Below, piece after piece: positions 1-64,000 of a DNA stretch of 64,000 bases; the first letter of the stretch is position 1, and each line of letters begins with the position of its first letter. The translations under genes were made by a program, and so were the position numbers. The notes below the pieces were generated by a model. The model was not told the DNA's origin. It ran no database searches and saw nothing but the letters and a program-made list of their open reading frames with translations. The stretch lies in the NCBI RefSeq assembly GCF_039645965.1, contig NZ_CP147917.1, forward strand, positions 1,674,001-1,738,000, in the 5' to 3' direction. The stretch is from Sulfurimonas sp. HSL3-2 (GTDB lineage Bacteria > Campylobacterota > Campylobacteria > Campylobacterales > Sulfurimonadaceae).

Positions 1-2
1 AT

Positions 3-80
3 GTCATCTATGAAAAAAATGACTACCTGAGTGAAGACGGATTGTTCGTCCTCACTTATTGTCTGCCTATACAGTTATAA
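3..80 (+). CDS. C-terminal fragment of an unknown gene (cut by left edge)
   Basis: An open frame enters from the left edge and runs 25 codons to TAA at 78-80, ending SEDGLFVLTYCLPIQL. No start lies inside the window, so the gene would begin upstream. The stop sits next to the stop of the leftward chemoreceptor gene, a normal tail-to-tail arrangement. The composition looks protein-like, but the stretch is too short to name. A competing frame ends with TGA at 28-30 and cannot be excluded. Confidence 0.35.
   Translation, partial: VIYEKNDYLSEDGLFVLTYCLPIQL
30..56 (-). terminator. Hairpin downstream of the chemoreceptor gene
   Basis: AGTGAAGACG at 30-39 pairs with CGTCCTCACT at 47-56, a 10-bp stem with one G-U pair and a 7-nt loop. 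On the minus strand a run of seven T follows about 10 nt later. It could end transcription of the leftward chemoreceptor. The distance to the T-run is longer than in a classical intrinsic terminator, so the call is tentative. Confidence 0.4.
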
Positions 81-81
81 T

Positions 82-2205
82 TTATGTTCTAAAATGCTCT
101 AGTTTATGTGTAAGTTCTGCTGTCATATTATTGAGATGTTCAGCAGCACTTGCTATCTCTTCTACATTTCTTGCATTTAGCGTAGACATCGTATTGATCT
201 CAGTGATACTTTTTACAATATTTTCAAGATGAATGCCGGTACTCTCAAAATCTTTGACAGTCCTATCACTCGTCGCGGTTGCTTTATTGACAATGTCAGT
301 CGTTGTGTTTATCTTATTCTCAACTTCTGAGGATACTTCTGCCAGCTTGTTCATATCTTCTGAACTGCTGTTCATCTGTTCACTTGCAGTAGATGTGCCT
401 TGAACGATGACACTTATCGTAGTCTGTATCTCTGTCAGGCTTTTTTGTGTTCTCTCTGCCAGTTTTCTGACCTCATCGGCAACAACTGCAAAACCGCGTC
501 CATGTTCACCTGCACGAGCTGCTTCTATGGCAGCATTTAGTGCCAGGAGATTTGTCTGGTCCGCTATATCGGATATGACATCTAAAATACTTTTAACCTG
601 TTCGGTATCTTTTGAAAGCGCTTCTATACTCAAAGCAAGTTCTGATTCGTTCTGTGCACTGAGTTGAACTTTTTTAGTAAGCTCTACGATTTCCGATCTT
701 ACTTCATTCAAAATACCGTTTGCCTGTATGATCTCCTCTTTGCTCTTTTTCGCATCATCAATGGAGTTCATTATCTCACCGATGATATCCGTCGCTTTTT
801 CTGTGACATCATCGATGATAGAGACAGATTTTTCAACATTTTTACCGACTTCCAATGAAGTAACGGATAGTTCATGAGAGATTGATGAATTCTCTATACT
901 GCCCATTTTAACGATCTTGATACTTGAATGTACCTTCTCTATAAACTGATTCATATACTTGGCTATATCTTTGATCTCATCATTGCTTTTGATGGATATT
1001 CTTTTTGTCAGGTCACCCTCACCTTCTGCAAGATCCGATGTTACATGTAAGATATCGTTGATAGGATTCAATATATTTCTTTTAGCGATAAACGATACGA
1101 CTAGAGTTATGATAACAGCGATGACGATAGATATCAAGATCATCTTTGTAGTTGTAGCCACGACTTCCTGAGTGGCTTCTTCTCTCATCTGTGCGATCTT
1201 TGTTTCTATATTATCAATATACTCACCTGTCCCTATCACCCATCCCCAAGGTTTAAAAAGTTCTACAAACGACATTTTCGGCTGCGGCTTATCAAACCCC
1301 GGCTTTGCCCAAAAATATTGAAGCATCCCCGAACCGTTTTTAACTGCTATATCTGCCATCTCTTTAAACAGATACATGCCGTTGGCATCTTGCATCTGTG
1401 AGAGATCTTTTCCGTCTAGTTCAGGTTTTATCGGATGCATCACCATTTTTGGAGTCGTATCATTTATCCAAAAATACCCGCTTTTTCCAAATCTCATCTC
1501 AGAAATAGTCACTAACGCTTCTTGCTGCATCTTTGCAGTAACGTCTGAGACATATGCACCCGTTCCTATCACCCAGTTAAACGGTTTGAATATCCTTACA
1601 TAAGAGACTTTGGGCTGTGGTTTGTCAAACCCGGGTTTTGCCCAGCTATACTCTACGATCCCTTTTCCTTTTTGCTTTGCAACCTTTGCCATTTCGTTAA
1701 AAAGATACACTCCGTTTGGATCTTTAAACTCTGAAAGGTCTTTCCCGTCCAATGCTGGCTTCATTGGATGCATCACCATTTTTGGAGCCGTATCGTTGAT
1801 CCAAAAATAGTTGCCATTGTCATATCTCACGGAACTTACGATATTTTTTATACGCTTGGCAAGTTTTTCTTTTGGCATTTTGCCCCTATTTTCTTCATAC
1901 TCTTTTTCAAGTATGCTGAAAAGAAAATCCGTTTGCACCTGAAGAGACTCTTCTACCTCTTTTTTGATCTTTTCACTTGATGTTCTCTGATAAAAAGAGT
2001 CTATCGATTTTACTGCGACAGATACATAGTTTTTTAATTCTATCTCTTTGTTTTTATACGCTTCCTCTTTATACTTTTGGATGTTTTGTTCACTCAGACT
2101 ATATATGCTTGATATAGACTGAACCATGACCACTGCCGTTACAACCAGTATTGTAATGATTATGATCAATTGTAACTTTACCCTTATAGACATTGATTTC
2201 ATCAT
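82..2205 (-). CDS. Methyl-accepting chemotaxis protein with duplicated Cache sensor
   Basis: Chemoreceptor of 707 aa that would sense a periplasmic ligand and signal to CheA/CheW. Order: N-terminal TM at about residues 11-33, a periplasmic sensor made of two Cache modules (about 85-225 and 235-345), a second TM near 353-372, HAMP with EGDLTKRI, and a long cytoplasmic coiled coil. The conserved hairpin tip, including [20 protein letters not shown], is near 545-590. The two Cache modules are close copies ([21 protein letters not shown] and [12 protein letters not shown] occur in both). The start ATGATG at 2205 follows GGGGAGAA. No CheR/CheB-docking pentapeptide is seen at the C-terminus. Ligand unknown; this Cache type is often linked to small carboxylates, which is family knowledge only. 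Confidence 0.95.
1041..1050. repeat. TTACATGTAA palindrome, copy 1
   Basis: Perfect 10-bp palindrome inside the chemoreceptor gene, read there as Leu-His-Val. One of 12 perfect copies in the window. Confidence 0.9.
1216..1809 (-). repeat. Internal duplication of the Cache module
   Basis: Two 87-codon stretches, 1549-1809 and 1216-1476, encode modules identical at 60 of 87 residues by hand alignment and lie 111 codons apart. Similarity also shows at DNA level, for example the shared gatgcatcaccatttttgga. This points to tandem duplication within the gene followed by moderate divergence. Confidence 0.8.
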
Positions 2206-2331
2206 GCCATTCTCCCCTTTATACTTTCAAAACTGAATATTTTCGAAGTATATAAAAAACAAATAGCACGAACGTAGCAAAGATATAAGTATTTATAATG
2301 AATTGAAATCTAAAAATGAGTAATGTAGTGT

Positions 2332-3000
2332 TTAAGAAGAATGAGGCTTGTCGATCATATAGCCCATGCCCCGGACGTTGATTATTACGTCTTCCTGCAT
2401 AGACTTTTTCAAACGGCTGACCTCTGCACGGATGGTGGCGTTATCGACTATCTGCTCGTCCCAGACATAGATCCGAAACTGTTCAAAATCGACCACTCTT
2501 CCGCGGTTTCTTGCAAGCAGGTCTATGATCTGCGATTGTCGTTTTGTAAGGATCTGCGGATATCCGTTAAAAAGAAGAGTGTTGTGTTCCTGATCATAGC
2601 TGTAGTTCTTTGAAAGACGCAGATGAACTCTTGGTACCTCATTTGAGAGCACCACTCTGTCAAGACGCAAAGCCAGTTCTTTAAGATGAAAAGGTTTTTT
2701 CAGGTAGTCGTAACATCCGAGGTTATATGCACGTGAAATATCTTCGATATCAACAAGTGCACTTATATAGATGGTAGGCACATGAACCTTAAGTTCATGA
2801 AGTTTTTCCAAGAATGTAAGCCCGTCCATCCCCGGGACATTGATATCAAGGATCAGCAGGTCATAGCTATTTACTTTTAAAGCGTCAAATGCTTTAAGCC
2901 CGTCAAAATATGTGTCTACCCTGTGTCCCTCGGCTTCAAGGAACTCCTGTATGGACTCGTTTAGCATCACTTCATCTTCTAAAAGCAGTATCTTCATCAC
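2332..3000 (-). CDS. OmpR-family response regulator
   Basis: DNA-binding response regulator of 222 aa. The receiver domain (about 1-115) has the acidic pocket LLLEDE, phospho-acceptor Asp in LLILDINVPGMDG, and the conserved Lys in YLKKPF. A winged-helix DNA-binding domain (about 130-218) ends with VRGMGYMID, typical of OmpR/PhoB C-termini. The start overlaps the last four bases of the upstream kinase gene, so the two form a translationally coupled pair. Target genes are not evident; the divergent neighbour is a cyclophilin. Confidence 0.93.
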   Translation of the reverse strand: MMKILLLEDEVMLNESIQEFLEAEGHRVDTYFDGLKAFDALKVNSYDLLILDINVPGMDGLTFLEKLHELKVHVPTIYISALVDIEDISRAYNLGCYDYLKKPFHLKELALRLDRVVLSNEVPRVHLRLSKNYSYDQEHNTLLFNGYPQILTKRQSQIIDLLARNRGRVVDFEQFRIYVWDEQIVDNATIRAEVSRLKKSMQEDVIINVRGMGYMIDKPHSS

Positions 3001-4214
3001 TCACCCATCATCTTAAATCTATATGTAAAAGTTGTTCTTTCATCACTTGAGTTCAATGAGATCGCGACATCTTCCTCTTTACATATCGTATTTACAAGCT
3101 GTAAGCCTATACCAAATCCCTCTTCCGTTTTGTTTTCTCTGTAGTATGCATCAAATATCTTATCTGTATTTTCTATGGTCTTTGAACGGCTCCCCATGGA
3201 GAGTTCGACAAATGTCCCGTCCGGTTTCAGGCTTACATGTACGACCTCTCCCGCAAGTGTATACTTGATGGCATTTGTGATGGTGTTGTCTATGATCCTT
3301 TGAAGTTTCGTTTCATTAAAGTATATGTATCTGCCTTTAAAATCGGAAACATACTCGAATCTTACTTTTGAAAGTTCAGCGACCTCTGCAAAAAAATCAA
3401 GTCTTGAGACCAAAAAACGTTCTATATCTATGGCGACTTTCGGGTACTCCACCTGATCTTTTTTGACCAGATAACTTAGATCATCGTAGATATTGAAGAT
3501 GTTTTTTGCTGCTGCTTCTATCTTAGAAAGCTGTCTGTCTTTTTGATTTTTCATCACAAAGAGTTCTATACTTGTAAGGATGACGCTAAGCGGTGTGTTC
3601 GTCTCATGGACGGTATAACGTAAAAACTCTTTTTGTGATTGTAATATCTCATCTTTTTGGCTTTTCTCTTGTAAGAGGTTCTCATTTATGAGCTTCAAGT
3701 TAGCCGTCTTTGCTCTGACCCTGTCCTCAAGATGCAGATTTAACTCCTGCAAAGAATCTTTTTGCTCGCGTATCGTGTCAAGCATACTGTTTATATGCCC
3801 GACCATCAATCTAAAATCCTGAAAAAAAAGCGTATTAGCGTTCATCGACCTGTCGTCATATGCGGCATTTTTAAAAAACTCCAAGAACTGTTCCGTGTCA
3901 CTTTGCAAAAGAGCGTTAAATATCTTAAAAACACCGAAGGCTATTCCAAAAAGAATAAAAGAAAGTGTCACGATCGCTAATATCGTTTTAATAAGTATCG
4001 ATTTGAGTATCTCTTTTTTCTGCTCCATCAATTTATTGTCTTTGATGTCCAGATTTTTAACAATAAGATTTTCCACCAGAGACTGCTCATAGTCTTTATA
4101 TATCTGCGAGACAAGTAAAGACACAAAGACTAAACTAAACAAAAATACGATAATAACCGTATAGATATTAGCTTGTTTAATGGTCATATTTTTAAAAAAA
4201 GATTCGATTTTCAT
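2997..4214 (-). CDS. Sensor histidine kinase, partner of the OmpR regulator
   Basis: Membrane histidine kinase of 405 aa: TM at about 13-35, a short periplasmic loop of about 40 aa, TM at about 72-95, a coiled linker, then HisKA and HATPase domains. The phospho-acceptor motif reads VHETNTPLSV, with Asn where the common SHELRTPL has Arg. The N-box (ITNAIKYT) and G2 box (GFGIGLQLV) are intact. The expected DxGxG of the G1 box is replaced by SMGSRSK before KIFDAYYREN, so ATP binding may be altered. No ribosome-binding site precedes ATG 4214, and a TATAAT box ends only 6 nt upstream, suggesting a leaderless message. Confidence 0.9.
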   Translation of the reverse strand: MKIESFFKNMTIKQANIYTVIIVFLFSLVFVSLLVSQIYKDYEQSLVENLIVKNLDIKDNKLMEQKKEILKSILIKTILAIVTLSFILFGIAFGVFKIFNALLQSDTEQFLEFFKNAAYDDRSMNANTLFFQDFRLMVGHINSMLDTIREQKDSLQELNLHLEDRVRAKTANLKLINENLLQEKSQKDEILQSQKEFLRYTVHETNTPLSVILTSIELFVMKNQKDRQLSKIEAAAKNIFNIYDDLSYLVKKDQVEYPKVAIDIERFLVSRLDFFAEVAELSKVRFEYVSDFKGRYIYFNETKLQRIIDNTITNAIKYTLAGEVVHVSLKPDGTFVELSMGSRSKTIENTDKIFDAYYRENKTEEGFGIGLQLVNTICKEEDVAISLNSSDERTTFTYRFKMMGE

Positions 4215-4220
4215 AGTGTG

Positions 4221-4226
4221 ATTATA
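4221..4226 (-). promoter_or_regulatory. -10 box of the histidine kinase gene (leaderless candidate)
   Basis: Minus-strand TATAAT separated from the ATG at 4214 by six bases, CACACT. With normal sigma-70 spacing transcription would begin at or next to the start codon, leaving no room for a Shine-Dalgarno sequence. Confidence 0.55.
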
Positions 4227-4304
4227 CAGTCATGTGACTAAAATTAGACTTCTTACAAAACTTTGACTATAATTTCAAAAATCAAATCTATACAAGGTAC
4301 TACA

Positions 4305-4811
4305 ATGTCATTTTTTGGAAGAGAACTAAAAAAATACGATATAAACGAAGACGAACTAGCTAAAATGCAATGGGCTAAATTTACTACAAGCAAAGGTGTT
4401 ATGTGGGTAAAACTTTACCCTGAAGAGACACCTATCACTGTAACGAATTTTGCTCACCTGGTAAACGACGGTTTCTATAACGGTCTTAACTTTCACCGTG
4501 TGATCCCGGGCTTTATGGCTCAAGGCGGATGTCCTCAAGGTACTGGTACAGGTGGACCGGGTTGGGCTATCCCTTGTGAGACTGACAAAAACACTCACAG
4601 ACACGTAAAGGGAACACTTTCTATGGCTCATGCGGGACCAAACACAGGTGGAAGCCAGTTCTTTATCTGTTTTGTACCGTGTCCTCACCTTGACGGTGTT
4701 CACACTGTATTTGGCGGGATCGAAGCAACTGACGCTGATAGCATGGCTGTTTTAGATTCTATCGAGATGAGAGATGCGATCGAGTCTGTCGAGATCTTAG
4801 AATCAAAATAA
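4305..4811 (+). CDS. Cytoplasmic cyclophilin-type peptidyl-prolyl isomerase
   Basis: Cyclophilin of 168 aa catalysing cis-trans isomerisation of proline peptide bonds. Family motifs are clear: FHRVIPGFMAQGGCPQGTG with the catalytic Arg, GGSQFFICF, and HLDGVHTVFG. There is no signal peptide, so it should act in the cytoplasm. ATG 4305 (MSFFGREL) is preferred over an in-frame start 14 codons upstream because AAGGT precedes it at good spacing. A promoter TATAAT lies at about 4268-4273, divergent from the kinase promoter. A second, exported cyclophilin lies at 57273. Confidence 0.95.
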   Translation: MSFFGRELKKYDINEDELAKMQWAKFTTSKGVMWVKLYPEETPITVTNFAHLVNDGFYNGLNFHRVIPGFMAQGGCPQGTGTGGPGWAIPCETDKNTHRHVKGTLSMAHAGPNTGGSQFFICFVPCPHLDGVHTVFGGIEATDADSMAVLDSIEMRDAIESVEILESK

Positions 4812-4820
4812 GTCGTCCAT

Positions 4821-5201
4821 ATGTGCAACTGCTTAGATAACGTCGTCTTTGAGGGAACCTTTCCTCCTTTTGTCTTTTGTCCATACTGCGGGAAAAAACT
4901 TGCTGACGATGTAACAAAAGATGAAGTGTTATTTCAAGAAGATGAAGCTGCATTTGAACGTCTCAACGATCTTGAAGATATCATCGAAGATAAGTTTGAC
5001 GACATTATGGTCGAAAGTGCAGATATCTTAGCAGCACATCTGACTCAAACGATGAACGATTCAGGACTTGTCTTTCCCATGACTGTCCATGAAGAAAAGA
5101 TCGAGATACGTTATGAAGGACACTATGAAGTTCATACCATCGAACTCTTTCTTGAACAGGAAGATGAAGAGAGTCCTCTTTACACCGTAAGCGTCTTTTA
5201 A
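4821..5201 (+). CDS. Small acidic protein with a zinc-ribbon-like N-terminus
   Basis: Unrecognised 126-aa protein. The N-terminus has cysteines in MCNCLDN and FCPYCGKKL, which could form a zinc ribbon. The rest is strongly acidic and probably soluble, with no membrane segment. It starts 10 nt after the cyclophilin stop and is probably co-transcribed with it. A nearly perfect inverted repeat overlaps its stop codon. Function unknown. Confidence 0.75.
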   Translation: MCNCLDNVVFEGTFPPFVFCPYCGKKLADDVTKDEVLFQEDEAAFERLNDLEDIIEDKFDDIMVESADILAAHLTQTMNDSGLVFPMTVHEEKIEIRYEGHYEVHTIELFLEQEDEESPLYTVSVF

Positions 5202-5211
5202 GACCGCTTAC
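5187..5211 (+). terminator. Hairpin over the stop codon of the zinc-ribbon-like gene
   Basis: GTAAGCGTCTT (5187-5197) pairs with AAGACCGCTTAC (5200-5211) with one bulged base. It sits between convergent genes and is followed by AT-rich DNA rather than a clean T-run, so terminator function is plausible but not certain. Confidence 0.4.
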
Positions 5212-5229
5212 ATCACCATTAAAACTCAT

Positions 5230-6369
5230 TTAATAATTTAAATTTCCAAAATAGATATCAAACAAAAAACTTATTGTATAGTTGACTTGAAAATCATACT
5301 GCTTTTGAAAGTTTACACCCGGAGTTATCTGATAGTATAACCACTCTTTCAAAATGTTTTCACGCCAGCTGAGGGATGTTCCGTAATAACTTATTTCTCT
5401 ATATTTCTCCCTCTCACCATATTTATTTAAAAATTCATACTCCGTATTGCCTCCGAATGATTGAGTAAGACTTATCCCTGCTCTTCTTTTAAGCGTCCAA
5501 AAGTGTTGGAATGAAAGACCATAATCCATGCCGTCTGACTTGTCTCTTGTTTTTCGATGCAGAGTAGTCCTGAACAAGGTAGTCTTTGATGTCGGATAAT
5601 CGAAATAGAGATTTGTTTCCTCTTCAAATCTGTCTTTTATTGAATACGTAAATGTCTGCACAGGTTCGATCGTCCATTTTCCTGCCTTAATGTCTACGTA
5701 AACCCTTGCTTTTGCAAGAGGATTGAGTCCTTGTGATGCAATGTAAAATTTTGATTTTATTTTTTCATAAAGAGGCGCAAAGTAACTGACCCCTATTGTT
5801 GGAGTATTGTCAGTCTTTTGAGGCTCTTGCGGCAGATGAGCCTCACTGGAGTCCTTACTGAGATTCTCTATAAACAGCTTAAATCTTTTCTGACTTCGTA
5901 CAAGCGGTACTTGTGCATTTACAGAAGCATCATATTGGCTTTTCTCTTTTGTCTGAAAATAGGAAAAAAGCCTGATACTCACATATGTTTCATCTGTTTC
6001 CTCTGTATATTTTTTATTTTTATAAAATGCATCGATCGATTGTTCATACTGTTTTAGCTCGGCACTGACATTTTTATCATTTGTAGAGCTATTATTCCCG
6101 TCATCTTTCATAAATCCACTAAGTGAAGTATCTATCTTCTCAGAGATCTCGACCACTTTTGTCGAGATTTTTCTGTGTACAATATCTACATAACTGCTGT
6201 TTTGATCCATTGTCATATTTATATCGTTTTGCTCGCTCGTCACATTTGCATCGCTCTGTACGATGGTCATATTTGCATCACTCTGTTCAATGTTCGTATT
6301 TGTATCTGCGAACAGATCAAGACCTATGAACAGAGATAAAAAGAGTATATGGAGCATAAACATATTCAT
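5230..6369 (-). CDS. Exported protein with 9-residue repeats and a probable beta-barrel C-terminus
   Basis: Unrecognised 379-aa protein. It has a signal peptide (about 1-21, ending LDLFADT), then a low-complexity Asn/Asp-rich segment of four 9-residue repeats (DTNTNIEQS, DANMTIVQS, DANVTSEQN, DINMTMDQN). The C-terminal 200 residues alternate hydrophobic and polar positions, are rich in aromatic residues, and end in an aromatic residue (FGNLNY), as in outer-membrane barrels. AAGAGA precedes the ATG, with TATAAT further upstream. The gene is convergent with its left neighbour and stands alone. Confidence 0.75.
   Translation of the reverse strand: MNMFMLHILFLSLFIGLDLFADTNTNIEQSDANMTIVQSDANVTSEQNDINMTMDQNSSYVDIVHRKISTKVVEISEKIDTSLSGFMKDDGNNSSTNDKNVSAELKQYEQSIDAFYKNKKYTEETDETYVSIRLFSYFQTKEKSQYDASVNAQVPLVRSQKRFKLFIENLSKDSSEAHLPQEPQKTDNTPTIGVSYFAPLYEKIKSKFYIASQGLNPLAKARVYVDIKAGKWTIEPVQTFTYSIKDRFEEETNLYFDYPTSKTTLFRTTLHRKTRDKSDGMDYGLSFQHFWTLKRRAGISLTQSFGGNTEYEFLNKYGEREKYREISYYGTSLSWRENILKEWLYYQITPGVNFQKQYDFQVNYTISFLFDIYFGNLNY
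6199..6306 (-). repeat. Four 27-bp tandem repeats
   Basis: Four consecutive 27-bp units (6280-6306, 6253-6279, 6226-6252, 6199-6225) within the envelope-protein gene. Each encodes nine residues starting with Asp and containing an Asn-x-Thr/Asn core. The second and third units are most alike. Because the unit is a multiple of three, copy number could change without a frameshift. Confidence 0.8.
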
Positions 6370-6524
6370 TAAAATCTCTTTTTTCTAAATTATAGAGAAA
6401 TAATGAAGTACTACCGCTTAAAACAACCGAGTTTGATTTTTCATTTTTTATGTCTAGTTGTCAGATAATTTGTGCTTTTCTCTATTTTTACCTATAATGC
6501 AGGGCATATCATAGAAGAAAACTA

Positions 6525-6866
6525 ATGCAAGGATATGCAAAGATGGATGGAAATATTATGGTCACCTATAAAATACTATGCGAGAGTGATCTGAATCAAG
6601 AGATCTCCATAAGCGAGCTGCTTGAAAACGAAAAGATAGCAAAAGCGATAAAGTCGGAGTTTGCCAAAGGCTACAGAAACATAGCACTTGCGTCAAATAC
6701 GGATGCTGTCATAAAGATAGAGACTCAAAAAGAGCTGCATACCGTAGAGGTATCCAAAAACGACTTCGCAGACCTCCTCGTTCTCGCCGAAGAGGATGCG
6801 AATAATAAGAAGCTGCTCAAAAAAGAGTGCGACCGTGTGGAACTTGTGAATATAGAGACTTTGTAA
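6525..6866 (+). CDS. Hypothetical protein, 113 aa
   Basis: No family recognised. The protein is soluble and rich in Glu, Lys and Asn, with alternating helices and strands and no cysteine cluster or membrane segment. A TATAAT box lies near 6495 and a purine-rich AGAAGAAAA precedes ATG 6525. Later in-frame ATGs at 6543 and 6558 are possible alternatives. It stands alone between the envelope-protein gene and an AT-rich gap. Confidence 0.65.
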   Translation: MQGYAKMDGNIMVTYKILCESDLNQEISISELLENEKIAKAIKSEFAKGYRNIALASNTDAVIKIETQKELHTVEVSKNDFADLLVLAEEDANNKKLLKKECDRVELVNIETL

Positions 6867-6909
6867 ACTCTTACTTTCACTGCAGTACATTTATGCCATT
6901 ACGTAAGGA

Positions 6910-7029
6910 TCAGCCTCCTTTATCGCAAGGCATCAAATTGACCTTCACCATTTTTAAAAATCGGTTGTTCTGATTAACTTTTGGACTATGGGTACTTACA
7001 ACATCAACTCGAAATAAACCATTTTTCAT
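6910..7029 (-). CDS. Possible small ORF, 39 aa
   Basis: Begins MKNGLFRVDVV and ends MPCDKGG. The ATG at 7029 is preceded by AAGGAAATGTC, a good ribosome-binding site, which is the main argument for it. No homologue is recognised and it could be a remnant of a longer gene or noise. Confidence 0.25.
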   Translation of the reverse strand: MKNGLFRVDVVSTHSPKVNQNNRFLKMVKVNLMPCDKGG

Positions 7030-7146
7030 GACATTTCCTTAGTTTAGAAGTATCTGCATACAAATATGTAAATCAATAGATAAATAGCAAAAAGTGTTCA
7101 CAAAAAATTTCACCGGAACTTGGCTAGATGAAATGAGCTTTATGCT

Positions 7147-7156
7147 TTACATGTAA
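7147..7156. repeat. TTACATGTAA palindrome, copy 2
   Basis: Intergenic copy; the symmetry extends to TTTACATGTAAA at 7146-7157. Confidence 0.9.
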
Positions 7157-7252
7157 AGATTTTCTTTGTTCAATAATTTTGTTTTTGTTATCGAAAATAA
7201 ATAAGTATAATGCTTGTTTAATAAATACTTATATATAAATGGAGATAATAAT

Positions 7253-7525
7253 ATGGCAAGAGAAGTATATTGTGAGATTGTAGGAAAAGCTACAGGCTTT
7301 TTTAAAAACAAAGTAGAAATTGAAGTTGATTTTGGACAGGAAAAAAGTTGGTTTGGTGGTTCAAATCCTCTTGCTGATTCATCTGGAAAAACAATAAAGT
7401 TTAATTCAATGATTGATGCACTAAACCATATGGCTAAAGATGAATGGAATTTTGTTAATGCATACAGTATGACAATTAAAGATCAGAATGTATATCATTA
7501 TGTTATGCGAAAGCATATCGGCTAG
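7253..7525 (+). CDS. Hypothetical protein, 90 aa
   Basis: Unrecognised small protein. ATG 7253 (MAREVYCEIVG) is preferred over an ATG 13 codons upstream because GGAGATAATAAT precedes it. It is a soluble protein with probable strands at the N-terminus and a helix around DALNHMAKDEW. Base use is more AT-rich than in neighbouring genes and it is flanked by AT-rich gaps, so it may have been acquired separately. No function can be given. Confidence 0.65.
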   Translation: MAREVYCEIVGKATGFFKNKVEIEVDFGQEKSWFGGSNPLADSSGKTIKFNSMIDALNHMAKDEWNFVNAYSMTIKDQNVYHYVMRKHIG

Positions 7526-7713
7526 TAAAGCTTATTCTCACTTTCATAACTATAAGATAGAAATGTGTATCAGAATTTTGATTAATCTCTTACAGTATGC
7601 ATTCCTAATCTGAAAATACAGATGTGATATTTTGGATATTGGTGGAATTAAACTATAATTTCAATAATATAACATTCTCACACTTTGATGATGAGAACGA
7701 GGGAAAACAAACT

Positions 7714-8796
7714 ATGCTCGTACATATCTGCTGTTCTGTGGACAGCCACTTTTTTTTAGAAAAACTCAAAAACGATTTTCCCGAAGAAAAACTCACGGGC
7801 TTTTTTTACGACCCCAATATCCATCCCTATTCCGAGTATCGTCTGCGCTATCTTGATGTAGAACGCTCATGTAAAAAACTTGACATCGACCTGCTGGAAG
7901 GCGAGTATGATTTTGAGGCTTGGATGGACGCGGTTCGCGGTCTTGAAAAGGAGCCTGAAAAAGGAAAACGCTGCGAGGTCTGTTTTGACAAACGCTTTGA
8001 CGTGAGTGCACACAAAGCCCTGGAACTGGGCGAAAAAAAGATGACGACCACCCTGCTTGTGAGTCCGTTAAAGTCTCAAGAACAGCTCAAACGCGTGGGC
8101 GATGAGTTTTACAAGAAAAACGGCGTGGAGTTCATCGCGGTGGATTACCGAAGCGGCGGCGGGACACAGGACCAAAGCCGTGTCACAAAAGAGGAGCAGC
8201 TTTACCGTCAGGACTACTGCGGATGTATCTATGGTCTGACTATGCAAAGAGAGTCTCAGGACAAGCTGATGGATGAGATGTTCTCGCCTATCTCAAATAC
8301 GGTTTTACCCGCTTCCATCGAAGAGAGACTTTCGCTTTACGGCTACAGAATGCAACTTGAAGACAAAGGCAGAGAGTACAGGATACAAAAACACAAGTTT
8401 TTAAACTACAGACAGTTTACATGTAAGCTTACTCTTGGCAAATCTACACCCGTTGCTGCTTACGCACTCTCCTACTCGACACTTTCAAGAAAAAGAGCCG
8501 AAGGCAGAATCGAAGCTGAGATAGACGGCATTTTCTACTTCAACCGCGAAGAGATACGCTTTATCACTTTGGAAAAGTTCAACTTTCTTACATGTAAGAG
8601 TTTTGGCTCCGTAAAAGAGCTTATCTACAATCCTCTTTCATATGAAGAGGAGGCAGAATTACGCTTTAAGATCACAAAAAGCATCTATGATCTGACACCG
8701 ATTATCGTGTTAGAAAAGATACCAGATGAGAAGCTTACTCTTACTCTCGATGCGAAGATATATGAAGACACAAAAGAGAAGATAATCGAAATTTAA
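7714..8796 (+). CDS. queH: Epoxyqueuosine reductase QueH with long C-terminal extension
   Basis: QueH (DUF208) catalyses the last step of queuosine synthesis, reducing epoxyqueuosine in tRNA wobble position 34. The family cysteines are present: HICCS near the N-terminus, CEVCFDKRF around residue 90, and DYCGC around 170. An ATG at 7624 is in frame, but 7714 (MLVHICCSVD) is preferred because the family begins there and GAGGG lies upstream. The protein is then 360 aa; the core fold occupies roughly the first 190 residues. The C-terminal 170 residues have no assigned role here and contain two TTACATGTAA palindromes. Confidence 0.88.
   Translation: MLVHICCSVDSHFFLEKLKNDFPEEKLTGFFYDPNIHPYSEYRLRYLDVERSCKKLDIDLLEGEYDFEAWMDAVRGLEKEPEKGKRCEVCFDKRFDVSAHKALELGEKKMTTTLLVSPLKSQEQLKRVGDEFYKKNGVEFIAVDYRSGGGTQDQSRVTKEEQLYRQDYCGCIYGLTMQRESQDKLMDEMFSPISNTVLPASIEERLSLYGYRMQLEDKGREYRIQKHKFLNYRQFTCKLTLGKSTPVAAYALSYSTLSRKRAEGRIEAEIDGIFYFNREEIRFITLEKFNFLTCKSFGSVKELIYNPLSYEEEAELRFKITKSIYDLTPIIVLEKIPDEKLTLTLDAKIYEDTKEKIIEI
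8417..8426. repeat. TTACATGTAA palindrome, copy 3
   Basis: Lies in the C-terminal part of queH, read as part of Phe-Thr-Cys-Lys. Confidence 0.9.
8588..8597. repeat. TTACATGTAA palindrome, copy 4
   Basis: Second copy in queH, 171 bp after the previous one, read as Leu-Thr-Cys-Lys; extends to CTTACATGTAAG. Confidence 0.9.
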
Positions 8797-8847
8797 CAAA
8801 TATTTTGGTAAAATGTCTCAATTCACAAATATATAAGGTACTGTTTT

Positions 8848-9291
8848 ATGATGGATGTTATAGAGATTCAAGAGATTATTCCGCACCGTTACCCATTTTT
8901 ACTTGTTGACAGAGTCACAGAAGTAAATAACGGTGAAAACCTGATCGGATACAAAAATGTCACTATAGGTGAACAAGTATTTCAAGGTCACTTTCCGGGT
9001 CACCCGATCTACCCTGGTGTAATGATACTAGAGGGCTTAGCACAAGCAGGCGGGATACTTGCATTTAAAAGCATGGATATGACAAAAGAGCAAGCGGCGG
9101 AGAAAGTCGTATATTTTATGAGTATAGACAACGCAAAATTCCGTGCTCCTGTCCGTCCCGGAGATCGTTTAGAGTACAGAGTAAGCGTTATCAAAAACAA
9201 AGGTGCTATCTGGATGCTTGACGGTAAAGCATACGTTGACGACAAGATAGTAGCACAAGCTGAACTTAAAGCAATGGTTGTAGACAAATAA
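8848..9291 (+). CDS. fabZ: 3-hydroxyacyl-[ACP] dehydratase FabZ
   Basis: Cytoplasmic dehydratase of the fatty acid elongation cycle, converting 3-hydroxyacyl-ACP to trans-2-enoyl-ACP. The 147-aa length and the hot-dog-fold motifs fit: [13 protein letters not shown] near the N-terminus with the catalytic His, [20 protein letters not shown] with the catalytic Glu. ATG 8848 follows AAGG at 9 nt. The stop overlaps the lpxA start by one base, so fabZ opens the fabZ-lpxA-clpX-mreB-mreC run that is conserved in Campylobacterota. Confidence 0.97.
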
Positions 9292-10073
9292 TGAGTAAAA
9301 TATCACCATTAGCTATCATTGAAGAGGGTGCAGTAATCGGCGAAGATGTAGAGATAGGAGCGTATTGTTTCATCTCTGCACAGGCGACTATCGGTGACGG
9401 CACTATCATCGACCAAGGAAGCTGTATCTACGGTAAGACTACCATCGGAAAAAACAACCATGTCTTCTCACATTCAGTCTTAGGTTCCGTTCCTCAAGAC
9501 CTGAAGTTTGCCGGAGAAGATGTTGAACTTATCATCGGTGACAACAACAAGATAAGAGAGTTCACACTTTTCAATCCGGGTACAAAAGGCGGCGGCGGTA
9601 AGACTATCATCGGTAACCACAACCTTTTTATGGGATATGTACATATCGGTCACGATGTCCTTATCGGCAACCACTGTATCCTGGCAAATGCTGCGACTTT
9701 AGCAGGACACGTCGAGATGGGTGATTATGTCGTTATCGGCGGTATGACTCCGATACATCAGTTCGTTCATATTGGAGATTTTGCGATGATAGCAGGTGCT
9801 TCTGCACTGGCTCAGGATATCCCTCCGTACTGTATGGCTGAAGGGAATCGCGCAAGCATCAGAGGTCTGAACCTTACAGGACTTAGACGTCATCTGGAAA
9901 GAAGCGAGATAGATGAGCTAAAATCAGCTTACCGTGATCTTTTTGAAGCTGGACAACCGCTTAAAGATGTTGCAAACCATCTTTTAGAGACAAGTTCAAA
10001 CCATCACGTACAAAAACTTTGTAATTTCATTATAAAAACAAAGCGTGGTATCCCATTTGAGAGGAAATTATAA
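9291..10073 (+). CDS. lpxA: UDP-N-acetylglucosamine acyltransferase LpxA
   Basis: First enzyme of lipid A synthesis, transferring a 3-hydroxyacyl chain from ACP to UDP-GlcNAc. The 260-aa protein has a left-handed beta-helix of hexapeptide repeats over the first 190 residues (such as [27 protein letters not shown] with the catalytic His region) and a helical C-terminus with LNLTGLRR. Coupled to fabZ upstream and clpX downstream by one-base overlaps. Sharing a message with fabZ joins two enzymes competing for the same acyl-ACP pool. Confidence 0.97.
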
Positions 10074-11314
10074 TGATACATAGACATTGTAGTTTTTGTG
10101 ACGCACAAGAGAGTGATGAAAATCCGTTAATTGCCGGAAACGGTGTTTATATATGTAAAAACTGTGTGTTTTCAGCATATAAGATCATGTTCGGTGATGA
10201 AGAGGAAACAAAAGAGAGTAACGCTCACCTGCTTGAAGCAGTAGGCGAACTTATGACTCCAAAAGAGCTTGACAACTTCCTAGGCCAGTACATCATCGGT
10301 CAAGAGAGAGCAAGAAAGCTTTTAAGCGTTGCCGTTTATAACCACTATAAAAGAATTTTCAAGACAGAAGATGTAAAAGAGGATGATACAGAGATCGCAA
10401 AATCTAATGTCCTTCTTATCGGACCGACAGGTAGCGGTAAGACTCTTTTAGCTCAGACTATAGCACGTGTCTTAAACGTTCCTATCGCTATCTCTGATGC
10501 GACAAGTCTGACTGAAGCGGGTTATGTGGGTGAAGATGTCGAAAACATCCTGACTCGTCTTCTTCAAGCAGCTGACGGTGACATCCAGCGTGCACAACAG
10601 GGGATCGTATTTATCGATGAAGTCGATAAGATCTCTAGAATGAGCGAAAACCGTTCTATCACACGTGATGTCTCAGGTGAAGGCGTACAGCAGGCACTCC
10701 TTAAGATCATCGAAGGTGCAATGGTAAACATCCCGCCAAAAGGCGGACGTAAACACCCGAATCAAGAGTTTACCCAGATAGACACTTCAGGCATACTTTT
10801 TATCTGCGGCGGTGCGTTTGACGGTCTAAACGAGATACTAAAAAGAAAACAGGGTAAAAACGTTCTTGGATTCGGACATGACAAAAAAACAAAAGAGGAG
10901 ATCAAAACCACTTTTGACGCAGTCGAACCGGATGATCTTGTCCACTACGGTCTTATCCCTGAGCTTGTAGGACGTCTGCCTATTATCGCTTCTTTAAACG
11001 AGATCAAAGAGGAAGATATGGTAAGAATCCTTACTGAGCCTAAAAACTCACTTGTACGTCAGTACAAAAAACTCTTTGCTATCGATAAAGTCGAACTTAC
11101 TTTTGAAGATGATGCACTTTTAGCGATCGCAAAAAAAGCTATCGACAGAAAGACAGGTGCACGCGGACTCCGAGCGATCCTGGAAGAGAATATGATAGAT
11201 ATCATGTATGAACTTCCGGAATACAGCGGATATGAAGTAGTGATAACAAAAGATGTAATAGAAAACGGTGAAAAACCTGTCTATATTAAAAAAACTGAGC
11301 AAAAAACTGCATAA
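10073..11314 (+). CDS. clpX: ATP-dependent Clp protease ATP-binding subunit ClpX
   Basis: AAA+ unfoldase that feeds proteins to ClpP, 413 aa. The N-terminal zinc-binding domain has CSFCDAQ and CKNC. The AAA+ core has Walker A GPTGSGKT, Walker B VFIDEVDK, pore loop GYVGEDVE, and the sensor region LVGRLPIIA. Lys-rich C-terminal end. Length and motifs are those of a complete ClpX. Its start overlaps the lpxA stop. Confidence 0.98.
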
Positions 11315-11323
11315 GGCGAGCAT

Positions 11324-12361
11324 ATGATACTAAATAAACTGATTGGACTTTTTTCAAATGATCTTTCTATAGATCTTGGTACTGCAAACACTTTGGTGAT
11401 TGCTAAAGGCAGAGGGATCATAATCAATGAGCCTTCAGTCGTTGCTGTAAAGACAGAGAAGTACGGACAACAAAGAGTTTTAGCCGTCGGTCATGAAGCT
11501 AAAGAGATGGTCGGCAAGACTCCGGGGAACATCAAAGCTATCCGTCCTATGAAAGACGGTGTCATCGCTGACTTTGATATGACTGAAAAGATGATCAGAA
11601 AGTTCATCGAGAAAGCTCATGGAAGAACAAGTCTTATCAGTCCTCGTATCATCATCTGTGTCCCTTACGGACTGACACAAGTCGAGCGTAAAGCGGTTCG
11701 TGAATCAGCACTAAGTGCAGGTGCAAGAGAGGTTTTCCTTATCGAAGAACCTATGGCAGCAGCTATTGGTGCCGGCATTGACATCCGTCAGCCTCAAGGG
11801 AACTTGGTCGTTGATATCGGAGGCGGTACAACTGAGATCGGTGTCGTTTCTTTAGGCGGTCTGGTACTTTCAAAATCTATCCGTACTGCGGGAGATAAAC
11901 TTGATAAAGCGATCGTCGACTACGTAAAAAGAAAATACAACCTTTTAATAGGTGAGAGAAATGCGGAGATCATCAAGATCGCTATCGGGACTGCAGTACC
12001 TTTAGATGAAGAGCTTACGATCGTAGTAAACGGTCGTGACCAAGTCGAAGGACTTTTAAGTTCTATCGAACTTACAAGCGAAGATGCACGTGAAGCGATG
12101 CGTGAGCCGTTACGCGAGATCTCTGAAGCATTACGTGATGTTTTAGAAAAAATGCCGCCTGACTTAGCTGGAGACATCGTAAACCACGGTATTATCTTAA
12201 CAGGCGGCGGGGCACTTATCCGTCAGCTTGATAAATTCCTTTCAGACATAGTAAAAATCCCTGTTTATGTAGCGGATGAACCTCTTTTAGCCGTTGCACG
12301 CGGAACTGGCCGTGCACTTGAAGAGATAGATCTATTACAAGAACTTTTCGAGAATGAATAA
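11324..12361 (+). CDS. mreB: Rod-shape-determining protein MreB
   Basis: Bacterial actin homologue that organises lateral wall synthesis at the inner membrane, 345 aa. Actin-fold nucleotide motifs are present: phosphate-1 SIDLGTANTLV, phosphate-2 LVVDIGGGTTEIGV, adenosine motif GIILTGGGALI. ATG 11324 follows AAGGCGAG. It is followed by mreC with an 8-bp overlap. No mreD was seen next to mreC, where a MipA-like gene lies instead. Confidence 0.98.
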   Translation: MILNKLIGLFSNDLSIDLGTANTLVIAKGRGIIINEPSVVAVKTEKYGQQRVLAVGHEAKEMVGKTPGNIKAIRPMKDGVIADFDMTEKMIRKFIEKAHGRTSLISPRIIICVPYGLTQVERKAVRESALSAGAREVFLIEEPMAAAIGAGIDIRQPQGNLVVDIGGGTTEIGVVSLGGLVLSKSIRTAGDKLDKAIVDYVKRKYNLLIGERNAEIIKIAIGTAVPLDEELTIVVNGRDQVEGLLSSIELTSEDAREAMREPLREISEALRDVLEKMPPDLAGDIVNHGIILTGGGALIRQLDKFLSDIVKIPVYVADEPLLAVARGTGRALEEIDLLQELFENE

Positions 12362-13115
12362 GGGTCTCCTTAGTTTTTTTATAATATTTATAGCACTGCT
12401 CGGCGGTGCTATATATTATACGAACAGTATCCAGGCTCCTTTTATATCACTGTCAAACTCCATTCAAGCTGCATACTTTAATACGGTCGAGTCTATATCT
12501 AACACAATAGATGAGCACTTTTATCAGCAGGAACATATCAAAAAACTCAAAGAAGAACTTGCAGAGTATGATCACAATCATCTCGTTATGCAGCAGCTCT
12601 CATCTGAACTCAATAATCTCTATCATGAAAACAACTCATCTATTAAAACAGATCCGAGAGTCGAACTTGTCCGAGCGATCTCTTATGTCAAGTTTTCAGA
12701 TATAAATAAACTGTGGCTTGAGATGCAGGACTTTAACTCCTCGAAGATATACGGTCTTGTATATAAAGACAGTGTGGCGGGTATCGTCATATCAAAAGAC
12801 TCTAAACCTATCGCTCTTCTAAACGGCGATATCAAAAGCTCTTATGCAGTCTTTGTGGGTGAAGAGGATGCTCCGGGTATCGCTCACGGAAACAATGACA
12901 ATACTATCATCGTAAACTTTATCCCCTCATGGATCAATATAAAAGTCGGAGACGAAGTGATCTCCTCGGGTCTTGACAATCTTTTTTTCAGAGGCCTGAA
13001 AGTGGGTAAAGTATTATCTATCAAAAAATCTCAAGGGTACCAGAGCGTTGTGGTCGACCCCTACTTTAAATCAAAAGAACCTAGATATTTCTACGTTATT
13101 ACAGAGGTACAATGA
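12354..13115 (+). CDS. mreC: Cell-shape protein MreC
   Basis: Periplasmic scaffold of the elongasome, 253 aa. It has one N-terminal TM at about 4-23, a periplasmic coiled coil at about 60-90, and the C-terminal beta domains typical of MreC (residues 105-250, including VGDEVISSGLDNLFFRGLKV). The start overlaps the end of mreB and the stop overlaps the next gene, so all three are probably co-translated. Confidence 0.93.
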   Translation: MNKGLLSFFIIFIALLGGAIYYTNSIQAPFISLSNSIQAAYFNTVESISNTIDEHFYQQEHIKKLKEELAEYDHNHLVMQQLSSELNNLYHENNSSIKTDPRVELVRAISYVKFSDINKLWLEMQDFNSSKIYGLVYKDSVAGIVISKDSKPIALLNGDIKSSYAVFVGEEDAPGIAHGNNDNTIIVNFIPSWINIKVGDEVISSGLDNLFFRGLKVGKVLSIKKSQGYQSVVVDPYFKSKEPRYFYVITEVQ

Positions 13116-13855
13116 GATTTTTCCTTCTATTTTCTTTACTGTTTATCTCTCTTGTCGCAGATGAGAAGAAAACACCTCTTTTCGTCGGTGCGGGACCATA
13201 TATACAGTCACAACCCTACAAAGGTGCAGATGCCGTAGTCGTCCCATCCCCAGTCATATTTTTTGACAATCATCTCTTTTATGTCAGATGGACCAGATTC
13301 GGGATGTATGTTCTTGGAGATTCAAAAGATGACTTCAGCTGGGGAGTCTCTTTGACTGCACAGCCAAGACCTTTTGGGTATAAGTCGAGTGATTCACCGA
13401 CTCTAAGAGGTATGAGCAGAGACACAAGTTTTGAAGCCGGAGCTGCACTTGATATGGAGTATAAAAATACCTTTTTCAATATCGTGTTTTTCCATGACAT
13501 CTTAAATAAAAGCAACTCCTATATGTCACGCATCGAGCTGGGACAACATATTGATATGGGAAAACTCGACCTCTATCCGAGCATACTTGCTATCTATCAC
13601 GCAGATAAGTTCAACGACTACTATTATGGTGTAAAACCGAGTGAAGCCACTGCTTTCAGGCCTGCTTATTCACCATCATCAAGTATAAGCTTCGGCTTTC
13701 AAACATATGTCAAGTATGCCTTTACAAAAGAGTGGTCTGCTCTGCTCAATTTTCGTGCCGACACCTTAAGCAAAGAGGAACAAGACTCTCCGATAGTGTC
13801 AGATAAATATATGTTTTCAGGTCTGATCTCTGCTATGTACAGATTTGAGATCTGA
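13112..13855 (+). CDS. MipA/OmpV-family outer-membrane protein
   Basis: Exported protein of 247 aa: signal peptide (about 1-16, ending SLVAD), then an amphipathic beta-strand pattern typical of the MipA/OmpV family, with early motif FVGAGPYIQSQPYKGAD and a C-terminal aromatic strand ending MYRFEI. MipA proteins of other bacteria scaffold murein enzymes; whether this one does is unknown, but four-base overlap with mreC makes a wall-related role reasonable. Last gene of the fabZ-mreC run before the carB promoter. Confidence 0.85.
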   Translation: MRFFLLFSLLFISLVADEKKTPLFVGAGPYIQSQPYKGADAVVVPSPVIFFDNHLFYVRWTRFGMYVLGDSKDDFSWGVSLTAQPRPFGYKSSDSPTLRGMSRDTSFEAGAALDMEYKNTFFNIVFFHDILNKSNSYMSRIELGQHIDMGKLDLYPSILAIYHADKFNDYYYGVKPSEATAFRPAYSPSSSISFGFQTYVKYAFTKEWSALLNFRADTLSKEEQDSPIVSDKYMFSGLISAMYRFEI

Positions 13856-13906
13856 CCAAAAGTAACACCAAAAACACCCCTCCATGCAAGAGTTGTCAAA
13901 TTTCTC

Positions 13907-13916
13907 TTACATGTAA
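13907..13916. repeat. TTACATGTAA palindrome, copy 5
   Basis: Intergenic copy between the MipA-like gene and the carB promoter; extends to CTTACATGTAAG. Confidence 0.9.
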
Positions 13917-13961
13917 GCTATTTTCTCCTTTGAAATCATCAAATTTTAAGTGCTTTTTTAC

Positions 13962-13967
13962 TATAAT
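13962..13967 (+). promoter_or_regulatory. -10 box of carB
   Basis: TATAAT preceded by a T-rich stretch, as is usual for Campylobacterota sigma-70 promoters. It lies 36 nt before the carB ATG, with AAGG at normal spacing from the start codon. Confidence 0.6.
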
Positions 13968-14003
13968 ATAAAAATTTTACATAGACTTTTTTAAAGGTTA
14001 GAA

Positions 14004-17000
14004 ATGCCAAAACGCACTGATATAAAAACTATACTTCTAATTGGATCTGGTCCAATCATAATCGGTCAAGCTTGTGAGTTTGACTACTCTGGGACTCAAG
14101 CCGTTAAAACTCTTAAAGAGCTTGGATATAGAGTAGTCCTTATTAACTCGAATCCTGCGACGATTATGACTGACCCTGAGTTTGCTGATCGTACATATAT
14201 AGAACCAATCAAAGAAGATATCATTGCTGAGATAATCAAAAAAGAGAAAGTTGATGCGATCCTACCTACAATGGGTGGACAAACAGCACTAAACGCTGCT
14301 ATGAGTATGTATGAAAAAGGGATGCTAGAAGGTATCGAGTTCCTTGGTGCAAACCCTGCAGCTATCAAAAAAGGTGAAGACCGTCAAGCTTTCAAAGAAG
14401 CGATGCAAAAACTTGGTATGGACCTTCCATACTCGAGATATGCTTATAATCTAGATGAGGCTATGAGTGCGGCAGAAGAGATAGGATTTCCTATCATCAT
14501 CCGTGCATCGTTCACACTTGCAGGAGGGGGAAGCGGTGTCGCTTATAACATAGACGAGTTCAAAAAACTTGCTGCCCGCGGTCTTGCTGAGTCTCCTGTA
14601 AACGAGATCCTGATCGAAGAGTCTCTTCTTGGATGGAAAGAGTACGAGATGGAAGTCATCCGTGACCGTGCGGACAACTGTATCATCGTATGTTCTATTG
14701 AAAACTTTGATCCTATGGGTGTTCACACAGGAGACAGTATCACTGTTGCACCTGCACTTACACTGACAGACAAAGAGTACCAACGTATGCGTGATGCATC
14801 TTTTGCTATTTTACGTGAGATAGGCGTCGATACGGGTGGAAGTAATGTTCAGTTCTCTGTAAATCCTGAGACGGGACGTATGATCGTTATCGAGATGAAC
14901 CCTCGTGTTTCTCGTTCATCTGCACTTGCATCTAAAGCGACTGGTTATCCTATCGCAAAAGTGGCGACACTTCTAGCTGTAGGATTCACTCTTGACGAGA
15001 TCGAAAATGACATTACTGGAACTCCTGCTGCGTTTGAACCGGTGATCGACTACATCGTTACAAAAATCCCTCGTTTTACATTTGAAAAATTTCCTGAAGC
15101 TGAAAGCACACTAAGTACTAGTATGAAATCAGTCGGTGAAGTCATGGCGATCGGACGTACATTCAAAGAGTCTGTCCAAAAAGCACTTTGTTCACTTGAA
15201 ACGGGACTTACAGGTTTTGACGAGATGGATGTGGATGATGAAACTATGCTTCACGAGATCCGCCGTCCAAATGCAGACCGTATCCTTTATGTTGCTGAAG
15301 CGTTTAGACGCGGAATGAGCGTTGAGCAGATATTTGAAGCTTGTAACATCGATCCTTGGTTCCTGTATCAGCTAGAAGAGATCATCGAATCTGAAAAAGA
15401 GATCCGTGACACGATCTTAACATATGAAACACACCTAAGAAAAGTAAAAAGTGACGGTTTCTCTGATGCAAAAATCGCACAATTGATATACAAAAACTCT
15501 AAAGTAAAAGTCAGTGAAAGCGATGTATATAATGCTAGAAAAGCTTTAGGGGTAAACCTGGAATATAACGAAGTCGATACTTGTGCGGCAGAATTCCAAG
15601 CACTTACACCGTACCTTTACTCTACTACGAATATTACAAAACTTCCAGATATCAAGCCTCGCAAAAGCGACAAGAAAAAAGTGCTTATTATCGGTGGCGG
15701 ACCAAACAGAATCGGTCAAGGTATAGAATTTGACTATTGTTGTGTCCACGCGGCATTCGCTCTTAAAGAGATGGATATCGAGACTATCATGTACAACTGT
15801 AACCCTGAAACAGTTTCGACTGACTATGATACTTCAGATGTTCTTTACTTTGAACCGATCGATTTTGAACACGTAAGAGAAGTAATCGACAATGAGAAAC
15901 CGGACGGCATCATCGTTCACTTCGGTGGACAGACTCCGCTTAAACTTGCGAATGCTCTGACAAATATCGGTGCAAACATCTCAGGAACGCCTGCTTCTGT
16001 TATCGACCTTGCAGAAGACAGAGAGAAGTTCTCGGAATTTGTTATCAGAAACGGACTAAAACAACCTGAGAACGGTCTTGCTCGTACAAAAGAGGAGTCT
16101 TACCTCATCGCTCAAAAACTCGGCTATCCTGTTCTTGTTCGCCCTTCATATGTTCTTGGCGGACGCGGTATGCGTATCGTTTACGGTGAAGACGAGCTAA
16201 GACAATATATGGACCTTGCTGTATCTGTAAGTAATGACGCTCCGGTACTAGTTGACAAATTCCTGGATCAGGCGATCGAGCTTGACGTCGATGCTATCTG
16301 TGACGGTTTTGAAGTCTATATCGGTTCTGTTATGCAGCATATCGAAGAGGCTGGTATCCACTCTGGAGACAGTGCTTGTTCACTTCCTCCGGTAAACCTT
16401 AGTGAAGAGCTTATCAAGCAGGTCGAAGAGCAAACAAAGACTATCGCTATGGGTCTTGGTGTTCGCGGTTTAATGAACGTTCAGTATGCTATCTATGAGG
16501 GTGAAATCTATCTTATCGAAGTCAACCCTCGTGCTTCTCGTACGGTTCCGTTTGTAAGTAAAGCTACGGGTATTCCATTGGCTAAAGTCGCTACCCGCGT
16601 TATGATGGGTGAGACTTTAAGAGCATCGTTAAAATATTATGATAAATTCGATGTAGTCTACCATGATGAAAATGTCTTAAAACCAAGACTTAAAAACCAT
16701 ATTGCAGTCAAAGAAGCGGTTTTCCCGTTTAACAAACTTTACGGTGCAGACTTAGTCCTTAGCCCTGAGATGAAATCTACGGGTGAAGTCATGGGTATCA
16801 GTAAAAACTTCGGTATCAGTTTTGCAAAAGCACAGCTTGCAGCGGGCAATAAAATACCGACAAGCGGAACAGCATTCCTATCGTTTATAGATATGGATAA
16901 AAAACATGCGCCTGAGATCGCTAAAGGTCTTATCGAGCATGGGTTTAAACTTGTAGCTACTCGCGGAACGGCTCAGATCATCAATGAAGCCGGTCTTGCA

Positions 17001-17264
17001 TGTGAAACGGTTCTAAAAATCTCTGAAGGTCGTCCGAACATAGAAGACAGTATGAAAAACGGAGAGATCACGGTCGCTATAAACACATCTGACAACAACA
17101 CATCTAAAAAAGATGCAATAGTTATCCGTCAGGAAGTATTACGCCGTAACATCCCGTACTTCACAACACTAAGTGCTACACGTGCCATGATAGCTGCTCT
17201 ATCTGAGATGAAAAACAACAGCGCTTGGAACGAACCTCAGTCGCTTCAGGACTTTTTATCTTAA
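14004..17264 (+). CDS. carB: Carbamoyl-phosphate synthase large subunit CarB
   Basis: Makes carbamoyl phosphate from bicarbonate, ammonia and two ATP for arginine and pyrimidine synthesis. The 1086 aa show the duplicated structure: two halves each with a pre-ATP-grasp segment ([20 protein letters not shown] near 14; [20 protein letters not shown] near 555) and an ATP-grasp domain, with [20 protein letters not shown] and [20 protein letters not shown] as the matching metal-binding ends. A C-terminal MGS-like allosteric domain follows from about 940. Own promoter upstream. carA is not in the window. Confidence 0.99.
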
Positions 17265-17265
17265 A

Positions 17266-17697
17266 ATGTCTATACTCTTAGCTCAAACAGATACGACTGT
17301 CGGGTTTTTATCCAACGATGCTAAGAGTCTTGAAGAACTAAAATCACGCCCCCCTGAAAAACAGTTTCTAAAAGTCTATCCATCTTTTAAAGAGTTTAAA
17401 AAAGATGGTAACAGGGTCCCTCAAAAATATAAAAATCTTGTCAGACGTGCTGCAAAGACCACCTTTATCATCAAAGGCAGAGCTTCTAGGATCGTTAAAG
17501 ATCCTATACATCTAAAACTCCTGAAAAAATACTCTTGGTTATACTCAACATCGGCGAATAAAAGCGGACATCGTTTCGATAAAGAGTTTTGCTTAACAAA
17601 AAGCGATATAATCATAGAAGATACACGAGGCTTTAAAGAGGATACTCCATCATCTCTTTACAAACTCAACAATGTAAGATCGAGGAGGCTTAGATGA
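17266..17697 (+). CDS. Short YrdC/Sua5-like protein
   Basis: 143-aa member of the Sua5/YciO/YrdC superfamily, members of which make threonylcarbamoyl-adenylate for t6A tRNA modification. Seen: N-terminal LLAQTDTTVGFLSND, resembling the substrate-pocket strand, and STSANKSG, the conserved TSAN-SG motif, near residue 92. It is shorter than TsaC (about 190 aa) and lacks much of the middle, so it may be a minimal or altered version. It starts two bases after the carB stop and overlaps the next gene by four bases, so it belongs to the carB transcript. Confidence 0.75.
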   Translation: MSILLAQTDTTVGFLSNDAKSLEELKSRPPEKQFLKVYPSFKEFKKDGNRVPQKYKNLVRRAAKTTFIIKGRASRIVKDPIHLKLLKKYSWLYSTSANKSGHRFDKEFCLTKSDIIIEDTRGFKEDTPSSLYKLNNVRSRRLR

Positions 17698-18149
17698 CAC
17701 GTTTTTTACAAGCGTTATTAACAGGTGTTTTTTTTACTTTTATCTATGATTTTTTTATTTTTCTGGGAGTCTTTCAAAACTATATAAAAAAGTATGAGAT
17801 AGATCTTTACTACAACATACTTTTTGCAGATCATCAGAGCCTTTTTTTATTTGCTTTATTTACACTTATACTTGGTGCCGTGATAATCTATTTAGACAAT
17901 ATAAAAGTATCTATAATTATAATTTCGTCTCTATTTGTTCTTTCGCTTCTGCCTCTGATCCCTTCAGTGGGAGAGAGTGTCGCAAAAATGATATTGATGC
18001 AGAAAAATGCCACCCTGCATGTAGGCAAATACACCTACACGGGAGATATTTACTATAATGGAAGAGATAATGTATATCTCTTTGATAAAGAGTTAGACAA
18101 GATGTTAAAATTTAATAAGGACAATATAAAAGATGAAGCATATAAGTAG
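17694..18149 (+). CDS. Membrane protein of unknown function, 151 aa
   Basis: Predicted inner-membrane protein with hydrophobic segments at about 7-28, 50-66 and 72-90, followed by a soluble tail rich in Tyr, Lys and Asp. No family recognised. It overlaps the YrdC-like gene by four bases and the UPF0323 lipoprotein by 17 bases, so it is embedded in the carB-to-thioredoxin gene run. Base use is AT-rich, as expected for hydrophobic proteins. Confidence 0.7.
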   Translation: MTRFLQALLTGVFFTFIYDFFIFLGVFQNYIKKYEIDLYYNILFADHQSLFLFALFTLILGAVIIYLDNIKVSIIIISSLFVLSLLPLIPSVGESVAKMILMQKNATLHVGKYTYTGDIYYNGRDNVYLFDKELDKMLKFNKDNIKDEAYK

Positions 18150-18705
18150 TTTGGCAAAAGGTGTTGCACTGGGAAGTGCCGGTGTCGTTGTGATGAGTAT
18201 CCTGAGCGGATGTTCTCAGGGACAAGAACAGCAAAAAAACAAATTTTTAATCATAGAACAACTTACAAACGGAAAATATGTCGTAGTCGAAGAGATACCT
18301 ACCGACGGGCCGAGCCGTGCGATCATTCGCGAAAAAGATATAAACGGCAATGTGACCGAACGCGTTATGAGCGAAGCTGAGATGAAAGCTCTGGCAGAGC
18401 AGGAGTACAACAAGTTCCAAAGCGGAGGCTCTGAACTAAACCATGAGAACGGCGGCGAAGGGATGGGACTTGCAGGGACTATTTTAGCAGTTGCTGCGGG
18501 AAGTCTTCTTGGAAACATGATAGGAAACGCTTTGATGAACAACTCAAATTTTGCTAAACGTGCTGACAGCGTCAACCGTTCGGCATACCATAGAAGTGCG
18601 GGTTCATACACAACGAACAAGTCAGGTTCTCCTGCGAAAAAAAGTTTCTTCGGCGGAAGCAGCACATCAAGTTCGGCATACAAAAGTACAAGCTACGGTG
18701 GATAA
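18133..18705 (+). CDS. UPF0323-family lipoprotein
   Basis: 190-aa lipoprotein known from Campylobacter and Helicobacter as UPF0323. Signal peptide with lipobox LSGC at about 28-31, a folded middle part (FLIIEQLTNGKYVVVEE), a glycine-rich hydrophobic stretch around 120-135 (MGLAGTILAVAAGSLLGNMI), and a Ser/Gly/Lys-rich tail. It is immediately followed by an ATP-grasp enzyme, a pairing resembling ygiB-ygiC in E. coli. Function unknown; the conserved pairing suggests the two proteins act on the same envelope-related process. Confidence 0.85.
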   Translation: MKHISSLAKGVALGSAGVVVMSILSGCSQGQEQQKNKFLIIEQLTNGKYVVVEEIPTDGPSRAIIREKDINGNVTERVMSEAEMKALAEQEYNKFQSGGSELNHENGGEGMGLAGTILAVAAGSLLGNMIGNALMNNSNFAKRADSVNRSAYHRSAGSYTTNKSGSPAKKSFFGGSSTSSSAYKSTSYGG

Positions 18706-18708
18706 ACA

Positions 18709-19887
18709 ATGGTAACTCTAAGAGATATAAAACCGATCGATGACAAAGCACTTGAAGAGATCGGTTTTGCCTGGCATACAGACAGTGACGGAAGCAAATA
18801 TGTAAGCGATAAACTAGTCCAAGTCACTCACCAAGAAGCAGAGGATTATTACGAAGCGGTCAATGAACTTTATGATATGTATGCAGAAGCAGCAGAGTTT
18901 GTCATAGAGAACGATCTCTTTTTTGAACTTGGTATCCCTTTTAACCTTGTGGATATGATCAAAAAAAGCTGGGAGAACGATGTCCACTGGCATGTCTACG
19001 GAAGATTCGACCTTGCCGGCGGGACGGGCGGTGAGCCTATAAAACTCATAGAGTTCAATGCAGACACCCCTACTTCTCTATTTGAGACAGCCGTACTTCA
19101 ATGGGCGCTTTTAAAGTACAACGATATGGATGAGGATGAGCAGTTCAACAATGTCTATGATGCGATTCGCGACAACTTTCGCCGCCTTATAACACTGTTC
19201 GACGATCCTGCAAAGTTTGACGAGCTTTACGACGGATGGAAGATACTCTTCTCTTCGGTTGAGGGTAATCTGGAAGAGGAGGTCACTACCAGACTTCTTC
19301 AGCAGATCGCGACTGATGCTGGATTTGCCACACAATATGAGCATATCCAAAACGTAAAATTCAGCGATGACGAGATATGTGATGCAAATGACAATCCGTA
19401 TGAATACTGGTTTAAACTTTACCCTTTTGAGGATATCGCACATGATGAACCTGAGCTAGCGACGATACTCACAAACATCATGCAAAACCAAAAAGCGATC
19501 CTTTTAAATCCTCCTTATACACTGTTGTTTCAGTCAAAAGGGATGATGAAGATACTTTGCGATCTGTTCCCGGATTCGCCGTATCTGCTTCGTACATCTT
19601 TTGAACCGCTGGATGTGAAATGTGTCGAAAAACCGGTCTTCGGACGTGAAGGTGCAAACACAAAAATACTTTCAGCCAACGGCGAAGTCTTAAAAGCCAA
19701 CGATGGCCCTTACGGAAACTACAAAAAAGTGTATCAGGAGTATGTGGAGTTTAGTAAAGACCTGCACGGCAACAAGTATCAGGCAGGTGTGTTCTTCGCT
19801 TATGAAGCATGCGGTCTCGGGTACAGATGCGGCGGCGATATTTTAGACAATATGAGCAAATTTGTCGGACATGTGTTAGTTGACTGA
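18709..19887 (+). CDS. Glutathionylspermidine synthase-like ATP-grasp enzyme
   Basis: 392-aa protein of the glutathionylspermidine-synthase pre-ATP-grasp family (YgiC/YjfC type). Recognisable segments are ENDVHWHVYGRFDL, KLIEFNADTPTSLFET near residue 120, and KPVFGREGANTKIL near 305, which carries ATP-grasp residues. The family ligates an amine to a peptide or amino acid with ATP; the true substrate of YgiC-like members is not established. It lies three bases after the UPF0323 lipoprotein gene and overlaps the thioredoxin gene by one base. Confidence 0.85.
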   Translation: MVTLRDIKPIDDKALEEIGFAWHTDSDGSKYVSDKLVQVTHQEAEDYYEAVNELYDMYAEAAEFVIENDLFFELGIPFNLVDMIKKSWENDVHWHVYGRFDLAGGTGGEPIKLIEFNADTPTSLFETAVLQWALLKYNDMDEDEQFNNVYDAIRDNFRRLITLFDDPAKFDELYDGWKILFSSVEGNLEEEVTTRLLQQIATDAGFATQYEHIQNVKFSDDEICDANDNPYEYWFKLYPFEDIAHDEPELATILTNIMQNQKAILLNPPYTLLFQSKGMMKILCDLFPDSPYLLRTSFEPLDVKCVEKPVFGREGANTKILSANGEVLKANDGPYGNYKKVYQEYVEFSKDLHGNKYQAGVFFAYEACGLGYRCGGDILDNMSKFVGHVLVD

Positions 19888-20396
19888 TGAAAAAGTGGAG
19901 TTTAAAAAAGATCCTAAAAGAGGCGGCTCTCTTTGTCCTGCTTCTTTTTATATTTAGCAACATTCTTAGCTACATAAAAGCTCCATCTTTTGAATCAAAA
20001 ACGATCCCCTCGTTTGCCGCGGTGACCATAGAGGGTAAACGATTTGACTCTGGGCTTCATATTGGGAGTAAACCTGTTCTTATCCATTTCTGGGCTACCT
20101 GGTGTCCTACATGTAAGATGGAAAACTCCACTATAGACGCACTTTCTAAAAAATTTGAAGTGATCACCATAGTCGAAAACTCCGGCGATAATGAGAAGGT
20201 AAAAGAGTTTTTAAAAGAGAAAGATCTTAGTTTCAGTGTCATTAATGACCAAGACGGGAGATTGGCATCGCTTTTTAAAGTAGCGGGATTTCCTACTACT
20301 TTTATATATGACAAAGAGGGAAACTTAGAGTTCAGCGAGGTGGGATACAGCTCATACTTCACACTCTATCTTAAACTCTTATATGCTGACAGGTAA
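19887..20396 (+). CDS. TlpA-like membrane-anchored thioredoxin
   Basis: 169-aa thioredoxin-fold protein. An N-terminal TM at about 12-28 anchors it, so the domain faces the periplasm. The active site is FWATWCPTCKMEN (CPTC, near residue 73), and the cis-Pro region reads AGFPTTFIYDKEG. TlpA/ResA-type proteins reduce disulfides or assist cytochrome c and envelope protein maturation. It lies just upstream of the Bat operon and 5 bp from it, so it may be transcribed with batA. The codons for CPTCK contain a one-mismatch version of the TTACATGTAA palindrome. Confidence 0.88.
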   Translation: MKKWSLKKILKEAALFVLLLFIFSNILSYIKAPSFESKTIPSFAAVTIEGKRFDSGLHIGSKPVLIHFWATWCPTCKMENSTIDALSKKFEVITIVENSGDNEKVKEFLKEKDLSFSVINDQDGRLASLFKVAGFPTTFIYDKEGNLEFSEVGYSSYFTLYLKLLYADR

Positions 20397-20401
20397 AGAA
20401 A

Positions 20402-21307
20402 TTGAGCCATTTTGAGTTTGAATATCCATACGCATTTGCCCTGCTTCTGCTTATCATCTGTATCTACAAGTGCCCTGCTGCACTCAAAAAGATCATCTTT
20501 CCCCATATAGATCTTTTTAGCCTGAAGATAGGCTGGTTCAACAGAGACAGGCTGCTTTACTCTCTTATCTTTGCACTTATGGTAAGCGCTCTTGCCTCGC
20601 CTATCACATACGATTCGAAATCATCACACCAAAGAAAGGGACGTGACCTTGTTTTTGCTCTTGATGCAAGCGGTTCGATGGGAGAAAGCGGATTTGACAA
20701 AGAGGACAATAGCCAAAACAAGTTCGATGTCCTCAAATCGATCATCTCAAAGTTTGTCAAAGAGAGATATGACGACAATGTCGGAGTCACTGTCTTTGGT
20801 TCATACGCGTTTTCAAGCGTACCACTGACGTATGATATGAATGCCATCACCTATCTTATAGGCTTTTTAGATGTGGGCATCGCGGGTGAAAATACAGCCA
20901 TCGGTGAAGGAATAGCAAATGCGACCCGTATCTTAAAGATGGGAGAAGCCAAAGAGAAGGTGATCATCCTTGTCACAGACGGCTACCATAACAGCGGCTC
21001 TATCTCACCAAAAGACGCACTCTCCCTTGCAGTCAAAGAGGGCATAAAGATCTACACGATAGGGATCGGCAAAAAGGGGCAGTTTGACGAAGCGCTTTTA
21101 CAGCTCATAGCAAAAGAATCCAATGCGAAGATGTTCAGTGCTTCTGACTCTGCTTCACTGCAAGATGTCTATAATGAGATAGACCAGCTTGAACCAAGCC
21201 AGATACGCTCGCAGAACTACCTTAACAAGCACGTTCTTTTTATCTATCCTCTTCTACTTGCATCTCTTTTGATGCTCACAATGGTCTTAAGAAGGAGAGC
21301 GCGATGA
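20402..21307 (+). CDS. BatA-like VWA-domain membrane protein
   Basis: 301-aa von Willebrand factor A protein. A TM near residues 7-25 and one near 55-70, then the VWA domain with a complete MIDAS motif (FALDASGSMGES, near 82-93) and TDGYHNSG, and a C-terminal TM at about 280-297. Bat proteins are linked to aerotolerance and envelope integrity in Bacteroides and spirochaetes. The start is TTG at 20402, chosen because AGGTAAAG precedes it. It overlaps the next VWA gene by four bases. No moxR or DUF58 gene precedes it. Confidence 0.85.
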   Translation: MSHFEFEYPYAFALLLLIICIYKCPAALKKIIFPHIDLFSLKIGWFNRDRLLYSLIFALMVSALASPITYDSKSSHQRKGRDLVFALDASGSMGESGFDKEDNSQNKFDVLKSIISKFVKERYDDNVGVTVFGSYAFSSVPLTYDMNAITYLIGFLDVGIAGENTAIGEGIANATRILKMGEAKEKVIILVTDGYHNSGSISPKDALSLAVKEGIKIYTIGIGKKGQFDEALLQLIAKESNAKMFSASDSASLQDVYNEIDQLEPSQIRSQNYLNKHVLFIYPLLLASLLMLTMVLRRRAR

Positions 21308-22899
21308 GTATTCTCTATCCTTGGGTATTTTTCGCACTGATCCCACTTTATCTTCTTTACAAAAAAAATGTTGAGAGCTCAAAAGATCCTCAATTTACAG
21401 AGGATAAAAAGACTCAGGTAAGGCAGATAAGATTTTTATATCTTGCTATCGCTTTTGCGGTTTTGGCTCTCAGCCGTCCGGTCATACAAAACAGCTTTGT
21501 GGATGAAAAGTTTGACGCTCAGGAGTACATCATCGCCGTTGATGCATCCTACTCTATGCAGGCAGATGACATAAAACCTACCCGTTATGAAGCTGCGAAA
21601 AAAGCGATTGAAAAGCTTTTAGTCCTGCATCCAAAAGACAGATTCGCCATTTTTGCTTTTACCTCAAACACTCTGCTTATCTCACCTCCGACAACGGACA
21701 GTGCCATAAGCATGAATGCACTTGATGCGCTCAACCCTGCTTTTATCCTGACAAAAAGTACCAATCTCAAGCAGATGTTTCAGACCATAGCGAAGGTGTC
21801 GCATACGAAGAAAAACCTCATCATATTCAGCGACGGCGGAGATGAAAGCGATTTAAATCAGTTAGTCAGTATCTGTAAAAAGAACTCCATCATCCCTTAC
21901 ATCGTGGCATCTGCGTCAAAAAAAGGAACAGCTCTTAAAAAAGATGGGCGCTACATCAAAGACCAGTACAGTTCTCTTGTCATCTCCCGCATCAATCCGA
22001 TCCTCGAAGATCTGGCGGCAAAAAGCGGCGGTAAATACTATGAACTTGACTCATCAAACGTTGTAGAGGAACTCTCAGACGATATTAGTTCACAAGACAA
22101 AAAAGCAACGGACGGGACTGTTCAGGTGAAAAGCTATAAAGAACTTTTTTATCTTCCTCTTCTTTTTGCAATGGCATTCTTCTTTGCCAGCGTGACGAAG
22201 CTTCATCAGCTTTATCTGCTTCTGCCGTTTATGTTTCTGCCAAACCCTTCACATGCCGAGGTATTGGATTTTTATCATGTAAAAAAGGCAGATGAGAGTT
22301 TTAAAGAGCAGAAGTATCTCGACTCTGCAAAAGAGTTTGAGAAGGTGACTCCAAGCGTGAGAAGCTACTACAATGCGGCGACGGCTTACTACAAAGCGGG
22401 ACATTACAAAAAAGCGCTGGAGTATTTTGACATGATCCGTACACCGTCCAAAGAGATCAAACAGAAGATCTTTTACAATATGGCGGGATGTGCGGTAAAA
22501 CTCAAAAGATTTGACAGAGCCGAGGTCTATTACCAGCAGGCTTTGGCCCTTGGAGAGGATGAAGACGCTCTTTACAACCTCAGACTTTTACAAAAACTCA
22601 ACCTAAAGACCGGTGTAAATATAACCGATATGCTGCCGCCGAAAAATGCGCAGACAAAGAAAAACAGTTCAAAGAAAAACGCTACTCAAAAAGATGAAAA
22701 AAAAGAGGGCGGAGGTAAAAGCGGTTCAACCCAACAGGCGGGAGAGAGCAGCGACGGTGCGAGCGATGCAAAAAAAGGCGATACGAAAAAAGCCGATAAA
22801 AGCGAAGAGAAACAGACACAAAAAGGCGAGTACAAGATGGGATACCGCTCATATGAGATGATAAACAAAGGATACACAGATGAAAAAGAACCTTGGTAA
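21304..22899 (+). CDS. BatB/BatC-like VWA and TPR fusion protein
   Basis: 531 aa. TM at about 5-20 and 43-58, a VWA domain with MIDAS (IIAVDASYSMQADD near residue 78; FSDGGDESD), two TMs near 281-318, then TPR repeats at about 320-430 (such as SVRSYYNAATAYYKAGHYKKA). The C-terminal 80 residues are Lys/Ser/Gly-rich and probably disordered. BatB and BatC are separate genes in several bacteria; here they are joined. Overlaps batD by 20 bp. Confidence 0.85.
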   Translation: MSILYPWVFFALIPLYLLYKKNVESSKDPQFTEDKKTQVRQIRFLYLAIAFAVLALSRPVIQNSFVDEKFDAQEYIIAVDASYSMQADDIKPTRYEAAKKAIEKLLVLHPKDRFAIFAFTSNTLLISPPTTDSAISMNALDALNPAFILTKSTNLKQMFQTIAKVSHTKKNLIIFSDGGDESDLNQLVSICKKNSIIPYIVASASKKGTALKKDGRYIKDQYSSLVISRINPILEDLAAKSGGKYYELDSSNVVEELSDDISSQDKKATDGTVQVKSYKELFYLPLLFAMAFFFASVTKLHQLYLLLPFMFLPNPSHAEVLDFYHVKKADESFKEQKYLDSAKEFEKVTPSVRSYYNAATAYYKAGHYKKALEYFDMIRTPSKEIKQKIFYNMAGCAVKLKRFDRAEVYYQQALALGEDEDALYNLRLLQKLNLKTGVNITDMLPPKNAQTKKNSSKKNATQKDEKKEGGGKSGSTQQAGESSDGASDAKKGDTKKADKSEEKQTQKGEYKMGYRSYEMINKGYTDEKEPW

Positions 22900-24025
22900 G
22901 ATACTGCTATTTTTGATATTTCCGTTTGTCTTATCTGCAAACACTGATCTTGCGACCTATTCTCTTGTTTCAAACAAGAAGAATGTCTATATAAAAGAAG
23001 CGGTAGAGATCACATTTACGGCTGTTCAAAAAGACCATACCGACGAGATGTTTTTCTTTTTAGAACCAAAAAAAAGCGATAGTTATGCCATACAACTTCT
23101 GGATAAAGACACAAAAAAAATATCATATCACAACCAGACCACGACATTTAAGTATCTGCTTTTCCCGTTAAAAGAGGGAGATATCGATATCGATTTCGAC
23201 TTTACCATAAAAGCCGCAAGCGATGATGCCGTTGCGCAGATATATATGGGTGGAAGAAACAATGTAAAATGGATAGAGACGACCGATACAAATGTAAAGA
23301 TAAAACCGATCCGCTTACATGTAAAGCCTCTCAAAGAGGATGTAGACCTCGTCGGTGATTTTGCCATAACATCAAAGATACACAGTACCAATGTAAACAG
23401 TTACGGTTCTGCAAACATCAAATACTATCTCAGCGGTACAGGATATGATGACAAAAAGTTCACTCCCATAAAAAGTATAGAGGGTGTGACGATATTTTCA
23501 GAGGCTGCGGACGAGCATCTTAAAAGTACAAAAGAGGGGTATGAGATAAAACGTGAGTTTTCATACGCCCTTGTCGGAAAAAAAGATTTTAAGATCCCAT
23601 CCATACAGATAAAAGTCTACTCGCCAAAACAGAACAGGTACTACACCCTCTCGACAAAAGAGTACGATATAAAGGTCTCTGCAATAGATCCGAAAACGCT
23701 GCTCGATGACAAAGAGTACCCCGAAGGAAAAAGCTATGACTTTAGCACGTTAAAAGAGATAACTATCGCCCTGCTCATCTTTTTTGCAGGCTTTATGACA
23801 GCAAAAGTGACTCCGAACATACAGTTTAAAAAGTCGCTAAAAAAAGAGAAGTTTAAAGATATCAAAGATGCAAAGACACCAAAAGAGCTTATTCTTGTCC
23901 TTTTACAAAACTACAAGAACAGAAGTATCGAGGCATATATAAACGAACTTGAACGTTTAGAGTACAAAGAATCAGACAAAAACTTTAAAGAGATAAAAAC
24001 GGAGATATTAAAAAAAATTATGTAA
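22880..24025 (+). CDS. BatD-like membrane protein
   Basis: 381 aa: signal peptide (about 1-20, LIFPFVLSAN), a large periplasmic region made of beta-sandwich-like segments typical of BatD (DUF7379/oxygen-tolerance type), a TM near 295-312 (ITIALLIFFAGFMTAKV), and a short cytoplasmic tail. Identification rests on its place after BatA and BatB/C and on this topology, and is weaker at residue level. ATG 22880 lies inside the upstream gene. Confidence 0.75.
   Translation: MKKNLGKILLFLIFPFVLSANTDLATYSLVSNKKNVYIKEAVEITFTAVQKDHTDEMFFFLEPKKSDSYAIQLLDKDTKKISYHNQTTTFKYLLFPLKEGDIDIDFDFTIKAASDDAVAQIYMGGRNNVKWIETTDTNVKIKPIRLHVKPLKEDVDLVGDFAITSKIHSTNVNSYGSANIKYYLSGTGYDDKKFTPIKSIEGVTIFSEAADEHLKSTKEGYEIKREFSYALVGKKDFKIPSIQIKVYSPKQNRYYTLSTKEYDIKVSAIDPKTLLDDKEYPEGKSYDFSTLKEITIALLIFFAGFMTAKVTPNIQFKKSLKKEKFKDIKDAKTPKELILVLLQNYKNRSIEAYINELERLEYKESDKNFKEIKTEILKKIM
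23315..23324. repeat. TTACATGTAA palindrome, copy 6
   Basis: Inside the batD-like gene, read as Leu-His-Val-Lys. Confidence 0.9.
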
Positions 24026-24083
24026 CCATTTTGTGACAGTTCTATAATACCATCTCACTTATGAATTAATGTGAGGTCTAAAT

Positions 24084-24263
24084 ATGGAACTAAAACTGCA
24101 AAAGTTGGAACAACGTCTTGTCAAGTATCATTTTATAGCACAAGACAATGTGCGTATTATCATCGAAGATGAGTTTGATTTTATTGAAGAATGTCTGCAA
24201 AACACTCAGATGAGCATCGAAGATATAGCAAAAGCTCTTATCGATATCTATATGGTGGCTTAA
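24084..24263 (+). CDS. Small acidic protein, 59 aa
   Basis: Begins MELKLQKLEQRLVKYHF and ends IDIYMVA. ATG 24084 is preceded by GTGAGG at good distance. It ends one base before the ATG of the acyltransferase gene, so the two are probably co-translated. It looks like a single small helical domain with many Ile, Glu and Asp. No family recognised; the tight junction argues that it is real. Confidence 0.7.
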   Translation: MELKLQKLEQRLVKYHFIAQDNVRIIIEDEFDFIEECLQNTQMSIEDIAKALIDIYMVA

Positions 24264-24264
24264 G

Positions 24265-25977
24265 ATGCAGGTATCAGTAGAAAACTATTTAGAGCATAAC
24301 TATAACGGTTACAATAAGCTTCCAAATCTTTTAAAAAACATATCGACTGCACTTTTAAAAAAGCTGTTTCATGAGAGTGAGATAAACAGCTTTTTAGTAC
24401 AAAACCAGCACAAAGACTCATACGGTTTTGTCGAAGCCGTACTTGATCATTTCAACGTCGATATCACGATCCATAAAAATCAGTTAAGCCGTATCCCTAG
24501 TTACGGCAGATGTGTCGTCATCGCGAACCATCCTCTGGGAGCTCTTGACGCTCTGGCACTATTGTATGTACTTAAAGATGTAAGAAAAGATATCAAGATA
24601 GTCGCTACGACTTTCTTGGCTTCTATCGAAAACCTTGGCGATCTTGTCATCCCTGTAGACAACATCAGAGGCAAGATGGATAAAAGTTCACTGGAGAGGA
24701 TGTACGAGGCTCTGAAAAAAGAGCAGCTTCTCATTCTGTTTCCATCGGGCGAGGTCAGCCGTGCAAGAGTCAACGGTATCAAAGACACAAAATGGAGAAG
24801 CGGGTTTTTAAAGATCGCATCTAAGATGCAGGCACCTATACTTCCGATCTATATCAATGCTAAAAACAGCAAGTTTTTCTATACGCTTTCAAGCCTGAAC
24901 AAATCACTTGCGACTATCACTCTTCCAAACGAGATGTTCAAGTTTTACGGTAAAAAGATAGAGTTCAAGATAGGCAAATCGATACCGTACGATAACTACA
25001 ACATCCCTGCACTTTCAACAAAAGACACCGTCAAACTGTTTAAAAAACACCTTGAGCGTCTAGCGACAAACAAGTCTTGTCTGTTTAAGACACAAAACGA
25101 GATCGCCTTAGCCGAAAACCATCAGGAACTCAAAAACGAACTCAGTCGTGCAAAAGAGCTAGGAGAGACAAAAGACGGTAAAAAGATCTATCAGTATGCA
25201 TCTACCGAAGAGACATCTGTTTTAAAAGAGATAGGACGTCTCAGAGAGATAAGCTTTCGCCATGTCAAAGAGGGAAGCGGTAAAAAAAGAGATATCGACG
25301 AATATGACATGATATATGAGCATATCGTCCTTTGGGATGACAAAGATTTAGAGATCGTCGGTTCATACAGAGTAGCAAAGACCAAAGATGTCCTTGAAAA
25401 ATATGGCAAAGAGGGTCTTTACACTGCCACGCTGTTTAATTATCAGGAGAGTTTTAAAGAGTATATGTCTGAAGGGCTTGAACTCGGACGCAGTTTCATT
25501 CAGCCAAAATATCAAAACTCAAGAGCATTGGATTACCTATGGCAGGGGATCGGTGCATATTTGAGAGAAAATGCAAACATTCGCTATATGTTCGGACCGG
25601 TAAGTATCTCAAAATCGTATAACTATGAATCAACTGCGATGATGGTCTACTTTTATATGAACTATTTCGGTTCAGACATCTTACATGTAAAGCATAAAGA
25701 GCGTTTTATCATCTCCTCACAGCTTGAAAAAGAGTTCGACACTATCTTTGAACTGGACAACTATAAAAAAGACCTGATCACGCTGAGAGACAGACTGCAA
25801 CTGCAAGGACTTGCTATCCCGACACTTTACAAGCAGTACAGCGACCTGTGTGAAGAAGGCGGCGTGATGTTTACGGATTTCGGGCTGGACAAAGATTTTG
25901 AAGACTGTGTCGACGGATTTATCGTAGTCGATATCACTAAACTAAAACCGCATAAAAGAGAGAGATATATCGGATAG
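24265..25977 (+). CDS. OlsF-like bifunctional acyltransferase (ornithine-lipid type)
   Basis: 570-aa fusion. The N-terminal half is a PlsC/LPLAT acyltransferase with VIANHPLGALDALAL near residue 85 (catalytic His and Asp) and LILFPSGEVSR near 157. The C-terminal half (about 290-570) is a GNAT-type acyl transferase of the OlsB/hemolysin class, with FGPVSISKSYNYES. OlsF of Serratia makes ornithine lipids alone by N-acylating ornithine and then O-acylating the product. The same reaction is inferred here from domain order and length; other acyl-amino-acid lipids are possible. The window has no olsB or olsA. Confidence 0.82.
   Translation: MQVSVENYLEHNYNGYNKLPNLLKNISTALLKKLFHESEINSFLVQNQHKDSYGFVEAVLDHFNVDITIHKNQLSRIPSYGRCVVIANHPLGALDALALLYVLKDVRKDIKIVATTFLASIENLGDLVIPVDNIRGKMDKSSLERMYEALKKEQLLILFPSGEVSRARVNGIKDTKWRSGFLKIASKMQAPILPIYINAKNSKFFYTLSSLNKSLATITLPNEMFKFYGKKIEFKIGKSIPYDNYNIPALSTKDTVKLFKKHLERLATNKSCLFKTQNEIALAENHQELKNELSRAKELGETKDGKKIYQYASTEETSVLKEIGRLREISFRHVKEGSGKKRDIDEYDMIYEHIVLWDDKDLEIVGSYRVAKTKDVLEKYGKEGLYTATLFNYQESFKEYMSEGLELGRSFIQPKYQNSRALDYLWQGIGAYLRENANIRYMFGPVSISKSYNYESTAMMVYFYMNYFGSDILHVKHKERFIISSQLEKEFDTIFELDNYKKDLITLRDRLQLQGLAIPTLYKQYSDLCEEGGVMFTDFGLDKDFEDCVDGFIVVDITKLKPHKRERYIG
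25681..25690. repeat. TTACATGTAA palindrome, copy 7
   Basis: Inside the olsF-like gene, read as Leu-His-Val-Lys; preceded by C and followed by A. Confidence 0.9.
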
Positions 25978-25994
25978 AGTGTTAAAAAAGCACT

Positions 25995-28721
25995 CTATTC
26001 CTGCGCGATTTCGATCTTTTGCAGTTTACGGTTTATCTTCAAAAATGTTTCAAACTCTTTCGCTCTAAGCGGTTTACTAAAATAAAATCCCTGAACTTCA
26101 TTACATCCCTGTTCACGAAGGTAGTTTAACTGCTCGGACGTCTCAACACCCTCGGCTATGGTAGATATTCCAAGACTGTTAGCCATACCTATGATAGCGC
26201 TTACTATTGCTTTATCTTCCGGGTCCGTCCAGATATCTTGGATAAATGACTGATCTATCTTCAATTTGGATACTTTTAGTTTTTTCAGATAACTAAGTGA
26301 TGAATAACCCGTTCCGAAATCATCGATCGACATGCGTATTCGACGTTCATAAAGGCTGTCCATAACATCATAAGAATGCATTGCCACTGCCTCTGTCAGT
26401 TCAAGTTCTAGATGTTGAGACGATAATCCGACCTCTTGAAGTATTTTTGTAAGCATCTCTAAAAAGTTTGGATGACGGAATTGAATTGATGAGATATTTA
26501 CAGCAATGATAAATGGTGACGGGTCATCTTTTGTCCACTTATAAGCTTGCGAAATCGCTTCACGCAGTACCCACTCGCCTATAGAGAGTATGAGTCCGCT
26601 GTTTTCGGCTAGCGGGATAAACTCTGCAGGTGGGATACTTCCAAGTGTCGGATGTTCCCATCTTAAAAGTGCTTCTGCACCGACTGTACTTCCGTCACAT
26701 AGAGATATCTGAGGCTGATACTCCAGATGAAGTTCATTAAGTGCTACTGCATGATGCAGTGCATTGCTCAACTGCAGATTTCTTGTGAGATCTTTTTGCA
26801 CCAGATTCGCATAAAAATAGTATTTATTACGCCCCTCTTTTTTTGCCATATACATGGCAGTATCCGCATTTTTTGCAAGAGTCTCCTGATCTGTTCCGTC
26901 ATCTGGATATACGGCTATACCGATCGAAGCCGTGACAATCAGCTCATTATCGTCAATTTTAAACGGTTTGTCGATCGTTTCAAGAAGTTTATCGGCTACT
27001 TTTTTAACACCGTTGACATCCGTTTTCGGCAGTAAGAAGATAAACTCATCTCCGCCTAGTCTCGATGCAGTGTCTACATCACGTAAAACAGATTCAAAAC
27101 GTCTCGCAAGTTCGATCAACAAGCTGTCTCCGACACTGTGTCCAAGAGTATCGTTTATATCTTTAAAATGGTCAAGGTCAAGGAACATGATAGCAAACTG
27201 TTCATTATCTCTTTTTGAGGTATTGATAACGTAATTGGTAAGTTCTTCAAGCTGAAACCTGTTAGGAAGTCCTGTCAGTGAATCAAAGTTTGCAAGATGG
27301 TGAATTTTTTCCTCAGAATATTTTTTCTCCGTAATATCCTCTTTGATGATGATATAGTGAAACACTTTTTTATCCAATTGAAAGATCGGTGAAGCTTTTA
27401 CAGACTCTACATGCTCGAGTTGATCTTTATTTAGATTAAAGATCTCTCCCTCCCATGGTTCTCCGGAAGAAAGGACTTGCATCATCTCCGTATATCTGTT
27501 TGGCTTCGACTTACAATCTTGAAATGAACAAAGATCTTTGCCTATGACCTCTTCTCGTGATATACCAATACACTCTAAAAATGCCAAATTCACATACTCT
27601 ATGACTCCGTTTGTATCTATGATGATAATACTGCTTGGACTTTGTTCTATGGCTTGAGACAGTTTAAGAAGTTCATCCGCCTGAGCAAGGAGCAGATGTC
27701 TGCTTTTTATAAGAGTTAAGATGACAAAAAGCAAGATAAAGTATATTACAAGTCCTATGATCGTCATTATCAATGGATAGTAGTTTTGTGCAGAGATATC
27801 GAACTGTCTTGTACTAGATAAACGGACGATCCAAGTACGATTATCGATAGTCAACTTTTTTTCAACATTGTATTTTGAGATATATGAAGATGGCTTGAAC
27901 GATCTGTATAACAGATGTTCATCGGACATATCGTCACCGTCATATATCTCAAAATTTAAAATCGACTTCTCCAATACCAATTTGTTCATAAGGTCATTCA
28001 TACGGAATGCACTATAAACAAAACCTATCAAAGCTTGTCGGCGTTCCTGTACTGTTTTTATAGAGACATCTTTCTTATATAATGGCAGATACATCAGCAT
28101 TCCTGCTTGGACATCGGCATCTATCTCCTGAACAAGTGTTACTTTTCCAGAGATAGAAGGAAGTCCCGTATCTATTGCAGTCTGCATCGCTGTACGGCGT
28201 ACGGGTTCAGAGAACATGTCGTAGCCTATCGCCTGTTGATTACGTATGTCCAAAGGTTCCAGATATAGTATCGCACTATATTGTTCACGCTTTCCTGCAG
28301 GCTTGACCACAAAATCAGCAAAGCCCTCTTTTCGCATCTTCAGCTCGGTACTCTTGACTTCATCCGGAGAAAGCATAACAGAGTAACCAATACCTTGAAT
28401 ACCGGGATAGTTCTTTTTGATATCTAGTGCATCGATAAAGTCATGCCATTCCTGACGTGTCACATTCGTACTTCCATGGAAAAAGCCTATGCCGCTTTGC
28501 AGTACACTCTTGTAACTTGACATACGTTTTTCAATACGGTCAAGATTTTCAAGGACATTAGTCTCAAATTTTTCTTTTGTAAGGTTATCGTAGTAGCTTT
28601 TTGAAGTAAACCAGACACCTAAAGAGAAGATCATAGATAAACCGACAACAATAAAAACTATACGCTTGTTGTATCTAAAACTTTTTTGTATAAACTTGGA
28701 GAAATTAAAATATTCGTTCAT
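25995..28721 (-). CDS. CHASE-PAS-GGDEF-EAL cyclic-di-GMP protein
   Basis: 908 aa from ATG 28721 (a TTG/GTG three codons upstream is possible). Order: TM about 20-40, a periplasmic CHASE sensor (about 45-290, with YPGIQGIGYSV), TM about 315-340, PAS (about 360-465), GGDEF (intact SRLGGDEFIFLLP near 559) and EAL (AEALLRW near 685, IDDFGTGYSSL, AEGVETSEQL). Both c-di-GMP synthesis and breakdown motifs are complete, so either activity is possible, with the balance set by the ligand of CHASE or PAS. Leftward, monocistronic; its stop faces the olsF-like gene tail-to-tail. Confidence 0.93.
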   Translation of the reverse strand: MNEYFNFSKFIQKSFRYNKRIVFIVVGLSMIFSLGVWFTSKSYYDNLTKEKFETNVLENLDRIEKRMSSYKSVLQSGIGFFHGSTNVTRQEWHDFIDALDIKKNYPGIQGIGYSVMLSPDEVKSTELKMRKEGFADFVVKPAGKREQYSAILYLEPLDIRNQQAIGYDMFSEPVRRTAMQTAIDTGLPSISGKVTLVQEIDADVQAGMLMYLPLYKKDVSIKTVQERRQALIGFVYSAFRMNDLMNKLVLEKSILNFEIYDGDDMSDEHLLYRSFKPSSYISKYNVEKKLTIDNRTWIVRLSSTRQFDISAQNYYPLIMTIIGLVIYFILLFVILTLIKSRHLLLAQADELLKLSQAIEQSPSSIIIIDTNGVIEYVNLAFLECIGISREEVIGKDLCSFQDCKSKPNRYTEMMQVLSSGEPWEGEIFNLNKDQLEHVESVKASPIFQLDKKVFHYIIIKEDITEKKYSEEKIHHLANFDSLTGLPNRFQLEELTNYVINTSKRDNEQFAIMFLDLDHFKDINDTLGHSVGDSLLIELARRFESVLRDVDTASRLGGDEFIFLLPKTDVNGVKKVADKLLETIDKPFKIDDNELIVTASIGIAVYPDDGTDQETLAKNADTAMYMAKKEGRNKYYFYANLVQKDLTRNLQLSNALHHAVALNELHLEYQPQISLCDGSTVGAEALLRWEHPTLGSIPPAEFIPLAENSGLILSIGEWVLREAISQAYKWTKDDPSPFIIAVNISSIQFRHPNFLEMLTKILQEVGLSSQHLELELTEAVAMHSYDVMDSLYERRIRMSIDDFGTGYSSLSYLKKLKVSKLKIDQSFIQDIWTDPEDKAIVSAIIGMANSLGISTIAEGVETSEQLNYLREQGCNEVQGFYFSKPLRAKEFETFLKINRKLQKIEIAQE

Positions 28722-28857
28722 AAACACCAAACCAATTAAATATATGTATTTATTGTATTTTACTAAAAAAACAAATTATATTTATTGTCAAATGCAAGAA
28801 ATCTTTGTATTAAAGTATAGACTTAGATTTTGAAACAGTGAAAGGATCAGAAGATGC

Positions 28858-28887
28858 CATATCCTTGTAGGAACTAAAGAGGATATG
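28858..28887 (-). terminator. Possible hairpin after the molybdoenzyme operon
   Basis: CATATCC (28858-28864) pairs with GGATATG (28881-28887) around a 16-nt loop, just past the stop of the last operon gene. The following minus-strand DNA is only weakly T-rich, so this is a weak candidate. Confidence 0.3.
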
Positions 28888-28911
28888 ACAGAAAATTTAT
28901 ATTTTTAAAGT

Positions 28912-29373
28912 TTATGTGAAGAATTCTACAAATACTTTATCAAGATATTTTTTCGTGTTTTCTACTTTTTCTATCTTTTTGTCAAAGATCGGTTTTGTCG
29001 ACGGAAAACGTTCACTGTACTCACGGTATAGATCGCATTTCATATCCATATTTTTTACAAACTGATCCATTACAAGCTTCATATCATCCGGTGTTGCAAT
29101 CCATCTCATAAAGTTTTGAAACATTCTTTCTCTGACATCAAGTGCAAAATGTTCGTCAAGCTCTGCTGCCATAGCTTTTAAATCCCATCTTGAGAAGTAG
29201 ACACCGCTTTTTACAGGAGGCATCACCTCTTTATACATTGCTACTAGATAATCCGGATAGTCTTCACGATTCTCGTCAGTTACACAACTTCCGTCATCGC
29301 AACCCTCTTGCTGCATATTTTTTTGAAGTGCTTCAAACTCACTTCTTAGTTCATTTAGATCTTTAATATCCAT
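28912..29373 (-). CDS. Unknown protein, last gene of the molybdoenzyme operon
   Basis: 153 aa, unrecognised, mostly helical and soluble. Notable are EGCDDGSC near residue 24 and a Met- and Asp-rich helix (DDMKLVMDQFVKNMDMKC). Its start overlaps the stop of the AroE-like gene by one base, so it is part of the operon. It may be a specific assembly factor or chaperone, but nothing in the sequence proves this. Confidence 0.7.
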   Translation of the reverse strand: MDIKDLNELRSEFEALQKNMQQEGCDDGSCVTDENREDYPDYLVAMYKEVMPPVKSGVYFSRWDLKAMAAELDEHFALDVRERMFQNFMRWIATPDDMKLVMDQFVKNMDMKCDLYREYSERFPSTKPIFDKKIEKVENTKKYLDKVFVEFFT

Positions 29374-30125
29374 TATTTTATATCCTCTATTAAGTGTATT
29401 GTATAGAAATCCAGCAGATTATCAAAACCGATATATCCCTCAAAGCCTTTAAGACTTGAAAAACTCTTTGAGTCTTTGATATCAAGATTCATCGCCGAAG
29501 GCTTTGATATACAAGTCGATATATCCTCTATGGTCGTGTCTATCAGCATATCATATCCGCTAAAGTCGACTCCGTTTGGTGAAAGATAGTTTATATCCAT
29601 CTCTACATGCAGATCCTGACTCATAGATAGAAGTCTTTCGATCTCACTATCGTAAAACGAGAGCTCATAGCCCTCTAAAAGCAGAGCCAGCCCGCGTGAT
29701 AAAGGCTCATCACCTATTATCGCTATCTTCTTTATGCTTTGATCTGCTTTTATAAACTCTTTGACAACATCAGCAGATATAAAATCTCCGCTAAGAGTCT
29801 GCCCTGCTCTTTTTACGAAATCGCATCCGCCGCTTTTTTTCACCATCTCAGATGAATCGTCAAGCAGGTCCAGTATCTCTTTTTGATATTCAAGACCGAG
29901 CATCGCACCGTTCACATGAGATTTCTTCATATTTGAAAGAGTGAAATAAAAATCATCCTCACGGATATTCATCGGTATCATCATACCGTCGATATTTTCC
30001 TCTTTTAAAGCTTTGTTAAAGTTGTGACTGAGTCTATTTGTCGATGCAGATACTGCGATATATCCGTAAAGAACAGTCTCTTTACCTATTCTGTCATCAA
30101 GGTTCATGCTGTTTTCTTCACTCAT
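29373..30125 (-). CDS. Degenerate shikimate-dehydrogenase-like protein
   Basis: 250 aa from ATG 30125, chosen because GGGGGAT precedes it; ATG 30137 is also in frame. The fold pattern of AroE is visible: N-terminal strand VLYGYIAVSASTNRLSHNFN in the place of the NPIxHSxSP substrate loop, LEYQKEILDLLD matching the Lys-bearing segment, a Rossmann strand IAIIGDEPLSRGL in place of GAGGAAR, and DMLIDTT matching the DLLINATP strand. The substrate-binding Ser residues and the glycines of the dinucleotide loop are not conserved, so ordinary shikimate dehydrogenase activity is unlikely. Its operon position suggests a role tied to the molybdoenzyme. Confidence 0.65.
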   Translation of the reverse strand: MSEENSMNLDDRIGKETVLYGYIAVSASTNRLSHNFNKALKEENIDGMMIPMNIREDDFYFTLSNMKKSHVNGAMLGLEYQKEILDLLDDSSEMVKKSGGCDFVKRAGQTLSGDFISADVVKEFIKADQSIKKIAIIGDEPLSRGLALLLEGYELSFYDSEIERLLSMSQDLHVEMDINYLSPNGVDFSGYDMLIDTTIEDISTCISKPSAMNLDIKDSKSFSSLKGFEGYIGFDNLLDFYTIHLIEDIK

Positions 30126-31219
30126 CTGATCCCCCATAACTCTCTAGCTTCTTCCTCTTCTATTTTACATCTGTCACACAACACTTCTCCGCCCTTGTAA
30201 GCAAAAGGAGTATTGCACTCGTCACACTTTTTAATGTTAAACTTGATCAGTTCTTCACCCTTCGGCTCAAAAAAGTTTTTCAGATTAAAAGTCGGTTTGA
30301 GTGTCAGTGAATCCGGTTCACACACGTCATGACAGCTTGCACATTTCACACATGCAAGCGGATTAAACGCTATAAACGACCCTTTCATATCCGAGCTGAG
30401 TGCACCTGTCGGACAAATACGGTAACACATCTGACAGTTCGTACATGTAGAAGCATCAAGATTTTTTTGCGACGTGAATGAGATGTCATCTACGCTGATG
30501 ATATGAAACTCTTCAGGTACTTCTGCACGCTTTAGCGCCATCAAAAGCAGACTTCTTCTATCAGGAACTTTTTTCTCTTTTATCTTAGCGATATCCGCAG
30601 CCGTGACAGTGTGAGATTTTATCTCGTCATCACCCTCATCGACTCTGTTTTGAAACTGCTGTTTTATCTGCGAGACACGTTTAATAGAATCTTTAGTGAT
30701 AAGTTCACGTCTTGAGATCACCTCTTTTTCATCTTCATGCATATGAGAAAGTTCCTCTACATGTAAACGTTTTTCTTGCATCATCGCTTCGAGCAGAAAG
30801 TTTACTTCTTCTGCTCTATGCTTGATGATGTCGAGATTAGTTTTAGCGATCTCGCACTCGGCACACGGACCGATATCAAGCGTTATCTCCTCTTTACTAA
30901 AAAGCGACATACTAAGCAGTTCATCTGTACTCAGTGCTGCGATACACGGAAGTTCACTCTTACATGTAAGGATCTGTTTATCGGTCTCTAAAAATTTAAA
31001 TATATAGTTTATCGGTTTAAAATCATCCAGACTGTACGCGGCAGTAGGACAAGCAGCCCCGCATCCGCCGCAGCCTACACATTCACTGGGAGTAAAAGAT
31101 ACGATATTGTCCTGTATTTTTATTGTATCTACCGGACAAGCAGTCACACAACTATCGCAAGCTGCAGACTTATTGCTGGTATGGACACACTTAGAGATAT
31201 CTAATGAAAGTAGGCTCAT
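30122..31219 (-). CDS. Multi-cluster ferredoxin with C-terminal zinc ribbon
   Basis: 365-aa cytoplasmic iron-sulfur protein. N-terminal cysteines CDSCVTACP (near 21) and CVGCGGCGAACP (near 47) form one pair of cluster sites; a second ferredoxin module near 255-305 has CTNCQMCYRICP and CVKCASCHDVCEP. Between them are CKSELPC and CAEC, then a helical linker. The C-terminus has CDECNTPF and CDRC, probably a zinc ribbon. Overlaps torD-like upstream by four bases. Such proteins may carry electrons or help cluster insertion; without a membrane or signal segment it stays in the cytoplasm. Confidence 0.85.
   Translation of the reverse strand: MSLLSLDISKCVHTSNKSAACDSCVTACPVDTIKIQDNIVSFTPSECVGCGGCGAACPTAAYSLDDFKPINYIFKFLETDKQILTCKSELPCIAALSTDELLSMSLFSKEEITLDIGPCAECEIAKTNLDIIKHRAEEVNFLLEAMMQEKRLHVEELSHMHEDEKEVISRRELITKDSIKRVSQIKQQFQNRVDEGDDEIKSHTVTAADIAKIKEKKVPDRRSLLLMALKRAEVPEEFHIISVDDISFTSQKNLDASTCTNCQMCYRICPTGALSSDMKGSFIAFNPLACVKCASCHDVCEPDSLTLKPTFNLKNFFEPKGEELIKFNIKKCDECNTPFAYKGGEVLCDRCKIEEEEARELWGIR
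30960..30969. repeat. TTACATGTAA palindrome, copy 8
   Basis: Inside the multi-cluster ferredoxin gene, read there as Leu-Thr-Cys-Lys; extends to CTTACATGTAAG. Confidence 0.9.
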
Positions 31220-31866
31220 GCGCTATATTTGTATCCGTTTGATTTGAGTTCCGTCAGATATTCAAAATCACTCATCATAAACTCTAATGCAAGCTCAGCC
31301 GCATCAAAATAAAATGCAGTTCCGGCTTCAGATTTCACATTCAGTAAAAACATCGGAGCCCACTCTAAAAGATGATCTTTTAAGAAGTTATACTCGATCT
31401 CAGCTATCTCTGCTGCTATCTCAAACTCACCGTCTTCAAGAGCTTTATACTCCGCTTCACAAAGCTTGTACATAAACTCCAGTTCAACGCCTATATGGTC
31501 AGCACTCATAACACGTGCTTTATCAAGTTCGACTCTAAAATCGAAATCATTATAAAGTGCTTGAACAGGATTATCTCCACCTGTTTCCATCATCTGGTCA
31601 TCACGAAGATAAAAAGACTCATACGGAATTAAATGAAGTAAAAAAAGGTTAGTAAAATCAACATTCAGATATTTTTCGACCAGGTCTTTAGGACTTAGCT
31701 GTTTACGCTTTTCCCAATCTTTAAACGACGGAAAAAAAGCAAGCATGTTTTCATCATCCACTATTGATTTTAACAACGTTTCATCGACTTCACTCATCAA
31801 TATACGAGATGTAAGTGCATAGAGGTTTACACGTGATAATTGTTCTGTTTTAAGGGTTTCTTGCAT
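31216..31866 (-). CDS. TorD/DmsD-family molybdoenzyme chaperone
   Basis: 216-aa all-helical protein of the TorD family, which binds the Tat signal of a molybdoenzyme and holds it until the cofactor is inserted. Seen: NLYALTSRIL near the N-terminus, PYESFYLRDD near 80, and MSADHIGVELEFMYKL near 117, the conserved DH-containing stretch. It follows the catalytic-subunit gene by about 80 bp and overlaps the ferredoxin gene, so it is very likely the dedicated chaperone of that subunit. Confidence 0.85.
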   Translation of the reverse strand: MQETLKTEQLSRVNLYALTSRILMSEVDETLLKSIVDDENMLAFFPSFKDWEKRKQLSPKDLVEKYLNVDFTNLFLLHLIPYESFYLRDDQMMETGGDNPVQALYNDFDFRVELDKARVMSADHIGVELEFMYKLCEAEYKALEDGEFEIAAEIAEIEYNFLKDHLLEWAPMFLLNVKSEAGTAFYFDAAELALEFMMSDFEYLTELKSNGYKYSA

Positions 31867-31947
31867 AGATAAGGTACCTTTTGGAGAAATATTTTTGAAG
31901 TATATTAAAGCACCACTTGATGTGGGCTTTAATATATAAGTTATACG

Positions 31948-34900
31948 TTATTTGATCTTAACTGCGTAAGCTTTGTTTGAAAGCGGAACAGCCGGACGTG
32001 GCATATGTTGAGGACGACGTAATTTGTCTCCTACTGCAAGTGGACGAGTAAGTTCGTCTCTCCATGCTTGATATACTTTAAAGTTGTTTTCATAGTTAAC
32101 AACGATATCACCGATCTTATCATCAGCTTTCGCTTTTTCTATGATAACTTTTTGGTGCCATGCATGGTTACCAGCGATCGGGTCAGCATGTGTCGGAGCC
32201 ACAGCATTTTGCCATGAACCGCTCAGACCGTTCCACCAAATTTGGTCAAGGTCTTTGTTGTACTCTTTGAACTGCCATACATCATGACGAGGATGAATAC
32301 CCTCAGCAGGTTTTAGTGTTCCTACTTTACCGTCATTTGTCATGTCATATCTAGGAGCACCTACACCCATGATACCAAGTTTGTGTTCAAATCCTGGAAT
32401 ATCTACAGAGTCTTTAAGTTTCCAACGACCAGCATGGTGTGAACAAGCTAAAACACCCGGACGAGTTGCTTCAGTCGGTACAGCCATAGCTACAAAGTAA
32501 CCGCTTTCTAAACCAGAAACCGTATCTGTGATTCTTACACGGATAGCATCTCCACGTTTGATTCCAAGTTTCTCAGCATCTTTAGTATAAATCCAAACCG
32601 GGTTATGGTTTTGAGAGATCTCCATAAGGTGTTTAGAGTTCACTGAACGTGTATGGATGTTGTACGGTAATCTATAGATCGTATTTAACGCGAACTCGTT
32701 GTCACCATGCATCATAGAGTGGTGTACTTGAGTTACGATGTGTTTCATCTTCTCGTACTCACCCTCATTACGTGGATAAACAGGGATCGCATACTCCGGC
32801 CATTTCCACTCAGTTAACCACTCAGCGAAGAACTCAAGTTTTTTACTTAGTGTATGGAAACCTTCATGAAGTTTACCGTTTACTTCGATACCGATAGATT
32901 GTTTACGTCCATCTTCTTCTACCCACAATGTTCCAAATTTATCTTTTGTAACTTCGTGTTTAGGATGTTTTTTACCATGTGCAACATAGTTTTTACCATC
33001 AAAATGAAGTTCTTCCTCTTGTGGTTTATAAACATCAGTTTTCTCAGTCCAAGCACCATGATCTCTCATGTACTCATAAACCGGGAATTCAGAGTTTGCG
33101 TACAGTTTTTTAGCTGTCTCTGCAAGTCTTGGAAGCAAGCTCATAGCCGCATCAAAGTACTCAGGAACAGTAACCGCACGTGATGGATCTTTTTTAGATG
33201 CCCAGTATTTACGGATACCAAGACTTCCATCAGCATCAATATGGTGAACCATAATATTTGCCCAGAACTCAGTTTCTTCCCAGATCTCACCTAGACCGTA
33301 TTTCATGTGTGCTTCAAGTGTAGCACGAGATGGATCTTTTGCTTTCCAACCCATTTTTTCTGCTGCAACACGTAGAACCGCTTGACGGAACTCTATACGT
33401 TGTTCAGGTTTAGACGGAGTCGATTGTTGATCATTACGCTCACCTGCAAGACCTGTTGGTAAGATGTAATCACAATACCAGTTAGTCTCACTCCATGTAG
33501 GAGAAAGGTTAAATGAAAGCTCGATTTTTGTCTCGTCTTTAAGCGCTTCGATCCATCTGAAACCATCCGGATTGATCCAAACCGGGTTATACATACGTGG
33601 GAACCAAACTGCAAGTTTAGTCGGAACGTTTAGACCTTTAGCGATCCATTTTTGTTGCCACTCTTCATCCATAAGAAGGTGAGGCATGATATGACTCATC
33701 TCATATGATGATAATGGGTATTCCGGTGGCCAAGCGATCTCATTCCAAACATCGACTTTACCTGGTCTTTCACCTGCAACAGTAGCTTTATCACCTTTTC
33801 CTGCAACAGAAATCTCATGCCAGTGGTGGAAAGAAGTTCCTCCAACATCACCACGAAGTGCGCCACGTAATACAAGAGTTAAGAAACCAGCACGTGTGTT
33901 CATCCAACCACCACGGTGACCGATCGGTCCTGCACGCCATAGGTATGTAGCTATTTTAGAACCAGCAGAGATGTACATCTCCCATAATTGGTCTAATTTA
34001 TATTCCATACCTTCAAGTTTACACTCTTTAACGACGAAATCTTGTGTATACGGAGCATAAAGCTCTTTGATCATCTCGATAAAGTCTTCGTATTTGTCAC
34101 CTTTTGGCATTTTAGATATGTAACCATATCCAACCATCTTTTTAAGATAGTCTTTGTTAGCCATTAGACGATCCCAGTTTACCCATTCTTTAACAAAATC
34201 ATGAGCTACTAGATCTTCACCGTTTTTATCTTTTTCGTTTAATACACGGTTTGCTAGGTAAAGGTAAAGTGCCGCTTCAGTACCTGGCCACGCCGGGATC
34301 CAAAGGTCTGCCATACCTGCAGAGTTACTCATACGAGGATCGATAACAACCATTCTTGCACCACGTTTACGTGCATCAGCGATAAGACCAGCTGATTGTT
34401 GGAAGTAGTGACCAGCATCTGCAGCGTGAGATGATTGTAAGAAAATCAGATCAGCATTTGCCCAATCCGGAGAGTTTCTATCATCGTTTGCCCACTGAAT
34501 AGTACCCTGACGAGCACCGGCAGAACAGATGTTTGTATGAGAGTCGAAACCATCGATACCCATTGTATGAGGTACACGGTGACCGAAACCGTTCTCATTT
34601 GGACGACCTACGTGGTAGATCATCGATTTTTTAGACATCTCATCGCCGACTTTTAGCGTATCGTGCATTTTCTTACCGATTGCACCCATAGCCTCATCCC
34701 AAGTCGTACGAACCCATTTACCTTCACCACGTTTAGAACCCGGTGCACGTTTAAGTGGGAATGGAATACGATCCGGATCGTACATTTGAGAAGTTACTGC
34801 ATAACCTTTTGCACAGTTACGTCCACGAGAACCTGTATGTAACGGGTTACCCATGTATTTACGTACTGTCATAGTGTCTTTATTAACCCATGCAGTAAGA

Positions 34901-35217
34901 CCACAACCTGCTTCACAGTTTGAACAAACTGTCGGAACAAGCATAAAGTTGTTTACTTGGATACCGTCTGGATTTTCTTCACTTCTTACTCCGTGACGTT
35001 CAATACCGCCACGTTTCCAATCTGTACCGTCAAGCTCTGCAAAGTTATCCCACTCTTTATGAGGAGGATAAAATGACAAAGAATCCGGCGTATTGGTAAA
35101 TTTTGATTCTGTAACAGACTCTGCAACAGCATCTGTACTAAATACACCTCTTGCTAATGTGACACCTGCAACTGAAAATGCAGCGCCTTTTAAAAATGTT
35201 CTTCTTTCTAAATACAT
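31948..35217 (-). CDS. Tat-exported molybdopterin oxidoreductase, catalytic subunit
   Basis: 1089-aa member of the DMSO-reductase (CISM) family. Twin-arginine signal ERRTFLKGAAFSVAG at 4-18, so it works in the periplasm. A [4Fe-4S] site has CSNCEAGCG near 97-105 and RNCAKG near 134. The likely Mo ligand is Cys in NICSAGARQG near 229, as in polysulfide, thiosulfate, tetrathionate, nitrate (Nap) and formate enzymes, not Ser or Asp. It is much longer than PsrA or PhsA (about 760 aa) and nearer to TtrA and ArrA. Substrate not determined; a sulfur-compound reductase is a reasonable guess for this organism type. Operon partners supply Fe-S, membrane and chaperone parts. Confidence 0.92.
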   Translation of the reverse strand: MYLERRTFLKGAAFSVAGVTLARGVFSTDAVAESVTESKFTNTPDSLSFYPPHKEWDNFAELDGTDWKRGGIERHGVRSEENPDGIQVNNFMLVPTVCSNCEAGCGLTAWVNKDTMTVRKYMGNPLHTGSRGRNCAKGYAVTSQMYDPDRIPFPLKRAPGSKRGEGKWVRTTWDEAMGAIGKKMHDTLKVGDEMSKKSMIYHVGRPNENGFGHRVPHTMGIDGFDSHTNICSAGARQGTIQWANDDRNSPDWANADLIFLQSSHAADAGHYFQQSAGLIADARKRGARMVVIDPRMSNSAGMADLWIPAWPGTEAALYLYLANRVLNEKDKNGEDLVAHDFVKEWVNWDRLMANKDYLKKMVGYGYISKMPKGDKYEDFIEMIKELYAPYTQDFVVKECKLEGMEYKLDQLWEMYISAGSKIATYLWRAGPIGHRGGWMNTRAGFLTLVLRGALRGDVGGTSFHHWHEISVAGKGDKATVAGERPGKVDVWNEIAWPPEYPLSSYEMSHIMPHLLMDEEWQQKWIAKGLNVPTKLAVWFPRMYNPVWINPDGFRWIEALKDETKIELSFNLSPTWSETNWYCDYILPTGLAGERNDQQSTPSKPEQRIEFRQAVLRVAAEKMGWKAKDPSRATLEAHMKYGLGEIWEETEFWANIMVHHIDADGSLGIRKYWASKKDPSRAVTVPEYFDAAMSLLPRLAETAKKLYANSEFPVYEYMRDHGAWTEKTDVYKPQEEELHFDGKNYVAHGKKHPKHEVTKDKFGTLWVEEDGRKQSIGIEVNGKLHEGFHTLSKKLEFFAEWLTEWKWPEYAIPVYPRNEGEYEKMKHIVTQVHHSMMHGDNEFALNTIYRLPYNIHTRSVNSKHLMEISQNHNPVWIYTKDAEKLGIKRGDAIRVRITDTVSGLESGYFVAMAVPTEATRPGVLACSHHAGRWKLKDSVDIPGFEHKLGIMGVGAPRYDMTNDGKVGTLKPAEGIHPRHDVWQFKEYNKDLDQIWWNGLSGSWQNAVAPTHADPIAGNHAWHQKVIIEKAKADDKIGDIVVNYENNFKVYQAWRDELTRPLAVGDKLRRPQHMPRPAVPLSNKAYAVKIK

Positions 35218-35228
35218 CTATTACCTCT

Positions 35229-36125
35229 TTAACTCAAGTTCAATAATTGTGGAATAACCAACCATACATGTTTAACAATCCATAATCCAGCGATCGCCAG
35301 TATAGCAGCTAGTTTCAATAAACTTTCACTTCTACTAGAGATACTAAGTAGAACTAAAACCATAGGAAGGATATAAGCAGTTGCTTGACCTATCCAGAAC
35401 ATTGTTGTGTACTCGCCTGCACCTTTAACAGCTTGAAGTGTTACGATAACCTCTTCACCCTTCATCGGTCCAAATACCATTTCACTCATATATACTATGA
35501 ATGCAACAGCTGCACTAAGACCTAAAATGATACCTAGATCTCTTTTTGCCTCGTAAGGTAGTTTGCCACCCATTAAGATAAGCGCTCCTGAACCTGTCAG
35601 TGTAGCTGCGAGTAACATTTGAACAGCTTCTGTAGGCATTTGCCATAGTTCACGTGCTGTAGCTTCAGCCATGATCGCTGCTGTATATAATGTAACAGGG
35701 ATTGAAAGGACAACTGCCCAAGTCAACATTTTGTCAAAAGCTTCTGTGTTTTTCTTAATAAATACTGTAAATGCCATTAAGAATAATAGAGCTACTAAAA
35801 CTGTTACGATCCATGCACCCACTGCAATTGCAGATGTCAAGTGAGGGTGTGTGAATATATGCCAGAATCTAAACATCTGGTGTAGGTCGATAACCGTAAA
35901 GAGTAAGAATATATGTATAAATACAATAGATACTACTACTACCGGGAAACGTAAATAACCTGCTTCATTCGGATATTTCTTAAGTAGATAGAAAAGCAAA
36001 AAGATAACACCAGTACCGATACTTTTTGCCCACATGTTCATAGTGATAATCCAACCCCATACGATGCTTGGCAAGCCTACATCTAGAGTTACAACTGCGT
36101 GTGTTGCTTCAATTGCTGCATGCAT
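35229..36125 (-). CDS. NrfD/PsrC-type membrane anchor subunit
   Basis: 298-aa polytopic protein with about eight TM helices (centred near 20, 55, 85, 120, 150, 180, 225 and 265), as in the NrfD/PsrC family that exchanges electrons between the quinone pool and the Fe-S subunit. It lacks haem-ligand motifs, which fits NrfD-type quinone sites. It abuts the Fe-S subunit gene upstream and lies 11 bp before the catalytic gene. Confidence 0.88.
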   Translation of the reverse strand: MHAAIEATHAVVTLDVGLPSIVWGWIITMNMWAKSIGTGVIFLLFYLLKKYPNEAGYLRFPVVVVSIVFIHIFLLFTVIDLHQMFRFWHIFTHPHLTSAIAVGAWIVTVLVALLFLMAFTVFIKKNTEAFDKMLTWAVVLSIPVTLYTAAIMAEATARELWQMPTEAVQMLLAATLTGSGALILMGGKLPYEAKRDLGIILGLSAAVAFIVYMSEMVFGPMKGEEVIVTLQAVKGAGEYTTMFWIGQATAYILPMVLVLLSISSRSESLLKLAAILAIAGLWIVKHVWLVIPQLLNLS

Positions 36126-36760
36126 TAATGGTGCCCTCCTACTGGTAAGTGTTTTAATTCATCAAATAATGAGAAACCTTCAACGCGCTCAGATACCAAC
36201 GGATTAAGATTTACATCTCCACCGCCGACATAATAGTGATGAGGGTCTGTTCCTTTTTCAGGTTTTCTAACTCTTGTATCTCTGTGATCTTGAATATATT
36301 TGCTGATGTTTGATGTAGGATCATCTAAGTCACCAAAGATATTTGCTTCAACAGGACAAGCAACAACACACGCCGGCATCATGCTAGATGCGATACGGTG
36401 TGCACAATATGTACACTTATCAGCAGTTTGAGTCTCAGGATCGATATAGATAGCACCGTATGGACAAGCCATGATACAACCCGCACATCCGATACAACGT
36501 TCTTTATCGATATTTACAATTCCATTATCAATATAGTGTAAAGCACTTACCGGACATATACGTTCACAAGGTGCATTAGCACAATGGTTACAACGTAATG
36601 GTGTAAATGTACGCTTTGTTTCAGGGTACATACCAACATCTACATACTTAACGCGAAGTCTCCACGTACTTAGCGGAACTTCATTTTCCACTTTACATGC
36701 GATTTCACAACCTTTACATCCCATACAAAGATGTAAGTCAACTAGAAAGCCCAATTGCAT
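36125..36760 (-). CDS. Four-cluster ferredoxin-like electron-transfer subunit (PsrB/DmsB type)
   Basis: 211 aa with four cysteine groups of the DmsB/PsrB/NrfC family: CMGCKGCEIACKVE near 12, CNHCANAPCERICP near 58, CIGCAGCIMACPYG near 90, and CTYCAHRI with CVVACP near 115-135. These bind four [4Fe-4S] clusters linking the membrane anchor to the molybdenum subunit. It lacks its own signal, so it would be exported with the Tat-dependent catalytic subunit. First gene of the operon; GGAGAG precedes ATG 36760. Confidence 0.93.
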   Translation of the reverse strand: MQLGFLVDLHLCMGCKGCEIACKVENEVPLSTWRLRVKYVDVGMYPETKRTFTPLRCNHCANAPCERICPVSALHYIDNGIVNIDKERCIGCAGCIMACPYGAIYIDPETQTADKCTYCAHRIASSMMPACVVACPVEANIFGDLDDPTSNISKYIQDHRDTRVRKPEKGTDPHHYYVGGGDVNLNPLVSERVEGFSLFDELKHLPVGGHH

Positions 36761-36819
36761 ATACTCTCCTTCACCTACTTTGTAGATATTTTAGCGTTTT
36801 ATTAGCAGAACTAATTTTT

Positions 36820-36825
36820 ATTATA
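36820..36825 (-). promoter_or_regulatory. -10 box of the molybdoenzyme operon
   Basis: Minus-strand TATAAT in an AT-rich region, giving a leader of about 55 nt before the first gene, which has a strong Shine-Dalgarno. The 300-bp gap to hisD is otherwise AT-rich and could hold regulator sites, but no clear FNR or CRP palindrome was found. Confidence 0.55.
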
Positions 36826-36984
36826 AAGATACCGTAATATACGACACTCACAGCATTTTCGCTATTTGATATTAACTAATCTTTCTTTAACCGAAACTAA
36901 AATAACATAATTTTTTTTGATAAAAGTGTGATAAATAGGTATTTGTGTAATAAAAGAATGTAGGATTACTTTTTTTTATATAAG

Positions 36985-37000
36985 CCCCGAATCTTCGGGG
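36985..37000. other. GC-rich hairpin in the hisD-molybdoenzyme gap
   Basis: CCCCGAA (36985-36991) pairs with TTCGGGG (36994-37000), a GC-rich palindrome in very AT-rich DNA. On the plus strand a run of T precedes it; on the minus strand an A-rich stretch follows, so it does not fit a standard terminator for hisD. It could still stop or slow hisD transcription, or bind a protein. Confidence 0.4.
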
Positions 37001-37060
37001 GTAAGATGGTTCAATTTTAATGAATAAGATGTTAAATTAAAATTGATATCCGAAGATTTC

Positions 37061-38350
37061 TTAATCTAATCTGACACGAACTGACTGCTCATGTGCAGTA
37101 AGACTTTCTGTGTTTGCAATCAGTGCACAAGCTTCACCTATTTCATTGATTGCAGCTTGGCTAAAAGAGATGATCGAGCTCTTTTTCATAAAGTTCTCTA
37201 CTCCAAGCGGAGAGTAGAACTTAGCAGTCCCGCCAGTCGGAAGAGTATGGTTTGGACCCGCTACATAATCACCTATTGCTTCAGGAGTATAGTGACCTAA
37301 AAAGATAGCTCCGGCATGCTTGATGGAAGCCAGCAGTTCAAACGGATTGTTTGTCGCGACTTCCAAGTGTTCAGGTGCCACTTCGTTCATCAGTCTGACC
37401 GCTTCATCCATATCTTTTGTAACGATAATAGCACCGCGTTCCTCGATGGATTTTCTTGCTATCTTTTCACGAGGAAGCTTTTTAAGCCAATTCTCGATCT
37501 CAACTTTCACCTCATCGGCAATGCGCTGTGAAGGAGTAATAAGAATAGAGCTTGCCATCTCATCATGTTCAGCTTGTGAAAGCATATCGATCGCAAGATG
37601 GTTTGCATTTGCACTCTCATCAGCGAGGATGCCTATCTCGCTCGGCCCTGCGATCATATCTATGTTCACATCTCCAAAGACCATCTTTTTTGCAGTAGCG
37701 ACAAAGATATTTCCCGGACCCGTAATGACGTCCACTTTCGGGATCGTCTCTGTGCCGTACGCCATAGCAGCTATCGCACTTGCTCCGCCTACTTTATAGA
37801 CTTCGCTCACACCACATAAGTGACAAGCAGCAAGAAGAAGTTCATTCGGTTCATTGTCCGGTGTCGGTGTGCAGACCACTATGTTTTCAACACCTGCGAC
37901 TTGTGCAGGGATAACGTTCATCAATAGTGATGAAGGATAAGCAGCTTTTCCACCGGGGATATAAAGACCTGCCGAGTCCACAGGGGTCACTTTCTGTCCG
38001 AGTATCGTACCGTTGCTTTCAGTGTCGAACCAGCTTTTAGGTTTTTGTTTTTCATGATATGATTTTATACGGTCGTATGCCAAGTGCAGTGATTTTTTAA
38101 GATCGGCATCAAGTACATCATAAGCTTTTTTCATAAGCTCCGTATCGATCTTTAACTCACCGTCATCCTTAGGAGTCCATTTATCGAACTTTGCGATATG
38201 AGCTTTAAGTGCACTGTTCTTATCATTTTTTATCTCATTTATTATGCCGCTTACTATCCCGCTGACATACTCTATATCCATCTTTCCGCGACCAAGAAGT
38301 TCGTTAAATTCTTTATCAAACTCTGGTGCAGATGTAGTCGTAAAAATCAT
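37061..38350 (-). CDS. hisD: Histidinol dehydrogenase HisD
   Basis: Catalyses the last two steps of histidine synthesis, oxidising histidinol to histidine with NAD and Zn. 429 aa, the usual length. Family motifs include YIPGGKAAYPSSLLMNVIPA, DVITGPGNIFVATAKK, DMIAGPSEIGILAD, SQAEHDE and EHLEVA, with the Zn/catalytic His and Glu residues there. AGGAAAAAAT precedes ATG 38350, with TATAAT further upstream. No other his gene is next to it, so it is a detached pathway gene, as is common in Campylobacterota. Confidence 0.98.
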   Translation of the reverse strand: MIFTTTSAPEFDKEFNELLGRGKMDIEYVSGIVSGIINEIKNDKNSALKAHIAKFDKWTPKDDGELKIDTELMKKAYDVLDADLKKSLHLAYDRIKSYHEKQKPKSWFDTESNGTILGQKVTPVDSAGLYIPGGKAAYPSSLLMNVIPAQVAGVENIVVCTPTPDNEPNELLLAACHLCGVSEVYKVGGASAIAAMAYGTETIPKVDVITGPGNIFVATAKKMVFGDVNIDMIAGPSEIGILADESANANHLAIDMLSQAEHDEMASSILITPSQRIADEVKVEIENWLKKLPREKIARKSIEERGAIIVTKDMDEAVRLMNEVAPEHLEVATNNPFELLASIKHAGAIFLGHYTPEAIGDYVAGPNHTLPTGGTAKFYSPLGVENFMKKSSIISFSQAAINEIGEACALIANTESLTAHEQSVRVRLD

Positions 38351-38384
38351 ATTTTTTCCTATCTCAGTATTAGTAATTTTAAAA

Positions 38385-38831
38385 TTATAACTTACTTCTT
38401 GTATAGTTATATTTATCCATCTTCTTTTGTTTTTTAAATCTTTTATCTACTATATCTAGAACTTTTAAAAGATTTGCTGCATCGATCGCACCCATTAACG
38501 GTTCACTGATCGCTCTGCCTTGATCATCTAAAAACCAGATCGCAGGTGTTCCCGGACGCCAATATTCATCGGGAAACATATCACCGTCATCCGTATATGC
38601 GATGTATGTTATAAAGTCTTTGTTAAGTCTGTCTATGACCTGTGCATTTGAAAGAGTGTTCTTCTCTAAGATGACACAGTATCTGCATGTATGACGTGAC
38701 ACGATAAACAAAATAGGCTTCTCGCTGTTCTCTGCTTTTGCAACAGAATCTTTAAAACTGTTTGCAACATGCAGTTCAGCTGCAGATAAAGCTGAAATCA
38801 AGAGTATAAGACTCAATAGTATTTTTTTCAT
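38385..38831 (-). CDS. Exported thioredoxin-like protein
   Basis: 148 aa with a signal peptide (about 1-18, ILLISALSAA) and a thioredoxin-like domain whose redox motif is SRHTCRYCVILEK (CRYC, near residue 50), plus PGTPAIWFLDDQGR carrying the cis-Pro. It resembles SoxW/thioredoxin_7 proteins that reduce periplasmic disulfides. It overlaps the aroK start region by four bases and reads the same way, so it is probably co-transcribed with aroK. Confidence 0.85.
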   Translation of the reverse strand: MKKILLSLILLISALSAAELHVANSFKDSVAKAENSEKPILFIVSRHTCRYCVILEKNTLSNAQVIDRLNKDFITYIAYTDDGDMFPDEYWRPGTPAIWFLDDQGRAISEPLMGAIDAANLLKVLDIVDKRFKKQKKMDKYNYTRSKL

Positions 38832-39337
38832 AACTTAACCTTTTTTAGGATCTCTTTTACTATTTTTTCCACACTTTTATCTGTCACGTCTATTGTTATA
38901 TCAGCAACATTTTTATATTGCGGGTATCTTTCTTCATACAACTCTCTTGCTTTGTCGATGTCTTGAAAAAGCGGACGTTTTTTCAGTTTGTTCTGTGCTT
39001 TTGGATGGTTTATTATACGTTCATATATCTTATCAAAAGGTGAATCAAGAAAAACGACAGTCCCGATCTTCTTTAGATTTTTGACTTTATAAAATCCGCC
39101 ACCAGTTGAAATAAGCGTATCTTCCACGCTTTTCTCAAGCCATTTAGCGACTTTTGCCTCTATGTCTCTAAAATATTTTTCGCCCTCTGTCGCGAATATC
39201 TTTTTGATCGTCCTGTTTTCCATACTCTCTATAATATCATCTGTATCTATCGCTACTACATCCGCCTGCTTTACCATCTCGCGAGCTACACTGCCCTTGC
39301 CCACACCCATAAAACCTATTAATATTATATTTTTCAT
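38828..39337 (-). CDS. aroK: Shikimate kinase AroK
   Basis: Phosphorylates shikimate at O3 in aromatic amino acid synthesis. 169 aa with Walker A variant IGFMGVGKGSVAREM at the N-terminus, DTDDIIE, GEKYFRDIE, and STGGGFY for shikimate binding, then the LID region KRPLF. The P-loop ends GKG-S rather than the common GKST, a small change worth noting. GGAAAGATAG precedes the ATG. Confidence 0.95.
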   Translation of the reverse strand: MKNIILIGFMGVGKGSVAREMVKQADVVAIDTDDIIESMENRTIKKIFATEGEKYFRDIEAKVAKWLEKSVEDTLISTGGGFYKVKNLKKIGTVVFLDSPFDKIYERIINHPKAQNKLKKRPLFQDIDKARELYEERYPQYKNVADITIDVTDKSVEKIVKEILKKVKL

Positions 39338-39421
39338 CTATCTTTCCAAAATTAAAATTTAATTTTTAATGCGCAAGTATACTTTAAAAGCGCTGACAAC
39401 AGTATAAATACCGTTTTATAC

Positions 39422-39427
39422 TATAAT
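39422..39427 (+). promoter_or_regulatory. -10 box of the cupin gene (leaderless candidate)
   Basis: TATAAT ends 7 nt before ATG 39435, with no Shine-Dalgarno between, so the transcript probably starts at the ATG. Confidence 0.55.
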
Positions 39428-39434
39428 ATGACCT

Positions 39435-39749
39435 ATGAAAGAAAAACTCCTGAACATACTTAACAATACAGAGTATCCACAAATAGGAAACGAATTTTTT
39501 GAAACGGTCCTATCTCATAAAAATGTCAAAATCGAACTTATACGATCAAACAACGTAAAAAACGGTGTTTTATATAATCAAAAGCATGATGAATGGGTCG
39601 TTATCTTAGAGGGAAATGCTATATTGGAAGTTGAAGATGTCAGACATAACCTGATTAAGGGAGACTCTCTGTTTATAAAAGCAGATACGCCCCATAGCGT
39701 CATCTCAACCGATGAGAAGACACTATGGCTGGCAGTGCATATATTCTAG
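39435..39749 (+). CDS. Small cupin-domain protein
   Basis: 104-aa single-domain cupin. The first motif is loosely matched at [16 protein letters not shown] (Glu present) and the second at [14 protein letters not shown], whose His is a likely metal ligand. Single-domain cupins of this type often bind a metal and may act as enzymes, small-molecule sensors or stress proteins; nothing here decides. The gene end overlaps the chemoreceptor stop by four bases, tail-to-tail. A likely leaderless transcript. Confidence 0.8.
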
Positions 39750-41335
39750 CTTCTAAACTCATCGATTCTAGATTTAAGCGAGTTTGCCACCTCTAAAAGT
39801 TTTGTAGACTCTGCATCTATTTGATTCACGCTATTTTCATTTTGTTTTGAGAACTCATCGATCTTATTTATCTTCTCAATGATCCACTCTATGTTTCTAA
39901 CGATCTCCTGAGTATCTTCAAAAGACTTATCAGCGACTTCTATCGAGAAGTTCATCGCTTCAGAAGTCGTATTGATCTTACCTTCTACATCAGACGATAT
40001 CTCTGTAAGTGCAGAAAGGTTTGAAGCATTCTGCCCCATTGAGTCACTCACATCGTTGATCGACTGAACGATCGTTCCGACACTGATCTCGATCTGCATA
40101 AGACTTTTTTGAGTACGTTCAGCAAGTTTTCTTACTTCGTCTGCAACGACTGCGAAACCACGTCCGTGTTCACCTGCACGCGCCGCTTCTATCGCGGCAT
40201 TAAGTGCTAAAAGGTTTGTCTGATCTGCGATGTCTTTAATGATATCCAAGACCTCTTTTACCTGATCTGCATCATTTTTAAGTCCGCCTAATTGAGAAGC
40301 GAGTTCAGTCTCTACTTCCATATACTCATCGACTCTGCCTACAAGATGGCTAAGCGCGTCTTTAGCAGTCAACAGCTCTGTATTTGCCGATGATATATGT
40401 TCTTGTGTCTCTTTTGTCACATCTATCGATCTGTTTAATATATCTTTTATCGAACCTGTTTTTTGTGTTGTCTGATTAACGATATCTCTTTCACTAGAGA
40501 TACTTTTATTTATAAGATCGGCTTGGCTTGACATGTTTTTTGCGATATCAATATTTTGCTTGCCTAAGTTTTTCACTTCATTGATCGTATCTTGTACAAC
40601 TTCGATGAAACTATTGACCGATGAAGCGGCATATGCAAACTCATCTTTGCCCGATACATTGATACGTTTTGTCAAATCTTTGTCGCCCTCGACTAAAGAG
40701 TGTGCACGGCAACCCAGGTTTTCCAAAGGGTTGATAACAGCTTTTGAGAAGAACAGCATGACCAGTGAAACAAAAGCGATACATGCTACGACTAAATAGA
40801 TAAGAAGAGTCATCTTCGTATGATTGATCTCTTTATCATTTTCAGCGAGTGATACGGTCATATCCATAACACCTAAAACTTCACCCTCATTTATGTTGAC
40901 GTGACATTCCAGACAGCTTTTTTGAGCGATCAAAGGTTTTAACAATCTTATAGTATGATGGCCGTTTCTTGATTCAATGATATTGCTTGTTCTTGTTTTA
41001 AATATGTCGGCTACTAAAGGATCCGTAGTAAACTTGCTCTCAAGGCCAAAAAGTTCGATTACGTTTTTAGATTTAGCGACACTGATATCGTCAATACCTT
41101 TGATCAACTTTTGAGACTCTTTTAAAGTCTCTTCGACTACTGCCGGATCACCCGCAAGCATACTTCTTGAAAGTGTTTGAAACACAGAATCACTAAGCAT
41201 ATGAAGTGACTTCTGAGCAGTCTTATTTGAAAACTCATTAAACGTCTCTGAGAGGTAATAATACATCCCTATAATCCCTATGATACTAACCGAAATCGTT
41301 GAGAAAATGATTTTTGACTTAACTGTTGAGAGCAT
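39746..41335 (-). CDS. Chemoreceptor with CxxCH motif in its periplasmic sensor
   Basis: 529-aa methyl-accepting chemotaxis protein. TM at about 8-27; a periplasmic domain (about 30-175) containing KSCLECHVN near 139, a CxxCH motif typical of covalent haem c; TM near 177-200; HAMP with GDKDLTKRI; then the signalling tip [20 protein letters not shown]. The sensor resembles Tll0287-like (DUF3365) domains that carry such motifs. This suggests redox, gas or haem sensing, as shown for other haem-c chemoreceptors such as DcrA of Desulfovibrio. Haem attachment here is inferred only from the motif. Left end overlaps the cupin gene. Confidence 0.9.
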
Positions 41336-41442
41336 AAAAAACCTTTAATGAATTTTGAAACATTATTGTAGCATATCAAAAGGAATATTAAAAGAACTCT
41401 TTTGTATAATAAAAAAACAAAAAAATTAAGGCAAGTGATATT

Positions 41443-42522
41443 ATGAGTAAACGCATTCTTGATTTAGTAAAACCCGGTGTATTGTCTGGTGATGACGTTA
41501 GTTTAGTATATAAAACAGCAAAAATGATCGGATTTGCTATCCCTGCAGTCAATGTTGTAGGAACAGACTCGATTAACGGTGTTTTAGAAGCTGCAAAGCT
41601 AGTCAATTCACCTGTTATTATTCAATTTTCAAACGGTGGCGCCAGCTACTATGCAGGCAAAGGCCTAAGTAACGAAAATGAAAAAGCGGCTATCGTCGGA
41701 GCGATATCTGGTGCAAAACATGTGCACCTGATGGCTGAAGCTTACGGTATCCCTGTAATTCTTCATACAGACCACGCAGCTCGTGGACTTCTACCATGGA
41801 TCGATGCACTTTTAGATGCTAGTGAAGAGCATTATAAAGAGACTGGAAAGCCGCTTTTCAGCTCACATATGCTTGATCTTTCAGAAGAACCGATAGAGCA
41901 GAATATCGCTACATGTAAAGAGTACTTGGCTCGTATGGATAAGATCGGAATGACTCTGGAGATAGAGTTGGGCGTTACGGGCGGTGAAGAAGACGGCGTC
42001 GATAATTCACATATCGACAACGCACTTCTTTACACACAGCCTGAAGAGGTAGCATATGCTTATGAAGAACTTTCTTCAATAAGTGACAGATTTACCATCG
42101 CTGCTTCATTTGGAAATGTTCACGGTGTCTATAAACCGGGGAACGTAGTACTTACTCCAAAGATATTAGATAACTCACAAAAATATATTCAAGACAAATA
42201 CAATACGGATGAAAAACCCGTAAACTTTGTATTTCACGGCGGAAGCGGTTCTACACTTGAAGAGATCCGTGAGGCTATCAGTTACGGTGTTATTAAGATG
42301 AATATCGATACAGATACTCAGTGGGCGACATGGATAGGTGTCAAAGAGTATGCTGAAAAGTATCATGATTATCTGCAAGGGCAGATCGGAAACCCTGAAG
42401 GTGACGAGAAACCGAATAAAAAATACTATGATCCGAGAAAATGGTTAAGAGCGGGACAAGTAACACTTGTCGAGCGTGTAAAAGTCGCTTTCAGTGATCT
42501 TAACGGATTAGATAGAAACTAA
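41443..42522 (+). CDS. fbaA: Class II fructose-bisphosphate aldolase
   Basis: Zn-dependent aldolase joining glyceraldehyde-3-phosphate and DHAP, used in gluconeogenesis in this group. 359 aa with HLMAEAYGIPVILHTDHAARG (Zn His and catalytic Asp), ELGVTGGEEDGVD, SFGNVHGVYKPGNV, and FHGGSGSTLEEI. The order next to a PEB4-type PPIase is conserved in Campylobacter jejuni (nth, peb4, fba). Promoter TATAAT at about 41406, RBS AAGG. The 3' end overlaps the convergent PLP-enzyme gene by 15 bp. Confidence 0.97.
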   Translation: MSKRILDLVKPGVLSGDDVSLVYKTAKMIGFAIPAVNVVGTDSINGVLEAAKLVNSPVIIQFSNGGASYYAGKGLSNENEKAAIVGAISGAKHVHLMAEAYGIPVILHTDHAARGLLPWIDALLDASEEHYKETGKPLFSSHMLDLSEEPIEQNIATCKEYLARMDKIGMTLEIELGVTGGEEDGVDNSHIDNALLYTQPEEVAYAYEELSSISDRFTIAASFGNVHGVYKPGNVVLTPKILDNSQKYIQDKYNTDEKPVNFVFHGGSGSTLEEIREAISYGVIKMNIDTDTQWATWIGVKEYAEKYHDYLQGQIGNPEGDEKPNKKYYDPRKWLRAGQVTLVERVKVAFSDLNGLDRN

Positions 42523-43386
42523 TCCTTTATACCTATATCTATCTAACATACTTGCATTTCCGGTGGTTCCGCCACTGTGAATGTAAAGTATCTCTTCATC
42601 GGTCTGTTCTAAGATCATCTTCCAAAGTTTAGGTGCATACACCAAGTCAAACTCTATACCGCTCTTTTTTAGCTTTTCATATATCTCTATAAACTCTTTA
42701 TACGGTTTTGCAAAATGATATTTCTTTTCAGATTCAAGTATGATCAGGTTATCCGGTACTTTTTCAAGTGCCGACATCTGTTCTAAAAGGTACTTTTTAT
42801 CCCCTATTGCAGGTGTCGTATATACTTTATACTCCGGTAAAGCAAGGGCTAGATACAGTGCAGTTGTGCCTGTTCCTGAAGGTGTCGCTATGCTTCTTAC
42901 ATGTAAGCCCGATTCTCGTATCTCGCGAGCCAACTCTTCTATGCCCTCTTTCGCACTTTTATCCGCACCGCCCTGATGCAAAACAAATGTCTTTTCATCA
43001 AGATTCAGCATAAGGGATGCTACAAAATCTTTATATAGTTCCAGTTCAAGTTCTTTATGGATCATTCCCAGTTTTATAGCTGTCGCATAATTAGAGTTTG
43101 GATTTTCTTTTACATGTAAAGGTTTTGTGTAGTACTCAAATATCCAGCCTTTTTCTTTACACAGTGCTGCAATTGCGAGCATAGCATTCGACTGTGTACC
43201 GCCGTAAGATATGATTTTGTTAAATCTCTCTTTTGGTGTGTTGATAAGAGCATAAAGTTTTCGGTATTTGTTTCCGCTTAAATACGGATCTATGAGGTCA
43301 TCTCTTTTGACGTAGAAGGAACGTCCATCGAGAAAGATCTTCTCAATGGACGATAAAAAATTTTTAGTATTATTTAGACGGTACAA
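42508..43386 (-). CDS. PLP-dependent ACC deaminase / D-cysteine desulfhydrase family enzyme
   Basis: 292-aa PLP enzyme. The Lys that forms the Schiff base is in PYLSGNKYRKL near residue 37; YGGTQSNAM near 63 and SGTGTTALYLAL near 172 are phosphate- and cofactor-binding loops; IHSGGTTGN sits near the end. Family members degrade D-cysteine or 1-aminocyclopropane-1-carboxylate; the residues seen do not separate these, and in bacteria of this group D-cysteine or related thiol amino acids are the likelier substrate. It overlaps the PPIase gene by 17 bp. Two TTACATGTAA palindromes lie inside. Confidence 0.85.
   Translation of the reverse strand: MYRLNNTKNFLSSIEKIFLDGRSFYVKRDDLIDPYLSGNKYRKLYALINTPKERFNKIISYGGTQSNAMLAIAALCKEKGWIFEYYTKPLHVKENPNSNYATAIKLGMIHKELELELYKDFVASLMLNLDEKTFVLHQGGADKSAKEGIEELAREIRESGLHVRSIATPSGTGTTALYLALALPEYKVYTTPAIGDKKYLLEQMSALEKVPDNLIILESEKKYHFAKPYKEFIEIYEKLKKSGIEFDLVYAPKLWKMILEQTDEEILYIHSGGTTGNASMLDRYRYKGLVSI
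42897..42906. repeat. TTACATGTAA palindrome, copy 9
   Basis: Inside the PLP-enzyme gene, extends to CTTACATGTAAG; read as Leu-His-Val on the coding strand. Confidence 0.9.
43110..43119. repeat. TTACATGTAA palindrome, copy 10
   Basis: Second copy in the PLP-enzyme gene, 213 bp from the previous one; extends to TTTACATGTAAA. Confidence 0.9.
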
Positions 43387-44209
43387 TTTTTGCAGATTTT
43401 TGTAGTTCTTGCATCTTCGCTTGAACGACAGTTTTGAATTTATCCATTTTCAAACGTTGCTCAATAAACTTTTTGACTTCATCAAGTGAAAGAGTACGAG
43501 CCGGTTTTTTGTCTTTTAAGTAGATAATATGATATCCAAACTCACTTTTTACCGGCGTAGTCGTAATTGTTCCAACATCCATACTAAATACTGCTTTATC
43601 AAATGCAGGGACCATTTGACCTTGAGTAAATGTACCTAGATCACCGCCTTTTGGTGCAGACGGTCCTGTTGAGTTTGCTTTTGCAAGGTCAAAGAACTTA
43701 CTTTCCAGATCAGCACCTTTTAAGAACTTCAATTCACCGATAAGTTTCTTTGCTTCATCCTCTGTTTTCACTAGGATATGGTAAGCATGCACACGCTCTT
43801 TTTCTTGAAACTCAGATTTGTTTTTATTATAATAATCTTTTATCTCTTTTTCACTGACTGTGATCTTATCAGCTACTCTTTTTTGCCATAACTGTACAGC
43901 TAATCTTTTTTTGATCTGTTCTGTGACTTTTGCAAGCTCATCTTTAAACTCTTTGCTCTTGTCGATTCCAAGTTTTTTAGCATCGTTATACACGACTTCC
44001 TGCATTACCATCTCTTGAAGAATACGCTGACCGAGCTGCTGCTGTTTATCTTCAGGCAATGATTTAAATCTTCCTTGAGTCGCCTGCATTAAAGCTTCAT
44101 TTACTTCATCAGAAGTGATCGCTTTACCGTTTACCGTTACAAGTGTATTTGCGCTTAAAGTAGTCGCAACTAAAGCGACTGTCGTTAAAACTTTTTGTGC
44201 TATATTCAT
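43370..44209 (-). CDS. Periplasmic parvulin-type PPIase, PEB4/Cbf2-like
   Basis: 279 aa: signal peptide (about 1-20, VALVATTLSAN), a SurA-like helical chaperone region, and a parvulin domain (about 125-225) with HAYHILVKTEDEAKKL, GGDLGTFTQGQMVP and EFGYHIIYL. In Campylobacter jejuni the related PEB4 assists outer-membrane protein folding and lies next to fba, as here. It would be the main periplasmic chaperone in this region. Confidence 0.92.
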   Translation of the reverse strand: MNIAQKVLTTVALVATTLSANTLVTVNGKAITSDEVNEALMQATQGRFKSLPEDKQQQLGQRILQEMVMQEVVYNDAKKLGIDKSKEFKDELAKVTEQIKKRLAVQLWQKRVADKITVSEKEIKDYYNKNKSEFQEKERVHAYHILVKTEDEAKKLIGELKFLKGADLESKFFDLAKANSTGPSAPKGGDLGTFTQGQMVPAFDKAVFSMDVGTITTTPVKSEFGYHIIYLKDKKPARTLSLDEVKKFIEQRLKMDKFKTVVQAKMQELQKSAKIVPSK

Positions 44210-44264
44210 ATATTCCCTTTTTTTTCTTTATAATAGTAGTTTATAACTTATATGTTAACAATTA

Positions 44265-46220
44265 TTAAACAAAATTATCCAAATTAGTTTTATTTGTTAA
44301 CTTTTCGCTTAAATATCTGTCGATCACCTTAAGTAAAAACTCTCTGTCTATTGGTTTTGCCAAGTGAGCATCAAGTCCGGCATTTAAGATTCTTTCCCTA
44401 TCCCCCGACAATGCATGAGCCGTTAAAGCGATAACAGGAGTAAACACTTTTCTTTTTTTATCATACTCTTTTATCAGTCTGGTCGCTACGATACCGTCCA
44501 TTATCGGCATATCGATATCCATCAGTACCAGATCAAAATTCTCTTTTAAAAACATATCTACCGCGATCTGACCGTTATCTGCCGTTGATACGTCATAGTT
44601 CTGGTTTTCAAGAATCGTTTTTAAAAGTCTTTGATTGATCTCATTATCTTCCGCAATCAGTATTTTTGCCGTCACTAAAGTCGGAGTCATATCCTTGAAT
44701 GTAGTGTGTTTCAACTTATCTGACGGTGCTTTTTTCCATAAGACATTTAAAACATCATACAGTTTTTGAGGCAATAACGGGAGTATGACAAACCCGTCTA
44801 TCTCATCCATAACCGCTTCACATCTCTGTTTTGACTCTTTACTGCACACCTGGACTATCTGCAAGTTTTTATAGTGTGTCTTAATAGAATTGATACGAGA
44901 GTTGCTGATATAATCGGTCAAGATAAACAATGCGATCGAACTATCTAACTCTTTATGCGCCAGACCGTCGATCTCGACAACCTCCACTTCAAACTTTTTC
45001 AGGTACTCTTCTAAAACTTTCAGTTGAATAGATGAACCGTGTTCCTCTGCCCAGACTGCGACCTTGCTTTTTGCAACAAACTCATACGGAGTCTTTTCAA
45101 CGATCTTGTGGATCACTTCAAAATAAAAACGGCTGCCTTTACCAAGCTGGCTTTTTACTTTTAACTTCGTACCTAAAATATTTAAAAGTTTATGAGATAG
45201 ATTTAGACCTATGCCCACACCGCTTTCTGCTACTCTTTGTTTTTCATGGACTGCTGCAAAAGGTCTTAAAATAGTCTTGAGTTTATCCTGCGAGATCCCT
45301 ATACCGTTGTCACTGACAGAGTACTCTATCTGTACATTCTCTTTGTTATATCTTGCTTTTAACTCTACAATGATCTTGCCGTCTTTGCTTTTTGAATATT
45401 TCATTGCATTTGATATAAGGTTTGTAAGTACTCTTTTTATCTTATAGAAATCTCCCGTCATCTCTTTTGGAATATGCGGATCGATCAAAAAGAATATCTG
45501 CTGCTTGTTGTTCCCTGCTATTGTGCAATACTCGCTAAAGAGTCTTTCAAACTCTACAAACGGAAAGAATGATTCGTTTTTCGCTTCTACAGAACCGCTT
45601 TCGATCTGCATGAGATCCAAAAGGTTTTCTATATTGTCCATCATCATACGAGAACTGTTATCTATGTTGTGGACATATTCTCTTTGAGAGTTATCTAGAT
45701 TAGAGTCTTTTAAAAGTTCAGTGTAGCCTATGATACTGTTCATAGGTGTTCTAAACTCATGAGAGATATTCTTTAAAAACTGCTTTTTAAAGTTTTCAAA
45801 GTATGCATGAGCTTTTTTTGCTCTTTCGATGATAAACTGATTTTCCAGTAAGATCAGGTGCAGTACGACATTGTTGAGTGCAAAACTTTGCAGTCTAAGA
45901 GTACACGGGATGACCTCTCCGGATTTGTTCTTGATATCGATGCAGTGGTCTTGCCCCTCTTCTAAAGTTCTTATCCAACCGTCGACTCTGACATCTACAC
46001 ATCCCTCTTTCGGTTCTACAAGCTTATCCATATCGCCATAGTACTCTAAGAACTCATCATAAGTCGCAAACCCGAGAGCTTCATATGTGGAGTAGTTACA
46101 GCCTAGAAGTTCTCCATTATCGTCCAATATAAAGAAGAGATGTTTTTCAAGTTTTGCAAACGCGATTATTATCTCAGCATGTTCCGGAAACTGTTCTAAT
46201 ACTTTTGTAAACCCTTGCAT
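44265..46220 (-). CDS. Hybrid histidine kinase with PAS, pseudo-receiver and receiver (A)
   Basis: 651 aa, no clear TM, so cytosolic. Order: PAS-like (about 20-130), HisKA with NISHEFRTPMNSIIG near 155, HATPase (NLISNAMKYS; SDNGIGI; GVGIGLNLSHKLL), a receiver-like domain lacking the phospho-Asp (about 385-500), and a true receiver with DLVLMDIDMPIMDG near 567 and LAKPI. The phosphoryl group would move to another protein's HPt domain, none being encoded nearby. It lies two bases after its tandem paralogue. Confidence 0.9.
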   Translation of the reverse strand: MQGFTKVLEQFPEHAEIIIAFAKLEKHLFFILDDNGELLGCNYSTYEALGFATYDEFLEYYGDMDKLVEPKEGCVDVRVDGWIRTLEEGQDHCIDIKNKSGEVIPCTLRLQSFALNNVVLHLILLENQFIIERAKKAHAYFENFKKQFLKNISHEFRTPMNSIIGYTELLKDSNLDNSQREYVHNIDNSSRMMMDNIENLLDLMQIESGSVEAKNESFFPFVEFERLFSEYCTIAGNNKQQIFFLIDPHIPKEMTGDFYKIKRVLTNLISNAMKYSKSKDGKIIVELKARYNKENVQIEYSVSDNGIGISQDKLKTILRPFAAVHEKQRVAESGVGIGLNLSHKLLNILGTKLKVKSQLGKGSRFYFEVIHKIVEKTPYEFVAKSKVAVWAEEHGSSIQLKVLEEYLKKFEVEVVEIDGLAHKELDSSIALFILTDYISNSRINSIKTHYKNLQIVQVCSKESKQRCEAVMDEIDGFVILPLLPQKLYDVLNVLWKKAPSDKLKHTTFKDMTPTLVTAKILIAEDNEINQRLLKTILENQNYDVSTADNGQIAVDMFLKENFDLVLMDIDMPIMDGIVATRLIKEYDKKRKVFTPVIALTAHALSGDRERILNAGLDAHLAKPIDREFLLKVIDRYLSEKLTNKTNLDNFV

Positions 46221-46221
46221 T

Positions 46222-48180
46222 TTACACCATCATTTCAGATAAATACTTATTCAAGATAAGATCAAGTTTATTACGAGTCAGAGGTTTTGACAGATAGTCA
46301 TCAAGACCTTCAGCTAGCAGTCTCTCTCTGTCGCCTTCCATAGCTAAAGCGGTGACTGCGATGATCGGCATAGTATGCCCATTGCTTCGCAGATGTTCTT
46401 TGATCTCTCTTGTTGCCATAACGCCGTCTTTTACAGGCATATCGATATCCATAAAGACGATATCGAAGTCCTTATTATTACAGATATCGACCGCTTCCTG
46501 TCCGTTTGATGCAGTCACAACACGGATATTATACTCCTGCAGCAATATCTTTATCAGTCTTTGATTGATAAGATTATCTTCAACGACTAAAGCCTGAATA
46601 TCGAGTCGCATCTGTTTTGGAGCATGTTTCTCTGTTTGCTCTTGCAAAAAGACCTTATCAAGATGTTCTGATACAGTTAATGGCAGTAACGGTTTTACAA
46701 TGACATTATCTACGATATGCGTCATCTTCGTCTGTAATTTTTCATTGATATCAAGCATATATATAACCGGGACTTTTTTGTTATGCGTTCCCAGTTCCAT
46801 CAGCCAAGAAGATTTATCTTGTGATGCCACTATATATAGTGCATCGATATCATCATAGATATTTTTATCGATACTGTTGACTTTTGTCACTCCCACAGAG
46901 AAAGATCTCAAATAAGATGTCAAAAGGTTTGCATCATCAATTTTAGACTCATCTAAAAGCAGTACTTTCACATTTTTCTGAACAACCATTTTAAATGACT
47001 GTCCGCTGTATTTAGCAAAGTCCAGTGAAAAGTTAAATATCGATCCTCTTCCCTCTTCACTTTGTATCTTAAGCTCTCCGCCTAAAAGATGTACCAACCC
47101 GTAAGAGAGGCTAAGCCCTACTCCCAGTCTTTGATCTGGCTGGTCTGAAGATATAAACGGCTGTGTGATCTCTGAAAGTCTGTTTGCAGAGATCCCCTTC
47201 CCGTTGTCTTTTACACTAAAACCTACACTGCAGGCTCCGTGTAAAAGCTTTTTCAGTAGTTTCACCTCAACAATGACTTTTCCGCCTCTAGGCGTAAATT
47301 TTATCGCATTTTGTACCAAGTTGTTGATGATCTGTCTTATCTTGTGAATATCGCCTTCCATTGTCTCCGGCAGTTTCGGATCTATAAAGAAACTGACATT
47401 GATACCCTTATCTACTCCGTCTTCTGTAAAATATTTTGCAATATCCTGCATATCGTGAGCTAGTGAAAACTCTGCTTTACTGACAGTCAATCTGCCGCTT
47501 TGCATCTGAGCAAGATCAAGCAGTGTCTCTATATTTGACATCAGACTTTTTGCGGAGTTATTCGTCATCTTCAGATATTCCATCTGCTTTGGCGTAGGAC
47601 TTGTCTTCTCTAAAAGATATAAAAATCCAAGTATACCGTTCATCGGCGTACGGAACTCATGTCCGATATTTGACAGGATCTTTGTCTTTAAGGCTTCGAT
47701 CTCATCGGCTTTTGCTTTAGCATTTTCAAGATCGGTAATATTTTTCAATTCAAGGATATAAAGTTCTTGTCCCGTTTCTTTAAAAATTGTATTTTTCACC
47801 ATAAAGTCTAAAGTTTTTCCATCTTTAGACTTTGCTTCTACCTGATAACCCTCTTTATTATGGATACGGATATAGTCCATCCAGCTTTTGTCGTCTTCGG
47901 TAAAGATCTCTTCTGATTCAGAGGTAAAAAGTTCTCTAATACTGTCGTAGTCATCTCTAAAATCATCAATATGTTCGAATCCGAAAATTTTCAAGAAAGA
48001 GCTATTGGCACCGATATATCCATTTTTCTTACTGAAAAAAAGGATAGCCGAATCATTAAGATCTAAAAGTTTATAAAAGAGGTGTTTGTTAACAACCTCT
48101 TGTTCTTCCAAGAAACTTGAAGCTGAATTACCCTCTTCATCTTTGCTAAAAAGTTTTGAAAAAAAACTAAAAACAGACAT
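46222..48180 (-). CDS. Hybrid histidine kinase with PAS, pseudo-receiver and receiver (B)
   Basis: 652 aa, same architecture as its neighbour: PAS (about 35-155), HisKA with NIGHEFRTPMNGILGF near 172, HATPase (NLVQNAIKFTPRGG; KDNGKGI; GVGLSLSYGLV), a degenerate receiver (about 390-500) and a receiver with DIVFMDIDMPVKDG near 575. The near-equal length and tandem position show that the two arose by duplication. Together they interrupt the nth-PEB4-fba neighbourhood. AAGGATATAAG precedes the start. The signal sensed is unknown. Confidence 0.9.
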   Translation of the reverse strand: MSVFSFFSKLFSKDEEGNSASSFLEEQEVVNKHLFYKLLDLNDSAILFFSKKNGYIGANSSFLKIFGFEHIDDFRDDYDSIRELFTSESEEIFTEDDKSWMDYIRIHNKEGYQVEAKSKDGKTLDFMVKNTIFKETGQELYILELKNITDLENAKAKADEIEALKTKILSNIGHEFRTPMNGILGFLYLLEKTSPTPKQMEYLKMTNNSAKSLMSNIETLLDLAQMQSGRLTVSKAEFSLAHDMQDIAKYFTEDGVDKGINVSFFIDPKLPETMEGDIHKIRQIINNLVQNAIKFTPRGGKVIVEVKLLKKLLHGACSVGFSVKDNGKGISANRLSEITQPFISSDQPDQRLGVGLSLSYGLVHLLGGELKIQSEEGRGSIFNFSLDFAKYSGQSFKMVVQKNVKVLLLDESKIDDANLLTSYLRSFSVGVTKVNSIDKNIYDDIDALYIVASQDKSSWLMELGTHNKKVPVIYMLDINEKLQTKMTHIVDNVIVKPLLPLTVSEHLDKVFLQEQTEKHAPKQMRLDIQALVVEDNLINQRLIKILLQEYNIRVVTASNGQEAVDICNNKDFDIVFMDIDMPVKDGVMATREIKEHLRSNGHTMPIIAVTALAMEGDRERLLAEGLDDYLSKPLTRNKLDLILNKYLSEMMV

Positions 48181-48261
48181 CTTATATCCTTGTTAATATG
48201 GAAATTTGAACTATTCTATCATATTCTAACTAAAAAATGTAATCTTTTTATATTATCCTGA

Positions 48262-48267
48262 TAAAAT
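48262..48267 (+). promoter_or_regulatory. -10 box of nth (leaderless candidate)
   Basis: TAAAAT ends 7 nt before ATG 48275; no Shine-Dalgarno lies between. Confidence 0.4.
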
Positions 48268-48274
48268 TATATTT

Positions 48275-48922
48275 ATGAAACTAGCAACTAAAAAAGAGAT
48301 TCAAGAGATACATAAAATCTTCATAGAACATTACAGCGATGCCGTTACTGAACTCCACTACAGCAATGCTTATGAGCTTGTGATCGCCGTGGCACTCTCG
48401 GCACAATGTACCGACAAAAGAGTAAACCTGATAACACCGGAACTCTTTAGGAAGTACCCTGATGTATATGCTCTTGCAGATGCTGATATCGACGATGTAA
48501 AAAAACTGATAAACAGTTGTTCATTTTTCAACAACAAAGCCGTCAACATCGTAAATATGGCTAAACGGGTCGTCGAAGTATACAACGGAGAGATTCCGCT
48601 CAATGAAAAAGATCTTGTGACACTTGCAGGAGTCGGTCAAAAGACCGCCAACGTAGTTATGATAGAGTACACCGGTGCAAATCTGATGGCTGTGGATACA
48701 CATGTCTTTAGAGTATCTCACAGATTAGGTCTCAGTAAGGACGATACTGCATTAAAGACTGAAGCGACTCTCGTTAAAAAATTTAAAAACGATCTGCATG
48801 CACTTCATCAAGGGATGGTCTTGTTCGGAAGATATATCTGCACGGCAAAAAATCCAAAGTGCGATACCGAGTGCTTTTTAAAAGAGTTTTGCAAGACTAC
48901 AGAGAGTTTTAAAGCTAAATAA
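48275..48922 (+). CDS. nth: Endonuclease III
   Basis: Base-excision-repair DNA glycosylase/AP lyase that removes oxidised pyrimidines. 215 aa. Helix-hairpin-helix with LVTLAGVGQKTANVVM near 111 (Lys120-type catalytic Lys in the motif), the catalytic Asp in MAVDTHVFRVSHRLG, and the [4Fe-4S] cysteines at the C-terminus (CTAKNPKCDTECFLKEFC). Transcribed divergently from the hybrid kinases. Likely leaderless start. Confidence 0.96.
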   Translation: MKLATKKEIQEIHKIFIEHYSDAVTELHYSNAYELVIAVALSAQCTDKRVNLITPELFRKYPDVYALADADIDDVKKLINSCSFFNNKAVNIVNMAKRVVEVYNGEIPLNEKDLVTLAGVGQKTANVVMIEYTGANLMAVDTHVFRVSHRLGLSKDDTALKTEATLVKKFKNDLHALHQGMVLFGRYICTAKNPKCDTECFLKEFCKTTESFKAK

Positions 48923-48995
48923 TAGATCTTGACATCATTATTGAAAAAATTATATTTATTTACACAAAAATATTTGCTACAAATAATATTTTAGA

Positions 48996-49001
48996 TACAA
49001 T
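48996..49001 (+). promoter_or_regulatory. -10 box of the small lipoprotein gene (leaderless candidate)
   Basis: TACAAT ends 7 nt before ATG 49009; only TCTCTT-type pyrimidines lie between. Confidence 0.4.
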
Positions 49002-49008
49002 CTCTCTT

Positions 49009-49230
49009 ATGTTAAAAGTCTCTATTTTATTATTTACTTTATCGGCTCTTTTGTTTACGGGATGTGTCAACAGACGCGGTATATCTGCAAAGTACTACAA
49101 TGACTGTAATGAATACTATGATTCTAAAGGGTACTACCATAAAGATTGCGATGAAAATATGATAGAGTATGAAGATGTAAAAAAAGTTTTCCGAACTAAA
49201 GAGCAAAAGCCTACCGGAAACGTTTGGTAG
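49009..49230 (+). CDS. Small lipoprotein, 73 aa
   Basis: Signal peptide with lipobox LFTGC at about 15-19, then a short acidic, Tyr-rich tail with CNEYYDSKGYYHKDC, in which two Cys may form a disulfide. No function known. It lies tail-to-tail with cmoA and appears to have its own promoter with a likely leaderless start. Small lipoproteins of this kind are frequent in Campylobacterota and often not annotated. Confidence 0.7.
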   Translation: MLKVSILLFTLSALLFTGCVNRRGISAKYYNDCNEYYDSKGYYHKDCDENMIEYEDVKKVFRTKEQKPTGNVW

Positions 49231-49247
49231 ACTCTACAAAAAAAATT

Positions 49248-49958
49248 CTACTTTATAGCGATAAAAGTCGCAAAATTTCCCCATCTGAAAATAGCTTCAC
49301 AATGAGAGAATCCGCACTCTTTTGCCATTTTGATGTTCTCTAATTCAGTGTAAGGGATCAAGACGTTCTCCAGAGCTTCACGTTTTTGCATGATCTCATA
49401 CTGAGAATAGCCCTGCTCCTTTTTAAATTCATAATAATAATCTATCAGCTCTTTGTTTAGCAGTTTATGTTCACTGATGACCTTCTCGCTAAAAAGAAAT
49501 ATGCCGTTTTCATTCAGACTTTCACAGATCTTTTTTATCAGCTTTTCACGGACAAGCGGACGAATGAACTGCAGTGTATAGTTGCTTATAAAGACATCCG
49601 CTTTTTTATAATCATACTCCAAGATATCACCGTCGTATACTTTTACATGTGAACCGAATGCGTCTATCTTCTTCTTTGCCTGTTCAAGCATCGCTTTAGA
49701 GTTGTCTATACCGATAAGCTCCACGTCTTTTTTATCCATCTCACGCTCAATTGTAAGCAGCGTAGATGCAGTCGAACATCCAAGATCGTATATAATAGAA
49801 CCCTCTTTTACATGCTTACATGTAAAGTGTTTCGTGATCTCTTGAGACTCTTTATAAAATGGAACGGAACGAGAGAGCATATCGTCAAATACCGCTGCGA
49901 CATCCTCATCAAACTCAAACTGCTTTTCTATAGGTTTTGTAAAAACTTTATCTTTCAT
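49248..49958 (-). CDS. cmoA: Carboxy-S-adenosyl-L-methionine synthase CmoA
   Basis: SAM-dependent enzyme that converts prephenate and SAM into carboxy-SAM for wobble uridine modification (cmo5U) in tRNA. 236 aa with the CmoA N-terminus ([20 protein letters not shown]), SAM-binding motif [13 protein letters not shown]-like stretch [12 protein letters not shown], and [11 protein letters not shown]. CmoB, its usual partner, is not in the window. It lies 27 bp after a secreted-protein gene reading the same way. Confidence 0.93.
49816..49825. repeat. TTACATGTAA palindrome, copy 11
   Basis: Inside cmoA, read as part of Phe-Thr-Cys-Lys. A 9/10 match lies 173 bp away at 49643-49652. Confidence 0.9.
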
Positions 49959-49985
49959 ACCTGTACTTTACTGTTTAAATATATT

Positions 49986-50531
49986 TTATTGGAACCAGTG
50001 GCGTTTTTTTAACGTCACACCGTTATACTCATCTATCAGTACTCTTTTTACTTCATCATCCGATATCGATATAAGGACGCTTTTGCCTTCATCGTCTATC
50101 TTTATCATCTTTGGTTTTTTATTAAGATAGACAAAGTTTCCGCTTCCCAAATGCTCAAAGACAAATGACAATATATGATTTGATTTCGGAAGTTGAAGAT
50201 TTTGCAAAGAGATGTCATCTATCATAAACTGATATATAAGACGTTTTGCAAGCAGCAGAGATGCAAAATATGATGATGTTTCACGAGCTTCTTTTGTCGA
50301 GACAAGTTTTGCCTGCATCGTCCCTAAGGGATTGATATTATCCACATTTGCACAGGAGATCCCTACTAATGTAACGAACATCTCATCCTGACGACCGCCA
50401 TAGTAGTACTGCAGGCCGTCCTGACAAACAGCGTCATATTTTTTATTTTTAAAATCCTGTATAAACTCTTCAGTTGTTTTTGCATTTATATTGATAAAAA
50501 ATAGCATAAAAATTAAAACAATATTTCTCAT
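49986..50531 (-). CDS. Secreted protein of unknown function, 181 aa
   Basis: Signal peptide (about 1-17, FMLFFININAK), then a helical periplasmic region with two Cys (AVCQDGLQYYYGG, GISCANV) and a C-terminal part of alternating strands. No family recognised. AAGGAAG precedes ATG 50531 and TATAAT lies further upstream. It may be co-transcribed with cmoA downstream. Confidence 0.7.
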   Translation of the reverse strand: MRNIVLIFMLFFININAKTTEEFIQDFKNKKYDAVCQDGLQYYYGGRQDEMFVTLVGISCANVDNINPLGTMQAKLVSTKEARETSSYFASLLLAKRLIYQFMIDDISLQNLQLPKSNHILSFVFEHLGSGNFVYLNKKPKMIKIDDEGKSVLISISDDEVKRVLIDEYNGVTLKKRHWFQ

Positions 50532-50624
50532 AAATATACTTCCTTAGCAATTCTAATGTAAAATTATATCTAATTAAAGATAGTTCTAGGTACAATCCAC
50601 ATTATTGTTTAAAGTTTGGAATAT

Positions 50625-51272
50625 ATGATAAATAAAAAATTTACTAACACTGATATTGTCCTGATCGATATCATCGGTTTTTCTCGCAACTCATCCAGAG
50701 AACAGTTAGAGATCATTACCTATTTAACAAGAAGTTACTCCAAAATGATACGTACTCTGCTAAATAATTCTCAAATGAGCTTTAGCAAGATGATCGAAGG
50801 TATTGTACCTACCGGTGACGGCTTTTATTGTATCTTGAACCCTAGGCTTAAAGGGTACGGCGTAATTTTAGGACTGAACTTTATATATTTTTCCGAACTC
50901 ATCAGCAAAAGAAATAAAGATTTTGCCGGTGTTAAAGTCGCTGTCCATACAGGTGAGATATCACCCTTTACAGACATACTCGGGCATACAAACTATATCG
51001 GTGACGGATTAAACGACTGTGCAAGATACCTGCAGATAAAAAACGTAAGCCCAGCAGCTCTTATCGCTTCAAAAGATGCTTTTGACTCATTTGAAAAGTG
51101 GCTAAGTTTCCATCCTGACTTTGAAGAGCTGATGATCGAAAGAGAACTAAAACGCAGCTCTTTACAAGAATTTGAAGATAAACATGGTAAAATAAGAGCC
51201 ACTTATCTTGTTTGGCTAAGACATTCAGGTATCATTAACCCGCCAAATATAAATTTTAACTCTCTATTAATG
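50625..51272 (+). CDS. Class III nucleotidyl-cyclase-like protein
   Basis: 216 aa from ATG 50625 (a TTG three codons upstream is weaker). It resembles a stand-alone class III adenylate/guanylate cyclase catalytic domain: IDIIGFSR near 14-21 with the first metal Asp, PTGDGFYCIL near 64 with the second, VAVHTGEISPFTDILG, and YIGDGLNDCARYLQI, where Asn and Arg match the transition-state residues. The Lys usual before the GD hairpin is not seen, so activity or base choice is uncertain. No sensor domain or TM. First of a tight cluster with the coiled-coil and FapA genes. Confidence 0.75.
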
Positions 51273-51285
51273 TAAGGAAATAACT

Positions 51286-51969
51286 ATGCGTTTTACGATT
51301 GATGAGTATTCAAAACAGTTTAAAATGTCAAAAGAGATGATAAATTCTAAACTAAGATCCAAAAGACTAAACTACATCATTGAAAACGGCACTACATATA
51401 TCATAGTAACGAGAAGTTCACTCGACCAAGAAAAAAGAGAAGAGATACATCAGCAAAATATGCAAAAAAAATCACAAGAACCGGATTCAAACATAGCAAC
51501 TAAAAAAACAACCGTAGGTATGATCCTATCTCTTTATCAAAGAGAAAATGCACAGTTAAAACAGAAGATAAAAGAGTTAGAACACAAAATAGACTCACTT
51601 ATCAATGATAAAGAGCAGATGCTTCGTGACGAAAGAGACAGAATCGAAAGTGTCTACAATTCAAAAGACGAACAACTTAAAACTATACTTGAACTTATAA
51701 ATAAAAAATTCCTACTCGAGCAGAAGAGTGAGACGGTACATGAGGTCAGTCTCAATGAATCCGAAACCATAAATGCATCTTTTGACGATGCTTCGTTTGT
51801 AGAACTAAAATACTATTTAAAGACATTGGATATCGAACCTTACCAAAGAAAGATCATTAAAAGAAGATTTTTAGATGCCAGGGAACATGATATTAGAATC
51901 ATAGAGCAAAACGGGAAAATATTTCTAGATTTTGCCAAATATGATTATTCAGATCTCTTAAAGTATTGA
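51286..51969 (+). CDS. Coiled-coil protein with HTH-like N-terminus
   Basis: 227 aa. The first 45 residues (FTIDEYSKQFKMSKEMIN, then a short strand pair) look like a MerR/excisionase-type or DUF3972-like helix-turn-helix. Residues 80-145 form a strong coiled coil, and a C-terminal helical domain follows (around YYLKTLDIEPYQRKII). No enzymatic motif. It starts 10 nt after the cyclase-like gene, with AAGGAAATAAC before the ATG. The mixture of a possible nucleic-acid or peptide-binding head and a coiled-coil rod suggests an adaptor. Confidence 0.75.
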   Translation: MRFTIDEYSKQFKMSKEMINSKLRSKRLNYIIENGTTYIIVTRSSLDQEKREEIHQQNMQKKSQEPDSNIATKKTTVGMILSLYQRENAQLKQKIKELEHKIDSLINDKEQMLRDERDRIESVYNSKDEQLKTILELINKKFLLEQKSETVHEVSLNESETINASFDDASFVELKYYLKTLDIEPYQRKIIKRRFLDAREHDIRIIEQNGKIFLDFAKYDYSDLLKY

Positions 51970-51994
51970 GATCTTGATCAAGATTAGAGTATAG

Positions 51995-53653
51995 ATGCAA
52001 AAACCCACACTTACCAGAAATATTGATTCATTATTAAAAGAGTTCGCATCAGATACCTTTACCCCGCTAGACAGTTGCGACTTTAAATTACTCGGAACCG
52101 TCACATATATAAAGTATCCAAACGACGAATCATTCACCAAGATCCCCGATGAGCTTTATAAACAATACTCACATGATATCAATGATGTCACTAAAGATAA
52201 AGTAAACATCAATCAGATATATAAGATCGAACTATTCGTAGCTCATGAGTGTACTGTAAAACTTGAATATCAAATAATTTTTGATAAATTCAGTACACAC
52301 CCTAAACTTATAATCCTGCCCTCATCACATATTCCATATAAGACGATGCAGCCAAAAGAACTTTATCCGCTGTTGGTCAATGAGCTCAACAAGATCAAAG
52401 CGAAAAATAGGATATTGATCAACTTTCATCACAAACAGATGCTGGATGATCTTAAAAAGTTCATCAGACATCTGTATGCCGGAAATTTTACGAAACCTGT
52501 CAAAATACTTTTGTTTGAAGGGATAGAACCGGAACTCTCTATGCAGAGTTCAATAGATATGGTCTTTAAAAATAAAAGATCTCCTAACCATCAATTAATC
52601 GAAGTCGATCAAGATGAACTCATCTTAGAATACAGAAAACCTATCTTTGGATCAAACGGTTTTAACTGCTACGGAAAACAGGTAGAACACGGTGAACTCG
52701 ATACAAAAAGCTTTGATCTGGAAATAGACGATGAATCGATCTATACTGAAGAAAAAGACAACAGACTGCTGCTAAAAAGCAGAAAAAAGGGGTATGTAGA
52801 CTACAACGACGGCAGGATAGCCGTAAGCAATGTCGTAAAAGTAAATAAAGTAAATCGTGTCCAGTCTAAAATAACCGATGATGAAGATAACGATATAGAG
52901 ATCGTCGTGGCACAAAACGATATCACAAAAGACAGTGTAGGAGAAGGTACCGAGATAATCTCCGAACGTATACATATAAACGGTCATACCGGCAGTAAGT
53001 CTCTTTTAGAAGCTACAGACCTTGTCATAGAAGGGGCTACGCACCAAGACTCCAATATATTTGCAAAAAATGCCAAAGTCAATAGACACAAAGGTACACT
53101 CAGATGTAACAGAGCCGAAGTGAAGCTTCTTGAAGGCGGAAAGATACATGCATCTTATGCAGAGGTCGGTACATGTCTCGGCGGAAGTATCTATGCTAAA
53201 GACGTCGTTATAGATCATGTAAAGAACAACGTGACTGTTTATGCTTCTAACTCTATCACTATACGACTTGTCAGCGGTGAAGACAACAACTTTACTATCG
53301 ACTATCATAAGATACCTGTCGTTACAAGCCAAATCTCTTTAATAGATGCCGATATAGATGATCTGAAGTTCAGACTTGAAGACGCACTTAAAGATACTGC
53401 TAAAGATGTCTCGGGCATAGAGAATGAGATAAAAGCATTAAAACATGAAAAAGAGCAGATAATCAACTCCTCGCTCAAAGCGACTATATATATAAAAAAT
53501 GCTCTGCATGGCTTGAATGTCATTAAATTCGCTCTACCGAACAATCAAGAGATCATCTATAAGACACTGGCTAAACAATACGACAAGTTCTACCTCGAAC
53601 TTGATGAAGACAAAGTCACCCTGCATCCCGTCGGGATTACAAAAGAGATCTAA
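51995..53653 (+). CDS. FapA (DUF342) family protein
   Basis: 552-aa protein of the FapA/DUF342 family, known in Vibrio to affect flagellar assembly and pole location. The C-terminal half contains the FapA right-handed beta-helix (stretches such as HINGHTGSKSLLEATDLVIE and LRCNRAEVKLLEGGKIHA) and a terminal coiled coil (about 440-500). The N-terminal third has an extra alpha/beta part. Starts 25 bp after the coiled-coil gene. No flagellar gene is near it in the window. Confidence 0.82.
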   Translation: MQKPTLTRNIDSLLKEFASDTFTPLDSCDFKLLGTVTYIKYPNDESFTKIPDELYKQYSHDINDVTKDKVNINQIYKIELFVAHECTVKLEYQIIFDKFSTHPKLIILPSSHIPYKTMQPKELYPLLVNELNKIKAKNRILINFHHKQMLDDLKKFIRHLYAGNFTKPVKILLFEGIEPELSMQSSIDMVFKNKRSPNHQLIEVDQDELILEYRKPIFGSNGFNCYGKQVEHGELDTKSFDLEIDDESIYTEEKDNRLLLKSRKKGYVDYNDGRIAVSNVVKVNKVNRVQSKITDDEDNDIEIVVAQNDITKDSVGEGTEIISERIHINGHTGSKSLLEATDLVIEGATHQDSNIFAKNAKVNRHKGTLRCNRAEVKLLEGGKIHASYAEVGTCLGGSIYAKDVVIDHVKNNVTVYASNSITIRLVSGEDNNFTIDYHKIPVVTSQISLIDADIDDLKFRLEDALKDTAKDVSGIENEIKALKHEKEQIINSSLKATIYIKNALHGLNVIKFALPNNQEIIYKTLAKQYDKFYLELDEDKVTLHPVGITKEI

Positions 53654-53898
53654 TCTCTTTCCCCCTTCAAAACTATCAATTCAACTAAAACCATCTCTAT
53701 AAATTAATTATCTTTATTTTCAACAGAATATTTTTTTACAATTTTTATACGTTTTTTCGTATATAATATACATTATATAAAATAATTAATACAATATAAT
53801 AGTCTTAAAATACAATTAATGGAATATTTTATACAATTTATATAATATTACATACCTGTTTACGTATAATTTAAGCTTTAACCTGTATAATAATCGGT
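53654..53898. other. Very AT-rich spacer of about 245 bp
   Basis: Extremely AT-rich, with several related tracts (acaatttttata, tacaattaat, acaatttatataat) that look like degenerate direct repeats, and several overlapping TATAAT-like boxes. No gene. It may hold multiple promoters or bind a nucleoid protein such as HU or H-NS-like proteins. Confidence 0.5.
53886..53891 (+). promoter_or_regulatory. -10 box of the small HTH gene (leaderless candidate)
   Basis: TATAAT ends 7 nt before ATG 53899; AATCGGT lies between, with no Shine-Dalgarno. Confidence 0.5.
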
Positions 53899-54141
53899 AT
53901 GGAAATCATTGACTTATTTAATATTCTTCACAATGCAGTTGAAGCTCAAAACAATGGTAAGAAAATATCTCAAAAAGATATGTCTAAAAAACTGGGCATT
54001 CCTATGAGGACTTATCAGGACTGGAGACTTGGGAATACAAAGCCTCAAGCTTCAATAGCTGTGATTAAAATGCTTGGATATTTAGAAGACGATGAGATCT
54101 TAAGAGTAGTAAGAAAAATAAATAAACTTGGAGATAATTAA
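53899..54141 (+). CDS. Small HTH protein, 80 aa
   Basis: Single-domain helix-turn-helix of XRE/Cro type: helices in KISQKDMSKKLGIPMRTYQDW (HTH at about 23-42) and a C-terminal helical part. Likely a transcription regulator or phage-type repressor. Starts at the leaderless-like ATG. It is followed one base later by a 78-aa unknown gene, so the two are probably a unit, perhaps regulator and partner. AT-rich surroundings may mean horizontal origin. Confidence 0.75.
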   Translation: MEIIDLFNILHNAVEAQNNGKKISQKDMSKKLGIPMRTYQDWRLGNTKPQASIAVIKMLGYLEDDEILRVVRKINKLGDN

Positions 54142-54142
54142 T

Positions 54143-54376
54143 ATGAATACATTAACAGAAAAAGAGAGAAGCGGCCTAGAAGATGTGTTTAATTCAATCC
54201 ATGTAGACAAGACAAAGTACTCTATCAGTAACTATCTATCTTCATTTTTACTTATAGATAAAAGCTCTTTTAAACCGAAAATGTTTACTTTTAAACTGAA
54301 AAAGGGCATTAAATTAACGAAAATATCACGATTATTCAGCGATTATGTAGAAAAGAAGAAAAATTTAAGCAAATAA
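54143..54376 (+). CDS. Small basic protein, 77 aa
   Basis: From ATG 54143 (MNTLTEKERSGLEDVF), with GGAGATAA at suitable distance; an upstream in-frame start at 54128 inside the HTH gene is less likely. Lys-rich, soluble, no family recognised. Its position one base after the HTH gene suggests they act together, but no toxin or antitoxin signature is evident. Confidence 0.6.
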   Translation: MNTLTEKERSGLEDVFNSIHVDKTKYSISNYLSSFLLIDKSSFKPKMFTFKLKKGIKLTKISRLFSDYVEKKKNLSK

Positions 54377-54479
54377 ATTATAAAGTATAGCTAGCTGAAT
54401 CACTTGTAGATGCCTTTAATACTAACTTTCAGGTCATTTACGGTGTATCGCAATCTTCAAATATATTAAGGGTGGATTA

Positions 54480-54764
54480 ATGAATAAGGCACAATTCGTT
54501 GAATTAGTTCAAAAAAGTGGTAATTACAAAACTAAAGTTGAAGCTGAAAACGCTATTAAAGCTTTTACAGAAGCTGTAACAGAAGCATTAGTGAAAAAAG
54601 AAGATGTATCTCTAGTTGGATTTGGTAGTTTTGGTGCTGCACTTCAAAAAGGTAAAAGCGGTAAAGTTCCTGGAACTAACAAGACTTATACTACTCAAGA
54701 CAAAATGGTTCCTAAATTTAAAGCTGGTAAAGGTCTTAAAGATCGTATCGCTGCTGGCAAATAA
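54480..54764 (+). CDS. DNA-binding protein HU
   Basis: 94-aa HU/IHF-family protein that bends and packages DNA. Starts MNKAQFVELVQKSGNYKTK; VSLVGFGSFGAALQKGKSGK and the DNA-contacting arm end (NKTYTTQDKMVPKFKAGKGL) are typical, with Pro at the arm tip region. GGGTGGA precedes the ATG. A clear hairpin follows the stop. HU copies may bind the AT-rich spacer nearby. Confidence 0.96.
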   Translation: MNKAQFVELVQKSGNYKTKVEAENAIKAFTEAVTEALVKKEDVSLVGFGSFGAALQKGKSGKVPGTNKTYTTQDKMVPKFKAGKGLKDRIAAGK

Positions 54765-54774
54765 CTCTTTTTTT

Positions 54775-54799
54775 AATGCCGCTTTTTATTTGCGGCATT
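54775..54799 (+). terminator. Terminator of the HU gene
   Basis: AATGCCGC (54775-54782) pairs with GCGGCATT (54792-54799), with a T-rich loop. An 8-bp GC-containing stem just past the stop and AT-rich DNA after it make it a reasonable intrinsic terminator, though the T-run after it is short. Confidence 0.6.
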
Positions 54800-54874
54800 A
54801 TAATATTTGTATAACAAATTCAATCTTTTATGAAAAATTAAATTTGCTATATAAATCTCTTATGAAGTCATAAT

Positions 54875-56296
54875 ATGTTTTCTTCTCTTATATCGTCTCT
54901 GTTCTCAAAGAACAGCAATACTCTAAAAGTACCTGATTCCATACTTGTTAAAAAAGTACAAGAGTGCGCACATGAGAACTTTTTATATCTTTTTAAAGAT
55001 GCCAAGATCTTTCATCATGCAGAGTTACTGGAAATCCCTCTACTGCTTGTCGATCCCAAAAGAGGCATATATATCTTTGAATACAAGACATGGTGCTATC
55101 ATGAAATAAAAGACTTAAAAGCTTCAAAAACTTCCCAACAAGACTCTTCTAAAAACTCTCTTGCTTTTGAATCAAAACACGACTATATAAAAAAAAGGTT
55201 TAATGAAGTACTGAACAATGACGGTACTGATATATATAACTTTGTCTTAATGGAAAATCTTACAAAAGAGGAGTTTGAACATCTTGATAGTTCATTCCAG
55301 GAATTCATACCTCAAAGTAAAACACTCTTTAGTTCAGATAGTATAGAAGATATTAAACACAAGCTTTTCGGTGCATCTGAAGAGAAATCGGACATATTGG
55401 ATGCTGAGAGCATCATATCGACACTCTTTGTTCAGAATATAATAATCGATAATGAAAATCATATAAGAATAACATCTGATGAACAAAACGCTATTATTGA
55501 ACATGAGTTCTCAGGTATAAATTACATATCTACCAGAAACTGTTCAGGAAAGACAAGTACTATCCTTCTCAAAGCTATTTATGAACATCTTCTAAACAGA
55601 GAGAAGAACATCAGCATTGTACAACCGACATATATAGCCTGTGAACTTTTAAAGCAAAGACTTTTAAATACTGTCGAACACGCGATAGTAGAAGTGGATT
55701 TTTCAAAGATATCTATTATCACGCCGCATGATTTTAAAAATAAGAAAAGTGACTTTATCCTCGTTGACGACGCATCGATGTTAGATAAAAAGTTTATAGA
55801 CTATATTATAGGTATGAAAAAAGACACACTGGTCTTTGAAGAGCATGACCCTACAAAAATATATAGATTCACTTTAGATAAATGCTATAGAAGTAAATCG
55901 ACTATTGAACTGTTACATGGAAATCCTTACGCTTTGACATTTCTAAATCTGCAAAGACTCCTTGAAAAAAATATAGATGCAAAAGATATATTGATCATTA
56001 CGACGGATGATGACGACAAGTATAAAATCATTGAAGACTTAAGTTCTTTTGTTGAAGACACCCCGACCATACTAGACCCTTTCGATACTTTAAATAACCA
56101 AGATCTAGAGCATATTCTAATAGCTAATTATGATGAAGTATTTGACTTTTCAAGAGATTATGTATTTGTCTTCAACCCTAGAGATATTGAAGCAAATCTA
56201 TTTAATTTTATATTTTCAAGAGCTAACAAGAAAACATTTGTAATATACGATGATGATAATAAGCAAATAGGAAATATAGATGCAGAAAATTTCTAA
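54875..56296 (+). CDS. NERD-domain and SF1-helicase-like protein with altered Walker motifs
   Basis: 473 aa. The N-terminal part (about 25-75) resembles a NERD nuclease-related domain: [15 protein letters not shown], with a D...ExK arrangement. The rest resembles a UvrD-type SF1 helicase: Q-motif [11 protein letters not shown], motif [12 protein letters not shown] near 220 lacking the first Gly of the P-loop, motif [12 protein letters not shown] (DDAS instead of DEAQ), motifs III/IV in [12 protein letters not shown], and a motif-VI-like [11 protein letters not shown]. It has no 1B/2B insertions. The altered residues make full helicase activity doubtful. Overlaps msrB by 17 bp. Confidence 0.72.
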
Positions 56297-56672
56297 AACA
56301 GACAAAGAGTGGCAAGAGCAGTTAGCACCGGAAGTATATAACGTATGCAGAGCCCACGGTACAGAAGCACCCTTTAGCGGCGAATACTATGACTTCAAGG
56401 GTGATGGAGTTTATAGCTGTACTTGTTGCGGTCAAAAGCTTTTTGACAGTCAGACTAAATTTAATTCCGGAACAGGATGGCCTAGCTTTTATGAAAGTAT
56501 TGATGATGAAGCTGTCACTGAAGTAAAAGACACCTCACACGGTATGACAAGAGTTGAAGTGTTATGCTCAAAATGCGATGCGCATTTAGGACATGTTTTC
56601 CCTGACGGTCCGCAACCGACAGGCCTTAGATATTGTATAAATTCTGTCTGCCTGGACTTCGAAGAGAGATAA
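56280..56672 (+). CDS. msrB: Peptide methionine sulfoxide reductase MsrB
   Basis: Reduces methionine-R-sulfoxide in proteins. 130 aa with two CxxC zinc sites (CTCCGQ near 43; [12 protein letters not shown] near 97), [10 protein letters not shown] and GLRYCINS with the catalytic Cys near 120. It starts inside the end of the NERD/helicase-like gene and is probably co-translated with it. No signal peptide, so it acts in the cytoplasm. Confidence 0.96.
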
Positions 56673-56683
56673 TCTCTCTCTTC
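56661..56683. terminator. Hairpin between msrB and the outer-membrane protein
   Basis: GAAGAGAG pairs with CTCTCTTC across a 7-nt loop, over the msrB stop and between convergent genes. AT-rich DNA follows on both sides, so it could serve both strands. AG/CT-rich and only about 8 bp, so moderate. Confidence 0.4.
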
Positions 56684-56689
56684 AATGAG

Positions 56690-57196
56690 TTAAAAATATA
56701 CCTCAACACCTAAAGTATAGTTGTTTACAGTCTCTCCCATATTTGTGTAACCGAAATACGCACTGACATTTCTGCTGATAGCGACACCGACATCGGCACC
56801 TGATGAAAGACCAAAATCTCTACTATTTATCTTATCACCTACATTAGGCAGCATCACACCTAAACGCGGGCGGACGAACATCGGTGAATTTTTAAAACAT
56901 ATATCATATGTCAGATAAGCAGCCACTGTTTGGACTTCCACTTTTTTTGATGCCGGATTTTTCGGTTCACTTATAGATCTCGTATATTCAGCTTCTACAC
57001 CGAGTTTAGGTAAAACTTGATCGATATGAGCACCTGCTTTTAAGTTCATCCCGATTCCCGAGCTATCATACGCATCCGGAACCGCTTCGACATTAAGCCC
57101 TGCTCCTACATAAAGACTGTTGCTTTCTTCTGCTGCATTAAGAGATAAAGCTCCGGCTAAACCACAAGTAACTAAAATTGATATGATTTTTTTCAC
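56690..57196 (-). CDS. Small outer-membrane beta-barrel protein
   Basis: 168 aa with a signal peptide (about 1-21, CGLAGALSLNAA) and an OmpW/OmpA-like eight-strand barrel pattern (YVGAGLNVEAVPDAYD, LGVEAEYTRSI, AYFGYTNMGE) ending YTLGVEVYF, with a C-terminal Phe. Start GTG 57196 is chosen because GGAGG precedes it. No substrate or role can be assigned. Confidence 0.8.
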   Translation of the reverse strand: MKKIISILVTCGLAGALSLNAAEESNSLYVGAGLNVEAVPDAYDSSGIGMNLKAGAHIDQVLPKLGVEAEYTRSISEPKNPASKKVEVQTVAAYLTYDICFKNSPMFVRPRLGVMLPNVGDKINSRDFGLSSGADVGVAISRNVSAYFGYTNMGETVNNYTLGVEVYF

Positions 57197-57272
57197 GTAT
57201 CCTCCAACGACTGATTTTCTTAATTATAACACTTATTTGATATAATGACCAAAAAATTTGGAGAATAGAAAT

Positions 57273-57806
57273 ATGAAAAAAATCATAATCTTGCTATTAC
57301 TGTCGATCTCGTACCTTTTTGCGGCAAATCCGATAGTTGTTCTTGAAACTACACAAGGAAAGATTGAACTGGAACTTTATCCTGATGTCGCACCCAAAGC
57401 CGTAGAGAACTTTGTTACTCATGTTAAAAATGGATATTACGATCATGTAGCGTTTCATAGAATAATACGTAACTTTATGGTTCAAGGCGGAGATCCTACA
57501 GAAACAGGACGCGGCGGTGAGTCAATATGGAAAAAACCGTTTGCTGATGAATTCAAACCCGGATATGCATTTGATGATGCCGGAGTACTGGCAATGGCTA
57601 ATGCCGGAGAAAATACAAACGGCAGTCAGTTCTTTATAACAACGACCCGTACAGGCTGGCTGAACGGCCATCACACTATCTTTGGTCATGTCGTCGGTTC
57701 TATGGATGCATTGATGAAGCTTAATGAAGTCCCTACTTCAGGCAGATATGGCGGAGACAGACCGTTAGAGCGTCAAGAGATCATAAAAGCGTATATCAAG
57801 AAATAG
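57273..57806 (+). CDS. Exported cyclophilin-type PPIase
   Basis: 177 aa from ATG 57273 (TTGGAGAA upstream; an in-frame TTG five codons earlier is the weaker start). Signal peptide (about 1-17, LLLLSISYLFAA) then cyclophilin motifs FHRIIRNFMVQGGDP (catalytic Arg), NGSQFFITT and WLNGHHTIFGHV. Distinct from the cytoplasmic cyclophilin at 4305: it would act in the periplasm, alongside the parvulin-type PEB4-like protein. Confidence 0.94.
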   Translation: MKKIIILLLLSISYLFAANPIVVLETTQGKIELELYPDVAPKAVENFVTHVKNGYYDHVAFHRIIRNFMVQGGDPTETGRGGESIWKKPFADEFKPGYAFDDAGVLAMANAGENTNGSQFFITTTRTGWLNGHHTIFGHVVGSMDALMKLNEVPTSGRYGGDRPLERQEIIKAYIKK

Positions 57807-57830
57807 TGTTATAAATTTATAAAAAGAAGC

Positions 57831-57857
57831 ATATCTAAGAGAGATTCTCTTAGATAT
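57831..57857. terminator. Bidirectional hairpin between the cyclophilin and cytochrome c genes
   Basis: ATATCTAAGAGA (57831-57842) pairs perfectly with TCTCTTAGATAT (57846-57857) around a 3-nt loop, a 12-bp stem. On the minus strand it is followed by CTTCTTTTTAT, fitting a terminator for the cytochrome gene. It also lies just after the convergent cyclophilin gene. Confidence 0.7.
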
Positions 57858-57875
57858 ATAAAAGTAGTTACTTAA

Positions 57876-58208
57876 TCAACCGCAAGAAGGTTCTTTTCCA
57901 GAATCAGAACCGTATTCATACAAGAAATCTTTCAGATCCTGCATTTTCTTCTCAAATCTTTCACCGTTGACATATTCCTCAGCTTTTGTACCTTTATGCC
58001 ATGCTTTGAATTGTGCTGCATTGTTCTCAAATGCTGCATTCCACTCAGCCTGAGTTTTCATCTTAGCCCCTTTGACACCGTTGCCATGGCATGATTTACA
58101 TTTTTTTAAATAAACTTTTTTCCCCTTGCTGATATCCGCAGATGCAGAACTACTCATCATCCCGACAGCTACCAATACCGCCAATAAAGCTGAAGCGCTT
58201 TTCATCAT
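57876..58208 (-). CDS. Small periplasmic cytochrome c
   Basis: 110 aa from ATG 58208, with AGGGAG at the right distance; an upstream ATG at 58250 lacks one. Signal peptide ends SSSASAD (about 24). A single CxxCH haem site is in KKCKSCHGNGVKGAK near 35-40, and a later Met (KMQDLKD) may be the sixth ligand. Typical of class I mono-haem cytochromes carrying electrons in the periplasm. A C-terminal Cys is present (EPSCG), which is unusual. Confidence 0.88.
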   Translation of the reverse strand: MMKSASALLAVLVAVGMMSSSASADISKGKKVYLKKCKSCHGNGVKGAKMKTQAEWNAAFENNAAQFKAWHKGTKAEEYVNGERFEKKMQDLKDFLYEYGSDSGKEPSCG

Positions 58209-58308
58209 AGTGAAACTCCCTAAATTAAATTTTCTTATTCGATTATACATAATAAAATCGAATATTACAAATCTATCACATTGTCATCACTAAAACGATC
58301 ATTGGTCG

Positions 58309-58641
58309 TTACTCTTCTACATACCTGTTTTCACTGAATTGTTTCATTCTTACCGGATATCTTAGTTTATCTTGACGCATTTTTTTATAAAGTTTATCTT
58401 TCATCACAGCTAGTTCTTCACTATTTACTTCAAAGAACTTCATCATCTCTTCATCTGAGACATTTGCACTGTCCATTGTAAAAAGTCTTAACTCTTTTTT
58501 TGTAAGCTTTCTTTTTAAAAGTGCATACAGCTCTTTTTCATCATCTATAATCATAGTCGGATCAACTTCATAGAACTTACTGATAACATCTCTTATAGTA
58601 AGATCCTGATGATATTGTTTCCATACTGAATTTTCTAACAT
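58309..58641 (-). CDS. Hypothetical protein, 110 aa
   Basis: Helical soluble protein rich in Lys, Asp and Glu (DVISKFYEVDPTMIIDDE, KELRLFTMDSANVSDEE). ATG 58641 is chosen because AAGGAAAAAA precedes it; the frame continues upstream into serB but without a start signal. It lies 8 nt after the serB stop and is probably co-transcribed with it. No family recognised. Confidence 0.7.
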   Translation of the reverse strand: MLENSVWKQYHQDLTIRDVISKFYEVDPTMIIDDEKELYALLKRKLTKKELRLFTMDSANVSDEEMMKFFEVNSEELAVMKDKLYKKMRQDKLRYPVRMKQFSENRYVEE

Positions 58642-58649
58642 TTTTTTCC

Positions 58650-59279
58650 TTATATATGTTCTAAGATCTTTGTCAGATCTTTTGTATTTATCTCTATCGT
58701 CGCTTCTTTTCTGAGTATCTCTTTTGCACAAAATGCGACTCTGGTACCTGCATGAGCGAACATAGAGAGATCATTTGCACCGTCACCGACTACCATTGTC
58801 TCCTCTTCGCTTACATGTAACAAGTTTTGTAAACGTATCAGCATATCGCCTTTTGAAAAGTTAAACATCATATCTCCACCGACTAAACCGGTCAATACAC
58901 CGTCTTTATGATGCAATGCATTTGAGAAATCCGCATCGTATCCCAGTATATCTTTAGCATATGTCGTAGCCGTTCTAAAACCACCGCTAAAGCAGACTAC
59001 ATTCATCCCGCGCTGTTTCAACTCTTTTATAGTCTCTATTGCACCGTTCATATAAGGCAGAGAATGGCTGATCTCTTCGACTTTTTTATATGGAAGCCCT
59101 TTTAAAAGAGAGACTCTCTCCTGCAGGCTTTCAAAAAAGTCTATTTCTCCATTCATTGCGCGTTCTGTAATGATCGCGACTCTCTCTCCGATACCCAGTT
59201 CTTTAGCAAAAAAGTCTATTGTTTCTCCATCCATTAATGTTGAATCAAAATCAAACACAGCTAACTTCATAAATTTCAC
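58650..59279 (-). CDS. serB: Phosphoserine phosphatase SerB
   Basis: HAD-family enzyme making serine from phosphoserine. 209 aa with motif I VFDFDSTLMDGE (catalytic Asp), motif II CFSGGFRT, and motif III VVGDGANDLSMF with the Mg-binding Asp residues. The N-terminal ACT-like part found in some SerB proteins is missing. It is upstream of and co-directional with the 110-aa gene. Confidence 0.95.
   Translation of the reverse strand: MKFMKLAVFDFDSTLMDGETIDFFAKELGIGERVAIITERAMNGEIDFFESLQERVSLLKGLPYKKVEEISHSLPYMNGAIETIKELKQRGMNVVCFSGGFRTATTYAKDILGYDADFSNALHHKDGVLTGLVGGDMMFNFSKGDMLIRLQNLLHVSEEETMVVGDGANDLSMFAHAGTRVAFCAKEILRKEATIEINTKDLTKILEHI
58811..58820. repeat. TTACATGTAA palindrome, copy 12
   Basis: Inside serB, read as Leu-His-Val; preceded by C. 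Confidence 0.9.
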
Positions 59280-59346
59280 TCACTTTAGTTATAATTACGC
59301 AATTATACAATAGAGTTGTTCCATAACTCTCATTTTAGGAATATAT

Positions 59347-60258
59347 TTGTTTACAGAACTTTTAGATAAATTAAAAAACTCGACCTATATCACGCTTGAG
59401 ACTACGCCTGGACACTCTCCAAAGTTCTCTAATGTCATTGATAAACTTGAATCTCTCGGTCTTCAAAACTTGGTTGACGGATTCAGTACGACAGATAATC
59501 CTCTGGCAAAACTAAAGTACAACTCTCTTTTTGCTGCAAAGATGCTGCAGGAGAGATTTAACAAGCCTGTAATAGCGACAATGAGTATGAGGGACAGGAA
59601 CATCATCGCCCTGCAGTCTGATCTGCTTGGTGCTAATGAATCTGACATAAGAGCGATACTTGCCTTAACCGGTGATCCAGCTAAACTTTCAGACCAGCCC
59701 CATGTCAAAGGTGTCTTTGAAAGCGACAGCACTCTTTTACTCGATATCATCGCATGCTTCAATTCATCGATCGATTATGCGGGAAAACCTTTTACCGTCA
59801 AGCCGGAGCCGATCTACCCGTTTGGTGTTGTAAACTCTTATGCGAGAAACCCGAAAACACTACAGAAAAAGATGCAGAAAAAAGTGGCCAAAGGTGCAGT
59901 AGGGATCATTACACAGCCTGTGTATGACATCGAAAGTACAAAACTTCTTTTAGAATTAATGGAAAATGCGAAACAGGAGTCTTCATTGGGTACGGATGAT
60001 GCGACACTGATACTCGGAATCTTTCCTATAACAAAACTTAGAACTGCACAGTTTTTAGCTTCACACGTACCGGGCATCAACGTACCTGATATCTGGATAG
60101 AAAAACTTAGACGTGCAAACGAGATATCGCCTGAGGAAGAGTACAAAGTAGGATTCGAACTTAGTAAAGAGCTTTTTGAATCGATAAAAGAGATACATCC
60201 AAAAATACATCTGATGACGGCGAACCAGTTTGAGATCGCCAAAGATATACTAATATAA
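59347..60258 (+). CDS. metF: Methylenetetrahydrofolate reductase-like protein MetF
   Basis: 303-aa MTHFR-family protein, which reduces methylene-THF to methyl-THF for methionine synthesis. Family features are FSTTDNPLAKLK, ILALTGDPAK near 105 and GAVGIITQPVYDIEST near 195. It starts with TTG at 59347, read as Met, after AGGA. TATAAT lies near 59289. Its C-terminus is directly before serS. Confidence 0.85.
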   Translation: MFTELLDKLKNSTYITLETTPGHSPKFSNVIDKLESLGLQNLVDGFSTTDNPLAKLKYNSLFAAKMLQERFNKPVIATMSMRDRNIIALQSDLLGANESDIRAILALTGDPAKLSDQPHVKGVFESDSTLLLDIIACFNSSIDYAGKPFTVKPEPIYPFGVVNSYARNPKTLQKKMQKKVAKGAVGIITQPVYDIESTKLLLELMENAKQESSLGTDDATLILGIFPITKLRTAQFLASHVPGINVPDIWIEKLRRANEISPEEEYKVGFELSKELFESIKEIHPKIHLMTANQFEIAKDILI

Positions 60259-60276
60259 TTACACGCAAGGGAAAAG

Positions 60277-61521
60277 ATGATAGATTTAAAACTACTGCAA
60301 AAAGATTTTGAAAATGTTTCAGCACAACTCAAGAGAAAAGGTGTCGATGAAGAGATACTAGCTGATCTAAAAGTAAAAAATGAGACGTTGAAAGAAGCAA
60401 AAGCTGCTTATGAAGCGGCACAAGCTGCACAAAACGAGATGAGTAAACTTTTTGGAGTCTATAAACGCGAAGGCAAAGACATAGCTGAGCTCAAAGAGAA
60501 AGTCGATGCTAACAAAGTGAAAGTCACGGAACTTCTTGATCTGCAAAGAGAGGCTGAAGAGGCACTCATCACTCGCGCTATGGCTGTACCGAATCTTCCG
60601 GATGCCGATGTACCCGACGGTGAAGATGAAGAGAGCAATGTCGAGATAAAAAAAGTTTTAACTCCTCGCGAATTCAGTTTTAAACCAAAAGAGCATTGGG
60701 AACTTTCAGAACAAAACGGCTGGATCGATTTTGAACGCGGTGTGAAGCTTGCAAAAAGCAGATTCAGTGTTATCAACGGTATGGGTGCGAAACTCGAACG
60801 TGCACTTATAAACTTTATGCTTGATTTTAATGAAAAACGCGGATTTAACGAAGTCAGTGTTCCTCAGATCGTTAACCGCGGTGCACTTGAAGGCACGGGA
60901 CAGCTTCCGAAATTTGAAGAGGATCTTTACAAGATAGATGGTGACGAGTTGTATCTTATCCCTACTTCAGAAGTCCCGTTAACCAATCTTTATCAAGACG
61001 AGATCATCGCAGCAGAAGAACTGCCTATCAAGATGACTGCACATACTGCATGTTTTAGAAAAGAAGCAGGAAGTGCGGGACGTGATGTGAGAGGGATAAT
61101 CAGACAACATCAGTTTCACAAAGTCGAACTTGTAGCCATTACAAAACCCGAAGAGAGCGATATAATATTTGACGAGATGGTAGCTTGTGCATCAGACCTG
61201 CTTGAAGCATTGGACCTTCCGCACAGACTTGTGACTCTTTGTACCGGAGACCTTGGTTTTGGTGCGGCAAAAACTGTTGATATTGAGGTATGGCTTCCCG
61301 GTCAAGGACAATACAGAGAGATAAGCTCAGTATCAAACACTCGCGACTTTCAAGCGCGCCGTGCAAAGATAAGATACAAAGACGGTAAACAAAACACTCT
61401 TGTCCATACGCTAAACGGTTCATCACTTGCAGTGGGACGTACTATGGTAGCTATTATGGAAAACTTTCAAAACGAAGATGGGACTATCTCTATGCCGACG
61501 GTACTTGAAAAGTATCTATAG
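60277..61521 (+). CDS. serS: Seryl-tRNA synthetase
   Basis: Charges tRNA-Ser. 414 aa with an N-terminal coiled-coil arm (about 30-100) that grips the tRNA and a class II catalytic core: motif 2 [20 protein letters not shown] near 263, and motif 3 [16 protein letters not shown] near 380, plus the serine pocket TSEVPLTNL. Full-length. serS follows metF by 18 bp and is likely on the same message. Confidence 0.98.
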
Positions 61522-61530
61522 AGATATAAA

Positions 61531-61550
61531 GGCATAAATTTATTTATGCC
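61531..61550 (+). terminator. Hairpin after serS
   Basis: GGCATAAA (61531-61538) pairs with TTTATGCC (61543-61550) around TTTA, 10 bp past the serS stop. There is no strong T-run after it, but the position fits a terminator. Confidence 0.45.
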
Positions 61551-61671
61551 CCTTTCACGACATTTAACATAAAAATACACATTATTTAATAAAACTAATT
61601 ACTGTTTAATTTCTTTACGTTATAATTTCATAAAAACAAACAATACTATCTGTATGTAAAGAGAAATTAGA

Positions 61672-62616
61672 ATGGCTGCCGCTAGATATATTCCGATTGA
61701 TAAAAGCATTATTCAAGAAGGTATGGTATTTGGATTTGATCTATTTTTTCCTTCAGAATCAAAAACAGAGATGCACTGTTTTAAAGAGAACGGCATACCT
61801 GTCAGTTGTGATGAAAGATCAATGCTCGATACACTTAATACTATATATATAAATGAAACTGAGTATGCAGATTATGAACAGTTCTGCAAAGATGTTATCG
61901 ATTCTTCACAAGAAGTGGATGCTATCAACTCACCGAACGACACTGCTTTACTATACAAAAATGCTTCTGAAGTCTTGAACTCTCTTTTTAATAATCCGGA
62001 AACACTAGGGAACTATGAAGCATGTAAAGAGGTAGTAAGTGATCTTGTAGACACCATCTTAGTAGATAATTTCACGCTGAAGTCTTTACTTGTCATCGCT
62101 TCACATGATTACTACACTCATACACACTCGATAAATGTTGCCATATATGCACTCAGCCTCGGTTCTTTTTTAGGTCTACAGCAGGAGACCCTGGCGGAAC
62201 TAGGCGAAGCAGCACTCTTACATGATCTGGGCAAAAGCAAGATTGATCCCGCTATTATCAATAAAAACGGAAAACTCACTGACAAGGAATTTCAGGAAGT
62301 ACAAAAGCATTCCGACCTGGGATATACGGTTGGGTTAAAGTTAGGTATAAAAAATAAAAACGTGTTACAAGGAATAAGACATCATCACGAAAAAATGGAT
62401 GGTACAGGATATCCATTAAAATTAAAAGGAAAAGATATTCCTTTATTTGCCCGCATCATAGGGGCATGTGACATTTTTGATGCCTTAACGAGCAGAAGAA
62501 CCTATAAAGAACCTATGACGACATTTGATGCATTAAAACTGATGAAAACGACTATGAAAGAACATTTAGACGTTAGATTATTAGACAAGATGATCACTAT
62601 GTTCAAGGAACCATAA
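61672..62616 (+). CDS. HD-GYP cyclic-di-GMP phosphodiesterase
   Basis: 314 aa. An N-terminal part of about 120 residues of unknown fold, then an HD-GYP domain (about 140-310) with HTHSINVAIYALSLG, ALLHDLGKSKIDP (HD), RHHHEKMDGTGYPLKLKGK (GYP with complete HHE), and IIGACDIFDALTSRRTYK. All metal-binding residues appear intact, so an active c-di-GMP hydrolase is expected. It faces the EAL gene at the right edge tail-to-tail. Own TATAAT at 61621-61626. Confidence 0.94.
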   Translation: MAAARYIPIDKSIIQEGMVFGFDLFFPSESKTEMHCFKENGIPVSCDERSMLDTLNTIYINETEYADYEQFCKDVIDSSQEVDAINSPNDTALLYKNASEVLNSLFNNPETLGNYEACKEVVSDLVDTILVDNFTLKSLLVIASHDYYTHTHSINVAIYALSLGSFLGLQQETLAELGEAALLHDLGKSKIDPAIINKNGKLTDKEFQEVQKHSDLGYTVGLKLGIKNKNVLQGIRHHHEKMDGTGYPLKLKGKDIPLFARIIGACDIFDALTSRRTYKEPMTTFDALKLMKTTMKEHLDVRLLDKMITMFKEP

Positions 62617-62630
62617 GTATCTAGTTTGAC

Positions 62631-64000
62631 TTACAGTTCCGTAGGTTTGCCGAAGTAGTACCCTTGAGCATAGTCGACTTCAAGGTCTACGATCTTATCA
62701 AAAACATTTTTAGAACAGACAAATTCTGCAATAGTCTGGATCTTCATCTTTTTAGCAAACTCGACTATTGTCTGTGTGATCATCTGAGAGTTTGTGTCCA
62801 CATCTATATTTTTTATCATTGAACCGTCTATTTTAATATAATCGACTTTTAACTTCATCAAATACTCAAAATTCGAGTATCCTGTACCGAAATCATCTAT
62901 AGAGATCTTTACACCATACTGCTTGACATCATTGATAAAGTCTATAACCTGAGTGAAATTTTCAATACCTTCTGATTCGATGATCTCAAATACAACTCTG
63001 TTACGGACAGGACTGTTTTTCAGTTTATCTATTATAAATGCATGTATCTCTTTATTTAATATATCTTCGACTGAAAGATTGATCGAAACAAAATACGGCA
63101 GATTCTCAAACTTCTTAAATGTTTTTTCTATCATGATCTTTGTCAGCTTATGATAGAGCTTATTTTTTTTAGAAAGCTCTAGAAAATGTATAGGAGCTAT
63201 ATATCCACCGTCATTATCTATTATTCTGATCAAGGATTCATATTTGACTATCTGCTGTGTTTTTGCATCGACGATAGGCTGAAACAGAGGAACTATCCTG
63301 TCTTCATCCATCGCCTTTTTAAGTTTCTTCGTCCAATCCAGGTTTTTCTCATACTCTTTGACCATCGCCATAGAATCTTCATAGACCAAGTAGTTCTTTC
63401 TGCTTTTTTTAGCAATTGACAAAGCAATATCCGCATTGGTTAAAAGCGCATCCGATCCATACGATATACCTATCGTAGCAGTCAGGCTCACCTCTCCTTT
63501 TGAATCGATCGTGAAACTTTTTTTAGATATATGATCACTTAAAAAAGCAGCAAAGTTTTTGAAATCCGTTAGATCAATAGCATCTTGACACATATATGCG
63601 AACTCATCCGAGTGCAATCTGTAAATTTGCCCTTTCTCCGGTATCATCTTTCTTAAAAAGAGAGCGAACTCTTTAAGAATTATGTCACCGACCTGATCAC
63701 CGTAGAGATCGTTTATCTCTTGAAAAGAATCTATATTGATGATCATTAAGAATGAGGTCTTACCCTGTTCCAGCTTTTCTGTCAGTTTTTTTCTATTTTC
63801 CAAACCTGTCAATGTGTCATGATAGAACTGATGTTCGATTGAGTTCAGCATCATATTAAACGTATTTTTTATAGAGTCTATCTCTTCGATATTATCAGTC
63901 ACTTCTACACGTTTTGTTATGTCATTCGACTTCGTTATATTGCTGATGACATTCGAAAAGTTTTTTATCGGTTTAATAAGATGCAGGTTTAACTCAAAAA
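62631..64000 (-). CDS. HAMP-GGDEF-EAL protein (N-terminus beyond right edge)
   Basis: Partial gene: the frame stays open to the right edge, and the residues before the GTG at 63902 (such as NLHLIKPIKNFSNVISN) look like a HAMP domain, so the N-terminal sensor and membrane part lie outside. The GGDEF domain has the signature replaced by RLHSDEFAYM, so cyclase activity is unlikely. The EAL domain has YESLIRI in place of EAL-LR, with SINLSVED, IDDFGTGYSNFEYL and IKIDGSM intact, so it may be an active phosphodiesterase with a regulatory GGDEF. Confidence 0.85.
   Translation of the reverse strand, partial: FELNLHLIKPIKNFSNVISNITKSNDITKRVEVTDNIEEIDSIKNTFNMMLNSIEHQFYHDTLTGLENRKKLTEKLEQGKTSFLMIINIDSFQEINDLYGDQVGDIILKEFALFLRKMIPEKGQIYRLHSDEFAYMCQDAIDLTDFKNFAAFLSDHISKKSFTIDSKGEVSLTATIGISYGSDALLTNADIALSIAKKSRKNYLVYEDSMAMVKEYEKNLDWTKKLKKAMDEDRIVPLFQPIVDAKTQQIVKYESLIRIIDNDGGYIAPIHFLELSKKNKLYHKLTKIMIEKTFKKFENLPYFVSINLSVEDILNKEIHAFIIDKLKNSPVRNRVVFEIIESEGIENFTQVIDFINDVKQYGVKISIDDFGTGYSNFEYLMKLKVDYIKIDGSMIKNIDVDTNSQMITQTIVEFAKKMKIQTIAEFVCSKNVFDKIVDLEVDYAQGYYFGKPTEL

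Follow-up and report, generated by a model that had tools for sequence, protein, structure and literature searches.

In sulfidic redoxclines and vents Campylobacterota are dominant, and metatranscriptome studies of them take 'psrABC' as a marker for sulfur reduction. Which enzyme such genes may encode is the question raised by a seven-gene operon in a 64,000-nucleotide stretch (the window) of the genome of Sulfurimonas sp. HSL3-2, a single 2.24-Mb contig. The original prediction was of a periplasmic, quinone-linked molybdoenzyme outside the named families, exported through Tat and accompanied by extra accessory genes. By checking the ORFs of the window, we confirmed all seven genes at their predicted positions on the minus strand, in the order B-C-A-TorD-ferredoxin-AroE-like-153-aa protein; adjacent genes overlap or are separated by short gaps throughout, the widest (81 bp) lying between the catalytic gene and TorD. 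The features are as follows.

36761..37060, minus strand: intergenic region upstream of the operon (gap of about 300 bp to hisD), the likely promoter region
36125..36760, minus strand: B, four-cluster Fe-S electron-transfer subunit (211 aa; best NCBIfam match TtrB, 199 bits, below the cut-off of 416)
35229..36125, minus strand: C, NrfD/PsrC-type 8-TM quinone-site anchor (298 aa; the only NrfD in the genome)
31948..35217, minus strand: A, Mo-bisPGD catalytic subunit (1089 aa)
35128..35217, minus strand: Tat signal peptide of A, MYLERRTFLKGAAFSVAGVTLA... (from sequence; RRxFLK)
34813..34926, minus strand: Fe4S4 cysteines C98-C101-C105-C135 of A (Pfam Molybdop_Fe4S4; invariant in 39 relatives)
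34525..34527, minus strand: codon of Cys231, predicted Mo ligand, in SHTNICSAG (column alignment; invariant)
31216..31866, minus strand: D, TorD/NarJ-type maturation chaperone (216 aa; Pfam PF02613)
30122..31219, minus strand: multi-cluster ferredoxin with two dicluster regions and a C-terminal CxxC pair (365 aa)
29373..30137, minus strand: degenerate AroE-like protein (254 aa; weak AroE HMM matches)
28912..29373, minus strand: X, all-helical protein (153 aa; homologous to the C-terminal domain of TorD-X fusions)

A promoter and terminator scan revealed neither a consensus promoter upstream of the operon nor a terminator above chance. The N-terminus of the catalytic subunit, MYLERRTFLKGAAFSVAG, is a Tat signal, and RRxFLK is kept in every Campylobacterales copy of A; B has no Tat signal of its own and is presumably exported together with A. 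The Fe4S4, Mo-ligand and dinucleotide-binding domains of the CISM set are found in A, and its partners complete the set with Fe-S dicluster domains in B and NrfD in C. We showed by column alignment that C231 falls with the Mo-ligand Cys of NapA, TtrA and ArrA and with the Ser of DmsA and TorA, in agreement with the Tat signal and Cys ligand first proposed; this predicted ligand and the Fe4S4 cysteines do not vary among the 39 relatives. A CISM complex with Tat export and an outward anchor is strongly supported by these features and by the charge pattern described below.

The operon is conserved across the sulfur-oxidising Campylobacterales and restricted to no single lineage. We found that 51 of the 298 genomes of the class carry the catalytic gene, at 62-88% identity; they include every one of the 26 genomes sampled from the window's family. 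The full-length copies of A examined have 1086-1139 aa or slightly more and carry a Tat signal, B is 69-94% identical across the Campylobacterales, and B-C-A are contiguous in every locus examined. In about 31 of the 41 Campylobacterales loci these three are followed by TorD, the ferredoxin and X, and since this synteny is kept, the operon is not a chance arrangement. Its C is the sole NrfD of the window genome and of most genomes of the family. The other MopB proteins of the window genome are a Nas-like 659-aa protein, an Fdh-like 687-aa protein, a 576-aa protein outside the assigned families and a NuoG-type protein; NapA was not found in this genome. Co-occurrence with SoxB was set aside as a clue to function: it is non-decisive, SoxB being encoded in 29 of the 51 operon genomes, so that the operon is present both with and without it.

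We placed the catalytic subunit in a tree whose references were E. coli enzymes and, from the same order, TtrA, ArrA and Phs/Psr-type enzymes identified by HMM. The window enzyme falls in a clade of 28 rows (SH-aLRT 100, stem about 1.0), of which 13 are Tat copies of Campylobacterales; the other 15 are Tat-less and come from Actinobacteria, Chloroflexota, Bacteroidota, Acidobacteria, Spirochaetes and haloarchaea. The joint clade persists after removal of long rows. SHTN[IV]CS occurs in 72 Tat-less homologues, and this motif and many surrounding residues are invariant in both branches at about 40% identity; the window enzyme combines the motif with full-length homology and a place in the single highly supported clade. 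The sister group (support 92-99) consists of Tat enzymes, for example the Azoarcus KH32C plasmid enzyme. A clade of its own, apart from PsrA/PhsA, TtrA and ArrA, is thus strongly supported for the enzyme, and judged from sequence the catalytic subunit lies within none of PsrA/PhsA, TtrA, ArrA, DmsA and NapA. The enzyme, unassigned at first, thus stays unassigned among the named families, and of those that could be tested none that always has these accessory genes includes it.

Three candidate assignments were rejected. Grouping of the Tat copies with Phs/Psr-type enzymes failed (AU p 7e-53; the references were four PhsA-HMM-defined Campylobacterota relatives, W. succinogenes PsrA itself not among them), and the PhsA HMM gave 120 bits for the window A versus 428-467 bits for the Phs/Psr-type enzymes of relatives. 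TtrABC, suggested by the B-C-A order and the TtrB-like B, was ruled out by HMM and by its separate clade: at E 1e-100 the TtrA HMM finds nothing in the window genome, and it gives the window protein 52 bits, whereas the full-length TtrA proteins of 11 relatives score 887-981 bits. ArrA/ArxA was ruled out likewise (no HMM match here versus about 1070-1097 bits in relatives; separate clade). In a fold comparison (AlphaFold and VIA-align), T. thermophilus PsrA (2vpw) came first (Z 25.5, rmsd 3.2 over 685 residues), but the best matches of A, namely PsrA, acetylene hydratase, ArrA, NapA and FDH, are tied at Z 24-25.5, and hence the structure does not decide the family.

We analysed the orientation of the anchor from the distribution of positive charges. 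The NrfD subunits of the Tat and Tat-less branches align in register, their DL-P landmarks falling in identical columns. In each of the 41 anchors of the Tat group, Lys and Arg are mainly in loops 1-2, 3-4, 5-6 and 7-8 (mean 11.4 versus 3.9), whereas in each of the 69 Tat-less anchors, which are fused B-C proteins, they are in the opposite loops (mean 18.0 versus 1.2; consensus count without the N-terminal linker, about 10.8 versus 1.2). E. coli DmsC and two anchors of other Tat enzymes, used as controls, behave like the Tat group. Since the charged loops are swapped, the two branches would, by the positive-inside rule, be mounted oppositely; an NrfD inverted between them, periplasm-facing in Campylobacterales and cytoplasm-facing elsewhere, is strongly supported. 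The rule predicts that the B/quinone side of the window anchor is at the periplasm, which, with the Tat signal, bears out the periplasmic quinone-linked enzyme originally proposed. The outgroups being Tat enzymes, a single inversion on the stem of the Tat-less branch is the most parsimonious history. An inversion of SoeC was predicted earlier by Calisto and co-workers (PMC8076601); the outward/inward pair provides a direct test of that proposal and a natural test of how NrfD couples quinone chemistry to the proton gradient.

We showed that the relatives have a sulfur context. Among Tat-less loci longer than 15 kb, 23 of 37 have DsrE2, TusA, persulfide-dioxygenase/rhodanese, SulP or TauE no further than about 8 kb away, whereas only 1 of the 20 random loci does (Fisher p 1.7e-5; the control set is small, 20 loci from three of the same genomes), and two or more kinds of sulfur gene are found in 13 of 37 versus 0 of 20. 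Annotated examples are Rhodococcus jostii RHA1 pRHL3 and Natrinema, and in a Chloroflexota locus (L111) a SulP-STAS-rhodanese fusion lies immediately after A. These neighbours form the established gene set for aerobic oxidation of persulfide to sulfite and on to sulfate, from which we infer sulfite oxidation for the Tat-less branch. Many of its hosts are aerobes (Rhodococcus, Thermomicrobium, haloarchaea), in which a sulfur reductase makes little sense. The closest relatives of the window enzyme thus appear to face the cytoplasm beside sulfur-oxidation genes, which makes the label 'polysulfide reductase' doubtful. A sulfur compound, already considered as a possible substrate, is moderately supported by this context and is probable.

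Our best reading is therefore an enzyme of the bacterial SreA/SoeA sort, turned outward. We tentatively propose that the product of the operon is a sulfur-compound:menaquinone oxidoreductase anchored by NrfD and facing the periplasm; sulfite to sulfate would be its likeliest reaction, because the other branch of the clade, with its inverted NrfD, sits in sulfane-sulfur oxidation loci. A would be folded around Mo-bisPGD in the cytoplasm with the aid of TorD and X, then exported via Tat together with B. At the Mo-Cys231 centre, a small sulfur compound would give up or receive two electrons, whose path probably comprises the Fe4S4 cluster of A, the four clusters of B and, on the periplasmic face of NrfD, the quinone site; sulfite would be converted to sulfate by SoeABC-like chemistry and menaquinone reduced. 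The window enzyme resembles SoeABC of Allochromatium vinosum and Aquifex aeolicus in its large Mo subunit with a Cys ligand, four-cluster B and NrfD anchor. It differs in its Tat signal and outward anchor (SoeA being compared by description only), and in the operon order B-C-A with TorD, X and ferredoxin genes; a Tat-less A in cytoplasmic orientation, as in SoeABC, is found instead in the Tat-less sister branch, which shares the sulfur-oxidation context too. Searches of plasmids and of the phylum of one genome (G298) gave no identifiable SoeA. On a broader and slightly more speculative reading, one molybdoenzyme family would occupy both membrane faces through NrfD inversion: inward in aerobic sulfur-oxidising Actinobacteria, Chloroflexota, Bacteroidota and haloarchaea, and outward in Campylobacterota, as a sulfite:menaquinone oxidoreductase matured by a split TorD-X and previously taken for polysulfide reductase. 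If the sole NrfD molybdoenzyme of most of these genomes is not PsrA and may run oxidatively, the metatranscriptome readings mentioned above need revision.

Beside the Campylobacterales operon itself, sulfur genes were found at 0 of 40 loci, an observation that, like the occurrence of the operon with and without SoxB, runs against the proposed reading. A further point against it is that SorAB is often already present for sulfite in such bacteria.

The main alternative is a genuine polysulfide or elemental-sulfur reductase, like PsrABC or SreABC, in which menaquinol from H2 or formate oxidation would reduce periplasmic polysulfide; we consider it possible, sulfite oxidation being weakly and slightly favoured over it. 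With PsrABC/PhsABC (Wolinella, Salmonella, Thermus) the window enzyme shares, by sequence, a Tat-exported A with a Cys Mo ligand, an NrfD anchor and the periplasmic side, and T. thermophilus PsrA is its best structural match, although the Z score is tied with those of many MopB enzymes. Psr activity is reported for relatives (PMC4674564), and every Sulfurimonas genome is said to carry PSR homologues (PMC4584964), which must mean this operon, its NrfD being the sole one, if the family is Sulfurimonadaceae. In Sulfurovum indicum, four PsrA proteins have their Mo-ligand Cys at 171, 247, 183 and 195 (PMC10045233). In one of our genomes (G224), a Nas-like, a window-family and two Phs/Psr-type enzymes have it at exactly 171, 247, 183 and 195, so that PsrA2 of S. 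indicum (Cys247) very probably belongs to the window family; PsrA1 was ruled out, its Cys position fitting the Nas-like enzyme. The window enzyme is thus very probably the PsrABC of the Sulfurimonas papers and the PsrA2 of S. indicum. PsrA2 was reported to cluster with Aquifex SreA, and its expression was low but increased when S0 was being reduced (PMC10045233), a point in favour of the reductive direction over sulfite oxidation. The same paper states that no S. indicum PsrA has a twin-arginine motif; the window-family copy of G224 begins ...ESRRTFLKGTAY..., which contradicts this and, if the mapping holds, makes the cytoplasmic assignment of PsrA2 doubtful. Bacterial SreA and SoeA form a shared lineage with a Cys ligand according to Wells and co-workers (PMC10100899), and the indirect chain from PMC10045233 to PMC10100899 would put the window clade in the SreA/SoeA radiation, which does not fix its reaction. 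The published placement of PsrA2-type Sulfurovum/Sulfurimonas enzymes with Aquifex SreA is a likeness to SreABC, but SreA is described as cytoplasmic, the comparison being by description only. The operon differs from PsrABC/PhsABC in the additional length of A, about 300 aa, and in the extra maturation genes. Against a polysulfide reductase stand the position of A outside the PhsA/PsrA clade with its low PhsA score, the Tat-less relatives in aerobes with oxidation genes, and the psrABC transcripts of Black Sea Sulfurimonas, which did not track sqr or soxCD (PMC9122950).

It is improbable that the substrate is a different oxyanion of sulfur or of a metalloid (tetrathionate, thiosulfate or arsenic species). 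The operon does share with TtrABC the order B-C-A, as in ttrBCA, a similar subunit size (about 1010-1020 aa), a Cys ligand and a B whose best NCBIfam model is TtrB, and ArrA has a similar ligand motif, [NS]H[ST]x[IVL]C. The sister system on the Azoarcus sp. KH32C plasmid (B-C-A-TorD-hypotheticals-ferredoxin, with a Tat signal) adjoins ars genes, and its catalytic subunit is only 26% identical; a Soe-like enzyme has been proposed for arsenite in Thioalkalivibrio (PMC6620896). However, the TtrA and ArrA HMMs, which give about 890-1100 bits on full-length members, match nothing here at the thresholds used, TtrA and ArrA each form separate clades, and arsenic genes are absent near the operon. Least probable, by a little, is a non-sulfur respiratory enzyme or a QrcB-like relative without catalysis of its own, the context in other phyla being coincidental: sulfur genes are missing beside the Campylobacterales operon and from 14 of the 37 long Tat-less loci, but the cluster and Mo-ligand cysteines are invariant and the enrichment in relatives is strong.

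For the proposed outward sulfite oxidoreductase, maturation would involve X, the 153-aa protein initially described as unknown, whose relatives proved identifiable. Its HMM matches residues 243-365 of a 366-aa Chloroflexota protein at L111 (E 1e-9), whose N-terminal part is recognised by the HMM of TorD (E 4e-8) and by Pfam Nitrate_red_del (E 2e-10). TorD-X-like fusions are also found at L113, L143 and L165 with weaker first-pass scores, and the fusion genes adjoin the Tat-less catalytic gene on its 3' side or lie close to it there. Being homologous to the C-terminal part of these fusions, X is the apparent second half of a TorD-type chaperone. We found TorD in 11 of 11 genomes checked with A, and neither TorD nor X in four Campylobacterales genomes picked for absence of A. 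In nine of 41 loci, TorD and X are unlinked to the enzyme yet lie elsewhere in the genome, mostly about 2.4 kb apart; this is clear in eight, the X match of the ninth (G209) being weak (E 2e-11) and possibly a paralogue. X was undetectable by HMM in G047, though TorD is present. TorD thus travels with the enzyme at the genome level, and X nearly always. The fusions and the presence of TorD in every enzyme genome checked strongly support TorD and X as a two-part maturation chaperone. The predicted structure of X is all-helical with moderate confidence (pLDDT 72, five-row alignment), and a fold search with this model gave no match below E 0.9.

The extra accessory genes are therefore real, but two of them form one chaperone and the AroE-like gene is variable, degenerate and dispensable; to the question whether the last three genes always accompany the enzyme, the answer for X is nearly always. 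Likeness of the AroE-like protein to AroE stood, but weakly: the Pfam match (E 2e-4) misses its cut-off, and the NCBIfam aroE match (E 1e-6) does so by a wide margin. Its gene was undetected by HMM in 14 of 41 loci and is a diverged short version in some; lengths range from 130 to 290 aa, many relatives retaining about 130-165 aa of the N-terminal domain. A working shikimate dehydrogenase is unlikely, because the catalytic-Lys stretch reads YQK, YQE or YQD in relatives. The ferredoxin, which may serve in maturation or another accessory role or in electron transfer, has HMM matches in 41 of 41 loci, with a specificity too low to establish an orthologue in each; an orthologue adjoins the sister-group enzyme of Azoarcus KH32C (E 5e-37) and that of L259 (E 2e-14).

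The catalytic subunits of genome G224 were compared with the published PsrA proteins of Sulfurovum indicum. The cysteines predicted to ligate molybdenum lie at positions 171 (L210, Nas-like), 183 (L214) and 195 (L213; both Phs/Psr-type) and 247 (L049, the family of the window), in agreement with the four S. indicum PsrA proteins. Three of these four G224 enzymes carry clear Tat signals; in contrast, a Tat signal was reported for none of the S. indicum proteins (PMC10045233).

The operon occurs in the window genome together with SoxB, and NapA was not found in this genome. It is also present in its genus mate G162, where SoxB was not found and an apparent NapA-sized enzyme is encoded.

A sister-group enzyme was located in Campylobacterota:
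L212 1274-3802, uncharacterised Tat molybdoenzyme of 842 aa
About 20 kb separates its gene from a Phs/Psr-type gene of the same genome. A second TorD chaperone and a second, diverged protein resembling the 153-aa X are encoded in G233, G176 and G209 (loci L300, L301, L299 and L313); the pair perhaps serves a sister-group enzyme, and in G209 the diverged protein is perhaps the sole one of X type.

In the Tat-less branch, the catalytic gene of a Chloroflexota locus is directly followed, on its 3' side, by:
L111 10950-13160, SulP-STAS-rhodanese fusion protein
In Pseudonocardia asaccharolytica (L100), the Tat-less catalytic gene is present twice (G302 C13 and C30), the match to each copy containing one in-frame TGA; these copies may be pseudogenes, or the codons may reflect draft errors or misaligned ends.

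Near the operon, the window also encodes:
39746-41335, chemotaxis receptor whose sensor part contains a c-type haem motif (CLECH)
In 4 of 40 relatives, comparable haem receptors are encoded close to the operon.

Follow-up and report, generated by a model that had tools for sequence, protein, structure and literature searches.

A cyclase-fold gene, a coiled-coil gene and a short fapA-like gene in Sulfurimonas: a possible hub with optional flagellum-linked partners

In class III nucleotidyl cyclases, the substrate is specified by base-reading residues, Lys with Asp (or Thr) marking ATP and Glu with Cys marking GTP. The other closest described systems are the polar flagellar assembly factor FapA of Vibrio (PMC6877527), the winged-helix and coiled-coil proteins RacA, RocS and pSK1 Par (PMC11500499) and the PycC cyclase of the anti-phage Pycsar system (PMC11224242). 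For Campylobacterota, the part of a signalling census consulted here mentions CHASE2 adenylate cyclases only (PMC9239204).

Here we analysed a locus of Sulfurimonas sp. HSL3-2 within a window of 64,000 nucleotides (contig NZ_CP147917.1, positions 1,674,001 to 1,738,000). The original prediction, made from the sequence of the window, proposed a cluster of three genes separated by 10 and then 25 nt, and three plus-strand ORFs with these intergenic gaps are indeed found (Table 1). Our preferred reading, to which we give a probability of roughly 0.4, is that the locus constitutes a hub-and-partner unit, in which the coiled-coil protein would be a hub or tether and the cyclase-fold and short FapA proteins its optional, flagellum-linked partners.

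Table 1. Features of the locus (positions within the window)
Feature	Position	Strand	Description
Cyclase-fold gene	50625..51275	+	ORF, 216 aa; predicted stand-alone class III cyclase-fold protein; D15, D65, N130 and R134 kept; V61 and N123 at base-reading positions
Coiled-coil gene (candidate hub)	51286..51969	+	ORF, 227 aa; predicted winged-helix-like head 1-50, helix 77-148, C-terminal head ~170-215; weak DUF3972 match
Short fapA-like gene	51995..53653	+	ORF, 552 aa; paralogue of the 641-aa FapA at G000:C1:1213150
Extended -10-like element	50589..50596	+	GGTACAAT; putative sigma-70-type promoter, 28 nt 5' of the cyclase ATG
Imperfect inverted repeat	50567..50582	none	TATCT-N6-AGATA, just 5' of the -10-like element

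The three predicted proteins

The first protein, described as cyclase-like in the original prediction, is modelled with a class III nucleotidyl-cyclase fold. This assignment is based on predicted fold and motifs, PDB sequence searches having returned nothing usable. The predicted structure (pLDDT 91) is closest to soluble guanylate cyclase (Z 17.7, rmsd 2.7, 179 aligned residues), and a non-cyclase fold does not provide a better match, the 50 fold matches listed being all class III cyclase structures. The two metal-binding Asp residues and the Asn/Arg pair pointed out beforehand are present and conserved: D15 and D65, as well as the transition-state residues N130 and R134 at canonical spacing, are invariant in 77/77 sequences, a set drawn from the best 80 of 96 related loci from which the ORF picker dropped L052, L097, L099 and L104. 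An Asp-Lys-His motif at residues 185-187 is likewise invariant. The alignment with cyclases suggested as a check returned a complete catalytic set, but base-reading positions that match the pattern for neither ATP nor GTP, with Val or Ile at 61 and Asn at 123 in 77/77 sequences and ATP- or GTP-type base-specifying residues absent from all 77. The three canonical cyclases of the same genome carry K and T at these positions (N123 was positioned with hhalign and V61 by visual alignment to the GD motif), and their alignment with the cyclase profile is limited to residues 89-158, with an hhalign probability of 59. The window protein scores 14.5 bits against Pfam PF00211, below a cut-off of 21.9 that is a sequence threshold and no biological feature, and none of the 37 members of the cyclase alignment matches this profile at E 0.01.

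From its modelled fold and motifs, the protein is probably nucleotide-binding and possibly makes a cyclic nucleotide. It could in principle be an active cyclase whose diffusible cyclic mononucleotide has its receptor among the three CNB proteins of the genome, rather than in the proteins of its own operon, a scenario compatible with the intact metal and Asn/Arg set and with the three cNMP-binding-domain matches above cut-off in the genome. We consider this quite improbable, as the base-reading residues fit neither of the two patterns, the three canonical cyclases could serve the CNB receptors too and such a scenario would not explain why the gene is strictly linked to that of the coiled-coil protein.

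The second protein had been proposed to combine an HTH with a coiled coil, and its model does contain a winged-helix-like head and a single 72-residue helix (block pLDDT 94-98 over residues 81-140), although Pfam gives no HTH family for it at E up to 1. In the two terminal heads, the predicted secondary-structure elements follow one another in the same order, and both heads are basic (median pI 9.4 for the N-terminal and 9.2 for the C-terminal head, 46 sequences). An internal duplication was considered for them and discarded: the element order agrees, but hhalign shows no sequence similarity. The fold likeness of the N-terminal head is weak, with BldC (Z 4.8), Xis (4.0-5.3), SoxR (3.9) and pSK1 Par (3.8) as winged-helix matches spanning Z 3.8-5.3, a best Foldseek E of 0.14 and none below 0.001, and the rows of highest Z for the protein, none above 7.0, mostly reflect the coil. 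Neither fold list includes RacA itself among the 50 matches listed, which says little, and the PDB sequence search returned nothing usable. A weak match to DUF3972 (PF13118) covers residues 7-86 (E 0.0007, 20.5 bits versus a cut-off of 26.2) and recurs at E 0.001 in 6 of 46 alignment members; the one paper found on DUF3972 is a Helicobacter proteome study. The modelled architecture suggests that the protein is perhaps a RacA-like DNA tether of the winged-helix kind.

The third protein is, by sequence similarity, FapA-like, as had been proposed. It matches PF20250 (FapA_N) with an E of 1.5e-05 and 24.9 bits, slightly below the Pfam cut-off of 27, and 7 of the 9 members of the short-FapA alignment do so with E values of at most 0.001 (lowest 4.8e-10). 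It shares 28% identity (E 6.7e-36) with the 641-aa FapA encoded elsewhere in the genome, which passes the FapA_N cut-off with 84.4 bits. The PDB sequence search with the short FapA gave nothing usable.

Gene neighbourhood and promoter region

The cyclase gene is followed by the coiled-coil gene in 80/80 named loci (79 by script, L114 by eye), which are the best 80 of 96 confirmed related loci, an arrangement that exceeds chance. Within this set, a FapA match completes the trio in 30 of the 79 script-read loci (only partially in L060, L077 and L111) and is missing from the other 49, 10 of which have less than 2 kb of flank. The coiled-coil gene also lies directly 5' of the short fapA in 34/34 loci fetched as a test (32 by script, L172 and L181 by tblastn), namely those of 32 genomes without a cyclase match, of G470, which matches through a different protein, and of G454; the same order occurs in G015, G018 and the 30 trio loci. 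Across 147 genomes of the bacterial family, 31 have both cyclase and short FapA, 50 only the cyclase and 34 only the short FapA (Fisher p 0.13). The two are distributed independently, their co-occurrence not exceeding chance, and this independence rules out an obligate trio. The neighbourhood check proposed with the original prediction thus retrieved a conserved cyclase and coiled-coil pair but no obligate trio, and a necessary pathway from cyclase through coiled coil to FapA is not supported, each partner also adjoining the coiled-coil gene without the other.

The gene 5' of the cyclase lies on the opposite strand in 72/72 loci that include one (4 more loci end there), and its identity varies between loci, unlike that of the coiled-coil gene on the 3' side. 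Farther downstream, a small HTH gene and an HU-like gene are also often conserved. In a sample of the phylum, the cyclase profile matches 31 of 397 genomes, 26 of them in the family, and the remaining five comprise G028, the distant G076 and three marginal hits within long frames. Among the 41 relatives, most genomes outside the family have no coiled-coil gene, and neither does G028, which belongs to another family and has a cyclase relative. Many genomes are draft or metagenome-assembled, and there is overlap between the named loci, these 41 relatives and the 147 genomes of the family (L036, L037 and L038, for example, match G003, G007 and G002), so that the three are not independent samples.

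An extended -10-like pattern class occurs in 32 of 77 upstream regions, against a mean of 2.4 and a maximum of 10 in mononucleotide shuffles, its GGTA[CT]AAT alternative having joined the class only after inspection of the window. None of the 77 upstream regions contains a strict sigma-54 or sigma-28 pattern, which gives no support to membership of a flagellar sigma-54 or sigma-28 regulon; a loose sigma-28 pattern occurs in 16/77 versus 10.7 expected. The promoter pattern is sigma-70-like and not of the flagellar type. The inverted repeat (N6 or N7) is present in the 6 genus members examined, none being seen outside the genus. It was found in 9 of 82 cyclase upstream regions (shuffled mean 0.28), the nine representing 6 genomes, three of them under two locus identifiers, and in 0/33 regions upstream of coiled-coil genes without a cyclase; it may reflect shared ancestry only. 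A search for shared words in the upstream regions returned genus- or clade-specific elements only.

These upstream features bear on a rather unlikely alternative, a split transcription regulator with the coiled-coil protein as a MerR-like factor, the cyclase-fold protein as its nucleotide-sensing partner and the short fapA as a target gene. The weak MerR/BldC/Xis likeness of the N-terminal head, the sigma-70-like pattern accompanied by an inverted repeat in the window's genus and the position of the cyclase gene at the start of the unit, behind a divergent neighbour, all point that way. A 72-residue helix would nevertheless be long for a MerR regulator, the repeat was not seen outside the genus and the coiled-coil and fapA genes remain together after loss of the cyclase.

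Relation to flagella and proposed mechanism

Cyclase and/or short FapA are present in 113 of 134 FlhA-positive versus 2 of 13 FlhA-negative family genomes; these two, G431 and G440, have clear FliG matches, and neither partner was found in the 11 remaining FlhA-less genomes. FapA of any kind and FlhA are both present in 132 of the 147 genomes and both absent in 11, with 4 discordant. Neither partner is required for flagella, since 21 FlhA-positive genomes have neither. The correlation rests on few independent losses, in about four clades, and absence of FlhA is a mere proxy for absence of a flagellum, G275 among the 11 having a good FliG match and G326, G423, G424 and G014 weaker FliG_C matches. 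Once the doubtful cyclase positives G470 (a different, longer protein, L202), G001 (internal deletion) and G456 (in pieces) were taken off, the comparison of cyclase with FlhA gave a p of 0.007; in the 41 relatives it was not significant (p 0.065). The coiled-coil gene was sought in six FlhA-less genomes among these 41: it is retained in three family members in which FlhA, FapA and cyclase went undetected, G014, G017 and G019 (a 65% complete genome), and it was not found in G026, G029 and G035, from other families. In G028, the cyclase relative heads a same-strand flagellar run encoding flagellin-like, FlaG, FliD and FliS proteins. Cyclase and short FapA thus seem to be missing from relatives without apparent flagella, where the coiled-coil gene can stay.

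It is unlikely that the three are unrelated housekeeping genes held together by vertical inheritance. Independent inheritance of cyclase and short FapA and the frequent conservation of the small HTH and HU-like genes would suit such neighbours, yet the gene 5' of the cyclase varies when the coiled coil does not, and both partners are missing where FlhA is (except in G431 and G440), the coiled coil being retained in all three FlhA-less family members examined for it.

In the hub-and-partner reading, the coiled-coil protein looks like the hub because it is constant in gene order, its partners are independent of each other and they are absent without FlhA (G431 and G440 apart) while it stays in the three family members checked. 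The hub would probably dimerise; its winged-helix head, resembling those of MerR and excisionase, would be joined by a coil of some 70 residues to another basic head, and the protein would most likely sit on DNA as a scaffold or tether in the manner of RacA. Its two optional partners, whose genes flank the hub gene, would link it to the assembly or placement of flagella, the cyclase-fold protein through a nucleotide-dependent switch and the short FapA by contact with the flagellar pole. Within this scheme, we infer dimerisation and tethering, the binding of DNA and of nucleotides, and every direct contact. The earlier proposal that the cyclase controls FapA through a coiled-coil adaptor is retained in part, being consistent with the cyclase fold, the conserved neighbourhood and the correlation with flagella, and at odds with the independence of cyclase and short FapA in the 147 genomes. 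More speculatively, and with little likelihood, a new class III cyclase family reading an unusual base through its Val/Ile-Asn pocket would signal locally to a chromosome-bound tether carrying a FapA-type factor, so that a nucleotide signal would couple nucleoid position to the flagellated pole.

If the hub-and-partner reading is true, the locus links a seemingly overlooked cyclase-fold family to a coiled-coil hub and, through the correlation, to flagella, and suggests a path, open to experiment, from a nucleotide to flagellation at the pole. Even with a catalytically dead cyclase, a conserved cyclase fold partnering a possible DNA tether would be unusual.

Comparison with described systems

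Like the window locus, Pycsar encodes a protein of class III fold apart from its effector (PMC11224242). A Pycsar-like defence, making a pyrimidine cyclic nucleotide upon infection, would accommodate the stand-alone cyclase-fold protein, the distant relative in G076 that adjoins a TIR protein in a defence-like region and the uridylate cyclase 8jsz at rank 26 among the fold matches listed. We nonetheless regard it as highly improbable: a PADLOC search with the cyclase finds nothing at E up to 10, the locus is fixed across the bacterial family and its cyclase is missing where FlhA is missing, except in G431 and G440. Moreover, neither neighbouring protein gave a match to a CNB, TIR or transmembrane effector domain, whereas Pycsar has an adjacent effector with a cNMP-binding domain plus a TM or TIR domain, and, as far as the consulted part of the description goes, PycC base residues are absent, with Leu in place of Tyr/Phe two residues before the first metal Asp (PMC11224242).

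With FapA of Vibrio, as described in the portion consulted (PMC6877527), the short FapA shares FapA_N homology and a correlation with flagella; it differs as a short divergent paralogue adjoining a coiled-coil gene in a genome that has a second, long FapA. The coiled-coil protein may resemble RacA, RocS and pSK1 Par, within the part of the source used (PMC11500499), in its predicted N-terminal MerR-like head followed by a long helix, a likeness of predicted architecture, and departs from them by a structured basic C-terminal head.

The cyclase-fold protein shares its predicted fold, over residues 1-200, and the canonical spacing of the two metal Asp, Asn and Arg with the class III cyclase domains of soluble guanylate cyclase, Cya2, CyaB and Rv1264, from which it differs as a stand-alone protein of 216 aa with Val/Ile and Asn at the base positions, Asp-Lys-His at 185-187 and a score below the PF00211 cut-off. 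It belongs to the same superfamily and phylum as the CHASE2 adenylate cyclases of Campylobacterota, but has no matched sensor or membrane domain and has other neighbours (PMC9239204). Because the census, in the part consulted, reports only those CHASE2 enzymes, this stand-alone cyclase-fold family of sulfur-oxidising Campylobacter relatives seems to have been overlooked (PMC9239204).

Organisation of the locus

The locus is conserved across relatives and is organised around its coiled-coil protein rather than as a line from cyclase to FapA. It lies in a genome of 2.24 Mb assembled as a single contig, where the predicted closely spaced cluster was borne out by three open reading frames on one strand.

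Coordinates of the three genes in the window
Feature	Position	Strand	Spacing
Cyclase-fold ORF	50625-51275	+	
Coiled-coil ORF	51286-51969	+	10 nt after cyclase-fold ORF
Short FapA ORF	51995-53653	+	25 nt after coiled-coil ORF

The named loci (the best 80 of 96 related loci) come mainly from Sulfurimonas and Sulfuricurvum, which presumably makes Sulfurimonadaceae the family concerned. Among them, the coiled-coil gene comes next after the cyclase on the same strand in 80/80 (79 by script, one by eye), as expected if the neighbourhood is conserved, with 13-120 nt between profile matches in the 79 scripted loci. The short FapA gene follows in 30 of these 79, being partial in three, and of the 49 scored loci lacking it, 39 offer 2 kb of flank or more. 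The FapA state requires at least 5 changes on a quick tree. Upstream of the cyclase, the neighbour is on the opposite strand in 72/72 loci having one and varies in kind (35 of what we take to be aldolase-like genes, 33 unmatched and 4 others).

A sigma-70-like extended -10 pattern, one of whose two forms was written after the window was seen, occurs upstream in 32/77 regions against 2.4 expected from mononucleotide shuffles, and strict flagellar-type promoter patterns in 0/77. This suggests expression of the unit apart from the flagellar cascade, which would suit a hub existing before and without flagella. In several of the Sulfurimonas loci without cyclase (L166-L184), a TTCATTTAAAATAACTTT-like element precedes the -10 region upstream of the coiled-coil gene. 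Elsewhere in the window, a fast-changing gene (54875-56296) has AAA_19 and NERD matches, both below threshold, and its counterparts in the relatives examined are between about 24% and 75% identical.

The cyclase-fold protein

Against Pfam, the cyclase-fold protein gave a single, sub-threshold match, to Guanylate_cyc (E 0.027, 14.5 of 21.9 bits), and sequence searches of the PDB returned no usable match. Its AlphaFold2 model, built from 37 sequences (pLDDT 91, pTM 0.88), retrieved class III cyclases in all 50 Foldseek matches listed (best E 1.3e-07) and superposed on human soluble guanylate cyclase with Z 17.7 and rmsd 2.7 over 179 residues (VIA-align). No better match to a non-cyclase fold appeared among the matches listed, and the class III fold assignment stands. 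The metal Asp pair (D15, D65) and the Asn/Arg pair (N130, R134) recognised in the original prediction are invariant in 77/77 sequences (76 named loci plus the window), as are L13, T63, N123, D185, K186 and H187; the invariance of the four catalytic residues suggests that nucleotide chemistry or binding is hardly dispensable.

The base-reading residues differ from those of the genome's three canonical cyclases: their Lys is replaced by Ile (56) or Val (21), at a position placed by eye via a shared GD motif, and an Asn stands opposite their Thr (hhalign). The residues given for UTP or CTP in PycC in the available text of PMC11224242 are not present either, and the protein is possibly a nucleotide-binding pseudoenzyme.

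A census of Campylobacterota signalling based on PF00211 and PF01295 reports, in its available part, CHASE2 adenylate cyclases only (PMC9239204), so the stand-alone family seems to have been missed. One canonical cyclase of this genome, G000:C1:1435914 (L148), looks by eye unlike a CHASE2 protein, which runs against the claim, in the same part of that source, that all cyclases found in the phylum are CHASE2. Literature on DUF3972, FapA/DUF342, Sulfurimonas adenylate cyclase, and Campylobacterota cyclases and flagella, with subscription papers mostly outside its scope, gave no account of the pair or trio.

Two further stand-alone proteins share an IPTGDGM motif: a cyclase-like protein of about 340 aa outside the trio in G470 (L202:1818-2837), and a distant 384-aa cyclase in G076 (L160:6970-8720). 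The latter follows a ThsB-like TIR protein after a gap of 17 nt, with dGTPase-like and Cas8b matches nearby, and TIR and cyclase are possibly a defence pair.

Independence of the partners and link to flagella

The cyclase profile matches 81 of 147 family genomes, each at least 90% complete, and short FapA (called at E below 1e-160, leaving out a 254-aa fragment in G453) is present in 65. Both occur in 31, the cyclase alone in 50 and FapA alone in 34 (Fisher p 0.13); with G470 off the cyclase list, these become 30, 50 and 35. The coiled-coil gene directly precedes short FapA in 34/34 fetched loci (32 by script, 2 by tblastn), drawn from 32 of the 34 FapA-only genomes plus G470 and G454, and likewise in the remaining two, G015 and G018. 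In the 33 fetched loci without a trio-type cyclase, the first or second ORF picked upstream is the divergent aldolase-like one, so that the cyclase is cleanly absent there. In G001 (L034:7575-7931), an in-frame internal deletion of about residues 62-153 removes D65, N130 and R134 beside an intact coiled-coil gene and FapA, although this could be an assembly error; in G456 the cyclase gene is fragmented and contains stops, next to an intact coiled-coil gene. The originally predicted line from the cyclase to FapA through the coiled coil is therefore not required: either partner occurs without the other, and the coiled-coil protein is the constant member.

The locus is probably flagellum-linked. 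FapA of any kind agrees with the flagellar marker FlhA in 143/147 genomes (132 both, 11 neither). G431 and G440 (94% and 91% complete) have FapA and a clear FliG match with FlhA not found, and G059 and G485 have FlhA with FapA not found. Among the 11 lacking both, there is a good FliG match in G275 and there are weaker FliG_C matches in G326, G423, G424 and G014, so that absence of FlhA serves as a proxy for a missing flagellum and does not prove it. One or both partners occur in 113/134 FlhA-positive and 2/13 FlhA-negative genomes (p 6e-07), the two being G431 and G440, and the cyclase alone gives p 0.003 (0.0001 without these two), values that ignore shared ancestry, the losses being confined to some four clades: two genera, plus single genomes of two others. 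Within the 41 relatives, the cyclase alone is not significantly associated (p 0.065), and FapA is found in 34/35 FlhA-positive and 0/6 FlhA-negative genomes.

Among the 41 relatives, the coiled-coil gene is kept in three family members, G014, G017 and G019, in which searches found neither FlhA nor FapA nor cyclase, although G019 is only 65% complete; it was not found in three FlhA-less genomes outside the family. In G028, from another family, a cyclase relative (42% identity) opens a series of genes on one strand that includes those for a flagellin-like protein, FlaG, FliD and FliS, and a search for the coiled-coil gene did not find it. Vibrio FapA interacts with dephosphorylated EIIA-Glc, according to the available part of PMC6877527, which cites by title papers about a flagellar protein that departs from the flagellated pole in the presence of glucose and about HubP recruiting FapA; the accessible text of PMC11607428 places fapA within flagellar gene clusters in Borrelia and other bacteria.

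The coiled-coil protein

The model of this protein (pLDDT 85, pTM 0.33) has a strand-helix-helix-hairpin head at each end and a helix spanning residues 77-148. Judged by median pI, the coil is acidic and the two heads are basic. The N head gave weak fold matches to BldC, Xis, SoxR and pSK1 Par (Z 3.8-5.3), the highest-Z rows (up to 7.0) being mostly coil matches. A paralogue elsewhere in the genome (L159:6919-7515, G000:C1 near 48101), flanked by genes that we take, by eye, to be yajQ and dnaG, matches HTH_17 just under the cut-off (E 8e-06, 26.4 of 27 bits). The predicted architecture resembles that of RacA, RocS and Par, in which, as described in the available part of PMC11500499, a MerR-type head binds DNA and the coil mediates oligomerisation.
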